From: Pseudomonas sp. Os17
GTDB lineage: Bacteria; Pseudomonadota; Gammaproteobacteria; Pseudomonadales; Pseudomonadaceae
Length of the DNA stretch: 64,000 nucleotides
Direction: 5' to 3'
Assembly: GCF_001547895.1 (NCBI RefSeq)
Contig: NZ_AP014627.1
Coordinates: forward strand, 2,049,501-2,113,500
The notes beneath the pieces are model-generated. The model did not search any database. It was given only the letters and a program-made list of their open reading frames with translations, and was not told where the DNA came from. This document shows, one piece after another, positions 1 through 64,000 of the stretch (position 1 is the stretch's first letter; each line of letters begins with the position of its first letter). Position numbers and translations under genes: made by a program.

Positions 1-222
1 CTGTTCGACGAGCGTAATCCTGCGGTCAAGAAGCTGCTGGCCAATGCCATCGCCGCCTGCAACAAGGCCGGCAAATACATCGGCATCTGCGGCCAGGGAC
101 CTTCGGACCACCCGGACCTGGCCAAGTGGCTGATGGAGCAGGGCATTGAAAGCGTCTCGCTGAACCCGGACTCGGTGCTGGAAACCTGGTTCTTCCTGGC
201 CGAAGGTCAGGGCGCGGCGTAA
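1..222 (+). CDS. ppsA: Phosphoenolpyruvate synthase, C-terminal fragment
   Basis: Open from the first base in frame 1; only the last 73 residues lie in the window. PpsA makes phosphoenolpyruvate from pyruvate and ATP in the cytoplasm (gluconeogenesis). The fragment contains GICGQGPSDHPD, the conserved C-terminal block of the PEP synthase/PPDK family, in which the Cys (local residue 30) is the catalytic acid; the product ends LAEGQGAA. Identification rests on this block and on the LNPDSVLETW segment. The rest of the enzyme lies upstream of the window. Confidence 0.9.
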   Translation: MFDERNPAVKKLLANAIAACNKAGKYIGICGQGPSDHPDLAKWLMEQGIESVSLNPDSVLETWFFLAEGQGAA

Positions 223-232
223 TCGGTGAACG

Positions 233-310
233 AAGAGCCGGTCGCGCTTGGGCGGACCGGCTCTTGAAGATTCAAGCAGGGCGTGCTTCTTCTGGATGCC
301 GCCCTTTTTT
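233..310 (+). terminator. Hairpins after ppsA, probable terminator
   Basis: Two hairpins follow the ppsA stop. The first has an 11-bp perfect stem (233-243 with 255-265) and no T-tract. The second has a weak 6-bp stem (278-283 with 300-305) running into six T's. The second ends only about 14 nt before the hydrolase start, so termination could be partial. Confidence 0.5.
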
Positions 311-323
311 GTGCAAGAAGAAT

Positions 324-1298
324 ATGCAAAGCAGCAGCAACCTATTTCCCGTCGCCTTGATCAGTGCCGAGCGTCGAGGCGACCTCAGCGAAGATGTCTA
401 TCGCTTGAAACCCGGCAACAGTCCGGACCCTTCGGTCGAACTGGCCGTGACCCGCCTGGGGCTGGCGGATGAGCCGCAAGCCCGGGGCGTGCCTGTGGTT
501 CTGCTCCACGGCAGCTTTTCCAACCGGCGCTTCTGGTATTCGCCCAAGGGCGTGGGCCTTGGCGCCTACCTGGCCCGTGCCGGTTTCGATGTGTGGATTC
601 CCGAGATGCGCGGCCATGGCTTGTCGCGCCGCAATGCCGACTACCGCAAGAACCGGGTGGCCGACTATGCGCGCTACGATCTGCCGGCGATTGCCGCCTT
701 TGTCCGTGAGCAAAGCGCCCAGATTCCCCACTGGATCGGTCATTCCCTGGGGGGCACTACCCTGGCGGCGGCGCTGGGCGGGCAGTACCTGGGCGAGGCG
801 GGGGTGGCTTCGGCGGCGTTTTTCGGAACCCAGATCAGTCGGACCTACTGGCCGTTGAAAATCCCCATGGTGGAATGGGGCGGGCGCCTGCTCATCAAGC
901 GCTTTGCCCAATTGTCCGGTTCTCGGCTCAAGCGCGGGCCGGAAGACGAGCCTATTGGCCTGGCCCTGGAAAGCATGCGCTGGCACGGCCTGTTCGGTCG
1001 CTTTGGCGATGCCGACAAGGACTGGTGGGCGGGGCTGGCGCAGGTGACGGTGCCGGTACTGGCGGTCAGTGCCGCCGGGGATCATCAGGATCCGACCTGG
1101 GCCTGTCGCAAGTTGTTCGATCAGTTGGCCAGTGAGCAGAAACAATTTATCTGCCTGGGGCGTGAGCTAGGGTTCAGTAGCAATTTCGGCCATGTCGAGA
1201 TGCTGGTGAGCAAGCCGGCGCAGGCCGAGGTCTGGCCATTGGTGGCGCGCTGGCTCCAGGATCAGCAGACGCCGTTGCTGGCTTCTGCTGGCGAATAG
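324..1298 (+). CDS. Alpha/beta-fold hydrolase
   Basis: 324-residue cytoplasmic alpha/beta hydrolase with no signal peptide. Visible family features are the oxyanion-hole segment LLHGSFSN (60-67), the nucleophile elbow GHSLGG (139-144, Ser141), an Asp in the late AAGDHQD block and a C-terminal FGHVEM block supplying the His. The substrate cannot be told from sequence. An in-frame start exists 60 nt upstream (264), but it lies within the ppsA terminator hairpins, so ATG 324 is preferred although its ribosome binding site is weak (AAGAAG). It sits between ppsA and rraA, an order I recall from other Pseudomonas genomes; no functional link to either neighbour is evident. Confidence 0.8.
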   Translation: MQSSSNLFPVALISAERRGDLSEDVYRLKPGNSPDPSVELAVTRLGLADEPQARGVPVVLLHGSFSNRRFWYSPKGVGLGAYLARAGFDVWIPEMRGHGLSRRNADYRKNRVADYARYDLPAIAAFVREQSAQIPHWIGHSLGGTTLAAALGGQYLGEAGVASAAFFGTQISRTYWPLKIPMVEWGGRLLIKRFAQLSGSRLKRGPEDEPIGLALESMRWHGLFGRFGDADKDWWAGLAQVTVPVLAVSAAGDHQDPTWACRKLFDQLASEQKQFICLGRELGFSSNFGHVEMLVSKPAQAEVWPLVARWLQDQQTPLLASAGE

Positions 1299-1566
1299 GT
1301 GGCTGAGGTTTGAAGCGAGGGCTCTGACAAGGGCATTTCGTTGGATAGCGCTTGCGGCTAAGATATGACGCATTGTGCTGTTCTGGTCACATTCAGTTAT
1401 TGAGTCGACTTTCCGTTCAGGTGGCATGGCTGCAGATGCGCGACAGGCTGATCTGCTGCTTTGAGGGGCAGGTTAAACCTCGGCTTGCCGGACTCGTATG
1501 TCCAGAATGGCCCCCTGAAATGGCCGATACCTTCGATCGTGTTCTTTCTGCTACAGGAGTTTCTCG

Positions 1567-2058
1567 ATGAATCATTACCTCACTCCCGACCTGTGCGACG
1601 CCTATCCGGACCTGGTGCAGGTGGTTGAACCCATGTTCAGCAACTTCGGCGGTCGCGATTCCTTTGGTGGTGAAATCGTCACCATCAAGTGCTTCGAGGA
1701 CAACTCGCTGGTCAAGGAGCAAGTGGAGCTCAAGGGACACGGCAAGGTGCTGGTGGTCGATGGCGGCGGTTCCCTGCGCCGTGCGCTGCTGGGAGACATG
1801 CTGGCCGAGAAGGCGGTGAAAAATGGCTGGGAAGGCCTGGTGATCTACGGGTGCATCCGTGATGTGGATGTCATCGCCCAGACCGATCTCGGGGTTCAGG
1901 CCCTGGCCAGTCATCCGATGAAGACTGACAAGCGCGGCATCGGCGATCTCAATGTGGCAGTGACCTTTGCCGGTGTGACTTTCCGTCCGGGTGAATATGT
2001 CTACGCCGACAACAACGGCGTGATCGTCTCGCCAAGCCCACTGAAGATGCCTGAATAA
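1567..2058 (+). CDS. rraA: RraA family protein (RNase E inhibitor / HMG-CHA aldolase-like)
   Basis: 163-residue RraA-family protein. In E. coli RraA binds RNase E and inhibits its activity; the same fold in Pseudomonas also includes 4-hydroxy-4-methyl-2-oxoglutarate/oxaloacetate aldolases. The family signature is present: GD at 76-77 and RD at 98-99, separated by about 20 residues, which in the aldolase members bind divalent metal and substrate. An aldolase activity therefore cannot be excluded from sequence. The start is supported by a GGAG ribosome binding site eight bases upstream of ATG. Expressed with zntB or alone; the gap to zntB is only 25 nt. Confidence 0.88.
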
Positions 2059-2083
2059 ACCATTGGCCTGACAAGGGATGAGG

Positions 2084-3079
2084 ATGTTCGAGGAAGACAA
2101 CGCGCAATGGGGGCTGGTGCATGCCCTGGTGCTGGATGGTGAAGGTGGTGCGCGTTCGATAGCCCGGACTGAGCTCGACGATCTGCAGCTGCAGGCCCAT
2201 GAAAGCCTGTGGCTGCACTGGGATCGCAGTCATCCGCAAACCCAGACCTGGCTGCGCCGCTCCAGCGGCCTGAGCGAATTCAGCTGTGATCTGCTGCTGG
2301 AGGAAAATACCCGGCCGCGCCTGCTGTCCTTGCCCGACTCGGAGTTGCTGCTGTTCTTGCGCGGCATCAATCTCAATCCGGGGGCCGAGCCTGAGGATAT
2401 GGTGTCGGTGCGGATCTTCGCCTCTTCCAAGCGGGTGATTTCCCTGCGTCTGCGGCCTTTGCGCGCCACTGACGAGCTTTTGCTGCAACTGACCGAAGGC
2501 AAGGGGCCGAAAACCGCTGCCGAACTGCTCCTTTATATGGCCGAGTATCTGACCCATAAAGTGCAGCATCTGGTCAGCGACTTGTCTGAAGTGGTCGATG
2601 TCGAAGAAGAAAAACTGGATGCCGACGAACGGTATACCCCGGAGCACGGCAGCATTTTGCAGATCCGACGCCGGGCTGCCGGGCTGAAGCGGTTTCTGGC
2701 TCCGCAACGGGATATTTTTGCCCAGTTGAGTCGGATAAAACTGCCCTGGTTTGCCGTCGACGATGGTGACTACTGGAATGAGTTGCACAACAGCCTGACC
2801 CGCTACCTGGAAGAGCTGGAACTGACCCGAGAGCGCGTGGGGCTTGTGCTGGAGGCCGAAGACCGGCGCTTGAGCGTGCGCATGAACCGCACCATGTACC
2901 GCTTCGGGATCATCACCGGGATCTTCCTGCCCATGAGTTTTCTCACCGGTCTTCTGGGGATCAACGTCGGCGGGATTCCGTTCTCCGCGAGCCCCTATGG
3001 ATTCATCATCGCCTGCCTGCTGCTGGTGGCGGTGGCCCTCGGACAATGGTGGTTGTTCCGCCGTTTGCGCTGGGTGTGA
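2084..3079 (+). CDS. zntB: Zinc transporter ZntB (CorA family)
   Basis: 331-residue CorA/ZntB-type divalent cation channel of the inner membrane. A long soluble N-terminal funnel domain with charged helices is followed by two C-terminal transmembrane helices. Where CorA has the pore motif GMN, this protein has GIN (residues 292-294, in LLGINVGG), typical of ZntB; the protein ends in a basic RRLRWV tail. ZntB is reported to move Zn2+ (proton-driven import in recent work, earlier called efflux). I chose ATG 2084 rather than ATG 2078 because AAGGGA ends five bases before it, whereas it would abut the earlier codon. Confidence 0.87.
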   Translation: MFEEDNAQWGLVHALVLDGEGGARSIARTELDDLQLQAHESLWLHWDRSHPQTQTWLRRSSGLSEFSCDLLLEENTRPRLLSLPDSELLLFLRGINLNPGAEPEDMVSVRIFASSKRVISLRLRPLRATDELLLQLTEGKGPKTAAELLLYMAEYLTHKVQHLVSDLSEVVDVEEEKLDADERYTPEHGSILQIRRRAAGLKRFLAPQRDIFAQLSRIKLPWFAVDDGDYWNELHNSLTRYLEELELTRERVGLVLEAEDRRLSVRMNRTMYRFGIITGIFLPMSFLTGLLGINVGGIPFSASPYGFIIACLLLVAVALGQWWLFRRLRWV

Positions 3080-3142
3080 TGATGCGTCATGTGACCCGAA
3101 TAAAACTGACCGCGTCTTTTCCAGACATCACCAGAGGTGCGT

Positions 3143-3388
3143 ATGCACGATCCGTTTGAACAGTCTTTGCGTGACATGCTCAAAGCCTCGCCATCGAGCC
3201 GCGATGATGACGCCTGCCTGGGCCGCGTACTGAAAACCGCCAACCGCCAGGTGGGGGCGGGGGATCTGTTCAGCTTGCTGGGCCGCTGGCTGCCGGCGCT
3301 GATGATCGCCTTGAATAATGGATCGGCCCATATCGCGCCGGTATCCCGTCGTAAACCTTCTGCTCGCACTGCTGATAAGGCTGATTGA
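3143..3388 (+). CDS. cfrX: CfrX-like small protein upstream of cmpX
   Basis: 81-residue polypeptide with no domain I recognise. Position and size match cfrX, the small gene immediately upstream of cmpX-sigX-oprF in Pseudomonas. A hydrophobic stretch (FSLLGRWLPALMIAL, about residues 43-57) could be one membrane-associated helix; the tail is basic and Ser/Ala-rich. The start ATG 3143 follows a CCAGAGG ribosome binding site; a GTG six bases earlier is less likely. Its stop is two bases from the cmpX start, so the two are co-translated or at least co-transcribed. Molecular function is unknown. Confidence 0.75.
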   Translation: MHDPFEQSLRDMLKASPSSRDDDACLGRVLKTANRQVGAGDLFSLLGRWLPALMIALNNGSAHIAPVSRRKPSARTADKAD

Positions 3389-3390
3389 AT

Positions 3391-4215
3391 ATGGAACTTG
3401 ATCTCTGGACGCAGAGCCTCGTCACGGCGATGACTGCCTTGTGGACCAAGGTGGCGAACTTCATTCCGAACCTGTTCGGCGCGTTGGTGGTGCTGTTGCT
3501 GGGCTTCGTGGTGGCCAAGCTGCTGGACACCCTGCTGTCGAAATTGCTGGCCAAGCTGGGTCTGGACCGTCTGATGGGCGGTACCGGCTTGACCAAATTG
3601 CTGTCCCGCGCGGGACTGCAGGTGCCGATCTCCACCTTGATCGGCAAGATTGTCTACTGGTTCGTCCTGCTTATATTTCTGGTATCTGCTGCTGAATCCC
3701 TGGGCCTTGAGCGAGTTTCGGCTACGCTCGACATGCTTGCGCTGTATTTGCCGAAGGTTTTCGGTGCTGCGCTGGTGCTGTTGGTGGGGGTTCTGTTGGC
3801 GCAACTGGCCAACGGCCTGGTGCGCGGAGCAGCGGAAGGCGTAGGTCTGGATTACGCCAGTGGCCTGGGGCGCATTGCCCAGGGGCTGGTGATCATCATC
3901 AGTATTTCCGTGGCGATCAGTCAGTTGGAGGTCAAAACCGACCTGCTCAACCATGTGATCGTCATCGTATTGATTACCGTTGGTCTGGCCGTTGCGCTGG
4001 CCATGGGGTTGGGAAGCCGGGAAATTGCCGGGCAGATTCTTGCGGGAATCTATGTGCGTGAGTTGTACCAGGTTGGGCAACAAGTACGTGTTGGTGAGGT
4101 CGAAGGCCAGATCGAAGAGATTGGCACGGTTAAAACTACATTGCTGACCGAGGAGGGTGAGCTAGTCTCTCTGTCCAATCGGATCCTGCTGGAGCAGCAT
4201 GTAAGTAGCCGCTAA
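3391..4215 (+). CDS. cmpX: CmpX, MscS-like inner-membrane protein
   Basis: 274-residue integral membrane protein with about five hydrophobic helices (roughly 22-45, 85-105, 118-140, 160-180, 190-210) and a C-terminal beta-rich MscS-like segment (VGQQVRVGEVEGQIEEIG). In Pseudomonas this gene, cmpX, lies next to sigX and has been linked to membrane homeostasis and SigX activity. The start is two bases after cfrX. It is followed by an 87-base leader with a strong hairpin before sigX, so sigX may be read from the same transcript as well as from its own promoter. Confidence 0.82.
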   Translation: MELDLWTQSLVTAMTALWTKVANFIPNLFGALVVLLLGFVVAKLLDTLLSKLLAKLGLDRLMGGTGLTKLLSRAGLQVPISTLIGKIVYWFVLLIFLVSAAESLGLERVSATLDMLALYLPKVFGAALVLLVGVLLAQLANGLVRGAAEGVGLDYASGLGRIAQGLVIIISISVAISQLEVKTDLLNHVIVIVLITVGLAVALAMGLGSREIAGQILAGIYVRELYQVGQQVRVGEVEGQIEEIGTVKTTLLTEEGELVSLSNRILLEQHVSSR

Positions 4216-4239
4216 CCCGGCAAACCCTGCTAATGTATG

Positions 4240-4272
4240 CCGCCGCAAAATGCCCTCACCGGGCAGCGGCGG
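4240..4272 (+). promoter_or_regulatory. Hairpin in the sigX leader
   Basis: Nested stem between cmpX and sigX: seven pairs (4240-4246 with 4266-4272) enclose a four-A bulge and a second five-pair stem (4251-4255 with 4261-4265). No T-tract follows, so it is not a standard terminator. It ends 30 nt before the TTG start of sigX and could influence mRNA processing or translation; this is inference. Confidence 0.45.
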
Positions 4273-4302
4273 ACATTGACCTGACTGTCGGCACGACTCG
4301 TT

Positions 4303-4893
4303 TTGAATAAAACCCAATCGCTATCCACGCGCTATGACCCCCGTGAGCTCTCTGATGAGGAGTTGGTTGCGCGCTCACATACGGAGCTGTTTCACGTAAC
4401 ACGCGCCTATGAAGAGTTGATGCGACGCTATCAGAGGACCCTATTTAATGTTTGTGCACGTTATCTGGGGAACGATCGGGATGCGGATGATGTCTGTCAG
4501 GAAGTGATGTTGAAGGTGCTGTATGGCCTTAAGAACTTTGAGGGTAAATCGAAGTTCAAGACATGGCTATATAGCATCACGTACAACGAATGCATCACGC
4601 AGTATCGCAAGGAGCGGCGCAAGCGTCGGTTGATGGACGCTTTAAGTCTTGACCCCCTCGAGGAGGCCTCTGAAGAGAAGGCGCCAAAACCAGAGGAAAA
4701 GGGCGGACTTGACCGCTGGTTGGTGCATGTGAACCCGATTGACCGGGAAATTCTGGTGCTACGATTTGTCGCAGAGCTGGAGTTCCAGGAGATCGCAGAC
4801 ATCATGCACATGGGGTTGAGTGCTACAAAAATGCGTTACAAACGTGCTCTTGATAAATTGCGTGAGAAATTTGCAGGCATTGCTGAAACTTAG
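4303..4893 (+). CDS. sigX: ECF sigma factor SigX
   Basis: 196-residue extracytoplasmic-function sigma factor. Region 2 spans about residues 43-105, with the core-binding/-10 recognition helices around NVCARYLGNDRDADDVCQE; region 4 with its helix-turn-helix is about 140-190 (LEFQEIADIMHMG). SigX controls oprF, membrane fluidity and fatty-acid genes in Pseudomonas. No anti-sigma gene follows; oprF does, as in other pseudomonads. The start is TTG at 4303, giving MNKTQSLSTRYD, which matches the N-terminus I recall for SigX; no upstream ATG is plausible. Base composition is more AT-rich than its neighbours. Confidence 0.93.
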   Translation: MNKTQSLSTRYDPRELSDEELVARSHTELFHVTRAYEELMRRYQRTLFNVCARYLGNDRDADDVCQEVMLKVLYGLKNFEGKSKFKTWLYSITYNECITQYRKERRKRRLMDALSLDPLEEASEEKAPKPEEKGGLDRWLVHVNPIDREILVLRFVAELEFQEIADIMHMGLSATKMRYKRALDKLREKFAGIAET

Positions 4894-5000
4894 TTCGGCG
4901 CAAATATCTCTTACGTCTAGGTGAGTTCTGATAGACTTACCGCCGAGTTGTCCCCCGGTATGTGGGACTGCTTTACAATCACCAGATGGGGATTTAACGG

Positions 5001-5981
5001 ATGAAACTGAAAAACACCTTGGGCATTGCCATTGGTTCTATTGTTGCCGTGACTTCGTTCGGCGTTCTGGCGCAAGGCCAAGGCGCGGTCGAGGGTGAAC
5101 TGTTTTACAAAAAACAGTACAACGACAGCGTTAATCACGTTGAAGACGGCTTCAACCCAGGCGCATCGATCGGTTACTTCCTGACCGACGACCTGTCGTT
5201 GAACGCTACCTACGACAAGACCAACCACACCCGTTCTAACGACGGTACTGGTAACCAGAAGATCAAAGGCGACAACTTCGGCCTGAACGCTCAGTACCAC
5301 TTTGGTACCGTGGGTGACGCTCTGCGTCCATACGTTTCCGGCGGTGTTGCTCACAAGAGCATGACCAACGTGATCGCTGACGGTCACAGCGGCCGCGACC
5401 AGTCGACTTTCCTGACTGCAGGCGCTGGTGTTAAGTACTACTTCACCGACAACCTGTTCGCTCGTGCCGGCGTTGAAGCTGACTACAAGCTGGACAACGG
5501 CAAGTGGGACTACGCTCCTACTATCGGCCTGGGTGTGAACTTCGGTGGCAGCGGCGGCAAAGTTGCTCCAGCTCCTGCTCCAGCACCGGCTCCAGCTCCA
5601 GAACCAGCTCCAGAAGCTCCAGTTGCTGAAGTTGTTCGTGTTGAGCTGGACGTGAAGTTCGACTTCGACAAGTCGGTCGTCAAGCCTAACAGCTACGCTG
5701 ACATCAAGAACCTCGCTGACTTCATGAAGCAGTACCCACAGACCACCACCGTTGTTGAAGGTCACACTGACTCCGTCGGTCCTGACGCTTACAACCAGAA
5801 GCTGTCTGAGCGTCGTGCAAACGCCGTTAAACAAGTTCTGGTCAACCAGTACGGCGTTGGCGCTAACCGCGTTCAATCCGTTGGTTACGGTGAGTCCCGC
5901 CCAGTTGCCGACAACGCAACTGAAGCTGGTCGCGCTATCAACCGTCGCGTAGAAGCCTCGGTTGAAGCTCAAGCTAAGTAA
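5001..5981 (+). CDS. oprF: Major outer membrane porin OprF
   Basis: 326-residue OprF. A signal peptide (cleavage about residue 24, after FGVLA) precedes an eight-stranded beta-barrel domain (to about 175), an Ala/Pro repeat hinge (about 188-205) and an OmpA-like peptidoglycan-binding domain (GHTDSVG, NQKLSERRA, GYGESRPVADN). Roles known for the family are a structural link to peptidoglycan, slow nonspecific porin and adhesion. Codon use is strikingly skewed to preferred codons, as expected for one of the most abundant cell proteins. A GGGGA ribosome binding site precedes the ATG. The 107-nt gap to sigX should carry the SigX-dependent promoter, but I could not assign its boxes confidently. Confidence 0.96.
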   Translation: MKLKNTLGIAIGSIVAVTSFGVLAQGQGAVEGELFYKKQYNDSVNHVEDGFNPGASIGYFLTDDLSLNATYDKTNHTRSNDGTGNQKIKGDNFGLNAQYHFGTVGDALRPYVSGGVAHKSMTNVIADGHSGRDQSTFLTAGAGVKYYFTDNLFARAGVEADYKLDNGKWDYAPTIGLGVNFGGSGGKVAPAPAPAPAPAPEPAPEAPVAEVVRVELDVKFDFDKSVVKPNSYADIKNLADFMKQYPQTTTVVEGHTDSVGPDAYNQKLSERRANAVKQVLVNQYGVGANRVQSVGYGESRPVADNATEAGRAINRRVEASVEAQAK

Positions 5982-5998
5982 TTAGCCTTGTAGCTTGG

Positions 5999-6024
5999 AA
6001 AAACCCGGCCTAGGCCGGGTTTTT
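5999..6024. terminator. Bidirectional rho-independent terminator, oprF/cobA
   Basis: Perfect 12-bp inverted repeat (5999-6010 with 6013-6024), GC core flanked by A5 and T5, placed between the convergent ends of oprF and cobA; it can serve both strands. Confidence 0.92.
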
Positions 6025-6058
6025 CTTTGCCTGCGATTTGTCCGGCCAGAGCCTCGAC

Positions 6059-6799
6059 TCAGGCTTGGCCGACGCAGACTTCAAGGGCGGACGCCGTGGC
6101 CGCCACAGCCCCAATCACCAGGATCGCCGGGCTTTTGAGCGCAAAGCGCTGGGCGTCCCGTTCCATCCCCGCCAGATCGCTGCGACATTCCCGCTGTTCA
6201 GGCAGCGAGGCGTTTTCAATCATCGCCACCGGCGTATCGGCCGCCAGGCCGCCTTCACGCAATTGCTCGGCAATCTCCGCCAGCTTGGCCACGCCCATGT
6301 AGATCACCAAGGTCGTGCCGCCTTGCGCCAGGGCCTGCCAGTTCAGGCGGCTGTCATCCTGGGTGTGCGCGGTGACCAGGGTCACTCCCCGGGCGACGCC
6401 GCGCAGGGTCAGGGGAATCTCGCAGCGCGTGGCGCCCGCCAGCCCAGCGGTGATGCCATTGACCAGTTCCACCTCGATGCCCCGTTCCCTGAGCCACTGG
6501 GCTTCTTCGCCGCCGCGACCAAAGATGCACGGATCGCCGCCCTTGAGGCGCACCACGCAGCGCCCTTGCCGGGCATAGCGCAGCATCAGGCGATGAATGA
6601 AGGCTTGCGGGGTAGAGCGGCATCCTCCCCGTTTGCCGACGGCAATGACCCGTGCCCCGGGGCAGTGCGCCAGCACAGCGTGGTTCACCAGATCATCGAT
6701 CAGCACCACCTCGGCCTCGCCAAGGGCACGCACCGCCTTGAGGGTCAACAGCTCCGGATCACCCGGTCCTGCGCCAACCAGCCAGACTTTTGCACTCAT
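6059..6799 (-). CDS. cobA: Uroporphyrinogen-III C-methyltransferase (siroheme branch)
   Basis: 246-residue SAM-dependent methyltransferase converting uroporphyrinogen III to precorrin-2. Motifs: VGAGPGDPELLTL at 8-20 (SAM-binding P-loop), VRLKGGDPCIFGRGGEE near 84-100, and NGITAGLAGA in the middle. It lacks the CysG dehydrogenase/ferrochelatase domain, so it supplies precorrin-2 only. It is the last gene of nirB-nirD-nasC-cobA, which fits a need for siroheme in the nitrite reductase NirB. ATG 6799 is preferred to GTG 6805 because GAGGAG lies at proper distance from it. Nine bases separate it from nasC. Confidence 0.92.
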   Translation of the reverse strand: MSAKVWLVGAGPGDPELLTLKAVRALGEAEVVLIDDLVNHAVLAHCPGARVIAVGKRGGCRSTPQAFIHRLMLRYARQGRCVVRLKGGDPCIFGRGGEEAQWLRERGIEVELVNGITAGLAGATRCEIPLTLRGVARGVTLVTAHTQDDSRLNWQALAQGGTTLVIYMGVAKLAEIAEQLREGGLAADTPVAMIENASLPEQRECRSDLAGMERDAQRFALKSPAILVIGAVAATASALEVCVGQA

Positions 6800-6808
6800 A
6801 TTCACTCC

Positions 6809-9526
6809 TCACCCAGGGACGCTGGCAGGTTGCACTGCCGCCGCCAGCAGGCGCTTGATCTCCGGCACGCAGGAGCCACATTGGCTACCGCAACCCAATT
6901 GCTGTTTCAGTTGTTCAAGGTTCAAGCCTTCAGCGACACCGGCACAGACCGCCCGATAACCAACGTTCTTGCAGTTGCACAGGGTCCGTTCCCCTGTCCC
7001 GCCCAGGCCGCCGGCTTCCGGCGGGGCGCTCATCGGCGCCAGCAGCCAGCGGCGCAGTTGCTCATCGGCGCGGCCTTCGAGCCACAACTGCTGCAACCAG
7101 TGCTGGGCCAGGGTTTCCCCGGCCAGTCGGATCGCGGTGATCCGTCCTTGTTCGATACGCACGCGCTTGCCGATGGCTCGGCGCGGATCGTCGTAGGCCA
7201 GGACCGGCCCACCTTCCAGCCCCAACTGCTGGTCGATCAGCTTGAGCAATGCCGGCTGCGGCGCCTCCTGGTGGGCGGCGCGGATCACCAGGGCCGGACG
7301 CTCGCGACCGCTCAGGCTGAAGCTGACATAGGCAAAGGCTTCGCACAGGGGTCGCAGAACCTTGAAGTGGGCCTGTACCCCGCCTTCGATCAGGGCGAAC
7401 AACTGCCAGGGCAACTGCACCGGTTCCAGGCGCACGCCGCTGTGCTTGAGCTCCGGCTGTTTTGACAGGGGATCGAAGGCCGGTTGAGTCACGGCGTTGA
7501 CCCCGCCCTTGAGGAAGCGATCGCCCCAGTGCATCGGCAGGAACGCCTGGCCGGGGCGCACGCCGTCATCACTGGCGACGGCGACAATCACAGCGCCACG
7601 CCGACTTTTCAGGCTCACCAGATCGCCCTCGCGCAAGCGTTGCCGGCGCAACTCGTCCGGGTGCAGGCTCAGCAGCGCCTCGCTGACGTGGCCAAACAGT
7701 TGCGCCGCAGTGCCGGTGCGACTCATGCCGTGCCACTGGTCCCGCAGCCGGCCGGTGATCAGGGTCAGAGGGAAACGCGCGTCTCGCTGTTCCTTGGCGG
7801 CCACATAGGGATCGGCGATAAAGCGTGCACGGCCAGAGGCGGTGGGAAACACGCCGTCGCCATACAAGCGTGGCGTGCCCTGTGTCGCACCGGCGGGAAA
7901 GGGCCATTGCTGCGGGCCGAGGCGGTCGATCAGGTGGTGACTGAGGCCGGACAGATCCAGATCGCGGCCCTGAGTCAGGCCTTTGTACTCATCGAACAGC
8001 TGGGCCGCGCAATTGAAGTCAAACAGGCTCGGCTGGCCGGGACGCAGGCGGCGCTCCAGGCGTTGGGCGAAGTCCAGGGTAATGGCCCAGTCGGGCCGCG
8101 CCTCGCCGGGCGCGGGCACCGCCTGGCGCACGTGAGAAACCCGGCGTTCCGAGTTGGTCACCGTGCCTTCTTTCTCCCCCCAGCTGGCAGCGGGCAGCAG
8201 CAGGTCGGCAAAGGCCGCGGTTTCCGTGGTGGCAAAAGCTTCCTGCAGGACCACGAAAGGGCAGGCTTGCAGCGCCGCTCGCACCGTATTCTGGTCCGGT
8301 AGCGACTGCGCCGGGTTGGTGCAGGCGATCCACAGGGCCTTGATCCGCCCACTGCGCAATTGTTCAAACAACTCGATGGCGCTCAACCCGGGGCGTGCGG
8401 GCAACTGCTCCACGCCCCAGTAGGCGGCGACTTCTGCGCGATGCTCGGGATCGGTGGCCTCCCGGTGCCCGGGGAGCAGGTTGCTCAGGCTGCCGGTTTC
8501 GCGCCCGCCCATGGCATTGGGCTGACCGGTGAGGGAGAAGGGGCCGGCGCCGGGGCGGCCGATCTGCCCGGTGGCCAGGTGCAGATTGATCAGCGCGCTG
8601 TTTTTTGCGCTGCCGGCGCTGGACTGATTCAAACCCATGCACCACAGGGACAGAAAACTCGTCGCGTTGCCGATCCATTGCGCGCATTGCTGCAATTGTT
8701 CGACGCTGATCCCGCACAGCTGCGCCACCATCGGCGGGGTGTAGTCGCGGACCAGGGCCTTGAGCTCGGCCAGGCCCTCGGTGTGCTCGCGGATGAAGTC
8801 GCGGTCGATCCAGTCTTCCCACAGCAGTAAATGGAGGAGGCCGTGGAACAGGGCCACGTCGGTGCCGGGCAGGATCGCCAGGTGCAGGTCGGCCAGGTCG
8901 CAGGTATCGGTGCGACGCGGGTCGATCACCAGCACTTTCATCTGCGGGCGCCGGCTTTTGGCCTGTTCCAGGCGTCGGAACAGCACCGGATGGGCGTAGG
9001 CCATGTTGCTGCCGACGATCATCACGCAATCGCTCAGTTCCAGGTCCTCATAGCTGCAGGGCGGTGCATCGGCCCCCAGGCTGCGCTTGTAGCCCACCAC
9101 CGCCGAGGACATGCACAGCCGCGAATTGCTGTCGATGTTGTTGGTGCCCACCAGGGCCCGGGCCAGCTTGTTGAAGGCGTAGTAGTCCTCGGTCAGCAAC
9201 TGCCCGGAGATGTAGAACGCCACGCTGTCCGGGCCGTGCTCGGCGATGGTTTGGGCAAATACCCCGGCGGCATGTTCCAGGGCGCTGTCCCAGTCACAGC
9301 GGCTGCGGGCCAGATCCTTGCCCAGGCGCAGCTCCGGGTACAGGGCGCGGGCACCGGGGTCGCCGGTCAGGTGCAGGCTGGCGCCCTTGCTGCACAGCTT
9401 GCCGAAGTTGGCCGGGTGCGTCGGATCGCCGCTGACTCCGAGGATCTGCCGGCCGTCATGCTCGATCAGCACGCCGCAGCCGACTCCGCAGTAGCAACAG
9501 GTCGAGGCCGTGCTCTGGCGCGACAT
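6809..9526 (-). CDS. nasC: Assimilatory nitrate reductase catalytic subunit
   Basis: 905-residue cytoplasmic molybdopterin enzyme reducing nitrate to nitrite. The N-terminus holds the [4Fe-4S] ligands (CCYCGVGC at 10-17 and GKLCSKG further on), followed by molybdopterin-dinucleotide domains (SNMAYAHPVLFRR, DPRRTDTCDLADLH, WGEKEGTVTNSERR). The C-terminal extension has a BFD-like [2Fe-2S] domain (CNCKNVGY ... CGSQCGSCVPEIKRLL), as in NasA/NasC enzymes that take electrons from a separate reductase. No NasB-type reductase gene is adjacent. Its ATG overlaps the nirD stop by one base (TGATG), implying translational coupling; an upstream in-frame ATG (9595) lies inside nirD and is rejected. Confidence 0.93.
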   Translation of the reverse strand: MSRQSTASTCCYCGVGCGVLIEHDGRQILGVSGDPTHPANFGKLCSKGASLHLTGDPGARALYPELRLGKDLARSRCDWDSALEHAAGVFAQTIAEHGPDSVAFYISGQLLTEDYYAFNKLARALVGTNNIDSNSRLCMSSAVVGYKRSLGADAPPCSYEDLELSDCVMIVGSNMAYAHPVLFRRLEQAKSRRPQMKVLVIDPRRTDTCDLADLHLAILPGTDVALFHGLLHLLLWEDWIDRDFIREHTEGLAELKALVRDYTPPMVAQLCGISVEQLQQCAQWIGNATSFLSLWCMGLNQSSAGSAKNSALINLHLATGQIGRPGAGPFSLTGQPNAMGGRETGSLSNLLPGHREATDPEHRAEVAAYWGVEQLPARPGLSAIELFEQLRSGRIKALWIACTNPAQSLPDQNTVRAALQACPFVVLQEAFATTETAAFADLLLPAASWGEKEGTVTNSERRVSHVRQAVPAPGEARPDWAITLDFAQRLERRLRPGQPSLFDFNCAAQLFDEYKGLTQGRDLDLSGLSHHLIDRLGPQQWPFPAGATQGTPRLYGDGVFPTASGRARFIADPYVAAKEQRDARFPLTLITGRLRDQWHGMSRTGTAAQLFGHVSEALLSLHPDELRRQRLREGDLVSLKSRRGAVIVAVASDDGVRPGQAFLPMHWGDRFLKGGVNAVTQPAFDPLSKQPELKHSGVRLEPVQLPWQLFALIEGGVQAHFKVLRPLCEAFAYVSFSLSGRERPALVIRAAHQEAPQPALLKLIDQQLGLEGGPVLAYDDPRRAIGKRVRIEQGRITAIRLAGETLAQHWLQQLWLEGRADEQLRRWLLAPMSAPPEAGGLGGTGERTLCNCKNVGYRAVCAGVAEGLNLEQLKQQLGCGSQCGSCVPEIKRLLAAAVQPASVPG

Positions 9527-9843
9527 CACCCGGCATCCCGCAGGATCAGTTGCACCCGGCCAGCTTCCACCCGTGCCTGATGCCGGTGGGCACAACCGAT
9601 GTCCGGTGCCTGGGCCTCGCCGGACTCCAGGTCGATCTGCCAGTTGTGCAGGGGGCAGGCCACGCGCTTGCCGTAGATCAGCCCCTGGGACAGCGGGCCG
9701 CCCTTGTGCGGACAGCGATCGTCCAGGGCGAAGACCTGATCGTCGCCGGTACGAAAAATCGCGATATCGCCCCGGGGCCCCTTGATCACGCGTGAGCCCA
9801 GGGCATTGATCTCTTCCAGGGCGCAGATATCCAGCCAGTTCAT
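9526..9843 (-). CDS. nirD: Nitrite reductase small subunit NirD
   Basis: 105-residue Rieske-fold subunit of NAD(P)H-dependent nitrite reductase; partner of NirB. The cluster ligands of a true Rieske protein are all present: C44-P-H46 and C63-P-L-H66. The E. coli NirD has the fold but lacks these ligands, so this version may carry a [2Fe-2S] centre. The start ATG overlaps the nirB stop (ATGA), and the stop overlaps the nasC start, so the operon is tightly coupled. A much longer overlapping reading frame that ends at the same stop runs antiphase through nirB and is not coding before this ATG. Confidence 0.93.
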   Translation of the reverse strand: MNWLDICALEEINALGSRVIKGPRGDIAIFRTGDDQVFALDDRCPHKGGPLSQGLIYGKRVACPLHNWQIDLESGEAQAPDIGCAHRHQARVEAGRVQLILRDAG

Positions 9844-12293
9844 GCCGGCACCTCCAGTTGTTTCACGGGGATCGATTCGTACTCTTTTTTCAGCTGCGGC
9901 TCGGCCAGGCGCTGTTGCCATGGGTCCTGCTCGAAGGACAGGGCGAACTGCAAGCGCTCGTTCAGTGCCTTGCGCCGCTCGGGGTCCTCCAGCACGGCCT
10001 TTTTCACGTGCTCCATGCCGACCCGTTGCAGGTAGTGCACGGTGCGTTCGAGGTAGAAGGCTTCTTCGCGGTACAGCTGGAGGAACGCGCCGTTGTACTC
10101 GCGCACCTCTTCGGCGGTCTTGAGCTTGACGAAAAACTGCGCCACCTCGGTCTTGATCCCGCCGTTGCCGCCGATGTACATCTCCCAGCCGGAATCGACG
10201 CCGATGATCCCGACGTCCTTGATCCCGGCTTCCGAGCAGTTGCGCGGGCAGCCGGACACCGCCAGCTTGACCTTGTGCGGCGACCACATGTTGAACAGGT
10301 CGTGCTCCAGCTCGATGCCCAGCTGGGTGGAGTTCTGCGTGCCGAAGCGGCAGAACTCGCTGCCGACGCAGGTCTTCACGGTGCGGATGGACTTGCCATA
10401 GGCGTGGCCGGACGGCATGTCCAGGTCCTTCCAGACCCCGGGCAAGTCCTCCTTGCGAATGCCCAGCAGGTCGATGCGCTGGCCGCCGGTGACCTTGACC
10501 ATGGGCACCTGGTACTTGTCGGCCACGTCGGCGATGCGCCGCAGTTCGGAGGGATTGGTCACCCCGCCCCACATCCGCGGCACCACCGAATAGGTGCCGT
10601 CCTTCTGGATATTGGCGTGGGCCCGTTCGTTGATCAGCCGCGATTGCGGATCGTCCCGGGCTTCCCCCGGCCAGGTGGAAATCAGGTAGTAGTTCAGCGC
10701 CGGGCGGCAAGTGGCGCAGCCGTTGGCGGTGCGCCAGTTGAGGTAGCTCATGGTGCTGGCGATGGTCAGCAGGTGCTGCTCGCGGATCGCCTGGCGGATC
10801 TGCCCGTGGTTCAGGTCGCTGCAGGCGCAGATGGCTTTTTCGCTTTTCGGCTTGACGTCCGCCGCGCCGCCCACGGTATTGATCAGGATCTGTTCCACCA
10901 GGCCGGCACAGGAGCCGCAGGAGCTGGCGGCCTTGGTGTGTTTCTTGACCTCGTCGACGCTGAACAGCCCCTGTTCCTGGATGGCCTTGACGATGGTGCC
11001 CTTGCACACCCCGTTGCAGCCGCAGACTTCGGCGCTGTCGGTCATGCTCATGGCCTTGTCCTGGCCCTGATGGCCGACATCGCCCAGCGCCTGCTCGCCG
11101 AACATCAGGTGATCGCGGATTTCGCCGATGGCGTGCTGCTCGCGGATCTGCCGGAAGTACCAGCCGCCGTCCGCGGTGTCGCCATACAGGCAGGCGCCCA
11201 CCAGCACGTCGTCCTTGATCACCAGCTTCTTGTACACCCCGCCAATGGGGTCGGCGAGGGTGATTGTTTCGGTGCCGTCGCCGCCCATGAAATCCCCGGC
11301 GGAAAACAGATCGATGCCGGTGACCTTCAACTTGGTCGAGGTCACCGAGCCCTGGTAGCGGGCGAAGCCCAGCTGGGCCAGGTGATTGGCGCAGACCTTG
11401 GCCTGTTCGAACAGCGGCGCCACCAGGCCGTAGGCGATGCCGCGGTGGCTGGCGCACTCGCCGAGGGCGTAGATGCGCGGGTCGAAGGTTTGCAGGGTGT
11501 CGTTGACCAGGATCCCGCGGTTGCACGGCAGGCCGGCCCGTTCCGCCAGCTCGGTGTTGGGGCGGATCCCGGCAGCCATCACCACCAGGTCGGCGGGGAT
11601 GATGTCGCCATTGTTGAACTGCACCGACCCGACCCGGCCGTTGCCGGCATCGATCAGCGCCTGGGTCTGCTCGCTCAGGCGGAATTTCAGGCCTCGGCTT
11701 TCCAGGGCGCTCTGCAGCAACTGGCCGCTGGTCTGGTCCAGTTGCCGCTCCAGCAGCCACTGGCCAATGTGCACCACGGTCACGTCCATGCCCCGCAGCT
11801 TGAGGCCGTTGGCGGCTTCCAGGCCCAGCAGGCCGCCGCCGATCACCACCGCGTGCTGGTGGGTCCTGGCGGCGTCGATCATGGCCTGGGTGTCGGCGAT
11901 ATCGCGGTAGCCGATCACGCCCTGCAGGTCCTTGCCGGGAATCGGCAGGATAAAGGGCGTGGAACCGGTGGCGATCAGCAGGCGATCGTACTCGGCTTGG
12001 CTGCCGTCGTCGGCGATCACCCGGCGCTTGATCCGGTCGATTTCCACCACCTTGCGATTGAGCAGCAGCTTGATGTTGTGCTCCAGGTACCAGTCCAGGT
12101 CGTTGAGGACGATGTCCTCGAACGTCTGCTCGCCAGCCAGCACCGGTGACAGCAGGATGCGGTTGTAATTGGTGTGGGGCTCGGCGCCGAACACGGTGAT
12201 GTCGTACAACTCGTCGCTCAGCTTGAGCAGTTCTTCCAGGGTGCGGACCCCGGCCATGCCGTTGCCGATCATCACCAGTTTGAGTTTTTTCAT
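9840..12293 (-). CDS. nirB: NAD(P)H-dependent nitrite reductase large subunit NirB
   Basis: 817-residue siroheme enzyme reducing nitrite to ammonium in the cytoplasm. Order: FAD-binding Rossmann domain (GNGMAGVRTLEEL at the N-terminus), NAD(P)H-binding domain (VVIGGGLLGLEAANGL), BFD-like [2Fe-2S] region (CGCNGVCKG and CGSCAGLV), a second Cys cluster (CACSDLNHG and CATCRPALNYY), then the sulfite/nitrite reductase domains with siroheme-[4Fe-4S] ligands CVGSEFC and CPRNC. Length is close to the E. coli enzyme. First gene of nirB-nirD-nasC-cobA. A 160-nt leader with ANTAR hairpins, a terminator and a sigma-54-like promoter precedes it, so expression should require nitrogen limitation plus nitrate or nitrite. 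Confidence 0.95.
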   Translation of the reverse strand: MKKLKLVMIGNGMAGVRTLEELLKLSDELYDITVFGAEPHTNYNRILLSPVLAGEQTFEDIVLNDLDWYLEHNIKLLLNRKVVEIDRIKRRVIADDGSQAEYDRLLIATGSTPFILPIPGKDLQGVIGYRDIADTQAMIDAARTHQHAVVIGGGLLGLEAANGLKLRGMDVTVVHIGQWLLERQLDQTSGQLLQSALESRGLKFRLSEQTQALIDAGNGRVGSVQFNNGDIIPADLVVMAAGIRPNTELAERAGLPCNRGILVNDTLQTFDPRIYALGECASHRGIAYGLVAPLFEQAKVCANHLAQLGFARYQGSVTSTKLKVTGIDLFSAGDFMGGDGTETITLADPIGGVYKKLVIKDDVLVGACLYGDTADGGWYFRQIREQHAIGEIRDHLMFGEQALGDVGHQGQDKAMSMTDSAEVCGCNGVCKGTIVKAIQEQGLFSVDEVKKHTKAASSCGSCAGLVEQILINTVGGAADVKPKSEKAICACSDLNHGQIRQAIREQHLLTIASTMSYLNWRTANGCATCRPALNYYLISTWPGEARDDPQSRLINERAHANIQKDGTYSVVPRMWGGVTNPSELRRIADVADKYQVPMVKVTGGQRIDLLGIRKEDLPGVWKDLDMPSGHAYGKSIRTVKTCVGSEFCRFGTQNSTQLGIELEHDLFNMWSPHKVKLAVSGCPRNCSEAGIKDVGIIGVDSGWEMYIGGNGGIKTEVAQFFVKLKTAEEVREYNGAFLQLYREEAFYLERTVHYLQRVGMEHVKKAVLEDPERRKALNERLQFALSFEQDPWQQRLAEPQLKKEYESIPVKQLEVPA

Positions 12294-12352
12294 GGGCTTC
12301 TCCGGGGCCAGGCAGGTTCAGTGGGGCCTGGCTCGACAAACTGCGCGCAAAC

Positions 12353-12392
12353 AAAAAAGGCGTCCCGTCAGTGGCCTGACGAGGACGCCTTT
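12353..12392 (-). terminator. Leader terminator upstream of nirB
   Basis: On the minus strand a hairpin of 16 pairs (10 outer pairs, 12356-12365 with 12383-12392; six inner pairs, 12366-12371 with 12376-12381; one bulged base at 12382) is followed by a run of T. It ends 60 nt before the nirB ATG, inside the transcript leader, so it would stop transcription before nirB unless prevented. Confidence 0.9.
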
Positions 12393-12398
12393 GTCCGA

Positions 12399-12438
12399 TC
12401 CCGTTCTCTCGGGAAGCCGGCCTTCGTCGTTGAAGGCC
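12399..12438 (-). promoter_or_regulatory. ANTAR (NasT) target hairpins in nirB leader
   Basis: Two tandem hairpins on the minus strand just before the leader terminator. The first has stem GGCCTTC/GAAGGCC and loop AACGAC (12419-12438); the second has stem TCCCG/CGGGA and loop AGAGAA (12399-12414). Both loops are six bases with A at 1 and G at 4, the signature recognised by ANTAR antiterminators such as NasR and NasT. The linker is four bases. NasT is encoded at 16158-16733. Confidence 0.85.
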
Positions 12439-12465
12439 AGGCTTGATGTCTGTTGCCTGATGTCA

Positions 12466-12481
12466 TGCAGCGCTTGTGCCA
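12466..12481 (-). promoter_or_regulatory. Sigma-54-type -24/-12 promoter of nirB
   Basis: Reads TGGCAC-N5-CTGCA on the minus strand, one mismatch to the TGGCAC-N5-TTGC(A/T) consensus. The predicted start is about 12455, 17 nt before the first ANTAR hairpin. This fits NtrC/RpoN control of nitrogen assimilation; no clear NtrC site was recognised upstream. Confidence 0.75.
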
Positions 12482-12631
12482 GGTTGTCGAGGGCGCGGTT
12501 TTATCGGGCCCTGGTGACGATTCTGTGCCGACCGAGTCCGGCTGGCGCACCGAATCGAGGCGTCACGCCCTCTTTCGGCTCTTTGCGGCGGCTGTTGGGT
12601 GGGGGATCGCCAGGCAAGTCCTGCGGAGCTT

Positions 12632-12809
12632 TTCGCAGCCTCGCTTTGGCTCGACAGCGGCTACACCAGCTGCCAATGCTGAAGGGGTTTGGGTAGTTTC
12701 GCAGCCTCGCTTTGGCTCGACAGCGGCTACACCAGCTGCCAATGCTGAAGGGGTTTGGGTAGTTTCGCAGCCTCGCTTTGGCTCGACAGCGGTTACACCA
12801 GCTGCCAAT
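12632..12809. repeat. Tandem 66-bp repeat, 2.7 copies
   Basis: Copies begin at 12632, 12698 and 12764; the first two are identical to the eye and the third has at least one change (C to T in GGCTACACC) and stops at 12809, just before a run of nine G (12811-12819). The unit starts TTCGCAGCCTCGCTTTGG, resembling half of a Pseudomonas REP. Because 66 is divisible by three, it keeps reading frames open on both strands (22-residue repeats), but these are not believable genes. Confidence 0.9.
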
Positions 12810-12820
12810 AGGGGGGGGGT

Positions 12821-12847
12821 AGCCGCTGCCGCAGGCTGCGAACGGCT
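12821..12847. repeat. REP element
   Basis: AGCCGCTGCCGCAGGCTGCG and following bases form the imperfect palindrome typical of Pseudomonas REP sequences. It closes the 66-bp repeat array on the side of the kinase gene. The stretch 12482-12925 otherwise shows no gene. Confidence 0.7.
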
Positions 12848-12925
12848 CCGCAGGAGGCGTAGGTGGGGCTGAGGAGGCTGGAGGTTATCGGGAGATTGAA
12901 AGGTTGTGCCCGCCCCCTGGTGGCG

Positions 12926-14596
12926 TCAGCGATGCAGCAGGGCCAGCAGCCACATCAGGTTCAGCAGCAGGGCGAGCAGGGCGATGCCTCGCCAGACCTT
13001 CAGCGGCTCCCGTTCCAGCCAGGGCCGCGGGCGGGGGCTCAGGCTGCGGCGTTCACCCTGTTCCAGCGCCAGCAGCCATTCTTCCGCCGTTTCATAGCGC
13101 TGGGCGGGGTCGGCACAGACTCCGCGTTCCAGGCTTTGCTCCAGCCATTCCGGCAGGTCCGGGCGATAGCGGCTGGGAGGCACCGCGGCGCCGAAGCGCG
13201 GGCGCTGGAAGGCTTCGATCTCGCCGTGGGGGTAGTGCCCGGTCAGCAGGTAATACAGGCTGACGCCCACCGCATAGAGGTCCTGTTGCGGGCTCGGAGG
13301 TTCGCCGGTGAAGGCTTCCGGGGCGATGTAGCCCGGGGTGCCGGGCAGCAGGTGCGCCGGGTCCGCCGACAAGCCCGGGCAGTAGGCCAGGCCGAAATCC
13401 AGAATCCGCAGTTCGCCGTCGTCCCCCAGCAGCAGGTTGTCCGGCTTGATGTCGCGATGCAGGATCTGCCGCCGGTGCAGCAGGCCAACGGCCCGCAACA
13501 GGCGCTCGGCCAGGGATTGCCACTGGTCCAGTGGCAAAGGGCCGCTGTGGCGAAACAGCTGTTGCAGGGTGCGCCCGGGGTATTCGCGCATCAGGTAATA
13601 CAGGTGCTGGCGCGCCGTGCCGCCGTGCACCTGGGGAAAGTGCCGCCCGGCCACGCGGCGCAGCAGCCACTCCTCGGAGAGCAACCCCTGGCAGGCCGCC
13701 CGGTCGTCGTGCAGGGCCGCCGGCAGGGTTTTCAGCAGCCAGGCCTGTTGCTGTTCGTCACGCACCCGATACAGCAGCGCTTGCCGGCTGTGGTTGAGCA
13801 GTGCCTCGACCTGCCAGCCCTCGAACTGCTGCCCCGGTTTCAGCGGCGGTGGCAGGGGCCATTGCCGCAGGTGCAGCAGGGCATCGCCAATGCTGCGTTC
13901 CCCCAGTGCGTCGACCCGCACCAGCAGTGCGCTGGCATTGTCCTGGCTGCCGGCCAGGTGCGCGGCACTGACCAGGGTGGCCACCGCGCGGTCCAGGTCC
14001 GGCTGGTCGCGCAGGATGGCGGCGATGGCGCTGTCGCCCAGGGTGGCCCAGACGCCGTCGCTGAGCATCAGGAAGCATTCGCCCTGGCGCAGTTCGCCAT
14101 CGAGAAAATCCACCACCAGGTGCTGGTCCAGGCCCAGGGCGCGCTTGAGCACATGCTGCATGCCCGGTTGCTCCCAGACATGGTCCTGGCTGATGCGTTG
14201 CAGTTGCTGCTGGTGCCAGCGATAGACCCGGCAGTCGCCGACATGGGCCAGGGTGAAGCGCTGCCCTCGCAACACCAGGGCGCTGAGGGTGGTGAGCAGG
14301 GGCTGGCCGCCGCCATTGGCCTGGAGCCAGCGATTCTGCGCGCTCAGCAGGCGTTCCAGGGCTTCGGCCACGGCCCAGGTCTGCGGGGTGGCGTAGTAGT
14401 CCAGGGCCAGGGCCTGCAGGCTGGAACGCGCGGCGAGGCCGCCATCGGCACATTGGCTGACGCCATCGGCGATGGCGAACAGCAGTCCTTTGCTGGCGGC
14501 CAGCTCCGGCGCCGGGGTGACCCGGCGCAGGGCGTCCTGGTTCTCCGCCCGCGGGCCGCTGGCGCTGGCCTCGGCGTGGCTCAGTTGCAGGCCCAT
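12926..14596 (-). CDS. PP2C phosphatase - Ser/Thr kinase fusion, membrane-anchored
   Basis: 556 residues. N-terminal PP2C-type phosphatase (about 1-235: ENQD 18-21, ADGV 43-46, HVGDCR, LMLSDGVW, GSQDNASALLV) joined to a Hanks-type kinase (about 265-520: WLLK beta-3 lysine, HRDIKPDN with catalytic D382, DFG 400-402, APE 425-427), then a basic linker and one C-terminal transmembrane helix (536-554), with both domains predicted cytoplasmic. Catalytic residues appear intact in both halves, so it may phosphorylate and dephosphorylate proteins. It lies seven bases after nasA and before nirB; P. aeruginosa carries a kinase gene in the same place. The substrate is unknown; nitrate uptake or NasT signalling are obvious guesses. 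ATG 14596 avoids overlap with nasA. Confidence 0.88.
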   Translation of the reverse strand: MGLQLSHAEASASGPRAENQDALRRVTPAPELAASKGLLFAIADGVSQCADGGLAARSSLQALALDYYATPQTWAVAEALERLLSAQNRWLQANGGGQPLLTTLSALVLRGQRFTLAHVGDCRVYRWHQQQLQRISQDHVWEQPGMQHVLKRALGLDQHLVVDFLDGELRQGECFLMLSDGVWATLGDSAIAAILRDQPDLDRAVATLVSAAHLAGSQDNASALLVRVDALGERSIGDALLHLRQWPLPPPLKPGQQFEGWQVEALLNHSRQALLYRVRDEQQQAWLLKTLPAALHDDRAACQGLLSEEWLLRRVAGRHFPQVHGGTARQHLYYLMREYPGRTLQQLFRHSGPLPLDQWQSLAERLLRAVGLLHRRQILHRDIKPDNLLLGDDGELRILDFGLAYCPGLSADPAHLLPGTPGYIAPEAFTGEPPSPQQDLYAVGVSLYYLLTGHYPHGEIEAFQRPRFGAAVPPSRYRPDLPEWLEQSLERGVCADPAQRYETAEEWLLALEQGERRSLSPRPRPWLEREPLKVWRGIALLALLLNLMWLLALLHR

Positions 14597-14603
14597 GACG
14601 TGC

Positions 14604-15815
14604 TCAGACTCGTGCCGCGGTGACGGCGGCGGAGCCCCAGGTGGTTCTCCAGCGGCGCTTGACCCCATGCAGGCCGAACCAGGCCAGGACTCCGAGGCTG
14701 GCGAACAGCCACAGGGCCAGTTGGTAGCTGCCGCTGCTCTGCTTGATGGCGCCCATGCCCGCGGCCAGGGCGAAACCGCCGATGCCCCCGGCCATGCCGA
14801 TCAGTCCGGTCATGACCCCGATTTCCCGGCGAAAGCGCTGCGGCACCAGTTGAAACACCGCGCCATTGCCCGCGCCCAGGCCCAGCATGGTGCAGACGAA
14901 CAAGGCCAGTGCGGCGTAGGAACTGGGCAGGTTGAAACCCACGGCAGCGATGCACACCACGGCCACGCCGTACATCGCCAGCAAGGTGCGGATGCCGCCG
15001 AAGCGGTCGGCCAGGGCGCCGCCCAGGGGGCGCATCAGGCTGCCGCCGAAGACGCAGGCGGCGGTGTAGTAGCCGGCGGTCACCGGGCTCAGGCCGTACT
15101 GGTCGTTGAAGTAGCCGGGCAGGGCGCTGGCCAGGCCGATGAAGCCGCCGAAGGTCACGCTGTAGAAAAACATGAACCACCAGCTGTCACGGTCGCCCAG
15201 GGCCTTGAAGTAGTCGCCCATGGACTTGGCGCGAGGGCGCTCGGGAGCGTTTCGCGCCAGCCAGGCGAACAGCGCCAGGGTCAGGATCAGCGGGATCAGG
15301 GCGAAGCCGAAGACATTGCTCCAGCCGAAAGCCGCCGCCAGCAGCGGGGCGATCAGGGCGGCGAACACGGTGCCGGAGTTGCCGGCACCGGCGATGCCCA
15401 TGGCCTTGCCCTGGTGTTGCGGTGGATACCATTGCGAGGCCAGGGGCAGGGCCACTGCGAAAGAAGCACCGGCCATGCCGAGGAACACCCCCAGCAACAA
15501 TGCTTGTTCATAGCTGTGGATGCCCAGTTTCCAGGCCACGAACAGGGCGCCGATGACTATCACCTGGCCGATCAGGCCGGCGGTTTTCGGTGACAGGCGG
15601 TCGGCCAGCAGGCCCATGATGAAGCGCAGCACCGCACCGGCGAGGATTGGCGTCGCCACCATCAGGCCGCGTTGCTGGGTGCTCAGGTGCAGATCGGCGG
15701 CGATCTGCACCGCCAGAGGGCCCAGCAGGTACCAGACCATGAAGCTCAGGTCGAAATACAGGAAGGCTGCAAACAGGGTCGGGGTATGGCCGGATTTCCA
15801 GAAGCTTGAATTCAT
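14604..15815 (-). CDS. nasA: Nitrate/nitrite MFS transporter (NarK/NasA family)
   Basis: 403-residue inner-membrane transporter of the NarK/NasA nitrate-nitrite porter group, about 12 transmembrane helices. Typical blocks include GLLADRLSPK after TM2-3, the nitrate signature-like GAGNSGTVFAALIAPLLAA and GAGNGAVFQLVPQRF in the two halves, and PLGGALADRFGG. It imports nitrate for the cytoplasmic NasC and NirBD enzymes. ATG 15815 has a GAGGTG ribosome binding site; the much longer upstream frame covers leader RNA and is rejected. The 342-nt space to nasT contains its own sigma-54-like promoter and ANTAR hairpins, so nasA and the kinase fusion probably form a separate transcription unit. Confidence 0.92.
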   Translation of the reverse strand: MNSSFWKSGHTPTLFAAFLYFDLSFMVWYLLGPLAVQIAADLHLSTQQRGLMVATPILAGAVLRFIMGLLADRLSPKTAGLIGQVIVIGALFVAWKLGIHSYEQALLLGVFLGMAGASFAVALPLASQWYPPQHQGKAMGIAGAGNSGTVFAALIAPLLAAAFGWSNVFGFALIPLILTLALFAWLARNAPERPRAKSMGDYFKALGDRDSWWFMFFYSVTFGGFIGLASALPGYFNDQYGLSPVTAGYYTAACVFGGSLMRPLGGALADRFGGIRTLLAMYGVAVVCIAAVGFNLPSSYAALALFVCTMLGLGAGNGAVFQLVPQRFRREIGVMTGLIGMAGGIGGFALAAGMGAIKQSSGSYQLALWLFASLGVLAWFGLHGVKRRWRTTWGSAAVTAARV

Positions 15816-15911
15816 CGCGCACCTCAGCTGATAGGGGTCGTTGGAGCCGTCATGAGCTTGCAGGTGGAGCGCCGTGCAGCCGCGCCACCGGCCCCGTTCA
15901 GTGGGGCCAGA

Positions 15912-15973
15912 ACGACAAAGACGTCGGCGTCCGGCTCGCGGTGGGCGAGCAGGGCGCGCGACGTCTTTGTCGT
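15912..15973 (-). promoter_or_regulatory. 15-bp inverted repeat in nasA leader
   Basis: Perfect 15-bp inverted repeat ACGACAAAGACGTCG (minus strand, 15959-15973) pairing with 15912-15926 across a 32-nt GC-rich interior. The upstream arm contains the whole second ANTAR hairpin, so the two structures exclude each other. No long U-tract follows, so whether the long stem terminates transcription is unclear; a second GC-rich hairpin (15890s-15907) lies next to it. Confidence 0.7.
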
Positions 15974-15998
15974 AGGTGGGCAACCGCCGTTGGTTACC
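15959..15998 (-). promoter_or_regulatory. ANTAR (NasT) target hairpins in nasA leader
   Basis: Minus strand: first hairpin GGTAACC/GGTTGCC (one G-U pair) with loop AACGGC (15979-15998); six-base linker; second hairpin CGAC/GTCG with loop AAAGAC (15959-15972). Both hexaloops have A1 and G4. The arrangement matches the nirB and nasS leaders. Confidence 0.75.
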
Positions 15999-16013
15999 GT
16001 CGTGGATTTGAAA

Positions 16014-16028
16014 GCAAGAGCCGAGCCA
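16014..16028 (-). promoter_or_regulatory. Sigma-54-type promoter of nasA
   Basis: Minus strand TGGCTC-GGCTC-TTGCTTT: the invariant GG and GC are present with correct spacing, one mismatch (A to T) in the -24 box. The predicted start is near 16002, about four bases before the first ANTAR hairpin. Confidence 0.75.
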
Positions 16029-16064
16029 ACCGGCGGCCATGTTGGCTGGCATGGGCAGGCTCGC

Positions 16065-16147
16065 TGTAGGAGCTGGCTTGCCAGCGAAGGCGCCCTCAAG
16101 ACTGGCACAAGGTTCAGAGGCCTATTCGCCGGCAAGCCGGCTCCTAC
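16065..16147. repeat. REP pair (BIME-like) after nasT
   Basis: Two inverted REP-like copies: CTGTAGGAGCTGGCTTGCCA at 16065 and its mirror TTCGCCGGCAAGCCGGCTCC ending at 16147, separated by about 33 nt. They lie 3' of nasT and 5' of the nasA promoter, and could stabilise or end the nasS-nasT message. Confidence 0.8.
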
Positions 16148-16157
16148 GGGGCGCAGG

Positions 16158-16733
16158 TCAGCCCAGCAGTTCCTGCATGGCGATGATCTGTTCCGCCACC
16201 TGGATCAGTTTCTGCTGCCTGCTCATGGCCTGGCGGCGCATCAGGGTGTAGGCCTGTTCTTCGTCGCAGTCCTTCATTTTCATCAGCAGGCCCTTGGCCA
16301 GTTCGATGCGCTTGCGTTCGGCCAGTTGCTGGTCCCGGGCCTGGAGTTGCGCGCGCAGGGCCTGGTCGCTTTCAAAGCGCGCCATGGCCACGTCGAGGAT
16401 GGGTTGCAGGCGCTGGACCTGGATGCCTTCGACGATATAGGCGCTGACCCCGGACTTGATTGCCTGGCGCATCACCCCCGGGTCGTGCTCGTCGGTGAAC
16501 ATCACGATGGGCCGGGGCTGGTCGCGGCTGACCAGCACCACTTGCTCCATGACGTCGCGGCTGGGTGACTCGGTATCGATCAGGATCACGTCCGGACGCA
16601 CTGTTTCGACGCGTCCGGGCAGATCGATGGTCAGGCCGGATTCGTCGATCACCTCGAAGCCGGCCTCGCTCAGAGCAGCCTTGAGCCGGCCGACTTTCTT
16701 CGCGGTGTCGTTGATCAGCAGGATACGCAGCAT
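16158..16733 (-). CDS. nasT: NasT, ANTAR-domain antitermination regulator
   Basis: 191 residues: response-regulator-like receiver domain (about 1-120, phospho-acceptor position D53 in LIDTE) followed by a coiled linker and a C-terminal ANTAR RNA-binding domain (about 125-185; ERKRIELAKGLLMKMKDCDEE begins it, AYTLMRRQAM is the core helix). In NasS-NasT systems NasT binds dual-hexaloop RNA and lets polymerase pass a leader terminator; NasS holds it inactive without nitrate. Its probable targets are the three leaders in this window. Fifteen bases after nasS, same operon. Confidence 0.94.
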   Translation of the reverse strand: MLRILLINDTAKKVGRLKAALSEAGFEVIDESGLTIDLPGRVETVRPDVILIDTESPSRDVMEQVVLVSRDQPRPIVMFTDEHDPGVMRQAIKSGVSAYIVEGIQVQRLQPILDVAMARFESDQALRAQLQARDQQLAERKRIELAKGLLMKMKDCDEEQAYTLMRRQAMSRQQKLIQVAEQIIAMQELLG

Positions 16734-16748
16734 GGTGGCGGGCTCCGG

Positions 16749-17960
16749 TCAGCGCTGGGCGACAAGGGACGGTGAGTCGTTGAGGGCGTGCAGGCGGAAG
16801 CTGCGGGCATAGGCGGCAGGCTGTGAACCGTCCCAGACCTTGCCGTCGATCAGTTGGCTGCTGCGCATGTCCTGGCCCCAGGCGGCGATGCCCAGCGCGC
16901 CGGCGGCTTCGCGGTACAGCTCCAGCTGTTGCACCTGGCGCGCGACGCCGAGGTAGTCCGGGTCCTCGCGCAGCAGGCCCCAGCGGCGGAACTGGGTCAT
17001 GAACCACATGCCGTCGGACAGGTAGGGCAGGTTGACGGTGCCGTGCTGGTGAAAGCGCAGGGCATGAGGGTCCTGCCAGCGATTGCCCAGGCCGTCGGCG
17101 TAGTCCCCCAGCAGTCGCGGTTCGATGCAGGCCAGCGGGGCATTCAGGTAGTCGGCGGCGCTCAGGAGCAGGGCTGTGCTGCGGCGGTTTTCCGGACTTT
17201 GCTCGATGAAGCGGCTGGCTTCTAGGATCGCCATCACCAGGGCGCGGGCGGTGTTGGGGTATTGCTCGACGAAGGCGCGGGTGCAGCCGAGGACCTTTTC
17301 CGGGTGGTCGGGCCAGATCGCCTGGCTGGTGGCCAGGGTGAAGCCCAGGTCCTGCTGCACCGCGCTGGCGCTCCACGGCTCGCCGACACAGAAACCGTCG
17401 ATGCGCCCGGCCTGCAGGTGGGCGACCATCTGCGGCGGCGGCACCACCACGCTGTCGACATCCTGCAGCGGGTGGATGCCCTGGCTGGCCAGCCAGTAGT
17501 AGAGCCACATGGCGTGGGTGCCGGTGGGGAAGGTCTGGGCGAAGGTCAGGCGCGCCCGGCTTTGGTGCACGTGGCGGTCGAGTGCTTCAGGGCTGGTCAC
17601 CTTGAGGGCCTGCAGCTCGCGGGACAGGTTGATGCTCTGGCCGTTCTGGTTCAGGCCCATGAGCACCGCCATGTCGCAGTGGCTGGTCCCGCCGATGCCC
17701 AGGTGCACCGCGTAGATCAGGCCGTACAGGCTGTGGGCGGCATCCAGTTCGCCGCTCACCAGCTTGTCCCGCAGGCTGGCCCAGGAGCTCTGGCGCTTGA
17801 GGTTCAGGGTCAGTCCGTAGGGCTGGGCGAAGCCCTGGGTGGCGGCGACCACCACCGAGGCGCAATCGGTCAGGGCCATGAAGCCCAGGTCGATGGCGGA
17901 CTTTTCCGGGGCATCGCTGCCGTTGACCCAGGCCAGCGGGGTGTTTGGGCGTTCAGTCAT
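16749..17960 (-). CDS. nasS: NasS, nitrate/nitrite sensor
   Basis: 403-residue cytoplasmic relative of the nitrate-binding proteins NrtA/NasF (CmpA/NrtA family), without a signal peptide. Recognisable blocks are LGFMALTDCASVVVA, SLYGLIYAVHLGIGG, DGFCVGEPWSA and GMWFMTQFRRWG. In characterised systems NasS binds NasT and releases it when nitrate or nitrite binds. The start is ATG 17960 with an AAGGTG ribosome binding site; the longer upstream frame runs through a leader terminator and is not used. Leads nasS-nasT. Confidence 0.92.
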   Translation of the reverse strand: MTERPNTPLAWVNGSDAPEKSAIDLGFMALTDCASVVVAATQGFAQPYGLTLNLKRQSSWASLRDKLVSGELDAAHSLYGLIYAVHLGIGGTSHCDMAVLMGLNQNGQSINLSRELQALKVTSPEALDRHVHQSRARLTFAQTFPTGTHAMWLYYWLASQGIHPLQDVDSVVVPPPQMVAHLQAGRIDGFCVGEPWSASAVQQDLGFTLATSQAIWPDHPEKVLGCTRAFVEQYPNTARALVMAILEASRFIEQSPENRRSTALLLSAADYLNAPLACIEPRLLGDYADGLGNRWQDPHALRFHQHGTVNLPYLSDGMWFMTQFRRWGLLREDPDYLGVARQVQQLELYREAAGALGIAAWGQDMRSSQLIDGKVWDGSQPAAYARSFRLHALNDSPSLVAQR

Positions 17961-17977
17961 GACGGGGCACCTTGCAT

Positions 17978-18028
17978 AAAAAAGCGTCGTACCCGCGGGC
18001 CGGGCCAAGCCCGCGCAGGTGACGACGC
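17978..18028 (-). terminator. Leader terminator upstream of nasS
   Basis: Minus strand: stem GCGTCGT/ACGACGC (18022-18028 with 17984-17990) enclosing a strong GC hairpin, followed by six T's (17983-17978). It ends 18 nt before the nasS ATG. Confidence 0.85.
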
Positions 18029-18063
18029 CGTTGTCCTTGAGCCCGGGCCGCCATTGGCTCGGG
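18024..18063 (-). promoter_or_regulatory. Candidate ANTAR (NasT) hairpins in nasS leader
   Basis: Minus strand: first hairpin CCCGAGCC/GGCCCGGG (one A-C mismatch) with loop AATGGC (18042-18063); six-base linker; second hairpin GAC/GTC with loop AACGGC (18024-18035). Both loops have A1 and G4. The second stem shares five bases with the 5' arm of the following terminator, so forming it would weaken the terminator. The second stem is short, hence reduced confidence. Confidence 0.65.
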
Positions 18064-18071
18064 TTTGATGC

Positions 18072-18086
18072 GCAAAAGGGGTGCAA
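18072..18086 (-). promoter_or_regulatory. Possible sigma-54-type promoter of nasS
   Basis: Minus strand TTGCAC-CCCTT-TTGCG: correct spacing and a good -12 box, but the first G of the -24 GG is T. The predicted start (about 18060) falls at the 5' edge of the first ANTAR hairpin. Confidence 0.45.
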
Positions 18087-18145
18087 GGCATATGCCATTG
18101 CCGGGGATTTGCTTGTGCGCCTCGCCTGCAAGCCCCGGGCGCGGC

Positions 18146-18151
18146 TATAAT
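18146..18151 (+). promoter_or_regulatory. Consensus -10 box before pyrD
   Basis: TATAAT 40 nt before the pyrD ATG; no convincing -35 hexamer at 17 bp. It lies in the divergent nasS-pyrD space. Confidence 0.5.
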
Positions 18152-18190
18152 CGGCGGCCAATTTCGCCGCCAACCGAGTTCATCCCGCCC

Positions 18191-19210
18191 ATGTATACCC
18201 TGGCCCGCCAGCTGCTGTTCAAACTCTCCCCGGAAACCTCCCACGATCTGTCCCTGGACCTGATCGGTGCGGGCGGGCGTTTGGGGCTTAACGGTCTGCT
18301 GTGCAAGGCGCCGGCCCAGTTGCCGGTCAAGGTCATGGGCCTGGAGTTTGCCAACCCGGTGGGTCTGGCCGCCGGCCTGGACAAGAACGGTGCGGCCATC
18401 GACGGCTTTGCCCAGCTGGGTTTCGGTTTTGTCGAGATCGGCACCGTCACCCCGCGTCCGCAGCCGGGCAACCCCAAGCCGCGGATCTTCCGCCTGCCCC
18501 AGGCCGAAGCCATCATCAATCGCATGGGCTTCAACAACCTGGGGGTCGATAACCTGCTGTCGCGAGTTGCCGCTTCGTCATACAAGGGCGTGCTGGGGAT
18601 CAATATCGGCAAGAACTTCGATACCCCGGTGGAGCGGGCGGTGGACGACTACCTGATCTGCCTGGACAAGGTCTACGCCCATGCCAGCTATGTCACGGTC
18701 AACGTCAGCTCGCCCAACACGCCGGGGCTGCGCAGCCTGCAATTTGGCGAGTCGCTCAAGCAGCTTTTGGCGGCCCTGAGCCGGCGCCAGCAGGAGCTGG
18801 CGGTTATCCACGGCAAGCGGGTGCCGCTGGCGATCAAGATCGCTCCGGACATGAGCGATGAAGAAACCGTGGAAGTGGCCCGGGCCTTGCTGGAAACCGG
18901 CATGGATGCGGTGATCGCCACCAACACCACCCTGAGTCGCGAAGGCGTCGAAGGCCTGGAGCATGGTGATGAGGCGGGCGGCCTGTCTGGCGCGCCGGTG
19001 CGCGACAAGAGCACCCATACGGTCAAGGTGTTGGCCGCAGAGCTGGCCGGCCGTTTGCCGATCATTGCCGTGGGCGGCATCACCGAAGGCAAGCACGCGG
19101 CTGAGAAAATCGCCGCGGGTGCCAGCCTGGTGCAGCTGTATTCGGGCTTCATCTATAAGGGCCCGGCGTTGATTCGCGAGTCGGTGGACGCTATCGCGGC
19201 CATGGGCTGA
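18191..19210 (+). CDS. pyrD: Dihydroorotate dehydrogenase (quinone), class 2
   Basis: 339-residue FMN enzyme oxidising dihydroorotate to orotate in pyrimidine synthesis, passing electrons to ubiquinone at the inner membrane. The N-terminal amphipathic helix ([22 protein letters not shown]) is the class 2 membrane/quinone element. Catalytic-core blocks: [47 protein letters not shown] (active Ser region), TNTTLSR, IAVGGI and [12 protein letters not shown] 18191 is chosen because it gives the standard N-terminus; longer in-frame starts overlap the nasS leader. Confidence 0.95.
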
Positions 19211-19231
19211 GAGGGCAAGGACGGCAGGCAT

Positions 19232-19256
19232 AAAAAAGGGCTCCTCGAAGGAGCCC
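19232..19256 (-). terminator. Terminator of rmf
   Basis: Stem GGGCTCCT/AGGAGCCC (19238-19245 with 19249-19256) followed on the minus strand by six T's (plus A run 19232-19237). It lies 85 nt beyond the rmf stop and may also receive pyrD transcripts. Confidence 0.8.
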
Positions 19257-19340
19257 CTGGGCCGAAGCCCGCCGCCCGGATGGGGCGTGCGTGGTTAAGT
19301 CGTCATCTATTCAAGTTGTAGGTGTCGGAATGTGCCCTGA

Positions 19341-19556
19341 TCAGCCGACAGCGCGAAGTTCGTTGAGTCTGTGGATGCCCGCAGTGCCTGTCATACCGTC
19401 CCAGTTGTCGCCGCGTCCTTCGCGCCAGCCGTTGATCCAGGCTTGGCGTACCGACGGTAGAGTAAATGGGCAAAGCTCACGGGACTTGCCATTAACGCCA
19501 TACTGATATCCGCGTAAAAATGCTCTTTCCAACGGATCACGCTTTAGTCTTCTCAT
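19341..19556 (-). CDS. rmf: Ribosome modulation factor
   Basis: 71-residue basic protein of the RMF family, which pairs 70S ribosomes into inactive 100S dimers in stationary phase. The conserved core is visible: RDPLERAFLRGYQYGVNGKSRELCPF and RQAWINGWREGRGDNW. It is longer than the E. coli protein by a C-terminal tail, as in other pseudomonads. A GAGGG ribosome binding site precedes the ATG. Monocistronic, convergent with pyrD. Confidence 0.93.
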   Translation of the reverse strand: MRRLKRDPLERAFLRGYQYGVNGKSRELCPFTLPSVRQAWINGWREGRGDNWDGMTGTAGIHRLNELRAVG

Positions 19557-20101
19557 AGGGTGTTTCCCTCACTTGTTGACTGCTTTATGTCCCGTCGACC
19601 TTCTTCTGAGGTCGGGCAGAATGTCTCTGCCGTTGGTGCTCGCTGCCGGCGTGGCGAGCTTTGATGTTGACGTCATTGCGGCGTCAACCTGTGGTGAGTT
19701 CTAACCAATAGGTCACAGCAAGTGAATGATCGTTTTGTCATAAGGACGTAACGATATTGCTGTCCAGGCCATAAGCCGGGAGTGGTTTTGTCGCCTGTTT
19801 GTCAGGCGAAGCCCGCTGTGATCAGCCTCTGACTAGATGATGAGGTTAATGCTTTAGTGAGAATGTCGAACGGTTGCACTCAACTACTATTCGACGAAGG
19901 GTCGACTTATGTCATTTTGTTGCCCTGACTTTTTATCTGTCCCGGCCTCAAAGCTCTTTTGCCCTGCAAGAAAGCCTGCCTGCCGGGGTGGGACGGCACA
20001 GTTTCGTGCCACACGAGCGCTCTTGAAGAAAAGCGCTTGATTGAAAACCGAGCGGGCGATGCGTTGCCCGTTCACTTATTGCCAAAGGCCCTGGTACTCC
20101 C
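19557..20101. other. 545-nt intergenic space, rmf/rlmKL divergent promoters
   Basis: No credible gene. It is more AT-rich than its neighbours and should hold the promoters of rmf (-) and rlmKL (+). A 7-bp inverted repeat (19666-19672 with 19682-19688, GTTGACG/CGTCAAC) is the only structure noted. A 62-codon frame at 19887-20075 (-) has no supporting signals. Confidence 0.7.
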
Positions 20102-22366
20102 ATGTCGGATCGTTACGAACTCTTCCTCACCTGCCCCAAAGGCCTTGAAGGCCTGCTGATCGAGGAAGCCGTCGGGCTTGGCCTTGAGCAAGCGCGTGAG
20201 CACACTTCTGCCGTGCGCGGCATGGCCGACATGGAGACGGCCTATCGCCTGTGCCTGTGGTCGCGCCTGGCCAACCGGGTGCTGCTGGTGCTCAAGCGCT
20301 TCCCGATGAAGGATGCCGAGGACCTCTACCACGGCGTGCTGGATGTCGACTGGCAGGACCACATGCTGGCTGACGGCACCCTGGCGGTGGAATTCAGCGG
20401 CCATGGTTCGGGGATCGACAACACCCACTTCGGCGCCTTGAAGGTCAAGGACGCCATCGTCGACAAACTGCGCACCCCGACCGGCGAGCGTCCTTCGGTG
20501 GACAAGCTCAACCCGGACCTGCGCATCCACCTGCGCCTGGATCGCGGCGAAGCCATTCTCTCCCTGGACCTGTCCGGCCACAGCCTGCACCAGCGTGGCT
20601 ATCGTCTGCAGCAAGGCGCCGCGCCGCTCAAGGAAAACCTGGCGGCGGCGATCCTGATCCGTGCCGGCTGGCCACGTATTGCCGCCCAGGGCGGCGCCCT
20701 GGCCGACCCGATGTGCGGTGTCGGCACCTTCCTGGTGGAAGCCGCGATGATCGCCGCCGACATCGCGCCCAACCTCAAGCGCGAGCAGTGGGGCTTCACC
20801 GCCTGGCTCGGCCACGTGCCGGCGCTGTGGCGCAAGCTGCATGACGAAGCGCTGGCCCGGGCCCAGGCCGGCCTGGCCAGGCCGCCGTTGTGGATCCGTG
20901 GTTATGAGGCCGATCCGCGCCTGATCCAGCCGGGTCGCAACAACGTCGAGCGTGCCGGCCTGAGCGATTGGATCAAGATCTATCAGGGTGAAGTCGGCAC
21001 CTTCGAACCGCGTCCGGACCAGAACCAGAAAGGCCTGGTGATCTGCAACCCGCCCTACGGCGAGCGCCTGGGTGATGAAGCCAGCCTGCTGTACCTCTAC
21101 CAGAACCTCGGTGAACGCCTGCGTCAGGCCTGTCTCAACTGGGAGGCGGCGGTGTTCACCGGCGCTCCGGACCTGGGCAAGCGCATGGGCATCCGCAGCC
21201 ACAAGCAGTACTCGTTCTGGAACGGCGCCTTGCCGTGCAAGCTGTTGCTGATCAAGGTCCTGCCGGATCAGTTCGTCACCGGCGAGCGGCGCACCGCCGA
21301 ACAGCGTCAGGTGGAACGCGAGCAGGCCCAGGCCGCCGCGGACGAGGCACCAGTGCGCCAGTTCAACAAGAATGGCAATCCGATCAAGCCGGCACCGGCT
21401 CCGGCCCCGGTGGTCGAACAGGCACGCTTGAGCGAAGGCGGGCAGATGTTCGCCAACCGCTTGCAGAAGAACCTCAAGCAGCTGGGCAAATGGGCCAAGC
21501 GCGAAGGCGTCGAGTGCTACCGGGTCTACGATGCCGACATGCCGGAGTACTCCCTGGCCATCGATCTGTATCAGGACTGGGTGCATGTGCAGGAATACGC
21601 GGCGCCCAAGTCGGTGGACCCGGAGAAGGCCCAGGCCCGTCTGTTCGATGCCCTGGCGGCGATTCCCCAGGCGCTGAACGTGGACAAGAGCCGGGTGGTG
21701 ATCAAGCGTCGCGAGCGTCAGAGCGGCACCAAGCAATACGAGCGCCAGAGTGCCCAGGGCCAGTTCACCGAAGTCCGCGAAGGCGGGGTCAAGCTGCTGG
21801 TGAACCTCACCGACTACCTGGATACCGGGCTGTTCCTCGATCACCGGCCGATGCGCATGCGGATTCAGCAGGAGGCCGCCGGCAAGCGCTTCCTCAATCT
21901 GTTCTGCTACACCGCCACGGCCAGCGTGCATGCGGCCAAGGGCGGGGCGCGCAGCACCACCAGTGTCGACCTGTCGAAAACCTACCTGGACTGGGCGCGA
22001 CGCAACTTCTCGCTCAACGGTTTCTCCGACAAGAACCGCCTGGAGCAGGGCGACGTGATGGCCTGGCTGGACAGCTGCCGCGACGAGTTCGACCTGATCT
22101 TCATCGACCCGCCGACCTTCTCCAACTCCAAGCGCATGGAAGGGGTGTTCGACGTGCAGCGCGACCAGGTGCAGTTGCTGGACCTGGCCATGGCGCGCCT
22201 GGCCCCGGGTGGCGTGCTGTACTTCTCCAACAACTTCCGCAAGTTCCAGTTGGATGAGAACCTCGCGACGCGTTATCAGGTCGAAGAGATCACGGCAAAA
22301 ACCATCGACCCGGATTTTGCCCGCAACAGCAAGATTCACCGGGCCTGGAAAATCACCGCCCGCTGA
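20102..22366 (+). CDS. rlmL: Bifunctional 23S rRNA methyltransferase RlmKL
   Basis: 754 residues: THUMP RNA-binding domain, then a first methyltransferase domain (DPMCGVGTFLVEAA, NPPYGERLG) that makes m2G2445, a charged linker, and a C-terminal methyltransferase (FLNLFCYTATASVHAAKGG, DLSKTYLDWARRN, FIDPPTFSNS) that makes m7G2069 in 23S rRNA. The full fused length matches the gammaproteobacterial RlmKL. A 785-codon open frame on the opposite strand is a codon-bias shadow. The promoter is presumably in the 545-nt upstream gap. Confidence 0.95.
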   Translation: MSDRYELFLTCPKGLEGLLIEEAVGLGLEQAREHTSAVRGMADMETAYRLCLWSRLANRVLLVLKRFPMKDAEDLYHGVLDVDWQDHMLADGTLAVEFSGHGSGIDNTHFGALKVKDAIVDKLRTPTGERPSVDKLNPDLRIHLRLDRGEAILSLDLSGHSLHQRGYRLQQGAAPLKENLAAAILIRAGWPRIAAQGGALADPMCGVGTFLVEAAMIAADIAPNLKREQWGFTAWLGHVPALWRKLHDEALARAQAGLARPPLWIRGYEADPRLIQPGRNNVERAGLSDWIKIYQGEVGTFEPRPDQNQKGLVICNPPYGERLGDEASLLYLYQNLGERLRQACLNWEAAVFTGAPDLGKRMGIRSHKQYSFWNGALPCKLLLIKVLPDQFVTGERRTAEQRQVEREQAQAAADEAPVRQFNKNGNPIKPAPAPAPVVEQARLSEGGQMFANRLQKNLKQLGKWAKREGVECYRVYDADMPEYSLAIDLYQDWVHVQEYAAPKSVDPEKAQARLFDALAAIPQALNVDKSRVVIKRRERQSGTKQYERQSAQGQFTEVREGGVKLLVNLTDYLDTGLFLDHRPMRMRIQQEAAGKRFLNLFCYTATASVHAAKGGARSTTSVDLSKTYLDWARRNFSLNGFSDKNRLEQGDVMAWLDSCRDEFDLIFIDPPTFSNSKRMEGVFDVQRDQVQLLDLAMARLAPGGVLYFSNNFRKFQLDENLATRYQVEEITAKTIDPDFARNSKIHRAWKITAR

Positions 22367-22384
22367 TGGCCGGATAAGTCCCCC

Positions 22385-22405
22385 AAGGCCCGATTTTTCG
22401 GGCTT
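22385..22405 (+). terminator. Weak terminator after rlmKL
   Basis: AAGGCCCGA/TCGGGCTTT hairpin (one bulged base) with a short T-tail, 19 nt after the stop. Confidence 0.6.
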
Positions 22406-22503
22406 TGGAGGCTGTTTAGCGCTGGTCAAATTAATGGCTAATGGCTATAACTCTCACTTGATCCGGATGACACCCAAACTCGCTGGCGTGATGAGTTCTA
22501 CTT

Positions 22504-24903
22504 ATGCCGTTGCATGTGGTACGCCCGAAAATCCTGGGTTTCATTAGTGAAGAGGTCTCGGCCTGGCTGGTGGCGGTGCTGGTGTTGCTCGCGGGCAGCA
22601 TTCTCACCGGACTCTTGGCCTGGTCCACCTACAACCTGAACAAGCAGCAGTTGCGCCAGCGCTTTCAGTTGCTGGTCAGCGAACGCTACAGCCGCATCGA
22701 AGAGCGCTTTCAAGACCAGGAGCAACGCCTGGACGGTTTGCGGCGTTTCTTTGTCAATTCCGATCATGTGACTCGCCAGGACTTCGAGGGATACGCCAAG
22801 CCTCTGCTGCGTCGTACCCAGGCCTATGCCTTTGCGCCGCTGATCAGTCGTGCCCAGCGGGCGGATTTCGAGCAGGCGGTGCGCCGTGAGGGACAGCCGG
22901 GATTTGCCATCGTGCAACTGAACGCGGCGGGGCAGATGGAGCCGGCCGGTGACCAGGATGAGTACGCGCCGGTGCTCTACAGCCAGACCCAGAGCCCCTT
23001 GGGCTCGCCCCTGGGGTATGACCTGCTGGCCCAGCCGCTGCGTCGGGCCACGCTGGAGCGTGCCCGGGTGCTCAATGGCCTGGCAGTTTCGCCGCCGATG
23101 CATCTGGTGGCGGTGGATCCGGCCTATGCCCGCGGGGTGCTGCTGGCGGCGCCGGTCAGGCGCGCCCTGGATGACCCATCGCCCCAGGGCAGGCCCTACG
23201 GCTATGTGCTGGCGGTGATCAGCCTGCGGCAACTGGTGGCGGACGGCTTGCCGGCCTCGGCCAGTGACAACCTATCGGTGCGAATTCTCGATCTGTCCGC
23301 CGAGGGCCAGCATGAGGTGCTGTATGAATCGAACAACCTGCCGGTCACCAGTCACCTGAGTGCCAGCCGTCTGCTGCGGCTGGCGGATCGGGATTATCAA
23401 GTGGAAATCCGCCCCAGCGCGGCGTTCCTGCATGCCAATCATTCTTCATTGACCAGCCTGGTGATCCTCGGCAGCTTGCTCAGCCTGCTGCTCAGCGCCT
23501 TGCTCTACGTGTTGGTGAGTCAGCGGCAACGGGCCCTGGCCCTGGTCGAACAGCGCACCGGTGAGCTGCGCAGTCGCGAGCAGGAACTGCGCGGGACCCA
23601 CAGTCAGTTGCGCAGCGTGCTCAATGCCGCCACCCAGGTGGCGATCATCGCCACCGACTTGCGCGGGGTCATCAGCACCTTCAACGCCGGCGCCGAGCAG
23701 ATGCTGGGTTACCGCAGCAGCGAGGCGGTGGGCCACTTGACCCTGGAAAGCCTGCACCTGCCCCAGGAGCTGGAAGCATGGGCCCATAGCCTCAGCCAGC
23801 GCTATGGCAAGCCGATCGAGGTGTCCCGGGCGATGCTGGTGGAAGAGGGCATGGCCGGTGGGCATGAGGCCCGGGAATGGACCCTGGTGCGACGCGACGG
23901 CAGCCACCTGCAAGTGAACATGCTGGCGACCCCGGTGCTGGACGATCAGGGGCTGTGGATCGGCCACCTGGCGATCTGCATCGATATCACCGAGCGTAAG
24001 CGGGTGCATGAAGCCCTGGCGGCCAGGGACCGGTTGCTGAACAGGCTCAGTGCCCATGTTCCTGGCGGCATCTATCAGTTCAAGCTGGACGCCGATGGCC
24101 ATGCCAGCTTTACCTACGCCAGCGATGGCATTCGCGAGATCTACGAGATCGAGCCGCAGTTGCTGCAGGAGGATGCCGAGGCGGTGTTTGGGCGGATCCA
24201 TCCCGAGGATGTGCAACGGGTACGCGAGTCGATCCGGATTTCCGCCCAGCAGTTGAGTCCATGGCGCGAGGAATACCGGGTCTGCCTGCCGCAACGGGGA
24301 CTGCGCTGGATGCGCGGGGCGGCGACCCCGGAAAGCCTGAGTGGTGGTGGGGTTCTATGGCACGGCTATATCTCGGATATCTCCGATCTCAAGCGGGTCG
24401 AGGAAGAACTGCGGGCCTTGTCGGTCACCGATTCGCTGACCGGAATTCACAACCGGCGCTATTTCCAGGAGCAGTTGCAGAGCGAAATGCAGCGCTTGGA
24501 GCGGGGTGGCGGCGAAATGGCGGTGATCATGCTGGATGTCGACCACTTCAAGCGGATCAACGACCAGTACGGCCACGGCGTGGGGGACCAGGTGCTGCGC
24601 GGGCTGTGCGAGCGCATTGGCCGGCGGCTGCGACGCACCGATGTGTTCTGCCGTCTGGGGGGCGAGGAGTTCATGGTTCTGTGCCCGGACACCAGCGCCC
24701 GCCAGGCGCTGATCCTGGCCCAGGAGCTGTGGCAAGGCTTGCGCAGTTCGCCGATCGCGCCGGTGGGCAGGGTCACCGCCAGTTTCGGTATCGCCAGCTG
24801 GCGTGAGGGCGAGGGGGCCGATGGCTTGCTGTTGCGGGCCGACTCCGGGGTCTATGCCGCCAAGCAGGCCGGCCGCGACCGGGTTCAGGCCGAGTTTCCC
24901 TGA
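22504..24903 (+). CDS. Membrane diguanylate cyclase, CHASE-PAS-PAS-GGDEF
   Basis: 799 residues. TM1 (about 19-40), periplasmic CHASE-type sensor (about 70-300; RRTQAYAFAPLISRAQR is the core motif), TM2 (about 320-340), coiled coil, two PAS/PAC modules (about 375-500 and 515-635, each ending in a DITERKR/DISDLKR-type linker) and a C-terminal GGDEF domain. The active site is intact as GGEEF (719-723), with the RxxD inhibitory site (RRTD 710-713) five residues before it, so it should make c-di-GMP under product inhibition. The CHASE ligand is unknown. Monocistronic between rlmKL and the convergent dacB. The ribosome binding site of ATG 22504 is poor, so the start is less sure than the rest. Confidence 0.88.
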   Translation: MPLHVVRPKILGFISEEVSAWLVAVLVLLAGSILTGLLAWSTYNLNKQQLRQRFQLLVSERYSRIEERFQDQEQRLDGLRRFFVNSDHVTRQDFEGYAKPLLRRTQAYAFAPLISRAQRADFEQAVRREGQPGFAIVQLNAAGQMEPAGDQDEYAPVLYSQTQSPLGSPLGYDLLAQPLRRATLERARVLNGLAVSPPMHLVAVDPAYARGVLLAAPVRRALDDPSPQGRPYGYVLAVISLRQLVADGLPASASDNLSVRILDLSAEGQHEVLYESNNLPVTSHLSASRLLRLADRDYQVEIRPSAAFLHANHSSLTSLVILGSLLSLLLSALLYVLVSQRQRALALVEQRTGELRSREQELRGTHSQLRSVLNAATQVAIIATDLRGVISTFNAGAEQMLGYRSSEAVGHLTLESLHLPQELEAWAHSLSQRYGKPIEVSRAMLVEEGMAGGHEAREWTLVRRDGSHLQVNMLATPVLDDQGLWIGHLAICIDITERKRVHEALAARDRLLNRLSAHVPGGIYQFKLDADGHASFTYASDGIREIYEIEPQLLQEDAEAVFGRIHPEDVQRVRESIRISAQQLSPWREEYRVCLPQRGLRWMRGAATPESLSGGGVLWHGYISDISDLKRVEEELRALSVTDSLTGIHNRRYFQEQLQSEMQRLERGGGEMAVIMLDVDHFKRINDQYGHGVGDQVLRGLCERIGRRLRRTDVFCRLGGEEFMVLCPDTSARQALILAQELWQGLRSSPIAPVGRVTASFGIASWREGEGADGLLLRADSGVYAAKQAGRDRVQAEFP

Positions 24904-24945
24904 ACGGCGACGGCGACGCGGGGCCGCCGCCGTCGGCCCGGGGCG

Positions 24946-26406
24946 TTACAGCGGCGAAGCGCTGGTGGCCAGTTTGGGCTGGCGATACAGATCCAGCAGC
25001 ACCTGATCCAGCACCGAAGAGGCACCGAACGGCCGTGGATCGTTGAGGATGGCAACCACCGCCCAGGTGTTGCCGTTGTCATCGCGGCTGTAGCCGGCAA
25101 TGGCGCGGACGGTGTTCAGGGTGCCGGTCTTGATGTGGGCTTCACCGGACATGGCGGTGCGCTTGAGGCGCTTGCGCATGGTGCCGTCCATGCCGGCAAT
25201 CGGCATCGAACTGATGAACTCGGCGGCGTAGGGACTCTTCCACGCCGCTTGCAGCAGGCCGGCCATTTCCCGGGCGCTGACCCGTTCGGCACGGGACAGG
25301 CCGGAGCCGTTCTCCATCACCAGGTGCGGCGCGGTGATGCCTTTCTTCGCCAGCCACTGGCGCACCACGCGCTGGGCGGCCTTGGCGTCATCGCCATCGG
25401 CTTCATTGCGGTACTTGGCTCCCAGGCTCAGGAACAACTGCTGGGCCATGGTGTTGTTACTGTACTTGTTGATGTCGCGGATGATTTCCGCCAGGTCCGG
25501 AGAGAAGGCCCGGGCCAGCACCTTGGCGTCCTTGGGCACCACCGCCAGGCGGTCCTGGCCCTGGATGCTGCCGCCCAGTTCGCTCCAGATCGCCCGCACC
25601 GCGCCGGCGGTGTAGGTGGCGTGGTCCAGCAGCGACAGGTAGGTCTGGGAGCTGCAGCCATCGCCCAACTGGCCACCGACGGTGACGATCACGCTGCCAT
25701 CGGCCTGGGTGACCGGGTTGTAGCGCACGTCACCGGTGCATTGCTTGGTGTTGACCGCCTTGACCTGATTGTCGATGCGGATCTTGGCGATCGGCGGCTC
25801 CACCGACACCAGTACGCGCCCGGAATCGTTGCGGGCGACAAAGCGCAGGGCCTTGAGGTTGACCATCAGCGCATCGGGCTTGACCAGGAAGGGTTTGTTC
25901 TCGTCATTGCCGTCGTCATTGAATTCCGGCAGTTGCGGTTGCACGAAGTAGTTGCGATCCAGCACCAGGTCGCCGGTGACTTGCTGCACGCCATTGGCTC
26001 GCAGGTCGCGCATCAAAAGCCAGAGCTTTTCCATGTTCAGCTTGGGGTCGCCGCCGCCTTTGAGGTACAGGTTGCCATTGAGAATGCCGCCGCTGAGGGT
26101 GCCGTCGGTGTAGAACTCGGTCTTCCACTGGTGGGTCGGGCCGAGCATTTCCAGGGCCGCGTAGGTGGTGACCAGCTTCATGGTGGAGGCCGGGTTGACG
26201 GATACATCGGCGTTGAAAATCGTCGGGGTGCCCGGGCCGTTCAGCGGAATCATCACCAGCGACAGGGCGTTGTCCGGGAGTTTGCTGGCCTTGAGGGCTT
26301 GTTGAACCTTGGGTGTCAGGGTGGTGTTGACCGGGGCCGCGGAGGCGGGGAAGGCCAGGGGGAGGAAAACACTGGCCAGCAGAAGAGGACGCAACGATTT
26401 GATCAT
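24946..26406 (-). CDS. dacB: D-alanyl-D-alanine carboxypeptidase/endopeptidase (PBP4)
   Basis: 486-residue periplasmic low-molecular-mass penicillin-binding protein of the S13/PBP4 family. Signal peptide at 1-23 (cleavage after ASA), SxxK motif STMK (74-77, nucleophile Ser74), SxN motif SNN in NKYSNNTMAQ, and KTG in HIKTGTLNT. The long insertion between SxxK and SxN typical of PBP4 is present. It trims and cleaves peptidoglycan cross-bridges. The start is ATG 26406; the upstream extension of the frame would destroy the signal peptide. Convergent with the diguanylate cyclase. Confidence 0.93.
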   Translation of the reverse strand: MIKSLRPLLLASVFLPLAFPASAAPVNTTLTPKVQQALKASKLPDNALSLVMIPLNGPGTPTIFNADVSVNPASTMKLVTTYAALEMLGPTHQWKTEFYTDGTLSGGILNGNLYLKGGGDPKLNMEKLWLLMRDLRANGVQQVTGDLVLDRNYFVQPQLPEFNDDGNDENKPFLVKPDALMVNLKALRFVARNDSGRVLVSVEPPIAKIRIDNQVKAVNTKQCTGDVRYNPVTQADGSVIVTVGGQLGDGCSSQTYLSLLDHATYTAGAVRAIWSELGGSIQGQDRLAVVPKDAKVLARAFSPDLAEIIRDINKYSNNTMAQQLFLSLGAKYRNEADGDDAKAAQRVVRQWLAKKGITAPHLVMENGSGLSRAERVSAREMAGLLQAAWKSPYAAEFISSMPIAGMDGTMRKRLKRTAMSGEAHIKTGTLNTVRAIAGYSRDDNGNTWAVVAILNDPRPFGASSVLDQVLLDLYRQPKLATSASPL

Positions 26407-26640
26407 ATGAAATTGAACCCTGCAGTCGAGGGGAAAAAAGGCGAGGGCATGCAGATAAAATCCCTCAGTGGTCATGAAAGTGTCGGCATTATGCCCCAAG
26501 GTATAGTGGCTTGTGCCGTGCCACGGCCCGCCGGGGCGGTATTTTTTTTACCAATGGCACGACCGCGTCCTCATAGAGTCAGGCAATCGCCCGCCTAAAC
26601 TGGTAAAGTGCCGCCCGTTATTACTTATGAGGATTGTTCC

Positions 26641-26985
26641 ATGGCCACTAACCGTTCCCGCCGTCTGCGCAAAAAACTCTGCGTAGATGAATTTCAGGAG
26701 CTGGGTTTTGAGCTGAACCTGGATTTCAAAGAAGATCTGGCTGACGAAGCTATTGACGCTTTCCTCGACGCATTCCTCAAAGAAGCGATGGAAGCCAACG
26801 GCCTGGGCTATGTAGGCGGCGACGACTTCGGTCTGGTTTGCCTGAGCAAGCGCGGTTCCGTGAGCGAAGAGCAGCGCGCCACCGTTGAAGCCTGGCTCAA
26901 GGCACGCACCGAGCTGACCAACGTTGAAGTCAGCCCGCTGCTGGACGTCTGGTACCCGGACAACGCGATCAACCCAGTCGCGTGA
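26641..26985 (+). CDS. YggL family 50S ribosome-binding protein
   Basis: 114-residue YggL/DUF469 protein. The family is small, acidic in the middle with a basic N-terminus (TNRSRRLRKKLCVDEF), and is reported to bind the large ribosomal subunit. C-terminal NVEVSPLLDVWYP is conserved. ATG 26641 has a GAGG ribosome binding site. Divergent from dacB. A perfect 14-bp hairpin follows its stop. Confidence 0.87.
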   Translation: MATNRSRRLRKKLCVDEFQELGFELNLDFKEDLADEAIDAFLDAFLKEAMEANGLGYVGGDDFGLVCLSKRGSVSEEQRATVEAWLKARTELTNVEVSPLLDVWYPDNAINPVA

Positions 26986-26991
26986 TGTCAT

Positions 26992-27021
26992 GCATGAGCG
27001 GCCCGTCCGGGCCGCTCATGC
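26992..27021. terminator. Hairpin after yggL
   Basis: Perfect 14-bp stem GCATGAGCGGCCCG with its complement, two-base loop, seven bases after the stop. No T-run follows, so it may stabilise the mRNA 3' end or end transcription inefficiently. Confidence 0.65.
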
Positions 27022-27128
27022 GTTGCTGTCCTGCTTGGGCGGCCTGTCGAATTTTCCCTTGTGTTTCTCGCCACTGCCACGGGCCAGCCCCGGGTTTCGT
27101 CGTGGGCGCTATTGGCCGGCAAAGCCCT

Positions 27129-28319
27129 TCAGGCACTGCGCCAATTCAGAATCATCAAGGTGATCACCCCGGCGACAATTCCCCAGAACGCCGAGCCAAT
27201 GGAAAACAGCGTCAGCCCCGAGGCCGTGACCATGAAGGTGATCAACGCGGCCTCGCGCTCCTTCACTTCACTCATGGCGATGCTCAAGCCGTTGATGATC
27301 GAGCCGAACAGTGCCAGGGCGGCGATGGACAGCACCAGCTCCTTGGGCAGGGCCGCGAACAGCGCGGCCAGGGTGGCGCCAAAGACCCCGGCAATGCCGT
27401 AGAAAATCCCGCACCACACCGCCGCGGTGTAGCGCTTGCCGTGATCTTCATGGGCGTGGGGCCCGGTGCAGATGGCGGCGCTGATGGCCGCCAGGTTGAT
27501 GCCATGGGAGCCGAATGGCGCCAGCAGCAGCGAGGCAAAGCCGGTGGCGGTGATCAGCGGCGAGGCCGGAACCTTGTAGCCGTCGGCCCGCAGTACGGCG
27601 ATCCCGGGCATGTTCTGCGAGGTCATGGCTACCACGAACAGGGGAATGCCGATGCTGATGGTGGCCGCCAGGGAGAAGTGTGGCGTGGTCCAGACCGGTG
27701 TCGCCACTTCCAGGTGAAAGCCGCTGAAGTCCAGCAGGCCCATGGCGCCCGACAGGGCCGTGCCGATCAGCAGCGCGGCCAGCACCGCGTAGCGCGGCGA
27801 CAGGCGCTTGACCACCAGGTAGGTGAAGAACATCCCCAGGACCAGGCCGGTGCGGTGCTGGGCGGCGACGAAAATCTCGCTGCCGATCTTGAACAGGATC
27901 CCCGCCAGCAGGGCCGCTGCCAGGGAAGCCGGGATCTTTTTCACCAGGCGCTCGAAGCTGCCGGTGAGCCCGCACAGGGTAACCAGCACGGCACAGGTGA
28001 TGTAGGCGCCGATGGCTTCGCCGTAGGTGACGCCGGACAGGCTGGTGATCAGCAGGGCCGCGCCCGGTGTCGACCAGGCAATGGTGATCGGGGTGCGATA
28101 GCGCAGGGACAGGCCGATGCTGCAGATCGCCATGCCAATGGAAATGGCCCAGATCCACGAAGAAATCTGACCGCTGGTCAGGCCGGCGGCTTGTCCGGCC
28201 TGGAACATCAGCACCAGCGAACTGGTGTAGCCGGTCATCATGGCGATGAAACCGGCCACGATGGCTGAGGGCGAAGTGTCCGCCAGGGGGCGTAATTGCG
28301 CGGGTGTGGCGTCGGACAT
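27129..28319 (-). CDS. benE: BenE family benzoate/H+ symporter
   Basis: 396-residue inner-membrane transporter of the BenE family (related to the NAT purine/ascorbate fold), about 12 hydrophobic helices. Visible family blocks are SPSAIVAGFIAMMTGY, TPITIAWSTPGAALL, SQNMPGIAVLRADGY and PFGSHGINLAAISAAICTG. No benABCD catabolic genes are nearby, so benzoate is only the family substrate; a purine-like or other aromatic substrate is possible given the neighbouring genes. ATG 28319 has an AAGGA ribosome binding site. Divergent from a GntR regulator, with an operator-like palindrome between them. Confidence 0.85.
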   Translation of the reverse strand: MSDATPAQLRPLADTSPSAIVAGFIAMMTGYTSSLVLMFQAGQAAGLTSGQISSWIWAISIGMAICSIGLSLRYRTPITIAWSTPGAALLITSLSGVTYGEAIGAYITCAVLVTLCGLTGSFERLVKKIPASLAAALLAGILFKIGSEIFVAAQHRTGLVLGMFFTYLVVKRLSPRYAVLAALLIGTALSGAMGLLDFSGFHLEVATPVWTTPHFSLAATISIGIPLFVVAMTSQNMPGIAVLRADGYKVPASPLITATGFASLLLAPFGSHGINLAAISAAICTGPHAHEDHGKRYTAAVWCGIFYGIAGVFGATLAALFAALPKELVLSIAALALFGSIINGLSIAMSEVKEREAALITFMVTASGLTLFSIGSAFWGIVAGVITLMILNWRSA

Positions 28320-28533
28320 TACTGCTATTCCTTGTTCTTGAAAGACACAAAACCCACGTCCAGCGAACATCGCTCGAATCATGCGCGAGCAATGGGCCGG
28401 TGAAGGGGTTCAGGGTTCAAGCCTAAACTTAAAAGCAACTTTGCATTGCAATACAGCCGTGACTACAAATAGCCGTACAGTCGCTGAAAGAGTGTGGGGG
28501 CCATTAACACTTTTTACTAATGATCCCCAGTGG

Positions 28534-28543
28534 TTGTGTACAA
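28534..28543. promoter_or_regulatory. GntR-type operator candidate TTGTGTACAA
   Basis: Near-perfect palindrome of the TTGTnTACAA type bound by FCD-subfamily GntR regulators, in the 318-nt space between benE and the GntR gene. A related box TTGTATACAG occurs at 29516, before the next regulator gene. Confidence 0.55.
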
Positions 28544-28637
28544 TGTGTCCCTGTTTTAACGCGATACTTGCCAGCGACCCACCGTGACGTATTACAGTCA
28601 CGCCGAAATCGCCGCAGTCCTCCCGACCCGAGTGCCC

Positions 28638-29402
28638 ATGAACGAACAGTTGCAACCTCTCAAGAAACAACCGCGAGCAGGCAAAGCCGGTCGCAGCGGA
28701 ACCCAGGACGATATTGTCTACGCGCACATCTTTGAGGCCATCCTCGAGCAGCGCCTGGCGCCCGGCACCAAGTTGAGCGAGGAGGCGTTGGGAGAAATAT
28801 TCGGAGTCAGCCGGACCATCATCCGTCGCGCCCTGTCGCGCCTGGCCCATGAGGGCGTGGTGCTGCTGCGGCCCAATCGTGGGGCGGTGGTTGCCAGCCC
28901 GAGTGTCGAGGAAGCCCGTCAGGTATTCCTCGCCCGGCGCCTGGTGGAGCGGGCCATCACCGAGCTGGCGGTGCAGCATGCCACCGCCGAGCAACTGCTG
29001 GAGTTGCGGCAGATGGTCAACGAGGAACGCGACAGCTTTTCCCGGGGTGATCGTGGCGCCGGCATCCGCCTGTCCGGGGAGTTCCACCTGAAGCTGGCCG
29101 AGGCGGCGAAGAATGCACCGCTGATCAGCTTCCAGCGCAGCCTGGTGTCCCAGACCTCGCTGATCATCGCCCAGTATGAAAGTGGCAACCGCTCCCATTG
29201 TTCCTACGATGAGCACACTCAACTGATCGACGCCATCGAAGCCCGGGATGGCGAGCTGGCGGTGAACCTGATGATGCATCACATGGATCACATCGACAGC
29301 AAGCTCAATCTCGACGAGGAAAGCGCCTCGGACGACCTGCACGCGGTGTTCTCGCACCTGCTGCAGACCAAGAAGCCGGGACGGCCCAGCGCCAAGCTGT
29401 AA
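28638..29402 (+). CDS. GntR family regulator, FCD subfamily
   Basis: 254 residues: N-terminal winged helix (about 25-95, LSEEALGEIFGVSRTIIRRALSRLAHEG) and an all-helical FCD ligand domain (about 105-235, with conserved Asp/His positions RLSGEFHLKLAEAA, DEHTQLIDAIEARD, MMHHMDHI). FCD members usually sense small organic acids or purine breakdown products. The N-terminal basic tail and a Lys/Pro-rich C-terminus are extra. Divergent from benE and just upstream of a LysR gene; it probably regulates benE and itself. An in-frame ATG 54 nt earlier is possible. Confidence 0.85.
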   Translation: MNEQLQPLKKQPRAGKAGRSGTQDDIVYAHIFEAILEQRLAPGTKLSEEALGEIFGVSRTIIRRALSRLAHEGVVLLRPNRGAVVASPSVEEARQVFLARRLVERAITELAVQHATAEQLLELRQMVNEERDSFSRGDRGAGIRLSGEFHLKLAEAAKNAPLISFQRSLVSQTSLIIAQYESGNRSHCSYDEHTQLIDAIEARDGELAVNLMMHHMDHIDSKLNLDEESASDDLHAVFSHLLQTKKPGRPSAKL

Positions 29403-29419
29403 GCCTGGATCCGCTCTGA

Positions 29420-29460
29420 AAATCCCCCGCCGCGTGGCTCGCGCAGCGGGGGGATTTTTG
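29420..29460 (+). terminator. Terminator after the GntR gene
   Basis: AAAATCCCCCGC pairs with GCGGGGGGATTTT around a GC-rich loop; T5 follows. Strong rho-independent type. Confidence 0.88.
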
Positions 29461-29515
29461 TTTGGCCTCAGGTTTGCCGGCGCGTCCGGCAGATTGTTTT
29501 AACTTTGTGCAAGTA

Positions 29516-29525
29516 TTGTATACAG
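29516..29525. promoter_or_regulatory. GntR-type operator candidate TTGTATACAG
   Basis: Palindromic core TGTATACA, 67 nt before the LysR gene start; matches the box at 28534 at eight of ten positions. Confidence 0.5.
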
Positions 29526-29591
29526 TGCCTGCTTCAATGCGCATGGCAGGCGAGTCCGTGCGCCTCTGGTCCTGCGCAAGGAGCCTGCGGC

Positions 29592-30542
29592 ATGAGCGGC
29601 AGAACGCTACGTATTCATTCCTCCGCCATCCATTACTTCGACATGGTGCGGCGCTGCCATTCGATTCGCGAGGCGGCCCGGCGCCTGAATGTCGCGTCTT
29701 CGGCGGTGAACCGGCAGATTCTGAAGATCGAGGACGAAATCGGGGCGCCGCTGTTCGAGCGCTTGCCCGGTGGCCTGCGCCTGACCCTGGCCGGGGAGAT
29801 CCTCAGTCGCCACGTCAATCTGGTGTTGCAGGACCTGGAGCGGGTGCGCCTGGAGTTCGACGCCCTGCGTGGCTTGCGCAGCGGGCACGTCGAGATCGCC
29901 ACCGTGGAAGGCGCCACCGTGGACCTGCTGCCCTCGGTGCTCAAGCGCATGCGCGAGCATTATCCGCAGGTGACCATCGGCGTCACGGTCCAGGGGTCGC
30001 AATCGATTCCCCTGGCCTTGATCAACAGTCGTGCCGACCTGGGCCTGGCCTTCGCCTTGCCCCGCGCCCCGGAGATTCGCCCGTTGAGTGTCGGGCATTT
30101 TCGCCTGGGGGCCCTGGTCAGTCCCGACCATCCCCTGGCCGAGCGGGGCAGCGTCAACTTCGCCACCTGTGCCGAGCACGGCCTGATCCTGGCCAAGAGC
30201 GAGCTGTCGATCCATCACCTGCTGGCGCCGTTGCACAAGCGCCTGGGGCTGCTGGATAAGCCGCCGTTGCAGAGCAACTCCATGGAACTGGCGCGGCAGA
30301 TGGCCCGGCACAACATGGGCGTGGCGTTCCAGACCCGGGTCGGGGTGGAAGCCGATCTGAGCAAGGGCGAACTGGTGCACATCCCCCTGAGCGATCAGGG
30401 CGGGATCTACAGCGACCTGGGACTCTACGCCCGCAGCGGGCGCGAACTGCCCAGCGCGGTGGAGGCGCTGGCCCATCTGCTCAGCGAAGAGATCGCCATT
30501 CGTGAACGGGCCGAGCGGGTCTTTGGCCAGCCGGTGCTCTGA
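29592..30542 (+). CDS. LysR family transcriptional regulator
   Basis: 316 residues: N-terminal winged helix-turn-helix (about 10-70, SIREAARRLNVASSAVNRQILKIEDEIGAPLFERLPGG) followed by a periplasmic-binding-protein-like effector domain. The start ATG 29592 is placed by AAGGAG upstream; a longer frame from 29505 overlaps the operator region and has a cysteine-rich, unlikely N-terminus. It precedes a Tsx-like porin and the guanine/xanthine genes, so purine or nucleoside uptake is a reasonable regulon, but this is inferred from position only. Confidence 0.85.
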   Translation: MSGRTLRIHSSAIHYFDMVRRCHSIREAARRLNVASSAVNRQILKIEDEIGAPLFERLPGGLRLTLAGEILSRHVNLVLQDLERVRLEFDALRGLRSGHVEIATVEGATVDLLPSVLKRMREHYPQVTIGVTVQGSQSIPLALINSRADLGLAFALPRAPEIRPLSVGHFRLGALVSPDHPLAERGSVNFATCAEHGLILAKSELSIHHLLAPLHKRLGLLDKPPLQSNSMELARQMARHNMGVAFQTRVGVEADLSKGELVHIPLSDQGGIYSDLGLYARSGRELPSAVEALAHLLSEEIAIRERAERVFGQPVL

Positions 30543-30689
30543 GTCCATGGTTACAGGCGCTGTTGCCGTTTTGGCAGCGCCCTGGTCGATATTCTGTTCT
30601 TTGGGCCCTATGGCGCTTGTGCCGATACTGCGTGCGGTCGGCAGCCAGCGAAGCTGCCTAACGCCACACCGCCACAGGACATAATAAAA

Positions 30690-31523
30690 ATGAAAAAGGC
30701 ATTACAAGGCGCAACCCTGCTGATGACGTTGATCGGAGCAGGGGAAGCGGCCGCCCTGGAGTGGATGAACAACAGCGTCGGCTTTCGGTACGGCAAGGAG
30801 TTCACCAATCCGAACAACCCGCACTACATCAGCAAGCGCATCTACAGCTTCACCCACGCCAGCGGCTACCAGTACGGCAGCAACTACCTGCACCTGGACG
30901 TGCTGCTTTCCGATAGCGACGATCCGCGCAAGGGCACCGACAAGGGCAGCAGCGAAGTCTACGGTGTCTACCGTCACCAGCTCTTTGCCTCCCGGGTCCT
31001 GGATACGCCTCTGGGCACCGGTCTGATCAAGGACTACGCGCTGACCCTGGGGTTTGACGCCAGCCGCAACAACAACCTGGGATCGGCGAAGAAGCGCGCC
31101 CTGGTCTTCGGTCCGACCCTCAAGTTCAACACCGTCGGCGTCCTTGACCTGAGCTTGCTGTACTACAAGGAAAACAACCATTCGGGGATTCCCGGGGCCA
31201 AGGATCCGGACCACACCTTCGATGACACCTACCTGCTCAACCTGGCCTGGATGCGACCTTTCGAAGTCGGCAGCCACGCGGCCAAGTTCCAGGGTTTCAT
31301 CAACTACACCGGGGAAAAGGGCCACGACTACAACTACCGCGACACCGCTCCGGAAACCCTGCTGCGCAGTTCGCTGATGGTGGCCGTGCTGCCGGGCAAG
31401 AACGTCAAGCCCAACCTGTACCTGGGGGTTGGCTACGAGTACTGGCATAACAAGTTCGGGGTGGACGGCGGACGTGGCACGCGGACCTCGGCGCCCACCC
31501 TGAACCTGGAAGTGACCTTCTAG
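30690..31523 (+). CDS. Tsx-like nucleoside-specific outer membrane porin
   Basis: 277 residues with a signal peptide (about 1-22) and a beta-barrel rich in alternating aromatic strands, ending in Phe (LEVTF) as outer-membrane proteins do. Features shared with the Tsx channel family are WMNNSVGFRYG near the N-terminus and YLGVGYEYWHNKFG near the end. Such channels pass nucleosides and bases, which fits the adjacent guanine deaminase and xanthine dehydrogenase genes. No signal for coexpression with the LysR gene beyond the 147-nt gap. Confidence 0.8.
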   Translation: MKKALQGATLLMTLIGAGEAAALEWMNNSVGFRYGKEFTNPNNPHYISKRIYSFTHASGYQYGSNYLHLDVLLSDSDDPRKGTDKGSSEVYGVYRHQLFASRVLDTPLGTGLIKDYALTLGFDASRNNNLGSAKKRALVFGPTLKFNTVGVLDLSLLYYKENNHSGIPGAKDPDHTFDDTYLLNLAWMRPFEVGSHAAKFQGFINYTGEKGHDYNYRDTAPETLLRSSLMVAVLPGKNVKPNLYLGVGYEYWHNKFGVDGGRGTRTSAPTLNLEVTF

Positions 31524-31555
31524 GTTCCGTGCAACCCGCTTCAGGGTGCAGACAA

Positions 31556-31592
31556 AAAATCCCCCGTGCGACGCTGTCGAACGGGGGATTTT
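31556..31592. terminator. Bidirectional terminator, porin/guaD
   Basis: AAAATCCCCCGT pairs with ACGGGGGATTTT (31556-31567 with 31581-31592); lies between convergent genes and has A and T tracts for both strands. Confidence 0.88.
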
Positions 31593-31605
31593 CGTTTTCG
31601 CAAGG

Positions 31606-32910
31606 TTAGCGCTGGTGCACCTGCCGGCCAGCGGCGTAGGTCTGCAGCACGGTGCGATCATCCCCCAGGGTCATCAGCACGAACAGGGTTTCGGCGATGC
31701 TCTTGGCTTGCTTCAGGCGGTAGCTGAGCAGCGGTGTGGCGTGGTAATCGAGGACCACGAAGTCAGCGTCGGTGCCCGGGTGCAGGGTGCCGATCTTGTC
31801 CTCCAGGCGCAGGGCCCGGGCGCCGCCCAGGGTTGCCAGGTACAGCGACTTGAACGGGCTCAGGCGCGCGCCTTGCAGTTGCATGACCTTGTAGGCCTCG
31901 TTGAGGGTCTGCAGCAGCGAGAAGCTGGTGCCGCCACCGACGTCGGTGCCCAGGCCGACGTTGAGCTTGTGCTTTTCCGCCATCGGCAGGTTGAACAGGC
32001 CGCTGCCGAGGAAGAAGTTCGAGGTCGGGCAGAAGGCCACGGCCGAGCCGGTCTGCGCCAGGCGAGCGCATTCCTCGTCGCACAGGTGCACGCCGTGGGC
32101 GAACACCGAACGCTCACCCAGCAACTGGTAGTGGTCGTAGACGTCGAGGTAGCCCTTGCGCTCCGGGAACAGTGCCTTGACCCATTCGATTTCCTGCAGG
32201 TTTTCACTGATGTGGGTCTGCATGTAGAGGTTGGGGTACTCGGTCAGCAACTGGCCGGCCAGGGTCAGTTGCTCCGGGGTACTGGTCGGCGCGAAGCGTG
32301 GAGTGACGGCGTAGTGCAGGCGGCCCTTGCCGTGCCAGCGCTCGATCAGCGCCTTGCTTTCCTGGTAGCCGGATTCGGCGGTGTCGGTCAGGTAGTCCGG
32401 GGCGTTGCGGTCCATCATCACTTTGCCGGCGATCATCCGCAGGTCGAGTTTCTCGGCGGCTTCGAAGAACGCGTTGACCGACTGCGGGTGCACGCTGCCG
32501 AACACCAGGGCGGTGGTGGTGCCGTTGCGCAGCAGTTCCTTGATGAAGATGTCCGCCACTTCATCGGCGTGGGCCTGGTCGGCGAACTGGCTTTCGCAGG
32601 GGAAGGTGTAGGTGTTCAGCCAGTCCAGCAGTTGCTCGCCGTAGGCACCGACCATGCCGGTCTGGGGCAGGTGGATATGGGTGTCGATGAAGCCGGGGGT
32701 GATCAGGGCATCCGGATAGTGCTCGACCTGCACCTGGGCGGGCAGGTTGGCCAGCAGTTCGCTGGCGTGGCCGAGGGCGCTGATCCGGCCGTCCTCGACC
32801 ACCAGCAGGCCGTCTTCGAAATACTCGTAGGAGGCTTCGATGCCGACTTCGGCCGGGTCGGCGATGCTGTGCAGGATGGCGGCTCGGTAGGCTTTGCGAG
32901 TTAAAGGCAT
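31606..32910 (-). CDS. guaD: Guanine deaminase
   Basis: 434-residue amidohydrolase that converts guanine to xanthine. Metal-site motifs: PGFIDTHIH (72-80; His78, His80), THISEN, AHGVHLCDEE and GLGTDVGGGTSFS with its Asp. Length and the DTHIHLPQTG block are those of bacterial GuaD. It follows xdhC by 23 nt at the end of xdhA-xdhB-xdhC-guaD, so guanine is turned to xanthine and then oxidised to urate by the same operon. Confidence 0.93.
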   Translation of the reverse strand: MPLTRKAYRAAILHSIADPAEVGIEASYEYFEDGLLVVEDGRISALGHASELLANLPAQVQVEHYPDALITPGFIDTHIHLPQTGMVGAYGEQLLDWLNTYTFPCESQFADQAHADEVADIFIKELLRNGTTTALVFGSVHPQSVNAFFEAAEKLDLRMIAGKVMMDRNAPDYLTDTAESGYQESKALIERWHGKGRLHYAVTPRFAPTSTPEQLTLAGQLLTEYPNLYMQTHISENLQEIEWVKALFPERKGYLDVYDHYQLLGERSVFAHGVHLCDEECARLAQTGSAVAFCPTSNFFLGSGLFNLPMAEKHKLNVGLGTDVGGGTSFSLLQTLNEAYKVMQLQGARLSPFKSLYLATLGGARALRLEDKIGTLHPGTDADFVVLDYHATPLLSYRLKQAKSIAETLFVLMTLGDDRTVLQTYAAGRQVHQR

Positions 32911-32933
32911 GGGGATTCTCGGTGTGTGGCGTT

Positions 32934-33776
32934 TCAGTTCGAAGCCTGACTGCGGCGCGAAGCCGGCAGCAGTTTGGCAATGGGTTCGGCGCTGGCGCTG
33001 GGCTGGCCGAAATGGGCGTTATAGGTGGCGATGATCTCACCGGCGATGGAGATGGCGATTTCCACAGGCAACTTGCCTTTGACTTCGCCCAGGCCCATCG
33101 GGCAGCGCATGCGTTGCAGGGTGGCGGCGTCGAAACCGCGGTCGCGCAGGCGATGCTCGAACTTGACCCGTTTGGTCTTCGAGCCGATCAGGCCGAAATA
33201 GGCAAAGTCGTTGCGCTTGAGCAGGGCGGCGGTCAGCTCCAGGTCCAGTTGGTGATTATGGGTCATGACGATGCAGTAGCTGCCAGGAGGCAGGTTGTCG
33301 ATTTCTTCCACCGGCTCTTCGCTGACGATCTTGTGCACGCCCGGGGGAATCTGTTCCGGGAACTCCTGTTCCCGGGAATCGATCCAGCGCACCCGGCAGG
33401 GCAGGCTCGCCAGTAGCGGCACCAGGGCGCGGCCGACGTGTCCGGCGCCGAATACGGCGATCTGCGCCTGTACCTGGCCCATGGGCTCGAACAGCAGCAC
33501 CGTGGCACCGCCGCAGCATTGGCCAAGGCTGGCGCCAAGGCTGAAGCGCTCCAGGTGGGTGGCCTGCTTGCCGGCGGCGAGCATCTCCCGGGCGATCTGC
33601 ATGGCCTTGTATTCCAGGTGGCCGCCGCCGATGGTGTCGAACGCCCGAGTGGCGCTGACGACCATCTTCGAGCCGGCGTTACGCGGCGTCGAACCGAGTT
33701 CTTCGATGATGGTCACCAGCACGCAGGGCTCTCCCTGGGTCTGCAGGTCGGCGAGGGCGCTGATCCAGTTGTACAT
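32934..33776 (-). CDS. xdhC: XdhC, xanthine dehydrogenase maturation factor
   Basis: 280-residue XdhC/CoxI-family chaperone that binds molybdenum cofactor, promotes its sulfuration and inserts it into XdhB. N-terminal block CVLVTIIEELGSTPRNAGSKMVV and the Rossmann-like C-terminal domain (IAVFGAGHVGRALVPLLA, GLIGSKTKR, CPMGLGEVKGK) are typical. ATG 33776 is preferred to GTG 33782 because GAGG lies five bases before the former. Between xdhB and this gene is a 93-nt gap holding a REP hairpin. Confidence 0.92.
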   Translation of the reverse strand: MYNWISALADLQTQGEPCVLVTIIEELGSTPRNAGSKMVVSATRAFDTIGGGHLEYKAMQIAREMLAAGKQATHLERFSLGASLGQCCGGATVLLFEPMGQVQAQIAVFGAGHVGRALVPLLASLPCRVRWIDSREQEFPEQIPPGVHKIVSEEPVEEIDNLPPGSYCIVMTHNHQLDLELTAALLKRNDFAYFGLIGSKTKRVKFEHRLRDRGFDAATLQRMRCPMGLGEVKGKLPVEIAISIAGEIIATYNAHFGQPSASAEPIAKLLPASRRSQASN

Positions 33777-33821
33777 GTTCACCTCGACATCTTGGTGGTC
33801 TGTCCGAGTCTTTTGCCGGCA

Positions 33822-33854
33822 GGCCCGCTCCCACGGCTGTTGCAGGAGCGGGCC
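33822..33854. repeat. REP hairpin in the xdh operon
   Basis: GGCCCGCTCC (33822-33831) pairs with GGAGCGGGCC (33845-33854), flanked by further GC pairing; typical Pseudomonas REP. It lies inside the operon between xdhB and xdhC and may alter relative mRNA levels. Confidence 0.8.
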
Positions 33855-33869
33855 GGCCCGCGGCGGCCA

Positions 33870-36269
33870 TTACAGCGGTGCCAGCTCGACGTGCTGATCC
33901 GTGCCCCTGCTCACCTGCAAGCGGCGCATCTGCTCGCAGCCCCACAACACCCGCTCGGGAGTCGCCGGTGCATCGATCTGGGGCTGGTGACGGTAGTCGC
34001 CGAGGCTGGCCACCGCGTCCTTGATCGCGCACCAGGCGGCGATACCGAGCATGAACGGCGGTTCGCCCACGGCCTTGGAGTGGAACACCGTGTCTTCCGG
34101 GTTCTTGCGGTTTTCCACCAGCTTGACCCGCAGGTCCGCAGGCATGTCCGCCACCGCCGGGATCTTGTAGCTGGCCGGGCCGCAGGTCATCAGCTTGCCC
34201 TTGGCGTTCCACACCAGCTCCTCGGTGGTCAGCCAGCCCATGCCCTGGATGTAGCCGCCCTCGACCTGGCCGATGTCGATGGCCGGGTTCAGCGAGGCGC
34301 CGACGTCATGCAGGATGTCGGTGCGCAGCATCTTGTACTCGCCGGTCAGGGTATCGACGATCACTTCGGCACAGGCGGCGCCGAAGGCGTAGTAGTAGAA
34401 CGGCCGGCCCCGGGCCTGGGCGCGGTCGTAGTAGATCTTCGGGGTCTTGTAGAAGCCGGTGCTGGACAGCGACACCTGGGCGAAATAGGCCTGCTGGATC
34501 AGTTCCTCGAAGGTCAGGATTTGCTCGCGAACCCGCACGTGGCCGTTGTGGAACTCCACGTCTTCCTCGCTGACCTGATACTTGCGCGCGGCGAATTCCA
34601 CCAGGCGGTTCTTGATGGTCTGCGCGGCATTCTGCGCGGCCTTGCCGTTGAGGTCGGCGCCACTGGACGCGGCGGTGGGCGAGGTGTTGGGCACCTTGTC
34701 GGTGTTGGTGGCGGTGATCTGTACCCGCCCGATGTCCACCTGGAACACTTCGGCCACCACTTGCGCCACCTTGGTGTTCAGGCCCTGGCCCATTTCCGTG
34801 CCGCCGTGGTTCAGGTGGATGCTGCCGTCGGTGTAGACGTGGATCAGCGCTCCGGCCTGATTGAGGAAGCTGGCGGTGAAGGAGATGCCGAACTTCACCG
34901 GGGTCAGCGCCAGGCCCTTTTTCAGGATCGGGCTATTGGCGTTGTACAGGCGGATGGCTTCGCGGCGTTCCGCGTACTGGCTGCTGGCTTCCAGTTCGGC
35001 GGTCATTTCCTCGAGCATGTTGTGCTCGACGGTCTGGTAGTAGTGGGTGACGTTGCGTTCGGTCTTGCCGTAGTAGTTGGCCTTGCGCACCGCCAGCGGG
35101 TCCAGGTGCAGGTGGCGGGCGATGGCGTCCATCACTTCCTCGATGGCGACCATGCCTTGCGGGCCGCCGAAGCCGCGGTAGGCGGTGTTTGACGCGGTGT
35201 TGGTCTTGCAGCGATGGCCGTTGATGGTGGCGTCGCCCAGGTAGTAGGCGTTGTCGGCGTGAAACATCGCCCGGTCGACGATGGACGCCGAGAGGTCCGG
35301 CGAGCAGCCGCAGTTGCCGGCCAGTTCCAGCTGGATGCCGTGCAGGCGCCCGTGGCTGTCGAAGCCCACGTCGTATTCGATGTAGAAGGGGTGGCGCTTG
35401 CCGGTCATCAGCATGTCTTCGACCCGCGGCAGGCGCATCTTGGTCGGCTGGCCGGTGAGGCGGGCAATCACCGCGCACAGGCAGGCGGGGCTGGCGGCCT
35501 GGGTTTCCTTGCCACCGAAACCACCGCCCATGCGACGCATGTCGACCACGATCTTGTTCATCGACACGTCGAGCACTTCCGCCACCAGCTTCTGTACTTC
35601 GGTGGGGTTCTGGGTCGAGCAGTAGACGATCATGCCGCCGTCCTCGGTGGGCATGACCGAGGAAATCTGGGTTTCCAGGTAGAAATGCTCCTGGCCGCCG
35701 ATATGCAGGGTGCCCTGGATACGGTGTTCGGCGCTGGCCAGGGCGCCGGCCGAGTCGCCGCGCTGATGGGTGTGGCTGTCCAGCACGAAGTGGCGCTTGC
35801 GCAGGGCTTCCACCACATCCAGTACCGGCTCCAGGTCCTCGTACTCGATGATCGCGGCCATGGCCGCCTTGCGCGCGGTTTCCAGGTCACGGGCGGCAAC
35901 CGCCAGCACCGGCTGACCGACGAACTGCACGGTATCGATGGCCAGCAGCGGGTCGCCGGGCAGCAGCGGACCGATGTCCTTGAGGCCGGGAATGTCTTCG
36001 TGGGTTATGGCGATGCGCACGCCCTCGAAGGCGTAGCAGGGGCCGGTGTCGATGCTGATGACCTTGGCGTGAGCCCGGTCAGACAGCCGCGCGTAGACGT
36101 GCAACTGATTGGGGAATTCCAGGCGGTCATCGATGTACACGGCCTCACCGGACACGTGCTTGTCGGCACTGTCGTGCTTGACGCTGCGGCCGACGCCGGT
36201 GCTCAGGTCCTGTTGAAACAGGGCGGTCAGTTCGGCTTGAGTCTTCTCGACCTTGTGATGATTAGACAT
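33870..36269 (-). CDS. xdhB: Xanthine dehydrogenase molybdopterin-binding subunit
   Basis: 799-residue catalytic subunit. Molybdenum-site motifs of the xanthine oxidase family: GGGFGGKETQ, AYRGFGGPQG, GTEMGQGLNTK, SSGADLNGKAA and the catalytic glutamate in VGEPPF (E736). It oxidises hypoxanthine and xanthine to urate in the cytoplasm with XdhA passing electrons to NAD+. Overlaps the end of xdhA by eight bases. The product length and motifs indicate an intact enzyme. Confidence 0.95.
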   Translation of the reverse strand: MSNHHKVEKTQAELTALFQQDLSTGVGRSVKHDSADKHVSGEAVYIDDRLEFPNQLHVYARLSDRAHAKVISIDTGPCYAFEGVRIAITHEDIPGLKDIGPLLPGDPLLAIDTVQFVGQPVLAVAARDLETARKAAMAAIIEYEDLEPVLDVVEALRKRHFVLDSHTHQRGDSAGALASAEHRIQGTLHIGGQEHFYLETQISSVMPTEDGGMIVYCSTQNPTEVQKLVAEVLDVSMNKIVVDMRRMGGGFGGKETQAASPACLCAVIARLTGQPTKMRLPRVEDMLMTGKRHPFYIEYDVGFDSHGRLHGIQLELAGNCGCSPDLSASIVDRAMFHADNAYYLGDATINGHRCKTNTASNTAYRGFGGPQGMVAIEEVMDAIARHLHLDPLAVRKANYYGKTERNVTHYYQTVEHNMLEEMTAELEASSQYAERREAIRLYNANSPILKKGLALTPVKFGISFTASFLNQAGALIHVYTDGSIHLNHGGTEMGQGLNTKVAQVVAEVFQVDIGRVQITATNTDKVPNTSPTAASSGADLNGKAAQNAAQTIKNRLVEFAARKYQVSEEDVEFHNGHVRVREQILTFEELIQQAYFAQVSLSSTGFYKTPKIYYDRAQARGRPFYYYAFGAACAEVIVDTLTGEYKMLRTDILHDVGASLNPAIDIGQVEGGYIQGMGWLTTEELVWNAKGKLMTCGPASYKIPAVADMPADLRVKLVENRKNPEDTVFHSKAVGEPPFMLGIAAWCAIKDAVASLGDYRHQPQIDAPATPERVLWGCEQMRRLQVSRGTDQHVELAPL

Positions 36270-37716
36270 GAGCGGTCACCCGGGTTTCGATGTGCGGTGT
36301 TTGCAGTTCGATGAAGTATTTGCGCAGCAGGTTCTGTGCGCTCAACAGGCGGTATTCCTTGCTTGCTCGAAAGTCCGAAAGCGGTGTGAAATCCTGCGCC
36401 AGCGCGGCACAGGCGCGTTCGACCGTGGTCTGGTTCCAGGGCGCGCCCAGCAGCGCCGCTTCACAGCTACGGGCGCGCTTGGGAATGGCCGCCATGCCGC
36501 CGAAGGCGATGCGCGCATCGCTGACCACGCCGTTGTCGATGCGCAGGTTGAAGGCGGCGCAGACCGCGGAAATATCATCGTCCAGGCGCTTGGACACCTT
36601 GTAGGCGCGGAACAGTCGCTCGGCGCTGGCCCGGGGCACGATGATCTTCTCGATGAATTCGCTTTCCTGGCGGGCGGTGACCCGGTAGTCGATGAAATAG
36701 TCTTCCAGGGCCAGGGTGCGCCGCACTTCGCCCTTGCACAGAACGATCTGCGCGCCGAGGGCAATCAGCAGCGGCGGCGAGTCGCCGATGGGCGAGGCGT
36801 TGCCGATATTGCCGCCCAGGGTGCCCTGGTTGCGGATCTGCAGCGAGGCGAAGCGTTGCAGCAATTCGCCGAAGTCCGGGTATTCGGCACACAAGGCGTC
36901 GTAGCAGTCGGTGAGGGCGGTGGCGGCGCCGATTTCCAGACGATCGTCAAAGCGTTCGATGCGCTTCATCTCGGCAATGTTGCCGACGTAGATCATCACC
37001 GGCAGGGTGCGGTGGAACTGGGTCACTTCCAGGGCCAGGTCGGTGCCGCCGGCCAGCAACCGCGCTTGTGGATAGGCGTCGTAGAGGTCGGCCAGGTCGG
37101 CTACGGTCAACGGCACCAGGCAGCGCTTGTCGCCGCTGTTGAGCTCGCCGGTGTCCTTGGGGGCGATGGCCTTGAGGCGGCTGATGGTCTCGGCCTGGTG
37201 CGCGTCGAACTGGTCGCTCTGCCCGCCGCAGCAGGCCTGCTCGGCGGCAGCGAGGATCGGCCGGTAGCCGGTGCAGCGGCACAGGTTGCCGGCCAGGGCT
37301 TCATGGGCCTTGTGGGCGTCGGGCTGGCTGCTGTTTTTTTGCAGGGCGAACAGCGACATGACGAAGCCCGGGGTACAGAAGCCGCATTGCGAGCCGTGGC
37401 AGTCGACCATGGCCTGCTGCACGCTGTGCAGTTGCCCCTGGTGCTTGAGGCCCTCGACGCTGATCAGTTGCTTGCCGTGCAGGGAGGAGACGAAGGTCAG
37501 GCACGAGTTGAGGCTGCGATAGCGGATGCTTTCGCGGCCTTGCGCATCCGTCTGCAACTCGCCCACCACCACGGTGCAGGCGCCGCAGTCGCCGCTGGCG
37601 CAGCCTTCCTTGGTGCCGGATTTGCCCAGGTGCTCGCGCAGGTAGTTGAGCACGGTGAGGTTCGGGTCCAGGGCGTGCTCGCTACGGAGTTCCTGGTTGA
37701 ATAAAAACTGGATCAC
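36262..37716 (-). CDS. xdhA: Xanthine dehydrogenase small subunit (2Fe-2S / FAD)
   Basis: 484 residues. Plant-type [2Fe-2S] domain (C39, C44, C47 in KEGCASGDCGACTVV), second [2Fe-2S] helical domain (CGFCTPGF and LCRCTGYRPI), then a FAD-binding domain (LLAGGTDLALE, GNIGNASPIGDSPP). Start is GTG at 37716 with CGAGG upstream; no closer ATG gives a full N-terminus. First gene of the xdh operon; 266 nt upstream lies a divergent GntR regulator with two operator-like boxes between. Confidence 0.94.
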   Translation of the reverse strand: MIQFLFNQELRSEHALDPNLTVLNYLREHLGKSGTKEGCASGDCGACTVVVGELQTDAQGRESIRYRSLNSCLTFVSSLHGKQLISVEGLKHQGQLHSVQQAMVDCHGSQCGFCTPGFVMSLFALQKNSSQPDAHKAHEALAGNLCRCTGYRPILAAAEQACCGGQSDQFDAHQAETISRLKAIAPKDTGELNSGDKRCLVPLTVADLADLYDAYPQARLLAGGTDLALEVTQFHRTLPVMIYVGNIAEMKRIERFDDRLEIGAATALTDCYDALCAEYPDFGELLQRFASLQIRNQGTLGGNIGNASPIGDSPPLLIALGAQIVLCKGEVRRTLALEDYFIDYRVTARQESEFIEKIIVPRASAERLFRAYKVSKRLDDDISAVCAAFNLRIDNGVVSDARIAFGGMAAIPKRARSCEAALLGAPWNQTTVERACAALAQDFTPLSDFRASKEYRLLSAQNLLRKYFIELQTPHIETRVTAHV

Positions 37717-37774
37717 GGAAGGCCTCGCAGACTCTTTATTGTTGTTAAGCGAACTGAGCCGAATTTAGTCATGT

Positions 37775-37812
37775 CTGACTTTTCGGTCAATGATTTTCTG
37801 ACTTTCAGGTCA
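37775..37812. promoter_or_regulatory. Paired operator boxes between xdhA and gntR
   Basis: Two near-identical 15-base boxes, CTGACTTTTCGGTCA (37775-37789) and CTGACTTTCAGGTCA (37798-37812), each a CTGAC/GGTCA-type near-palindrome; centres are 23 bp apart, about two helical turns. They lie 59-96 bp before xdhA and are likely binding sites for the divergent GntR regulator. The rest of 37717-37982 shows nothing else. Confidence 0.65.
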
Positions 37813-37982
37813 GGAATTTTCCATGCTCAACATTCCAAGTATGAACGGCATTCGAGAAACCCCTTGATTGACATCCTTCTGCTTGTTTCATGCCAAATTC
37901 CCCTGTCGAGGCACTCCGCGATGATGTAGCAATTGCGCTACACTTCGCCGCTTGTGCCGTTTAAAGATTTTGAAGGAAAACC

Positions 37983-38642
37983 ATGACGTTCAAGGCGCCG
38001 GACAGCCTCGCCGAGCAGATTGCTCACCACCTCGCCGAACGTATCATTCGCGGGGATCTCAAGCCTGGGGAGCGTATTCAGGAACAGAAGGTCACCTTGG
38101 CCCTCAATGTCAGCCGTGGTTCGGTCCGCGAGGCCTTGCTGATTCTCGAGCGTCGCCATCTGATCGCCATCCTGCCGCGTCGCGGCGCGCATGTGACCGA
38201 GCTCACCGAGCACAAGGTCCGCAGCCTGTGCACCCTGATGAGCGAGCTGTACATCCTGCTGGGCAATTCCGTGGCCAGCGGCTGGGTGCAGCAGAGCGAC
38301 ATGGCGCCGTTCCTGCAGATCCAGCAGCGTCTGGAGAGTGCCTACGAGCGCCAGGACATCCGCGCCTTCGTTGAAGACAGCTTCAGCGTGATGCGGGCGG
38401 CCTATCCCTTTGCTAACAACCCGTACCTGCAGGAAACCGTCGAGAACCTGCAGCCGGCGATGAGCCGGGCCTATTACCTGGCACTGGAGCAGCGCAAGGC
38501 TTCGATGAGCGAGTACCTGGCGCTGTTCGAACAGTTGCTGGCTGCGGTACTGGCTCGTGATCTGCCGGAGATCCGCCAGGTGTTGACGGCCTACGCCCAG
38601 CGCAGCAGCGATCTGGTGGTGTCTGCGTTGGCGGATGCGTAA
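37983..38642 (+). CDS. GntR family regulator, FCD subfamily (xdh-linked)
   Basis: 219 residues: winged helix (about 10-75, LAEQIAHHLAERIIRGDLKPGERIQEQKVTLALNVSRGSVREALLIL) and a helical FCD-like C-terminal domain. Divergent from xdhA and separated from it by the paired boxes, so purine catabolism is its most likely regulon. Ribosome binding site GAAGGA. Its stop is two bases from the GTG of smc, so transcription of this regulator probably runs into smc; whether smc also has an internal promoter is not visible. Confidence 0.87.
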   Translation: MTFKAPDSLAEQIAHHLAERIIRGDLKPGERIQEQKVTLALNVSRGSVREALLILERRHLIAILPRRGAHVTELTEHKVRSLCTLMSELYILLGNSVASGWVQQSDMAPFLQIQQRLESAYERQDIRAFVEDSFSVMRAAYPFANNPYLQETVENLQPAMSRAYYLALEQRKASMSEYLALFEQLLAAVLARDLPEIRQVLTAYAQRSSDLVVSALADA

Positions 38643-38644
38643 AC

Positions 38645-41600
38645 GTGCGACTCAAGTGCATCAAGCTGGCGGGATTCAAGTCCTTCGTCGATCCGACCAC
38701 GGTGAACTTCCCCAGTAACATGGCGGCGGTGGTCGGGCCCAATGGCTGCGGCAAGTCGAACATCATCGACGCCGTGCGCTGGGTGATGGGCGAGAGTTCG
38801 GCGAAGAACCTGCGCGGCGAGTCGATGACCGACGTCATCTTCAACGGCTCCACCAGCCGCAAGCCGGTGAGCCAGGCCAGCATCGAACTGGTGTTCGACA
38901 ACTCCGACGGCACCCTGGTGGGGGAGTACGCGGCCTATGCGGAAATCTCCATCCGCCGCAAGGTGACCCGCGACAGCCAGAACAGCTATTTCCTCAACGG
39001 CGCCAAGTGCCGCCGTCGGGACATCACCGATATCTTCCTTGGCACCGGCCTGGGGCCGCGCAGCTACTCGATCATCGAGCAGGGCATGATCTCCAAGCTG
39101 ATCGAGGCCAAGCCCGAGGACCTGCGCAACTTCATCGAAGAAGCCGCAGGGATCTCCAAGTACAAGGAGCGTCGGCGCGAAACGGAAAACCGCATCCGCC
39201 GCACCCACGAGAACCTCGCCCGTCTGACCGACCTGCGCGAAGAGCTGGAGCGCCAGCTCGAACGCTTGCATCGCCAGGCCCAGGCCGCCGAGAAGTATCA
39301 GGAATACAAGGCCGAGGAGCGTCAGCTCAAGGCGCAGCTGTCGGCCCTGCGCTGGCAGGCATTGAATGAGCAGGTGGGCCAGCGCGAGTCGGTGATCGGC
39401 AGCCAGGAAGTCAGCTTCGAGGCGCTGGTGGCCGAGCAGCGCAACGCCGATGCCGCCATTGAGCGCTTTCGCGATGGGCATCACGAACTGTCCGAACGCT
39501 TCAATCTGGTGCAGGGGCGCTTCTATTCGGTGGGCGGCGATATCGCCCGGGTCGAGCAGAGCATCCAGCATGGGCAGCAGCGTCTGCGGCAGTTGCAGGA
39601 CGACCTCAAGGAAGCCGAGCGCGCGCGCCTGGAGACCGAGTCCCACCTGGGCCACGACCGCACCTTGCTGGCGACCCTGGGGGAAGAGCTGGCCATGCTC
39701 GAACCCGAGCAGGAAGTCACCGCCGCCGCTGCCGAGGAGGCGGCCGCGACCCTGGAAGAAGCCGAAACCACCATGCACGGCTGGCAGGAGCAGTGGGACG
39801 CCTTCAACCTGAGTTCCGCCGAGCCGCGACGCCAGGCTGAAGTGCAGCAGTCGCGCATCCAGCAGCTCGAAGGCAGCATGGAGCGCCTGTCCGAGCGTCA
39901 GCGGCGTCTGGCCGAGGAGCGCGAGCTGCTCTCGGCGGACCCGGAAGATGCGGCGATTCTCGAACTCAACGAGCAACTGGCCGCCAGCGAAGCGACCCTG
40001 GAAGACCTGCAGGCCAGCGAAGAGTCACAGGTCGAGCGCCTGGAACAGCTGCGTCAGCAATTGCAGCAGGCCACCCAGGCTCAGCAGCAGGCCCAGGGTG
40101 AACTGCAGCGGCTCAATGGTCGCCTGGCTTCCCTGGAGGCCTTGCAGCAAGCGGCACTCGACCCGGGCACCGGTACCGCGCAATGGTTGCGCGAGCAGCA
40201 GTTGGCCGAGCGTCCGCGCCTGGCCGATGGCATGCACGTGGAACCGGGTTGGGAACTGGCGGTGGAAACCGTGCTAGGCGCCGATCTGCAAGCGGTGTTG
40301 GTGGACGATTTTTCCGGTATCGATCTGGCCGGTTTTCAGCAGGGCGATCTGCGTCTGCTGAGCCTGCAAGGGGATGTTTCGCGCATGCCTGGCAGCCTGC
40401 TGGACAAGGTTGAATCCCAGGTCGATCTGGCGCCCTGGCTGGGCCAGGTCAAGCCGGTGGACAGCCTGGAACAGGCCCTGGCCTTGCGTGGGCAACTGAG
40501 TGCCGGACAGAGTCTGATCAGCCGTGATGGCTACTGGGTTGGCCGGCATTTTTTGCGGGTGCGTCGCGCCAGCGAAGCGGAAAGTGGCGTGTTGGCGCGG
40601 GGCCAGGAAATCCAGCAACTGACTCTGGAGCGCGATGAGCGCGAAGCCAGTGTCGAGGCCCTGGAAAGCCAGTTGCTCAACCTGCGGGCCCAGCAGCGTC
40701 AGCAGGAGAACGGTCGTGAACATCTGCGCCGCCTGTTGCAGGACGAAGCCCGCCAGCAGGGTGAATTGAAAGCCAAGCTGTCCGCCGGCAAGGCCAAGGC
40801 CGAACAACTGAACCTGCGGCGCACCCGTCTTGATGAAGAACTGGTCGAGCTGGGTGAGCAGCGTGAGCTGGAGCACGAACAGGTCGGCGAGGCGCGCCTG
40901 CAGTTGCAGGAAGCCCTCGACAGCATGGCCCTGGATACCGAGCAGCGTGAGCTGCTGCTGGCCCAGCGCGACAGCCTGCGCGAGCGCCTTGATCGGGTGC
41001 GCCAGGAGGCGCGCCAGCACAAGGATCACGCTCATCAACTGGCAGTCCGCATGGGCTCCCTCAAGGCCCAGCACGATTCCACTCGTCAGGCTCTGGAGCG
41101 CCTGGAGTTGCAATCCGAGCGCCTGACCGAAAAGCGCGAGCAGCTCAGCCTCAATCTGGAGGAGGGGGAGGCGCCTCTGGAGGAGTTGCGTCTCAAGCTC
41201 GAAGAGCTGCTGGAAAAGCGCATGACCGTGGATGTCGAACTCAAGACTGCGCAGATCGCCCTGGAAGATGCCGACCGCGAGCTGCGTGACGCCGAGAAGC
41301 GCCGCAACCAGGCCGAGCAGCAATCGCAGCTGATTCGCGGCCAGCTGGAACAACAGCGCATGGAGTGGCAAGCCCTGACCGTGCGCCGCAAGACCTTGCA
41401 GGAGCAGCTACTGGCTGATGGCTATGACCTCGACGGCGTGCTGGCGACCCTGACCGCAGAAGCCAGCGAACAGGCCGCCGAAGAGGAACTGGAGCGTATT
41501 GCCGCGCGGATCCAGCGCCTGGGCGCGATCAACCTCGCGGCCATCGACGAATACCAGCAGCAGTCCGAGCGCAAGCGCTATCTGGATGCCCAGGATGCTG

Positions 41601-42133
41601 ACCTGGTGGAGGCCCTGGAAACCCTGGAAAACGTGATCCGCAAGATCGACAAGGAAACCCGTAATCGCTTCAAAGATACCTTTGATCAGATCAACGGCGG
41701 TCTGCAGGCACTCTTTCCAAAAGTTTTCGGTGGTGGCAGCGCTTATTTGGAACTGACGGGCGAAGATCTACTCGATACAGGGGTAACGATCATGGCTCGT
41801 CCTCCGGGGAAGAAGAACAGCACCATTCATTTGCTCTCGGGTGGCGAAAAGGCATTGACTGCATTGGCCCTGGTATTTGCCATCTTCAAGTTGAATCCGG
41901 CGCCGTTCTGCATGCTCGACGAAGTTGACGCCCCGCTGGATGACGCTAACGTTGGACGCTACGCAAGATTGGTTAAAGAAATGTCGCAGACAGTGCAGTT
42001 CATCTATATCACCCACAACAAGATCGCTATGGAAATGGCTGATCAGTTAATGGGTGTGACGATGCACGAACCCGGATGTTCGCGCCTGGTAGCCGTGGAT
42101 GTCGAGGAGGCGATGGCGATGGTGGACGCTTGA
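38645..42133 (+). CDS. smc: Chromosome segregation protein SMC
   Basis: 1162 residues of a cohesin/condensin-type ATPase that organises chromosomes with ScpA/ScpB. Walker A GPNGCGKSN (31-39), N-terminal coiled coil, hinge domain (about 510-640), C-terminal coiled coil, signature LLSGGEKAL (1063-1071) and Walker B with CMLDEVDAPLDDANV. The start is GTG 38645; it begins two bases after the GntR gene. scpA and scpB are not in the window. Heavy Glu/Gln/Leu content of the coiled coils produces long spurious antisense frames. Confidence 0.96.
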   Translation: MRLKCIKLAGFKSFVDPTTVNFPSNMAAVVGPNGCGKSNIIDAVRWVMGESSAKNLRGESMTDVIFNGSTSRKPVSQASIELVFDNSDGTLVGEYAAYAEISIRRKVTRDSQNSYFLNGAKCRRRDITDIFLGTGLGPRSYSIIEQGMISKLIEAKPEDLRNFIEEAAGISKYKERRRETENRIRRTHENLARLTDLREELERQLERLHRQAQAAEKYQEYKAEERQLKAQLSALRWQALNEQVGQRESVIGSQEVSFEALVAEQRNADAAIERFRDGHHELSERFNLVQGRFYSVGGDIARVEQSIQHGQQRLRQLQDDLKEAERARLETESHLGHDRTLLATLGEELAMLEPEQEVTAAAAEEAAATLEEAETTMHGWQEQWDAFNLSSAEPRRQAEVQQSRIQQLEGSMERLSERQRRLAEERELLSADPEDAAILELNEQLAASEATLEDLQASEESQVERLEQLRQQLQQATQAQQQAQGELQRLNGRLASLEALQQAALDPGTGTAQWLREQQLAERPRLADGMHVEPGWELAVETVLGADLQAVLVDDFSGIDLAGFQQGDLRLLSLQGDVSRMPGSLLDKVESQVDLAPWLGQVKPVDSLEQALALRGQLSAGQSLISRDGYWVGRHFLRVRRASEAESGVLARGQEIQQLTLERDEREASVEALESQLLNLRAQQRQQENGREHLRRLLQDEARQQGELKAKLSAGKAKAEQLNLRRTRLDEELVELGEQRELEHEQVGEARLQLQEALDSMALDTEQRELLLAQRDSLRERLDRVRQEARQHKDHAHQLAVRMGSLKAQHDSTRQALERLELQSERLTEKREQLSLNLEEGEAPLEELRLKLEELLEKRMTVDVELKTAQIALEDADRELRDAEKRRNQAEQQSQLIRGQLEQQRMEWQALTVRRKTLQEQLLADGYDLDGVLATLTAEASEQAAEEELERIAARIQRLGAINLAAIDEYQQQSERKRYLDAQDADLVEALETLENVIRKIDKETRNRFKDTFDQINGGLQALFPKVFGGGSAYLELTGEDLLDTGVTIMARPPGKKNSTIHLLSGGEKALTALALVFAIFKLNPAPFCMLDEVDAPLDDANVGRYARLVKEMSQTVQFIYITHNKIAMEMADQLMGVTMHEPGCSRLVAVDVEEAMAMVDA

Positions 42134-42389
42134 GTCCGTGCGACTGAGGCGCTAGTTGGGGGCAAGTCGGGGAATTTTCCCTTTTGCCAACCTGACCAGC
42201 CGGCATATTGGCCGTAACCGTTGCGACAGACGGTGTAAAGTTGCCTTTGGTCGTGCTAGTTTAATGTCAATTTTTCCTATGCGTGGGCAAAACGCCATTC
42301 AGAACATAGAGTTGGCGCCACGTTTTAAAGCGGTTTGCAGATTGTAAACCCCTTATTTTTCAGCATTTTTCATAGAGGCACGGGATTAC

Positions 42390-43247
42390 ATGGAAATCGG
42401 TCTGCGCGAGTGGCTGATCGTCATCGGCATTATTGTTATCGCCGGTATTCTTTTTGATGGCTGGCGGCGTATGCGCGGCGGCAAGGGGAAGTTGAAGTTC
42501 CGTCTTGATCGAAGTCTGTCCAACCTGCCGGATGACGAAGGCAGTGCCGAACTCCTGGGTCCGCCCCGGGTGCTGGATACTCATAAAGAGCCACAACTGG
42601 ACGAGCATGACCTGCCGTCGGTGAGCATGCCGGCCCGCGAGCCTCGGGAGAGTTCGTCTTCCAAGCGCGGCAAGCGTGGCGGCGAGCCTCACCAGGGCGA
42701 CCTCAACCTGGATCTGGACCTGGACAACGGCCCAAGCTTCAGCAGTCGCGACGATGACTTCCCGGCTGAGGAAGGCAACAAGGCGGCCAGTCACGGCGAC
42801 AAAGAGCAGCCGCAAGCCGAAGAGGTGCTGGTGATCAGCGTGATCTGCCGTGATGCCGCCGGTTTCAAGGGCCCGGCGTTGCTGCAGAACATCCTCGAAA
42901 GCGGCCTGCGGTTTGGCGAGATGGATATTTTCCATCGTCACGAAAGCATGGCAGGCAACGGTGAAGTGCTGTTCTCCATGGCCAACGCCGTCAAGCCGGG
43001 GGTGTTCGACCTGGACGATATCGACCACTTCAGCACCCCGGCAGTGAGCTTCTTCCTCGGCTTGCCAGGCCCGCGTCACCCGAAACAGGCGTTCGATGTG
43101 ATGGTGGCCGCGGCGCGCAAGCTGTCCCAGGAGCTCAATGGCGAGCTCAAGGATGATCAGCGCAGCGTTCTGACTGCCCAGACCATCGAGCACTACCGTC
43201 AGCGCATCGTCGAGTTCGAACGTCGCGCTCTGACCCAAAAGCGCTAA
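42390..43247 (+). CDS. zipA: Cell division protein ZipA
   Basis: 285 residues. Short N-terminal transmembrane anchor ([15 protein letters not shown], 8-22) with a basic cytoplasmic stop (RRMRGGKGK), a variable charged linker (about 35-140) and a C-terminal ZipA FtsZ-binding domain (about 145-285; [45 protein letters not shown]). It ties FtsZ to the membrane in the divisome. Sits between smc and ligA, an order common in gammaproteobacteria. The 256-nt upstream gap is AT-richer and probably carries its promoter. Confidence 0.94.
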
Positions 43248-43255
43248 GCTTCAAC

Positions 43256-43282
43256 AGCCAGCTCCTTCCTCAGGAGCTGGCT
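43256..43282. terminator. Hairpin after zipA
   Basis: AGCCAGCTCC (43256-43265) pairs with GGAGCTGGCT (43273-43282), nine bases after the stop; no long T-run. A REP-like GGCGCTGGCTTGCCAGCGAG follows at about 43289. Confidence 0.65.
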
Positions 43283-43331
43283 TGTACAGGCGCTGGCTTG
43301 CCAGCGAGGCCCACGCCCCCCATTTCAGATC

Positions 43332-43353
43332 GAGCAGCCTAGGCTGCTCTTTT
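43332..43353 (+). terminator. Terminator-like hairpin before ligA
   Basis: GAGCAGCC/GGCTGCTC with a two-base loop and four T's, ending 19 nt before the ligA ATG. It could end zipA transcripts, or attenuate read-through into ligA. Confidence 0.65.
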
Positions 43354-43362
43354 GCTTTATGA

Positions 43363-45744
<2,382 letters not shown>

Positions 45745-45861
45745 TGCGTGGCCGCCGACCTGCCAGTGATGGCAAACCGGCCGGCGGGCTCCTGCCGGGC
45801 CGAGGGAACGATGGGGCCGCCAGGATGATCTAGTCTTGGCAGGCCCCACGGAGGATGCGCC

Positions 45862-47031
45862 ATGTACCGTTTCTTCGAGCAGCTCAGTTCCCGCATCGCC
45901 GCGCCCTTTGTCGGTGATCGTTCACGCAGCGGCAAGCTCTGGGCCTGTCGCTGCGGGCAGTCGCTGTTCTTTCGCAACAGCCAATGCCTGGCCTGTGCGG
46001 CCGTGCTCGGTTATGCGCCGCAATTGGGCAGCTTGTCTTCCCTGCGGCCGGGACCTGTGGCGCAAACCTGGGTGCTCGATGCCAGGCCCGAGGCCGGCGC
46101 GTTCAAGCGCTGCGCCAATCTGCATACGGCGGCGGCCTGTAACTGGCTGCTGCCCGCGCACCTGACGGGCAGCCTGTGCATCGCCTGCCGCTTGAATCGC
46201 ACCATTCCCGACCTGTCCGTCCCCGAGAACCCTGAGCGCTGGCGCAAGGTGGAAATCGCCAAGCGTCGCCTGGTGGCGCAGTTGCTTGCCCTGGGGCTGC
46301 AACTGCTGCCCAAGAGTGACGATGAAGAGCGGGGCCTGGCCTTCGATTTTATCGGTGTCGATCTCCAGGGCAGGGCGCCCATGACCGGGCACGCCGGTGG
46401 CCTGATCACCCTGGATATCAAGGAGGCCGACGATGCCCATCGCGAACAGGTGCGAACGCAGATGCGTGAGCCCTATCGCACCCTGCTCGGGCACTTCCGA
46501 CATGAAGTGGGGCACTACTATTGGGATCGGCTGATTGCCGACAGCCCCTGGCTGCAGCCGTTTCGCCGCCTGTTCGGCGATGAGCGCGGCAGCTATGCCC
46601 AGGCCCTGGAGCGCCACTATCAGCAAGGCGCACCGAGTGATTGGCAGCAAAGCCACATCAGCGCCTACGCCACCATGCATCCCTGGGAAGACTGGGCGGA
46701 AACCTGGGCTCACTACCTGCACATGATGGACGCGGTGGATACGGCCCTGGGCTTTGGCATGAGTGCCCGAGACGTCGATCTCGATTACCAGCCGTTTCCC
46801 CTGAGCAGTCTTTACGACCCGCAGCATCCCGGCGGTCCGGCGTTCCTGGCCTTCGTCAATGCCTGGATCGAACTGGCGGGCATGCTCAATGAACTGTCCC
46901 GCAGCATGGGACAGCCGGATTTCTATCCCTTTATCCTGCCGCCGGCGGTGATCGGCAAATTGCACTTCATCCACCTGGTGATCCAGCAGGAAGGCGGTCG
47001 CGCCGAAGAAGTGTTGTCCCTGGATGGATGA
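45862..47031 (+). CDS. Putative zinc-binding metallopeptidase with zinc ribbon
   Basis: 389 residues without a signal peptide. N-terminal zinc ribbon (CRCGQSLFFRNSQCLAC: C29, C31, C42, C45) followed by a second Cys region, then a large domain with the gluzincin motif HEVGH (214-218) in RHEVGHYYWDRL and a downstream conserved HPWEDWAETWAHYLHMMD, where the Glu/His residues may complete the zinc site. This matches a family annotated only as putative zinc-binding peptidase; the substrate and role are unknown. Ribosome binding site GAGGA. Stands alone between ligA and ffs. Confidence 0.72.
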   Translation: MYRFFEQLSSRIAAPFVGDRSRSGKLWACRCGQSLFFRNSQCLACAAVLGYAPQLGSLSSLRPGPVAQTWVLDARPEAGAFKRCANLHTAAACNWLLPAHLTGSLCIACRLNRTIPDLSVPENPERWRKVEIAKRRLVAQLLALGLQLLPKSDDEERGLAFDFIGVDLQGRAPMTGHAGGLITLDIKEADDAHREQVRTQMREPYRTLLGHFRHEVGHYYWDRLIADSPWLQPFRRLFGDERGSYAQALERHYQQGAPSDWQQSHISAYATMHPWEDWAETWAHYLHMMDAVDTALGFGMSARDVDLDYQPFPLSSLYDPQHPGGPAFLAFVNAWIELAGMLNELSRSMGQPDFYPFILPPAVIGKLHFIHLVIQQEGGRAEEVLSLDG

Positions 47032-47044
47032 TCCCCCCCGTCCC

Positions 47045-47067
47045 GTAGGAGCGAGCTTGCCAGGGCG
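47045..47067. repeat. REP fragment
   Basis: GTAGGAGCGAGCTTGCCAGG and following bases match the common Pseudomonas REP core; 14 nt after the metallopeptidase stop. Confidence 0.7.
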
Positions 47068-47202
47068 ATGTACCTGATCCGGCGCGGCGCCTGCCCCGTG
47101 AACCGGCGTGCTTCGGCGGTAGCGGCGGTTGGATGGCGCTTGTATCCCCGAACACATCCAAGTGCTTGAAGCTCATCGGATTTTTTAATCTGCAACGAGC
47201 GG

Positions 47203-47230
47203 TTGTAAGTTCGACTCAGATAGGTACAAT
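47203..47230 (+). promoter_or_regulatory. Sigma-70-like promoter of ffs
   Basis: TTGTAA (47203-47208), 16-bp spacer, TACAAT (47225-47230); the predicted start near 47237 would give a short 5' precursor of the 4.5S RNA. Confidence 0.65.
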
Positions 47231-47262
47231 GGCGCGGCTCGCCGACAGGCGAACGTCGTTAT

Positions 47263-47373
47263 GGTGACCCCATCGGTCCCCCCGCAACGATTACCCGTGA
47301 ACCTGGTCAGATCCGGAAGGAAGCAGCCACAGCGGGAACATTGTGTGCCGGGGTGTGGCTGGTGGGGTTGCCT
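47263..47373 (+). ncRNA. ffs: 4.5S signal recognition particle RNA
   Basis: The universally conserved SRP domain IV tetraloop and symmetric/asymmetric loops are visible as GGTCAGATCCGGAAGGAAGC followed by AGCC, flanked by arms that pair (CCCCATC...GGTGGGG and CCCCGCAAC...TGTGCCGGGG). Bacterial small type. It binds Ffh to target membrane proteins. The mature ends are estimated from pairing and may shift by several bases. Confidence 0.95.
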
Positions 47374-47615
47374 CCAATCTTTCAAGCGATTGATTCTTAA
47401 CGGTTTTTCACCCTTTGCCACGCGGTGGTACAAGGCGTGAGACAGCCGTGTCGATTTCTCCTCTTCTATCTGTTGTTGTCCCGCAAGCCGGTCTAAGGCG
47501 GGCGAATCGTCGTGCGTCTCGCGTTCCTCATGAATACTCCGGCGGCGTAGCTGTGGTACGCCAATGCCTATCGCGGTTAAGCTCTCGCGCTTTTTCTACC
47601 AGGGACGGAGTGCCA

Positions 47616-48116
47616 ATGGCGCTGACCAGTAAAATCTGTGCTTACGAGAATCACTGGCCTGCGGCCTTCAGTGCCGAGCGAGCCCGCATCGTCCAGGGCT
47701 TCGGCGACGAGCTGATGGCTGTTCATCACGTGGGCAGCACGGCTGTTCCGGGGCTGGCGGCCAAGCCGGAAATCGATCTTTTGCTGGTGGTCGTGGAGCA
47801 TCGGGATGAGGCGGCGCGCAATGCCTTCATGGCGACCCTGGGCTATGTCCGAGGCAGCAATCTATCCCCGGGGCATCACTTTTACCGCCGCGATGTCGAG
47901 GGCGTGCGCACCCATAAAGTGCATGTCTGCATCTGTGGTCATGAGCAGATCGGGCGCATGCTGGTTTTTCGCGATCTGCTGCGGCAAGACAGCGATTTGC
48001 GCCAGCAATACCAGGATCTGAAGCTGGCGCTTGAAGCCGACAATCGCGGGGGGATTGGCGAGTATCTCGCGCAGAAGGCTCCCTTCATCGATGCCGTGAT
48101 GGCGCGCCAGGGCTAG
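47616..48116 (+). CDS. GrpB family nucleotidyltransferase-like protein
   Basis: 166-residue GrpB/UPF0157 protein. The nucleotidyltransferase-fold signature is HHVGSTAVPGLAAKPEIDLLLVV; HKVHVCICG and FRDLLRQDSDLRQQYQDLK are further family blocks. Some members are linked to dephospho-CoA kinase, but a function for stand-alone copies is not established. ATG 47616 is preceded by GGAG. The stop overlaps the stop of the convergent AraC gene by four bases. Confidence 0.8.
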   Translation: MALTSKICAYENHWPAAFSAERARIVQGFGDELMAVHHVGSTAVPGLAAKPEIDLLLVVVEHRDEAARNAFMATLGYVRGSNLSPGHHFYRRDVEGVRTHKVHVCICGHEQIGRMLVFRDLLRQDSDLRQQYQDLKLALEADNRGGIGEYLAQKAPFIDAVMARQG

Positions 48117-48931
48117 ATCGCGGCGCGCAACTCTCGGGGCGACAGCCCGTAATGCTTGCGAAAGCGCACGGCAAAGCGAGAAGCCGAGGCGTAGCCGCTG
48201 GCTGCGGCGATTTCGCCGATTGGGCGTGGCGTGGTTTGCAGCCATTGCAGGGCCATGCCCAGCCTGACGTTTTCGAGAATGTTGCTGAAGCTGTCGTTCT
48301 CGTTCGCCAGCTGGCGGCGCAATGTCGAAGCCCCGAGGTTCAGGCGCTCGGCGACGCAGGCGACGGTCCAGTCCCGCGCCGGATTGCTCATGAGGACCTG
48401 CTGCACCCGTTCGCACAGTGGGTCGTGACGGTCCAGCAACAAAGGGCCGGCCCAGCCGCCAAGGGCCAGGGCCAGCAGCACCGCCTCGCCGTAGTGGTTG
48501 CGCAGGGCATCCGGCGCATCGCTGGCGATGCATTGCAGGAGGTTGTCCCAGGTCTGGGCCGTGTGTCGCTCCAGGGGGACGCACAGGTCTGCGCCGCTGC
48601 GTCCGGGGCGGGCGACGATCTGTGGGTGGTAGCGCAGGCTGAACGCGCGCAAGGCCGGGGCGGGGAAGGTCACGACATCGGCGATGTAGTGGCCTTGCGC
48701 CCCTGGAGAGTTGCTGATGCCCACTTCGCGCCCGGCCGGCAGCAGGATCAGGTGCTGGCCGCCCACGCGCATTTCGCGATCGTCCCAGGCCATGCGTTTT
48801 TCGCCCTGGCGCACCCGGCACAGGGCGCTGACGAAAATCGGTACTCGTTGCAGGGCGTGGGCTTGCCTGGCACGGATGACGCAAGCGTCGATACGGCTTT
48901 CGTGATGCTGCAGGCCAGCCGGTGCGTTCAT
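48113..48931 (-). CDS. AraC family transcriptional regulator
   Basis: 272 residues: N-terminal cupin-like ligand domain (about 20-160) and a C-terminal double helix-turn-helix AraC domain (about 170-270; VAERLNLGASTLRRQLANENDSF and IGEIAAASGYASASRFAVRFRKHYGLSPRELR). Its start is two bases after the stop of the PEBP gene, so they form an operon. Regulated genes are unknown; its neighbour is the obvious candidate. Confidence 0.86.
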   Translation of the reverse strand: MNAPAGLQHHESRIDACVIRARQAHALQRVPIFVSALCRVRQGEKRMAWDDREMRVGGQHLILLPAGREVGISNSPGAQGHYIADVVTFPAPALRAFSLRYHPQIVARPGRSGADLCVPLERHTAQTWDNLLQCIASDAPDALRNHYGEAVLLALALGGWAGPLLLDRHDPLCERVQQVLMSNPARDWTVACVAERLNLGASTLRRQLANENDSFSNILENVRLGMALQWLQTTPRPIGEIAAASGYASASRFAVRFRKHYGLSPRELRAAI

Positions 48932-48933
48932 CG

Positions 48934-49485
48934 TCAGCGTCCGTAGGTGGCGGTCAGTGTGGTCTTGGCCAGTGCGTTGGCGTTGAGCATGTAGCCCACC
49001 ATCGCTCCGCTGGCCTGGGTGTCGAGGGGCAGTTTATCCACCTTCAGCGCCCAGACGGTGAACTGGTAACGATGAGGTTTGTCGCCCGTTGGCGGGCAAG
49101 CGCCACCAAAGCCGGGTTGGCCGTAATCGGTGCGTCCCTGGACGGCTCCCGGCGGCAGCAGTTCGCCGCTGGGGCTGCCGGCGCCCCTGGGCAGGCCCTG
49201 GGTGGTGCTGGGGAGGTTGACCAGGGTCCAGTGCCACCAGCCGCTGCCGGTGGGGGCGTCCGGATCATAGACGGTGATGGCAAAGCTGCGGGTGCCCGGC
49301 GGAGCATTTTTCCAGGACAGTTCAGGAGAGGTGTTGTCTCCTTTGCAGCCGAAGCCGCGGAATACTTCCCGTTGACTCAAGGGCTGGCCATCGCGGATGT
49401 CGTGACTGCTGATGCTGAACTCGGCGGCTTGGGCGCCAAGGCTCAGGCTCAAGGACAGTGCGCTAAGAAAAAGGCGGTTGTTCAT
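48934..49485 (-). CDS. YbhB/YbcL family PEBP-like protein, exported
   Basis: 183 residues with a signal peptide (1-21, ending AQA) and the phosphatidylethanolamine-binding-protein fold: NTSPELSWKNAPPGTRSFAITVYDPDAPTGSGWWHW and GACPPTGDKPHRYQFTVWAL. Predicted periplasmic; ligand unknown, as for the E. coli homologues YbhB and YbcL. The longer open frame upstream of ATG 49485 has no signal peptide and is rejected. Operon with the AraC gene. Confidence 0.87.
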   Translation of the reverse strand: MNNRLFLSALSLSLSLGAQAAEFSISSHDIRDGQPLSQREVFRGFGCKGDNTSPELSWKNAPPGTRSFAITVYDPDAPTGSGWWHWTLVNLPSTTQGLPRGAGSPSGELLPPGAVQGRTDYGQPGFGGACPPTGDKPHRYQFTVWALKVDKLPLDTQASGAMVGYMLNANALAKTTLTATYGR

Positions 49486-49603
49486 GGCGGGTTGGTCTGG
49501 CTGGTGGGAATGAAGGGCCAGTCTATGGGCGGGCAGACCCGGGTGCTGTGCCGTGGCGCTCGAGGATTGTGCCGAAACGCTCGCTGGTTCGACGAGGCGG
49601 CCG

Positions 49604-50470
49604 TCATGCTCCCAGATGCTCCTGCAACAGCCGGGCAAACGCATCCCGCGCGTTATGTCGCTGTACGTCCTGATGCCAGACGAAGCGGTTGTCCACCGGT
49701 AGCAGGTCGCTAAAACGCTGGATGTTCAGGGTCGCCGACTGTGCATAGCGTTCCAATACGCCCTCCGGAATCAGCGACACGCCGGCCCCGACACTGACGC
49801 AGCCGATGATGGTGCCCCAGCTGGCGTACCCGGTAATGGGCAGGTTCAGGCCGTGCCTGGCCAGCCAGTTCTCCAGGGCGCGGCGATAGGGGCAGCCCTG
49901 CGGCCACATGAACAGGTTTTGCCCCAGCAGATCGCTGGCGCTGTGGATGGGAGCGCTGCCGGCACTGGAAATCAGTACCAGGGGCTCGTGGTAGAGCACT
50001 GTTTGCTTGAGCCTGGGTGGCAAGGTGTCGATGGCCACCAAGGCGCCGTCGATGCGCTGGTGTTGCAGCTCTGTAAAGAGCTGCGACCAGGTGCCGGTCA
50101 CCAGTTCCACGCTCACCTTGGGGTAGCGTCGGTGATATTGCGCCAGCAGCGGTGGCAGGCGCCCGCCAGCACAGGACTCGATGGCGCCCAGGCGCAGCAG
50201 GCCGCTGGGCTCTGCCTGGTCGTCCACCGCGCGCTTGGCCTCATCGACCAGCGCCAGAATGCGTTCGCTGTAGCCTAAGAATATTTCTCCAGCGGCGCTG
50301 ATCTTCAGGCCGCGCCCGACCCGGGTGAACAGCGGGGTGCCCAGTTCGCTTTCCAGCTGCTTGAGGCGGTTGGTGATGTTGGAGGGCACGCAATGCAGTT
50401 GTTCGGCGGCGCGGGCGATGCTGCCGGTGCGGGCCACGGCGTTCAGCATTTTCAGTTGGCTCAGTTCCAT
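49604..50470 (-). CDS. LysR family transcriptional regulator (divergent to EamA transporter)
   Basis: 288 residues: winged helix-turn-helix (about 1-62, MLNAVARTGSIARAAEQLHCVPSNITNRLKQLE) and a LysR effector domain. It lies divergent to an EamA-type exporter gene with about 100 nt between, a common regulator-exporter arrangement; control of that exporter is inferred from position. Confidence 0.87.
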   Translation of the reverse strand: MELSQLKMLNAVARTGSIARAAEQLHCVPSNITNRLKQLESELGTPLFTRVGRGLKISAAGEIFLGYSERILALVDEAKRAVDDQAEPSGLLRLGAIESCAGGRLPPLLAQYHRRYPKVSVELVTGTWSQLFTELQHQRIDGALVAIDTLPPRLKQTVLYHEPLVLISSAGSAPIHSASDLLGQNLFMWPQGCPYRRALENWLARHGLNLPITGYASWGTIIGCVSVGAGVSLIPEGVLERYAQSATLNIQRFSDLLPVDNRFVWHQDVQRHNARDAFARLLQEHLGA

Positions 50471-50570
50471 TGCTCATTTCCAGTGAGGAATGGCCTCAGT
50501 ATCGGTCAGTTGTGGTGAGTTGTGGAGGGCGAGAGACTGGGTTTCCTCTCTCTGTCCGGGCGCCTGTGCC

Positions 50571-51518
50571 GTGAAACATTCATCAGGATTCAAACTGTTG
50601 CTGGCTACCGCTGCGGTGATTTTGTGCTGGGCCTATTCGCCGGTGGGCATTCACATTGGCCTTGAGGGCTACAGTCCCGGGCATCTGGCGTTGTTGCGTT
50701 TCCTGGTTGCCTCGCTGTTGATGGCCGCGATGGCTGTGGTGCTGAAAATATCCCTGCCACGTTGGCGCGATTTGCCCGGGCTGCTGGTGCTGGGGTTCTT
50801 TGCCATCGCCCTGCATCACGTCAGCCTCAATTATGGTCAGCAGGGCTTGAGTGCCGGCGCTTCCAGCGTGCTGGCACAGACGGCGCCGTTATTTGGCACG
50901 CTGATCGCCTGCTTCTGGCTCAGGGAGGCGGTCAGTGCCTGGCGCTGGGGCTGCGTGGTGCTGGGGTTGTTTGGTGCCGTGCTGGTGGTTGTGGCCGACA
51001 AGGGGCTGGGGTCGATCGAGCCCCGCGGGTTGCTGGTGTTGCTGGCGGCTTTTTCCTGGGGGCTGTACTTCGTCTTGCAGCGGCGTCTGTCCGGGCGTTA
51101 CGGGGTGCTGACCACCGTGTGCTACATGGTCTGGGGCGGCACCTTGTTGTTGTCGGTGTATGCGCCGGGATTGGCGCGGGAGGTCGTCCAGGCGCCGTGG
51201 CGGGTGAATCTGGCGGTGCTGTTGCTGGGGCTGTTTCCCAGTGCGCTGGCGTATCTGGCCTGGGCCTATGTGCTGGCGCGGGTGGAGGTCAGTCGGGCGT
51301 CGATGGCCCTGTACCTGATACCGCCAGTGGCGATGTTGCTGGCGGCGACGGTGCTGGGGGAGGTGGTGCAGTCTGCCGTGCTGCTGGGGGCGGCGGTGGT
51401 GCTGGGTAGCGTGATGGCGATGCAGTTGGAGGGGCGCTGGCGGCAATGGCGTCTCGGGCGATCGAGGATCCTGCCTGGGCTGGAGCGGGGTGGGCGGGTG
51501 AAGCTGGGTGATTCGTGA
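50571..51518 (+). CDS. EamA/DMT family transporter
   Basis: 315-residue drug/metabolite transporter with ten hydrophobic helices and two EamA repeats (LCWAYSPVGIHIGLEGYSPGHLALLRFL opens the first; AFSWGLYFVLQRR the second). Export of amino acids or related metabolites is usual, but the substrate is not predictable. GTG 50571 is chosen because it opens just before TM1; the upstream ATG 50490 has GAGGA directly abutting it and adds a non-hydrophobic lead, but it cannot be excluded. Confidence 0.82.
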   Translation: MKHSSGFKLLLATAAVILCWAYSPVGIHIGLEGYSPGHLALLRFLVASLLMAAMAVVLKISLPRWRDLPGLLVLGFFAIALHHVSLNYGQQGLSAGASSVLAQTAPLFGTLIACFWLREAVSAWRWGCVVLGLFGAVLVVVADKGLGSIEPRGLLVLLAAFSWGLYFVLQRRLSGRYGVLTTVCYMVWGGTLLLSVYAPGLAREVVQAPWRVNLAVLLLGLFPSALAYLAWAYVLARVEVSRASMALYLIPPVAMLLAATVLGEVVQSAVLLGAAVVLGSVMAMQLEGRWRQWRLGRSRILPGLERGGRVKLGDS

Positions 51519-51521
51519 GGT

Positions 51522-51549
51522 GCAACGCCCCGTCAGGCAGGGGCGTTGC
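51522..51549. terminator. Hairpin between convergent genes
   Basis: Ten-pair stem GCAACGCCCC/GGGGCGTTGC with an eight-base loop; no T-tract on either strand. It may be a shared transcription end. Confidence 0.6.
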
Positions 51550-51558
51550 GCTCGGGGA

Positions 51559-52452
51559 TCAGCCTTTTTTCTTGAACAGCCGGCCGACGAATGCGGCCAG
51601 GGCGAGGACGCCGATGACAATGAATTTCTTGCCGGCCAGGAGCAGTACCCCCAGCTTGGCAAACAACCCGGCCTTGCTGGCCAGGCCCCCGGCCACCAGC
51701 GCGGCCAGACCGTAGGACGCCAGCTTGTCGGTGCTTGGGTTGTAGTCGGCGTAGCGGTTGCCGTCGGTGAAGTTGGTGAAGGCCAGCACCTTGGGGATCT
51801 CGCGCTTGATGGTGGCCAGGTCGTCCATGGAGGCGACCGCATTGAGCTCCAGCACGCCTTCGCGACCCAGCACGCGGATGCTGTAGTTCAGGGTGTTGCT
51901 CTCGGCGCCTTCGGCCTTGAGTTCGCGGGCCCAGTACATTTTGTGGGTCTGGGCGTCATAGCTGGGCTGCTCGGCCCAGCCCAGCAGGTGGATGGCGCCA
52001 TAGCCCTGTTCCTTGCGCTGCTTGTTGTCTTGCTCGTCGGCTTCCTGCATTTGCTTGAGCAGGTCCTGATAGTCGATCTTCGCCGCGTCGTCGTCGGAGA
52101 TGTGCCCATCATTCTTGTAGCTGATGATCACGCCCCAGCCTTCGGCGGACAGCGGGCTGACGGCGCTGGGCACGATCATGCCCAGGGTGGTGAAGCCGGG
52201 CGGGTTGCCCCAGCCTTCGGTGAGCAGTTTCTCGGTGTCCTTGGGGTTGAGGTAGTAAAACTCCTGGCTCAGGTCGAGGCTGGCGATATCCCCGGGCAGC
52301 TTGACCTGGCCATGGCGTGGCGAGAGCGAGGCGAGAAACTGTTCGGCTGTCTGGGGTTCGCTGTCCTTGCCTTGGCTCGGTGTGGCGGCGCAGGCAAAGA
52401 ATGGCGTGGCACAGAGGATGGCCATCGCCAGTAATAGACGCAGGTACTTCAT
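51559..52452 (-). CDS. DUF2167 domain membrane protein
   Basis: 297 residues: signal peptide (about 1-22, ACA), a periplasmic DUF2167 domain (about 45-255; KLPGDIASLDLSQEFYYLNPKDTEKLL, LLGWAEQPSYDAQTHKMYWA, LGREGVLELNAV) and a C-terminal hydrophobic segment of one or two helices ending in KKKG. Function of the family is unknown. Convergent with the EamA gene; no operon partner on the same strand. Confidence 0.8.
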   Translation of the reverse strand: MKYLRLLLAMAILCATPFFACAATPSQGKDSEPQTAEQFLASLSPRHGQVKLPGDIASLDLSQEFYYLNPKDTEKLLTEGWGNPPGFTTLGMIVPSAVSPLSAEGWGVIISYKNDGHISDDDAAKIDYQDLLKQMQEADEQDNKQRKEQGYGAIHLLGWAEQPSYDAQTHKMYWARELKAEGAESNTLNYSIRVLGREGVLELNAVASMDDLATIKREIPKVLAFTNFTDGNRYADYNPSTDKLASYGLAALVAGGLASKAGLFAKLGVLLLAGKKFIVIGVLALAAFVGRLFKKKG

Positions 52453-52604
52453 CGTATTCCCTTACAAATTGTGACAAGTCGGCGGGGAGGATAGCGATGA
52501 GTGCCTGGAGGCTCAATGAGACGTTTCTATTTATTTCAAAACAGGAGCGAGGAGGGCGCTGGTGGCAGCGCCGCTCTCTCTGTGGGGTGGTGACGCAGGC
52601 AAGT

Positions 52605-52976
52605 TCAGTTGGCGCTGAGATAGAGCACGCGCAGGCGGTGTCCGTCCGGATCGAGGGCCAGCAGGGTGTAGCCGAAATCCATCTGGGTGGGTGGCTGGGC
52701 GATGGTCAGGCCCAGGCTCTGCCAGTGGCGGTGCAGGTCGTCCACGGCTTCGCGGCTGTCCAAGGCCCAGCCTAGTTCGCCGCCACCGCCGGTCGCCTGG
52801 GCGCTGGGCTCGACCGTGTGGCGCGACCACAGGCCGAGTTTGATCCCCGAGTCGAGGATGAACAGCGCGAAGGTGGGGGAGGATTCCACCGGTTGCTTGT
52901 CCAGCAGGCGACTGTAGAACTGCGCGCTGATGGCCGGGCTGTCTACATAAAGCAGGAAGTAGGTGTTGCTGGTCAT
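52605..52976 (-). CDS. VOC family protein (glyoxalase/dioxygenase superfamily)
   Basis: 123 residues of the vicinal-oxygen-chelate fold, single domain with paired beta-alpha-beta modules: NTYFLLYVDSPAISAQFYSRLLD at the start and TQMDFGYTLLALDPDGHRLRVLYLS at the end. Homologous small proteins are called glyoxalase or PhnB-like, but the metal-binding residues of this one are not obvious and a binding or antibiotic-sequestering role is equally possible. Confidence 0.8.
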   Translation of the reverse strand: MTSNTYFLLYVDSPAISAQFYSRLLDKQPVESSPTFALFILDSGIKLGLWSRHTVEPSAQATGGGGELGWALDSREAVDDLHRHWQSLGLTIAQPPTQMDFGYTLLALDPDGHRLRVLYLSAN

Positions 52977-53117
52977 GACGACTCCAAAGGGCTGTGTGCT
53001 GTGGGCACAAGCTTATGTGCCGGGTCTGTCAGATCCTGTCAGGAGTCGTGAATGGACAAAGAGGCCGGCTTGTCGGGTTCGATAAGCAGGCCTCTTCCGA
53101 TTGATTTGTTGCGGGGC

Positions 53118-53432
53118 TCAAGGCTTGGACAAGGCCTGGTCTACCGCTGCTATCAGCTTTCCCAGATCCTTAGGGGTGGCTTTGTGAATGACACCGAACA
53201 AATAAGCCCGCTGTTCCTCTTCATCGCCCAGATCGGCGAAGAAGGCTTTCAGCTTCACTCCCAGTACTTCGGCTAGCAGAAATAGAGCTTCAACGCTGGG
53301 AGTGTAGGTGCCGGTTTCGAAGCGGCTGATGGTTTTTGGGTCAAAACCGGTTTTTTCACCTAGTTCAGCCTGAGTAAGCCCCGCTACCTTTCGATAACGC
53401 TTGATGGCTGCACCCAAACTTGAAATTTGCAT
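53118..53432 (-). CDS. XRE family DNA-binding protein, stand-alone
   Basis: 104 residues: Cro/C1-type helix-turn-helix (about 8-63; YRKVAGLTQAELGEKTGFDPKTISRFETGTYTPS) and an acidic helical C-terminus (DEEEQRAYLFG). No toxin, restriction or phage gene is adjacent, so it looks like an autonomous regulator. Its upstream region (53433-53876) is AT-rich and could contain its operator. Confidence 0.8.
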   Translation of the reverse strand: MQISSLGAAIKRYRKVAGLTQAELGEKTGFDPKTISRFETGTYTPSVEALFLLAEVLGVKLKAFFADLGDEEEQRAYLFGVIHKATPKDLGKLIAAVDQALSKP

Positions 53433-53876
53433 CGCTCAATTCCCATTTAGAATCAAGAACTTAACGATAAATATTGGCATTAGACAACACCATGGTTCAT
53501 CACCTTGCTTTGCAAAATGTGATGCATTTCGTAGAATCGGCGCTTCGGACAGGTATTTGGTGATCTAGTTTCAGCAGGCAGGTTTATGAAACAAGAAATC
53601 ATTGCATTTCCCTTGTTCACCTAAACCGAGGGCTTGGCAGAGGCTCGAACGTCTCGTAAATCCCGCCAACGCTCCGTCCGCCGTCCCCACCTGACGCCTT
53701 ATCTGATCCTAGTTGATCCTCGTCGAATCGACGGTCATCTGCCGCGCAAACCGCTGTACGGCTGCAATCAGGGCGAACCTTCCGATTGAGTCGTACCGCC
53801 AGGAAAGTACATCGCGAATCAGCCTGCTGCCGGCCTCCCGGTACTGTTGATCGCAGGCTGTCTATGGAGTTCTAAA
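53433..53876. other. 444-nt intergenic region between xre and aer
   Basis: Divergent promoters presumably lie here. Composition is AT-richer near the XRE gene. A 12-codon frame (ATG 53586, MKQEIIAFPLFT) and a small inverted repeat (AAATG 53515-53519, CATTT 53525-53529) are visible but unsupported. No RNA gene or longer reading frame was recognised. Confidence 0.7.
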
Positions 53877-55442
53877 GTGCGTCTCAATTTGCCGGTCAAC
53901 TCTGTTGAGCAGACCTTTCCCGACCAGCAGCGGCTCATATCCGCCACCGATACCAGCAGCCATATCACCTATTGCAATGCCGAGTTCGCTGCAATGAGCG
54001 GTTTCAGCCAGGCCGAACTGATCGGCAGCACCCACAACCTGGTGCGCCACCCGGACATGCCTGCGGCGGTGTTCGAGTCGATGTGGAGGTATCTGAAGGC
54101 CGGTCAGAGCTGGATGGGGGTGGTGAAGAACCGCTGCAAGAACGGCAATTTCTATTGGGTCAGCGCCTATGTCACGCCGATTCTGGAGGACGGGCGACTG
54201 GTGGGCTACGAGTCGGTCCGGGTCAAGCCGACCCGGGAGCAGGTCAGTCGTGCCGAAGCCTTGTATGCCCGCATGCGCGCCAACAAGTCGCCGGTCAGCG
54301 CTTGGCGTCGGCTGGAGGCCGGAGCCCGGCCATTGCTGTTGCCGGCGGCCCTGGCAGTGGCGTGCCTGGGCGCGTTCAGCTGGCTGCCAACGCTCGCGGC
54401 CCAGGGCCTGACCGTCGCCGGTTTCATCGCCGTCGGACTGTCGGCCCAGCGCCGTTTGCGACAGCAGCTCAAGCACATCCTCAGCAGCACCCCGAATACC
54501 TTCGCCGATCCGATCTGTGCCCTGGCCTACAGCGAAGCGCTGGGGCCGGCGGGGCAATTACAGATGATCCTGATCAGTGAGGAGGCGCGGCTGAAAACTG
54601 CCCTGACGCGCCTCAGCGATCTGGCCCGGCAGATGGCCACGGCTGCCACCGACTCCAGCCAGCTGTCCAGCCGCACCGAGACCGCCCTGCTGGAGCAGAG
54701 GGCCGAGACCGACATGACGGCCGCCGCCATGACCCAGATGGCCGCCTCGATCACCGAGGTTGCCGAGCACGTGCAGCACACCGCCAGCGAGGCTCACACC
54801 GCCAACCTCCTGGCCCGGGAAGGCAGCCAGGTGGCGGGTTCTTCCCGGGATGCCATCCAGTTGCTGGCTCGCACGGTCACCCAGATCAACCAGGCGGTGG
54901 GCGACCTGGCCGGGCAGACCCAGGACATCATGGTGGCGGCGAGCATGATCCAGGCGATTGCCGACCAGACCAACCTGCTGGCCCTGAACGCTGCCATCGA
55001 AGCCGCACGAGCCGGCGAGCAGGGACGGGGGTTTGCCGTGGTAGCCGATGAAGTGCGGGCCCTGGCGGGCAAGACCCGGCAATCGACCCAGCAGATCCAG
55101 GGCATCATCCAGAGCCTGCGGGCCGGTGCCGACGAGGCGGTGCAGATCGCCAACCTCGGCATCGAAGAGGCGGAGCAGGGTGTGCAGCAGGTGTTGCAGG
55201 CGCAACAGGCCCTGCATGGCATCGGCGCTGCGGTGGAGCGCATCACCGACATGAGCCAGCAGATGGCGGCGGCCTCCCAGGAGCAATCCCATGTGGCCGA
55301 GTCGGTGTCCGAACAGATCAACCGCGTCGCCGCCACGGTGCAGCGCACCGCCAATAACGCCAGCGCCGGGGTGGTCCGCGGCACCGAGCTGGAAAACATC
55401 TCTTCCGGGCTGCGTGCCCTGGTCGAGCGGTTCAACCGCTAG
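53877..55442 (+). CDS. aer: Aer-type energy-taxis receptor (PAS-MCP)
   Basis: 521 residues: N-terminal PAS domain (about 18-115; [45 protein letters not shown]) of the Aer FAD-binding type, a linker, a hydrophobic membrane segment (about 150-185) and a chemoreceptor signalling domain whose hairpin tip is [29 protein letters not shown] (from residue 369). It signals to CheA/CheW in response to redox or oxygen. The start is GTG 53877 with GGAG upstream; length and N-terminus match Pseudomonas Aer. The next gene, 18 nt downstream, is a PAS-GGDEF-EAL protein. Confidence 0.87.
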
Positions 55443-55460
55443 CGACAGTGATCTCGACTC

Positions 55461-57173
55461 ATGGATGAGAAATATCGCAGGGCCGTCGATGCCGCCGCCA
55501 TCTTCTCCGAGACTGATCTCGGCGGCAGCATCACCTATGTCAATGACCTATTCTGCCAGATCTCGGGCTACAGCCGGGATGAGCTGATCGGGGCCAACCA
55601 CCGGATGCTCAGCTCGGGGCTGCACCCGCCGGAGTTCTTCAACGAGCTGTGGCAGACCATCTCCCAGGGCCGGGTGTGGAAGGGCGAGATCTGTAACCGG
55701 GCCAAGGATGGCAGCCTGTACTGGGTCGACAGCACCATGGTGCCCCTGATGGATCAGCGTTCCGGCAAGGTGATGCGCTACGTGTCGATTCGCTTCGATG
55801 TCAGCGAAAAGCGCCAGTTGCTGCATTCGCTGCAATGGCGGGTCGGACATGACGTGCTCACCGGCCTGCCCAACCGGGCCTTTCTTTCCGACCTGTTGCA
55901 TCAGGCCCTGGAGTTCTCCCGCCGTGAGGACATCCCCCTGGCGGTGTGCATGCTTGACCTCGATGGCTTCAAGGCCGTCAACGATGGCTACGGGCACGCC
56001 TGTGGCGATTTGCTGCTGGTGGAAGTGGCGGCGCGTCTGCGTTCGATCATTCGTGGCGACGATGTGGTGGCGCGTCTGGCCGGCGACGAGTTCGTGCTGA
56101 TCCTGCGCTATGTGCGCGACATGCTGGAGCTGCGTGCGGCGTTGCAACGGGTGCTGGCCACCATCTCCCAGCCCTATTCGATCCAGGGCAAGGACATCAA
56201 TGTCTTTGCCAGCATCGGCGTGACCCTGTTTCCCAACGATAACCACGACGCCGACACCCTGCTGCGCCATGCCGATCAGGCCATGTACGTGGCCAAGCAG
56301 AGCGGGCGCAACCGTTTCCATCTGTTCGATGTGTTGCGGGATCGTGAGGTCATGGTCACCTACCAGACCGTCGAACAGGTGCGCCAGGCGCTGAACGCCG
56401 GTGAGTTGCAGCTGTACTTCCAGCCCAAGGTCAACATGCGCAGCGGCGCGGTGGTGGGCTTCGAGGCGATGCTGCGCTGGCAGCACCCGCAACGGGGCAT
56501 GCTCGGCTCCCACGAGTTTCTGCCTCAGGTGGAGGAGACTGACCTGATCGTCGATATTGGCGAATGGGTCATGGATCAGGTGATGACGCGCCTGCAGGAC
56601 TGGCAGGCGGCAGGCCATGGCTGGTCGGTGAGCCTGAACGTCGCGGCCCGGCATTTCCAGCGCCCGGATTTTGTCGAGCGGCTCAAGGAGATGCTCGAAC
56701 GATACCCGCAGGTTTCGCCGGTGTTGCTGGAGCTGGAGATTGTTGAGTCGGCGGCCATCGAGAACATCCAGCGGGTCAGCGATTGCCTCGATGCCTGTCA
56801 GGCCCTGGGCGTGCAGTTCTCCCTGGGGCACTTCGGCACCGGGCATTCGTCCCTCAGTTACCTCAAGCGCCTGCGCACCCAGACCATCAAGATCGATCGT
56901 CTGTTTGTCCGCGACATGCTGCACGACCAGGACGATCAGGCGCTGATCCAGGCCCTGATAGGGCTGGCCCGGGCCTTTGGTCGGCAAGTGGTGGCCGAGG
57001 GCCTGGAAAGCCTGGCCCACGGAGAGCGCTTGATGGAGCTGGGGTGCGAGGTGGCTCAGGGCGACTTCATCGCCGAGCCCATGCCGGCCGATGCGGTGCT
57101 GCAGTGGGTGGGCGCTTTCCAGCCCCCGCAGGCATGGCGCCAGGGCGAAGTTCAGGGCGCGGCGGCGTCGTAG
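55461..57173 (+). CDS. PAS-GGDEF-EAL protein with degenerate EAL active site
   Basis: 570 residues. PAS/PAC (about 5-125), GGDEF (about 130-295) with AGDEF at 207-211 in place of GGDEF and the RGDD (RxxD) I-site five residues earlier, and an EAL domain (about 310-560). In the EAL domain EAL reads EAM (335-337) and the DDFGTG loop reads GHFGTG (456-461): both metal-binding Asp residues are replaced. The PDE half is therefore probably inactive and may be a c-di-GMP receptor or an activator; the cyclase half could still work since AGDEF variants exist. Eighteen nt after aer, likely co-transcribed; the aer/this pairing suggests taxis linked to c-di-GMP. Ends in a 22-bp overlap with the convergent SBP gene. 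Confidence 0.85.
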   Translation: MDEKYRRAVDAAAIFSETDLGGSITYVNDLFCQISGYSRDELIGANHRMLSSGLHPPEFFNELWQTISQGRVWKGEICNRAKDGSLYWVDSTMVPLMDQRSGKVMRYVSIRFDVSEKRQLLHSLQWRVGHDVLTGLPNRAFLSDLLHQALEFSRREDIPLAVCMLDLDGFKAVNDGYGHACGDLLLVEVAARLRSIIRGDDVVARLAGDEFVLILRYVRDMLELRAALQRVLATISQPYSIQGKDINVFASIGVTLFPNDNHDADTLLRHADQAMYVAKQSGRNRFHLFDVLRDREVMVTYQTVEQVRQALNAGELQLYFQPKVNMRSGAVVGFEAMLRWQHPQRGMLGSHEFLPQVEETDLIVDIGEWVMDQVMTRLQDWQAAGHGWSVSLNVAARHFQRPDFVERLKEMLERYPQVSPVLLELEIVESAAIENIQRVSDCLDACQALGVQFSLGHFGTGHSSLSYLKRLRTQTIKIDRLFVRDMLHDQDDQALIQALIGLARAFGRQVVAEGLESLAHGERLMELGCEVAQGDFIAEPMPADAVLQWVGAFQPPQAWRQGEVQGAAAS

Positions 57174-57922
57174 GTGCTGGCGCTGGAGGGCGGTTCGACG
57201 TAGCGCTGGACGATGGCGTCGATTTCCCCGGACATTTTCATCTGCAGCAGGGCGCGCAGGATGCGCCGGGCCGGCACCGCCGGGTCGTTACGCACGTAGC
57301 AGCTCACGGCCTGCTCCTGCAGCAGGGCGACGCGGTACAGCGGTTTGCCGGAGGCCTGGGTCTGGTTGAACCAGTCCAGGGTCCATTGGCTGGCGATTGC
57401 GTAGTGATAGCGCCCGACCTGGAGTTTTTGCAGGACCTGCTCCTCGTTGCGCGCATCGTCACGAATCAGCCGGGCACTGTCGAACAGCGCTTGCAGGGAG
57501 GTGTAGGTGTAGCTCAGCACGGTGCCAATGTGCTGGGTGGGCAAGTCCTGGGGATTGAGCGGTGTCGGATGCGGGCGGTCGCTCACCAGCAGGTTGCGTT
57601 GCACGAACAGCGGCACGCTCCACAGATAGTCCCCGGACAGGTTCGGCAGCCAGGCCTGGGCGGCGAAGCAGCGTACGTCCACCTCGCCCTGGGCCATGGC
57701 GTTCTGTACCCGGGCCCGGGCCAGGACGTGAAACTCGGCGCGGGTACCCAGGTGGCGGGCCAGGCTGTTCATGGTGTCGTAAAGGATGCCGGCGGTGGGT
57801 TGCTCGTCCTCGATCTCGATGGTCGGCATGGCCCAGCTGTCGGCAATCACAAAGCGCAAAGGCGCTTCGGCGGCTTCCAGGCTGGCGCTCAACAGCAGCA
57901 GGGCGCCCCAAGTCAAACGCAT
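57152..57922 (-). CDS. Periplasmic solute-binding protein (SBP_bac_3-like)
   Basis: 256 residues: signal peptide (about 1-18, ending SLEAAEA) and a bilobed type 2 binding-protein fold of the amino-acid type (LRFVIADSWAMPTIEI, GILYDTMNSLARHLG, QHIGTVLSYTYTSLQALFD). No ABC permease or ATPase is next to it, so it may serve as a sensor or be an orphan binding protein. ATG 57922 is chosen with GGAGA upstream. Its 3' end overlaps the PAS-GGDEF-EAL gene by 22 bp; it is divergent from dnaX. Confidence 0.75.
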   Translation of the reverse strand: MRLTWGALLLLSASLEAAEAPLRFVIADSWAMPTIEIEDEQPTAGILYDTMNSLARHLGTRAEFHVLARARVQNAMAQGEVDVRCFAAQAWLPNLSGDYLWSVPLFVQRNLLVSDRPHPTPLNPQDLPTQHIGTVLSYTYTSLQALFDSARLIRDDARNEEQVLQKLQVGRYHYAIASQWTLDWFNQTQASGKPLYRVALLQEQAVSCYVRNDPAVPARRILRALLQMKMSGEIDAIVQRYVEPPSSASTYDAAAP

Positions 57923-58061
57923 ACGGTCTCCCACGGTTCAAACGGCCGAGCCATCCTTGGCAAAATGCAGCTTAGACAGATTAGACAAGCGCGCCGGATG
58001 CAATTTCGCCCTTGCTCCGCTAGCATTACCGGCTTCCGCTTTCCAGTTGCGACGGTTTTCG

Positions 58062-60149
58062 ATGAGTTATCAGGTTCTTGCACGTAAATGGCGTCCGCGC
58101 TCGTTCCGCGAAATGGTCGGCCAGACCCATGTGCTCAAGGCTCTGATCAATGCCTTGGACAGCCAGCGGCTGCACCACGCCTATCTGTTTACCGGCACCC
58201 GCGGGGTGGGCAAGACCACCATCGCGCGGATCATTGCCAAATGCCTGAACTGTGAAACAGGCATCACTTCCACGCCGTGCGGCACCTGCTCGGTGTGCTG
58301 CGAGATCGATGAGGGGCGTTTCGTCGACCTGATCGAGATCGACGCCGCGAGCCGGACCAAGGTCGAGGACACCCGTGAACTGCTGGACAACGTGCAGTAC
58401 GCACCGAGCCGCGGGCGCTTCAAGGTCTACCTGATCGACGAAGTGCACATGCTCTCCAGTCACTCGTTCAACGCGTTGCTCAAGACCCTCGAAGAGCCGC
58501 CGCCCTACGTCAAGTTCATCCTGGCGACCACCGATCCGCAGAAGCTGCCGGCGACCATCCTGTCGCGCTGCCTGCAGTTTTCCCTGAAAAACATGACCCC
58601 CGAACGGGTGGTGGAGCACCTCAGTCATGTGCTGGGCGTGGAGAACGTGCCGTTCGAGGACGATGCGCTGTGGCTGCTGGGCCGCGCCGCCGACGGCTCG
58701 ATGCGCGACGCCATGAGCCTGACCGACCAGGCCATCGCCTTCGGTGAGGGCAAGGTCATGGCCGCCGATGTGCGGGCCATGCTCGGCACCCTCGATCATG
58801 GCCAGGTCTACGACGTGCTGCATGCCTTGATCAATGGCGATGCCAAGGCGCTGCTGGAAGCGGTACGTCATCTGGCGGAGCAAGGTCCGGACTGGAACGG
58901 CGTACTCTCGGAAATTCTCAACGTGCTGCACCGGGTAGCGATCGCCCAGGCCCTGCCGGAAGGGGTCGACAACGGTCATGGCGACCGCGATCGGGTGCTG
59001 GCCCTGGCCCAGGCGCTGCCGGCCGAAGACGTGCAGTTCTATTACCAGATGGGCCTGATCGGCCGCCGCGACCTGCCCTTGGCGCCGGATCCGCGGGGGG
59101 GCTTCGAGATGGTCCTGCTGCGGATGCTGGCCTTCCGCCCGGCGGATACGGCGGATGCGCCGAGACAGCCGCTAAAGCCAGTGGGGATCAGCCAGGCCAC
59201 AGTTGATTCCGCCCAAGCCGTGGCGGCACCAGCTCCTGCTGTGCCTGTGGCTGCCGTTGCGCCGATTGCCAGCGCGCCGGTTGCGGCTGCCGCGCCCGTT
59301 CCAGCGCCGGCGGCCGCTCCAGCACCTGTCGTGCCGGAGGTGGTCCAAGCGCTGGTCGTTGAACCAGAGCCGGCGGTCGCTGAAGAAGTGATCGACCTGC
59401 CTTGGAATGATCCGGTAGAGCCGCCGGCGGAGCAGCAGGCCGCTGTGGAGCCGCTGCTGGACGTGGTTGCCGAACAGCCCGAGCTGACGCCGATGCCGAC
59501 TCCTGCGCCGGACAGCGTGGTGCCGGACGCGCCGGAGTGGGTCAGTGCGCCGGTGCCCGAGCCGAGTGTGGCCGAGGTCGATGCCGCCACACCGGGAATC
59601 GACCTGGACGACGAACCGCCCCTGGACGAGGACTACATCGAGCCGGACATGGATTCGGCCTACAGCTACCTCGACGAACTGGCCAGCGAGCACGCCGCCG
59701 AACCGGCCCCGGAACCCGAGCCGGAGCCCGCCGCCAAGCCGGCCACCGGCCTGGCCCTGGAGTGGCTGGAACTGTTTCCCAAGCTGCCGATTTCCGGCAT
59801 GACCGGTAGCATCGCCGCCAACTGCACCCTGATGGCTGTGGATGGCGACAATTGGCTGCTGCACCTGGACCCGGCCCATAGCGCCCTGTTCAACGCCACT
59901 CAGCAGCGTCGTCTCAACGACGCGTTGAACCAGTACCATGGCCGCACCCTCAACCTGGCCATCGAGCTGATCAAGCCCGAGCAGGAAACCCCGGCCCAGG
60001 CGGCTTCACGGCGCCGCGCCGACCGTCAGCGCGAGGCGGAGGATTCGATCCACGGTGATCCGTTCATCCAGCAGATGGTCCAGGAGTTCGGCGCCTTGGT
60101 GCGCCACGATACTATTGAACCTGTCGAGGCCCCGGCCGCGCAGGGTTGA
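58062..60149 (+). CDS. dnaX: DNA polymerase III subunit gamma/tau
   Basis: 695 residues of the clamp-loader ATPase. Walker A GTRGVGKTT (45-53), zinc-binding cysteines C64, C73, C76, C79, Walker B IDEVHML, SRC motif in ILSRCLQF, a Pro/Ala-rich variable linker (about 375-535) and a C-terminal tau domain that binds the polymerase alpha subunit (WLELFPKLPISGMTGSIAAN). No A-AAA-AAG slippery site was noticed, so a frameshifted gamma is not supported. ATG 58062 gives the canonical MSYQVLARKWRP N-terminus; the upstream in-frame part overlaps the divergent SBP gene. Confidence 0.95.
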   Translation: MSYQVLARKWRPRSFREMVGQTHVLKALINALDSQRLHHAYLFTGTRGVGKTTIARIIAKCLNCETGITSTPCGTCSVCCEIDEGRFVDLIEIDAASRTKVEDTRELLDNVQYAPSRGRFKVYLIDEVHMLSSHSFNALLKTLEEPPPYVKFILATTDPQKLPATILSRCLQFSLKNMTPERVVEHLSHVLGVENVPFEDDALWLLGRAADGSMRDAMSLTDQAIAFGEGKVMAADVRAMLGTLDHGQVYDVLHALINGDAKALLEAVRHLAEQGPDWNGVLSEILNVLHRVAIAQALPEGVDNGHGDRDRVLALAQALPAEDVQFYYQMGLIGRRDLPLAPDPRGGFEMVLLRMLAFRPADTADAPRQPLKPVGISQATVDSAQAVAAPAPAVPVAAVAPIASAPVAAAAPVPAPAAAPAPVVPEVVQALVVEPEPAVAEEVIDLPWNDPVEPPAEQQAAVEPLLDVVAEQPELTPMPTPAPDSVVPDAPEWVSAPVPEPSVAEVDAATPGIDLDDEPPLDEDYIEPDMDSAYSYLDELASEHAAEPAPEPEPEPAAKPATGLALEWLELFPKLPISGMTGSIAANCTLMAVDGDNWLLHLDPAHSALFNATQQRRLNDALNQYHGRTLNLAIELIKPEQETPAQAASRRRADRQREAEDSIHGDPFIQQMVQEFGALVRHDTIEPVEAPAAQG

Positions 60150-60215
60150 TTGCTTAAAGGGCGCCGGGCCGCGGGCCGGGCGCTGTTTCCATCCCCGTAC
60201 TTTGAGGTAATTCCC

Positions 60216-60554
60216 ATGATGAAAGGTGGCATGGCCGGCCTGATGAAGCAGGCACAGCAGATGCAGGAAAAAATGGCCAAGATGCAGGAAGAACTGGCCA
60301 ACGCTGAAGTCACCGGCAAGGCCGGCGGCGACATGGTCACTGTGGTCATGACCGGCCGTCATGACATCAAGCGCGTGAGCATCGACCCGAGCCTGCTCGA
60401 AGGCGTCAGCGAAGATGACCGTGAAGTGCTGGAAGACCTGTTTGCCGCGGCGGTCAACGACGCCGTGCGCAAGATCGAGTCCAACAGCCAGGAAAAAATG
60501 TCCGGCATGACCGCCGGCATGCAACTGCCTCCAGGCATGAAGCTGCCGTTCTGA
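60216..60554 (+). CDS. YbaB/EbfC nucleoid-associated protein
   Basis: 112-residue YbaB/EbfC-family protein with the Met/Gln-rich N-terminal helix ([20 protein letters not shown]) and the conserved beta-core VEVTG-like [15 protein letters not shown]. It forms dimers that bind DNA. Follows dnaX by 66 nt with GAGG ribosome binding site, and is normally grouped with dnaX and recR; here an oxidoreductase gene is inserted before recR. Confidence 0.92.
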
Positions 60555-60584
60555 TTCGCCCCGGCGCTTCGGATGGACGCACAC

Positions 60585-60611
60585 AAGCCAGGCCTCGAGC
60601 CTGGCTTTTTT
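60585..60611 (+). terminator. Terminator of dnaX-ybaB
   Basis: AAGCCAGGC/GCCTGGCTT (60585-60593 with 60599-60607) followed by a T-run; strong rho-independent type. It separates ybaB from the oxidoreductase and recR. Confidence 0.9.
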
Positions 60612-60731
60612 GTGCCGTCGATCAGCCCCGCTGTGCAGGCATCCCCTGGTTGGAAAGATCGAACGTCATTGTCCCTTCGGGGTCTGCACCCTATACCGTC
60701 CTCTTCCATCCTCGAAACAGGAGTGTCTGTG

Positions 60732-61775
60732 ATGCCGCAAACATTGACCCTCAACCAGCGCGTGGTGCTGGTCTCGCGCCCTCAGGGCGCGCCGGTCCCG
60801 GAGAACTTCCGCCTGGAACGGGTGGCCTTGCCGGAGCTGGCCGACGGCCAGGTTCTGCTCAAGACCCTCTACCTGTCCCTGGACCCCTACATGCGTGGAC
60901 GCATGAGCGACGCGCCGTCCTATGCCGCACCGGTGGAAATCGATGAGGTCATGACCGGTGGCGCGGTGAGTCGGGTCGAGCGCTCGCTGAATCCGAAGTT
61001 TCAGGAAGGCGATCTGGTGGTGGGCGCCACCGGCTGGCAGAGCCACTGCATCAGTGATGGCCGCAACCTGATTCCCGTGCCTTCCGGCCTGCCCAGTCCC
61101 TCCATGGCCCTGGGCGTGCTGGGCATGCCTGGGATGACGGCTTACATGGGGTTGATGGACATCGGCCAGCCCCAGGCCGGGGAAACGCTGGTGGTGGCCG
61201 CGGCCTCCGGCGCCGTGGGCTCGGTGGTGGGGCAGGTGGCCAAGCTCAAGGGGCTGCGGGTGGTAGGTGTGGCGGGTGGCGCCGAGAAATGCCGGTATGT
61301 GGTTGAAGAACTGGGCTTCGACGCCTGTGTCGATCACAAGCGTGCGGATTTTGCCGACGAACTGGCCCAGGCTTGCTTCAAGGGGGTGGACATCTATTTC
61401 GAGAACGTCGGCGGCCAGGTATTCGATGCGGTAGTCCCCCTGCTCAATCCCCGGGCACGCATTCCCCTGTGCGGGCTGATAGCCCAGTACAACGCCCAGG
61501 AGCTGCCACCGGGGCCGGATCGCCTGCCGCTGTTGCAGCGCACCTTGTTGACCAAGCGGGTGCGGATGCAGGGCTTTATCGTTTTCGACGACTACGGCGA
61601 CCGCCACCCGGAATTCATCAAGGCCATGGCGCCCTGGGTGCGTGAAGGCAAGGTCAAGTTCAAGGAGGACGTGGTGCAGGGCCTGGAGCAGGCCCCTGAA
61701 GCCTTCATCGGTCTGTTGGAGGGGCGCAACTTCGGCAAGCTGGTGGTCAAGGTTGCGCCGGACGCGAGCATTTGA
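60732..61775 (+). CDS. NADP-dependent MDR oxidoreductase (CurA/alkenal reductase type)
   Basis: 347 residues of the zinc-independent medium-chain dehydrogenase/reductase group (leukotriene-B4 dehydrogenase/CurA type). N-terminal SLDPYMRGRMSD; nucleotide-binding loop AASGAVGSVVGQVAKLKG (AxxGxxG); VDIYFENVGGQVFDAVVPLL; C-terminal EGRNFGKLVV. These reduce alpha,beta-unsaturated carbonyls with NADPH. ATG 60732 has AGGAG upstream. Between ybaB and recR, 57 nt before recR; a functional link to recombination is unlikely. Confidence 0.87.
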   Translation: MPQTLTLNQRVVLVSRPQGAPVPENFRLERVALPELADGQVLLKTLYLSLDPYMRGRMSDAPSYAAPVEIDEVMTGGAVSRVERSLNPKFQEGDLVVGATGWQSHCISDGRNLIPVPSGLPSPSMALGVLGMPGMTAYMGLMDIGQPQAGETLVVAAASGAVGSVVGQVAKLKGLRVVGVAGGAEKCRYVVEELGFDACVDHKRADFADELAQACFKGVDIYFENVGGQVFDAVVPLLNPRARIPLCGLIAQYNAQELPPGPDRLPLLQRTLLTKRVRMQGFIVFDDYGDRHPEFIKAMAPWVREGKVKFKEDVVQGLEQAPEAFIGLLEGRNFGKLVVKVAPDASI

Positions 61776-61832
61776 CGCTATCCCGAGGCGCGGGTATAAA
61801 CCGCGTCTCGTCGTTTTGTCGGACCTTTGCCC

Positions 61833-62435
61833 ATGAGCTTCAGCCCCCTGATTCGCCAACTGATCGACGCCCTGCGCACTTTGCCGGGCGTGGGTCAGAA
61901 AACCGCCCAGCGCATGGCCTTGCAACTGCTCGAGCGTGATCGCAGTGGCGGCTTGCGCCTGGCCCAGGCCCTGAGCCAGGCCATGGAAGGGGTCGGGCAC
62001 TGCCGTCAATGCCGGACCCTGACCGAAGACGAACTGTGCCCGCAATGTGCCGATCCACGCCGTGATGACACGCTGCTGTGCGTGGTGGAAGGTCCGATGG
62101 ATGTCTATGCGGTGGAGCAGACCGGCTATCGCGGTCGTTACTTCGTGCTCAAAGGCCACTTGTCGCCTCTGGATGGCCTGGGGCCGGAAGCCATCGGCAT
62201 TCCGCAGTTGCTGGCGCGGATCGAGGAGCAGGGCAGCTTTACCGAGGTCATCCTGGCCACCAACCCCACGGTGGAGGGCGAAGCTACGGCCCACTACATT
62301 GCCCAGCTGCTGACCAACAAAGGCCTGATCACTTCGCGCATCGCCCATGGCGTACCGCTGGGTGGCGAGCTGGAGCTGGTGGATGGCGGCACCCTTGCTC
62401 ACTCCTTTGCCGGTCGCAAACCCATAGCCCTGTAG
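61833..62435 (+). CDS. recR: Recombination protein RecR
   Basis: 200 residues: N-terminal helix-hairpin-helix ([13 protein letters not shown]), C4 zinc finger (C57, C60, C69, C72) and a Toprim domain ([32 protein letters not shown]). It acts with RecF and RecO in loading RecA at gaps. ATG 61833 is used; the upstream TTG is not. Fits in the dnaX-ybaB-recR order with one gene inserted. Confidence 0.95.
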
Positions 62436-62487
62436 CGTTGGTGGGCCGGCGCCGGCGTACCGGGCGGGGGCGGAGATACGGATCGCC

Positions 62488-62516
62488 TTGAAAACCAAGC
62501 AAGCGCTTGGTAAGTT
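62488..62516 (+). promoter_or_regulatory. Promoter with palindromic operator before acyl-CoA dehydrogenase
   Basis: TTGAAA (62488-62493), exactly 17 bp, TAAGTT (62511-62516). The spacer is almost filled by the perfect 7+4+7 palindrome ACCAAGC-AAGC-GCTTGGT (62494-62511), the shape of TetR-family operators. A bound protein would block RNA polymerase. The start would lie near 62523, 21 nt before the ATG. Confidence 0.65.
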
Positions 62517-62543
62517 CCCTCGACCCTTCAGAGGAGCTTGCCG

Positions 62544-63692
62544 ATGTCTGCCTGCCAGGAATACTTCGACCCCAGCCACCAGTTGGTCCGCGACAGCGTG
62601 CGACGCTTCGTCGAGCGCGAAATTCTCCCCGAGATCCAACAGTGGGAGGAGGCTGAAAGCTTTCCCCGTGAGCTGTATCTCAAGGCCGGTGCCGCCGGGA
62701 TTCTCGGCATCGGCTATCCCGAAGCCCTGGGCGGCAGTCACGAAGGTGATCTGTTCGCCAAGATCGCCGCCAGCGAAGAGTTGATGCGCAGCGGTTCCGG
62801 CGGCCTGGTGGCAGGGCTGGGGTCGCTGGATATCGGCCTGCCGCCGATCGTCAAATGGGCCCGCCCCGAAGTGCGTGAGCGGGTTGTGCCCCAGGTGCTG
62901 TCCGGAGAGAAGATCTGCGCGCTGGCGGTGACCGAGCCCAGTGGCGGGTCGGACGTGGCCAACCTGCAGACCCGCGCCGTGCGCGACGGCGATCATTATC
63001 GGGTCAGCGGCAGCAAGACCTTCATCACCAGTGGCGTGCGCGCCGATTACTACACCGTCGCGGTGCGTACCGGAGAACCGGGCTATGGCGGCATCAGCCT
63101 GCTGCTGATCGAGAAGGGCAGTCCCGGTTTCACGGTGGGCCGGCAGTTGAAAAAGATGGGCTGGTGGGCTTCGGACACCGCCGAGCTGTTTTTCGACGAT
63201 TGTCGGGTGCCGGTGGGCAACCTGATCGGTGCCCAGAACATGGGCTTCGCCTGCATCATGGGCAACTTCCAGAGCGAGCGCCTGGCCCTGGCGCTGATGG
63301 CCAACATGACCGCGCAGATGGCGCTGGAGGAGAGCCTGAAGTGGGCCCGGGAGCGCGAGGCGTTCGGCAAGCCCATCGCCAGGTTCCAGGTGCTCAAGCA
63401 TCGTCTGGCGGAGATGGCCACGGCCCTGGAGGTGTCCCGGGAGTTCACCTATCGCCAGGCCGCACAGATGGCTGCCGGCAAAAGCGTGATCAAGGAGATT
63501 TCCATGGCCAAGAACTTCGCCACCGACACCGCCGACCGCATCACCCACGATGCGGTGCAGATACTCGGCGGCATGGGCTACATGCGCGACAGTCTGGTGG
63601 AGCGCCTGTACCGGGATAACCGCATCCTCTCCATTGGCGGCGGCACCCGCGAAGTGATGAACGAAATCATCAGCAAGCAGATGGGGCTCTAG
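62544..63692 (+). CDS. Acyl-CoA dehydrogenase
   Basis: 382-residue flavoprotein. Blocks: [18 protein letters not shown] in the N-terminal helices, [18 protein letters not shown] and [17 protein letters not shown] in the beta domain, and [18 protein letters not shown] at the C-terminus. The usual YEGT loop reads GGGT, so the catalytic base is probably E245 (SERLALAL), as in isovaleryl-CoA and long-chain acyl-CoA dehydrogenases. It therefore oxidises branched-chain or longer acyl-CoAs in the cytoplasm. GAGGAG ribosome binding site seven bases before ATG 62544. Monocistronic; the end overlaps apt (convergent) by four bases. Confidence 0.9.
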
Positions 63693-64000
63693 CGTTCGCT
63701 CAGGGAGAACTGGGTCAGGCAGAACGTCGGGATGCCCATGTCTTCCAGCTTCTGCGAGCCTCCCAGTTCCGGCAGGTCGATAATGGCGGCGGCCTCGTAG
63801 ATTTTCGCGCCCATGCGTCGTACCAGGTTGGCGGCGGCGATCAGGGTGCCGCCGGTGGCGATCAGGTCATCGAACATCAACACCGAGTCGCCTTCGCACA
63901 GGCTGTCGGCATGCACTTCAAGGAAGGCTTCGCCGTACTCGGTCTGGTAACCCTCGGCCAGTACATCGGCCGGAAGCTTGCCCTGTTTGCGGAACAGAAT
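63689..64000 (-). CDS. apt: Adenine phosphoribosyltransferase, C-terminal part
   Basis: 104 codons are in the window; the N-terminal part lies beyond position 64000. The PRPP-binding motif [13 protein letters not shown] is intact, and [18 protein letters not shown] precedes it as in Apt. It converts adenine and PRPP to AMP. The C-terminus is QFSLSER. Convergent with the acyl-CoA dehydrogenase; the stop codons overlap. Confidence 0.9.

Follow-up and report, generated by a model that had tools for sequence, protein, structure and literature searches.

The window analysed, a 64-kb stretch (64,000 nucleotides) of the Pseudomonas sp. Os17 genome, carries a nitrate assimilation cluster (6809-18173); PMC3973561 places this operon in P. 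protegens Cab57 and CHA0 and reports it absent from Pf-5. All genes and leader elements described here lie on the minus strand and are given in window coordinates. The sensor gene nasS (16749..17960; Pfam NMT1_2, 5.4e-95), for nitrate/nitrite, was named by its relatives and its neighbourhood, and the ANTAR antiterminator gene nasT (16158..16733) by its ANTAR domain (Pfam, 5.1e-17), with the response-regulator domain of the protein scoring slightly below the Pfam cut-off (28.7 of 30.2 bits). nasA (14604..15815, with its ATG at 15815) encodes a NarK-type MFS nitrate transporter (Pfam MFS_1, 1.4e-46), which reached 308.2 bits against the NCBIfam NarK family, slightly below the cut-off of 311.7. 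Directly downstream lies a gene for a PP2C phosphatase / Ser-Thr kinase fusion (12926..14596; Pfam PP2C_2 and Pkinase, scanned from 14668). The first ATG of this frame is at 14668; the preferred ATG, at 14596, lies 7 bases past the nasA stop codon (14604-14606), and no clear ribosome-binding site was seen at it. This short distance makes co-transcription with nasA likely, so that the nasA leader probably controls both genes. A 66-bp unit repeated 2.7 times (12631-12809, 99% match) separates the kinase gene from the nirB leader.

Architecture of the nasA leader

Upstream of nasA, a sigma-54-type -24/-12 element (TGGCTC-N5-TTGC, 16028-16014) was recognized by its sequence, and from its position the transcript is expected to start near 16002. 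It is followed by hairpin P1 (GGTAACC-AACGGC-GGTTGCC, 15998-15979), with 7 bp and the loop AACGGC, and by hairpin P2 (CGAC-AAAGAC-GTCG, 15972-15959), with 4 bp and the loop AAAGAC, which has the A1 and G4 of the ANTAR type. P2 is contained in the 5' arm (15973-15959) of a perfect 15-bp inverted repeat, the 3' arm of which (15926-15912) stands where relatives have the terminator U-run. Further 3' lies a GC-rich hairpin (GGCCCC-N7-GGGGCC, 15908-15890), with no T-run after it; this hairpin is present in many relatives and absent in L007, L075 and L116. Over 188 nt, the leader has a predicted fold of -99.4 kcal/mol, 6.1 sd below its own shuffles. An earlier note, made from the letters alone, had described the promoter-like element, the two hairpins and the repeat across P2, had assigned the leader to the ANTAR type and had extended its control to the kinase/phosphatase fusion. 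All of the parts were found, on the minus strand, and the assignment is borne out below; the extension is probable, given the gene order.

No other perfect 15-mer inverted repeat whose arms are 3-45 bases apart occurs in the 64-kb window, which rules out a chance origin. An assembly error was likewise ruled out, as an independent genome, G353 (leaders L113 and L155), has the identical repeat and two other genomes carry an intermediate. The mir-2057 model reached 27.5 bits at 15911-15975, where its cut-off is 100; this match was rejected as a by-product of the repeat.

A scan of 12200-18200 for sigma-70 promoters found none (0.5 expected). In P. stutzeri, an ntrC mutant shows a strong fall of nasS, nasT and nasA (PMC8443478). 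In a P. putida rpoN mutant, nasA is still up about 12-fold under nitrogen limitation (PMC7801951), which counts against a pure sigma-54 start. From nasT to the nasA promoter, the DNA (16040-16155) looks palindromic and REP-like by eye, and several relatives have inserts at this place that are similar in look, but different. Within 15822-15890, the ribosome site GAGGTG before nasA pairs in the predicted fold with an upstream CACCT; control of translation through a masked nasA ribosome site is possible on the basis of this fold.

The Rfam narK family and the other NasT-type leaders of the cluster

At 16027-15958, the nasA leader aligned with the full 72 positions of the Rfam narK RNA model (RF03032) and scored 73.5 bits (E 6.7e-12), against a gathering cut-off of 43.2. 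Like the Os17 leader, RF03032 precedes a NarK-type transporter gene. Its consensus begins with GGCaCAgcucUUGC, the sigma-54 element itself, which thus falls in the first third of the model; judged by the expected start, this third would be DNA upstream of the transcript. The family draws P1 only and leaves its conserved 3' end, ACGACAAAGACGUCGC, which is P2, unpaired, and it stops short of the terminator arm that is altered in Os17. The nasA leader thus belongs to a known family whose drawn structure shows only part of the switch. The model RF00625, aligned at 12493-12359, also includes the sigma-54 element as though it were RNA.

Among 298 congeneric genomes, RF03032 was found at E <= 0.001 in 267 and above the cut-off in 261, and no match was found in 31. 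In an order-level draw of 244 genomes, it was found in 23 at E <= 0.01. Ten of these exceed the cut-off, and 5 of the ten, Os17 included, are of the same genus. In three more distant genomes (L126, L127 and L129), RF03032 scored below the cut-off (29.6-33.3 bits), and a sigma-54-like element, ANTAR-like hairpins and a T-run stand before a gene that opens with MSYLMPSEFATKMV or a close variant; we take this gene to encode a formate/nitrite-type transporter. Similar leaders precede a gene resembling nirB by eye in L124 (50.9 bits) and a gene without assigned identity in L143 (34.1 bits). Among the literature matches listed, none stated a function for the Rfam narK RNA or linked it to ANTAR proteins or NasT, though an earlier description is quite possible.

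The leader fits the published definition of ANTAR dual-hairpin leaders: two hairpins of at least 3 bp, both with six-base loops bearing A1 and G4. A GC-rich stem overlaps P2 in the predicted fold, and a cognate ANTAR protein, NasT, is encoded beside the leader. The same two-hairpin definition describes the eut, nasF and amiE leaders, in which P2 overlaps the terminator stem (Ramesh et al. 2012, PMC3369931). In contrast to these, P2 of the Os17 nasA leader lies wholly within the off-stem, and the Os17 lineage has lost the U-run: directly after the stem stands TCTTTGTCGTTCT. In Paracoccus denitrificans, NasT binds the nasA leader RNA in gel shifts, and nitrate or nitrite frees NasT from NasS (PMC3795266); that RNA is likewise a nasA leader, in another genus, and is likened here by description. 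In P. putida, deletion of nasT abolishes growth on nitrate (PMC7261876), and nasA is among the genes listed as putatively under nasT control (PMC7801951). The narK gene of Bradyrhizobium has a predicted NasT-type hairpin before it, yet its expression is up in a nasT mutant (PMC6759348), so NasT-type hairpins do not prove NasT control.

The earlier note had counted the nasA leader as the second of two in the cluster; there are three such leaders, before nirB, nasA and nasST. The nirB leader (12359..12493; Rfam RF00625, P11), which stands where the literature puts NalA, shares with the nasA leader the cluster and the sigma-54 element but differs in its loops (AACGAC and AGAGAA), in its terminator and in its intact U-run; NasT antitermination has been reported for it (PMC3973561, PMC12830290). 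The nasST leader (17978..18097) begins with a sigma-54 element (TGGCAT-N5-TTGC, from 18097), followed by a P1 with the loop AATGGC (18064-18041), a P2 with the loop AACGGC (18035-18024) and a terminator ending in T6 (17983-17978); against RF03032 it scored 33.5 bits, below the cut-off. A pattern search of the genome for further NasT targets gave 11 places, against 8 with the reversed pattern as control; of the 11, the nirB, nasA and nasST leaders look real by eye.

The regions upstream of nasS were compared at 84 loci (77 of the 80 named loci, Os17 and 6 others). The sigma-54 element was found in 84/84, the P2 motif in 78/84 and five or more consecutive T in 76/84. P1 in its strict form (at least 3 unbroken pairs) together with all other parts was found in 36/84; with one mismatch allowed, P1 had at least 5 pairs in 54/78. 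In an alignment of this P1, from which 4 of 58 rows were dropped as misplaced, the remaining 54 rows showed changes on both sides in 8/9 pairs and a covariation score of 0.336, against 0.149 in shuffled and at most 0.098 in slid alignments, though no more than 78.2% of the cells are paired and a single pair is broken in 32/54. Five of the named loci (L084, L085, L086, L098 and L107) lack the P2 motif upstream of nasS and keep the sigma-54 element. NasT-type hairpins in this leader predict that NasT feeds back positively on its own operon, and such autoregulation would be present in most of the relatives examined; among the literature matches listed, none stated autoregulation through the nasST leader.

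Conservation of the hairpins and the alternative stem

For comparison of the nasA leader, one genome per species was used, and the best 80 of 577 loci from a NasA protein search, all titled Pseudomonas, were kept. The leader core was collected at 120 loci, Os17 included, with some genomes represented twice; 79 of the 80 named loci are among them, and 96 of the cores are unique. An upstream element TGG[CT]-N7-[TC][TCG][GC]C was present in 117 of the 119 loci tallied (one of the 120 cores was left out).

Covariation of the stems, put forward in the earlier note as a check, was found for P1, in which 5/7 pairs are changed on both sides and 97.1% of cells are paired (10 distinct rows), with a score of 0.527 against 0.240 in shuffled and at most 0.222 in slid alignments. 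P2 is nearly invariant: in the 96 unique cores, three of its four pairs never change and the fourth is broken in one core, with no compensatory change, so that covariation speaks neither for nor against its pairing. The P2 loop is AAAGAC at 112 of the 120 loci, AAAGGC at 5 and GAAGAC at 3, with G4 in 120/120 and A1 in 117/120. In the three GAAGAC loops (L040, L071 and L117, of which L040 and L117 are apparently one genome), the ANTAR A1 is replaced by G, and the off-stem pair is apparently kept as G-C. At L038, outside the 120-locus set, the P2 loop is AACGAC.

In the predicted off fold, 11-14 of the 15 bases of the P2 region pair with the downstream arm in 96/96 unique cores, Os17 included. 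Matched changes within this off-stem were A-U to G-C at q+8 in 4 cases and at q+4 in 2, and G-C to U-A at q+13 in 1. The off fold of the Os17 leader is predicted at -57.1 kcal/mol, against -37.7 kcal/mol with P2 forced; across 17 leaders, the off fold is ahead by 12.8-19.7 kcal/mol (Os17, 19.4). The either/or between P2 and a long stem, proposed earlier for Os17, is thus upheld by the predicted folds, which make it general to these leaders and not special to Os17. A search of 57 relatives with the inner-stem pattern, which is clade-specific, matched only the genome of Os17 itself.

Loss of the U-run and the predicted off-state of the switch

In the relatives, the downstream arm ends in GCGGCG or GCCGACG and is followed by TTTTTTCGTTTT or similar; by its sequence, the same stem is there an ordinary intrinsic terminator, and the T-run after it is also able to pair, as RNA, with the AAAG of P2. 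Five or more consecutive T follow the stem in 97 of 102 unique leaders, the exceptions being Os17, L113 (of G353), L033, L036 and L105. FD6 and LD120 (L034, L035) have the arm GCCGACG followed by TTTTTTCGTTTT and keep the U-run; Au-Pse12 and Fl4BN1 (L033, L036) have an intermediate form, GCCGACG followed by TCTTTTCGTTTT; Os17 and L113 have GCCGACG followed by TCTTTGTCGTTCT, with which the arm becomes fully complementary to the P2 arm. The perfect 15-bp repeat occurs in 2 of 398 genomes, that of Os17 itself and G353. The earlier note's statement that no standard U-tract terminator follows is correct for Os17, while the suggestion drawn from it, an off-state of different design, is not supported as put: the same stem in relatives ends in a U-run, and the repeat reflects a loss of that run in one lineage. 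In kind the leader is ordinary, an ANTAR-type member of the Rfam narK family; what is unusual about it, the repeat, is this lineage-specific loss. A simple terminator scan reported only a weak 5-pair site (15932-15919) at the repeat, and over 6 kb gave 5 sites, where shuffled sequence would give 3.4; as the scan allows loops of 8 bases at most, the long stem is invisible to it.

In a tree of nasA and nasT (28 rows), Os17 and L113 group with support of 100/97, are joined by Au-Pse12 (100/99) and adjoin FD6 and LD120 (99/99), with Fl4BN1 outermost, at a fork of only 90/83, within a six-member clade (100/100). According to this tree, the final form of the repeat would predate the split between the species of Os17 and G353, the nasA genes of which are about 4% divergent. 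The first T-to-C change, shared by Au-Pse12 and Fl4BN1, would either be older and have been reversed, or have happened twice.

The U-run was graded by a U score of the d'Aubenton-Carafa type. Os17 and L113 score 3.14, tied second lowest of 102 unique leaders (median 4.81); only L105 scores lower, at 3.10. Elsewhere in the Os17 cluster, the nirB leader scores 4.99 (median 5.40, 56 loci) and the nasST leader 4.52 (median 5.14, 77 loci), and in G353 both of these leaders keep T6. In Os17 and G353, the loss of the U-run is specific to the nasA leader. L105 was ruled out as a second case of arm matching, as its fold shows plain U-run loss, and it is apparently a separate loosening of NasT control. 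L105 and L036 have low U scores in both their nasA and nasST leaders; no nirB leader was located for L105.

At the same time, the stems of Os17 and L113 are the strongest. Off-stem energies over 94 unique leaders are lowest in L113 (-52.7 kcal/mol) and Os17 (-45.5 kcal/mol), against a median of -32.8 kcal/mol, and the two share the longest uninterrupted helix of 96, with 15 pairs, while the other 94 have 8-13. Across the 94 leaders, the stem tends to be stronger where the U score is weaker (Spearman 0.46, with no correction for kinship); such a trade-off is only suggestive, as the pairing of the U-run is itself counted in the stem energy.

Strong stems can offset weak U-runs. The switch of Os17 might accordingly work in full, its longer stem making up for the poor U-run, with termination in the absence of NasT as tight as in relatives and control by NasT unchanged. 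This would fit the second most stable stem of 94, the record helix shared with the sister, the correlation just described and the retention of the repeat in both Os17 and G353. We regard it as rather unlikely: the stem core is followed by TCTTTGTCG only, full pairing leaves TCTGG after the stem, and the correlation is partly built in.

The preferred reading, which we hold to be likely, is that the Os17 leader represents nasA in the regulon of NasT (ANTAR) leaders of Pseudomonas and that, with its terminator U-run lost, it has a leakier off-state. Under nitrogen limitation, NtrC and sigma-54 would start the nasA leader transcript near 16002. With nitrate, NasT released by NasS would bind P1 and P2 and hold P2; the long stem would then be blocked, and transcription would continue through nasA and on into the kinase gene. 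When no NasT is free, the long stem would take up P2 instead. In Os17 and its nearest sister, base changes would have swapped the U-run for a longer stem, giving the perfect 15-bp repeat, so that in the off-state a poor U-run would follow a very stable stem and termination would be weaker. With the U-run gone, release of the polymerase should be less efficient, and nitrogen limitation alone, without nitrate, would leave both nasA and the kinase gene partly on. The off position of the Os17 nasA switch is thus probably weaker or differently working, and both genes are probably less strictly nitrate-dependent than nirB or nasST.

A further alternative, in line with the different off-state mechanism suggested in the earlier note, is that the long stem acts after U-run termination or without it, for example by being cut by RNase III, by stopping transcription with the help of Rho or by making the polymerase pause. 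Its 15 perfect pairs and the GC-rich inner stem without a U-run would suit such a role, as would the preservation of the stem over the roughly 4% divergence of nasA. Relatives with a U-run share the stem, though, and need no new explanation there, which leaves this alternative improbable. We hold it equally improbable that the ANTAR attenuator has given up intrinsic termination at a U-run and now relies on the stem alone, through RNase III, Rho or pausing, with the sister species halfway.

The preferred reading has also to account for a stem that was lengthened, rather than for a mere loss of T; template switching between the arms or selection for a stronger stem would either of them do. Template switching during replication (quasipalindrome correction) could have perfected the repeat with no selection on the RNA. 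We consider this a tentative possibility; it concerns the origin of the repeat and is compatible with a leakier off-state. One G gained relative to the Au-Pse12 leader completes the arm, which the T-to-C change of Au-Pse12 had already extended, and PMC8794818 holds that RNA stems can arise and be repaired by template switching. Along the tree, however, the changes look stepwise and not like a single event, and L105 lost U-run bases in another pattern, with no like extension of the pairing. A point against the preferred reading is that the repeat is unchanged over about 4% nasA divergence, which, together with an additional stem-strengthening change in L113, could point to selection for the long stem, not decay.

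For the family as a whole, the analysis ties the Rfam narK RNA to the NasT/ANTAR system in Pseudomonas, with a model that spans the promoter and misses the second hairpin. Within it, FD6 and LD120, Au-Pse12 and Fl4BN1, and Os17 and L113 form a natural series in which the U-run is lost while the stem grows. With this series, it becomes possible to test directly how stem and U-run are traded against each other and whether the transporter needs to be controlled by nitrate.
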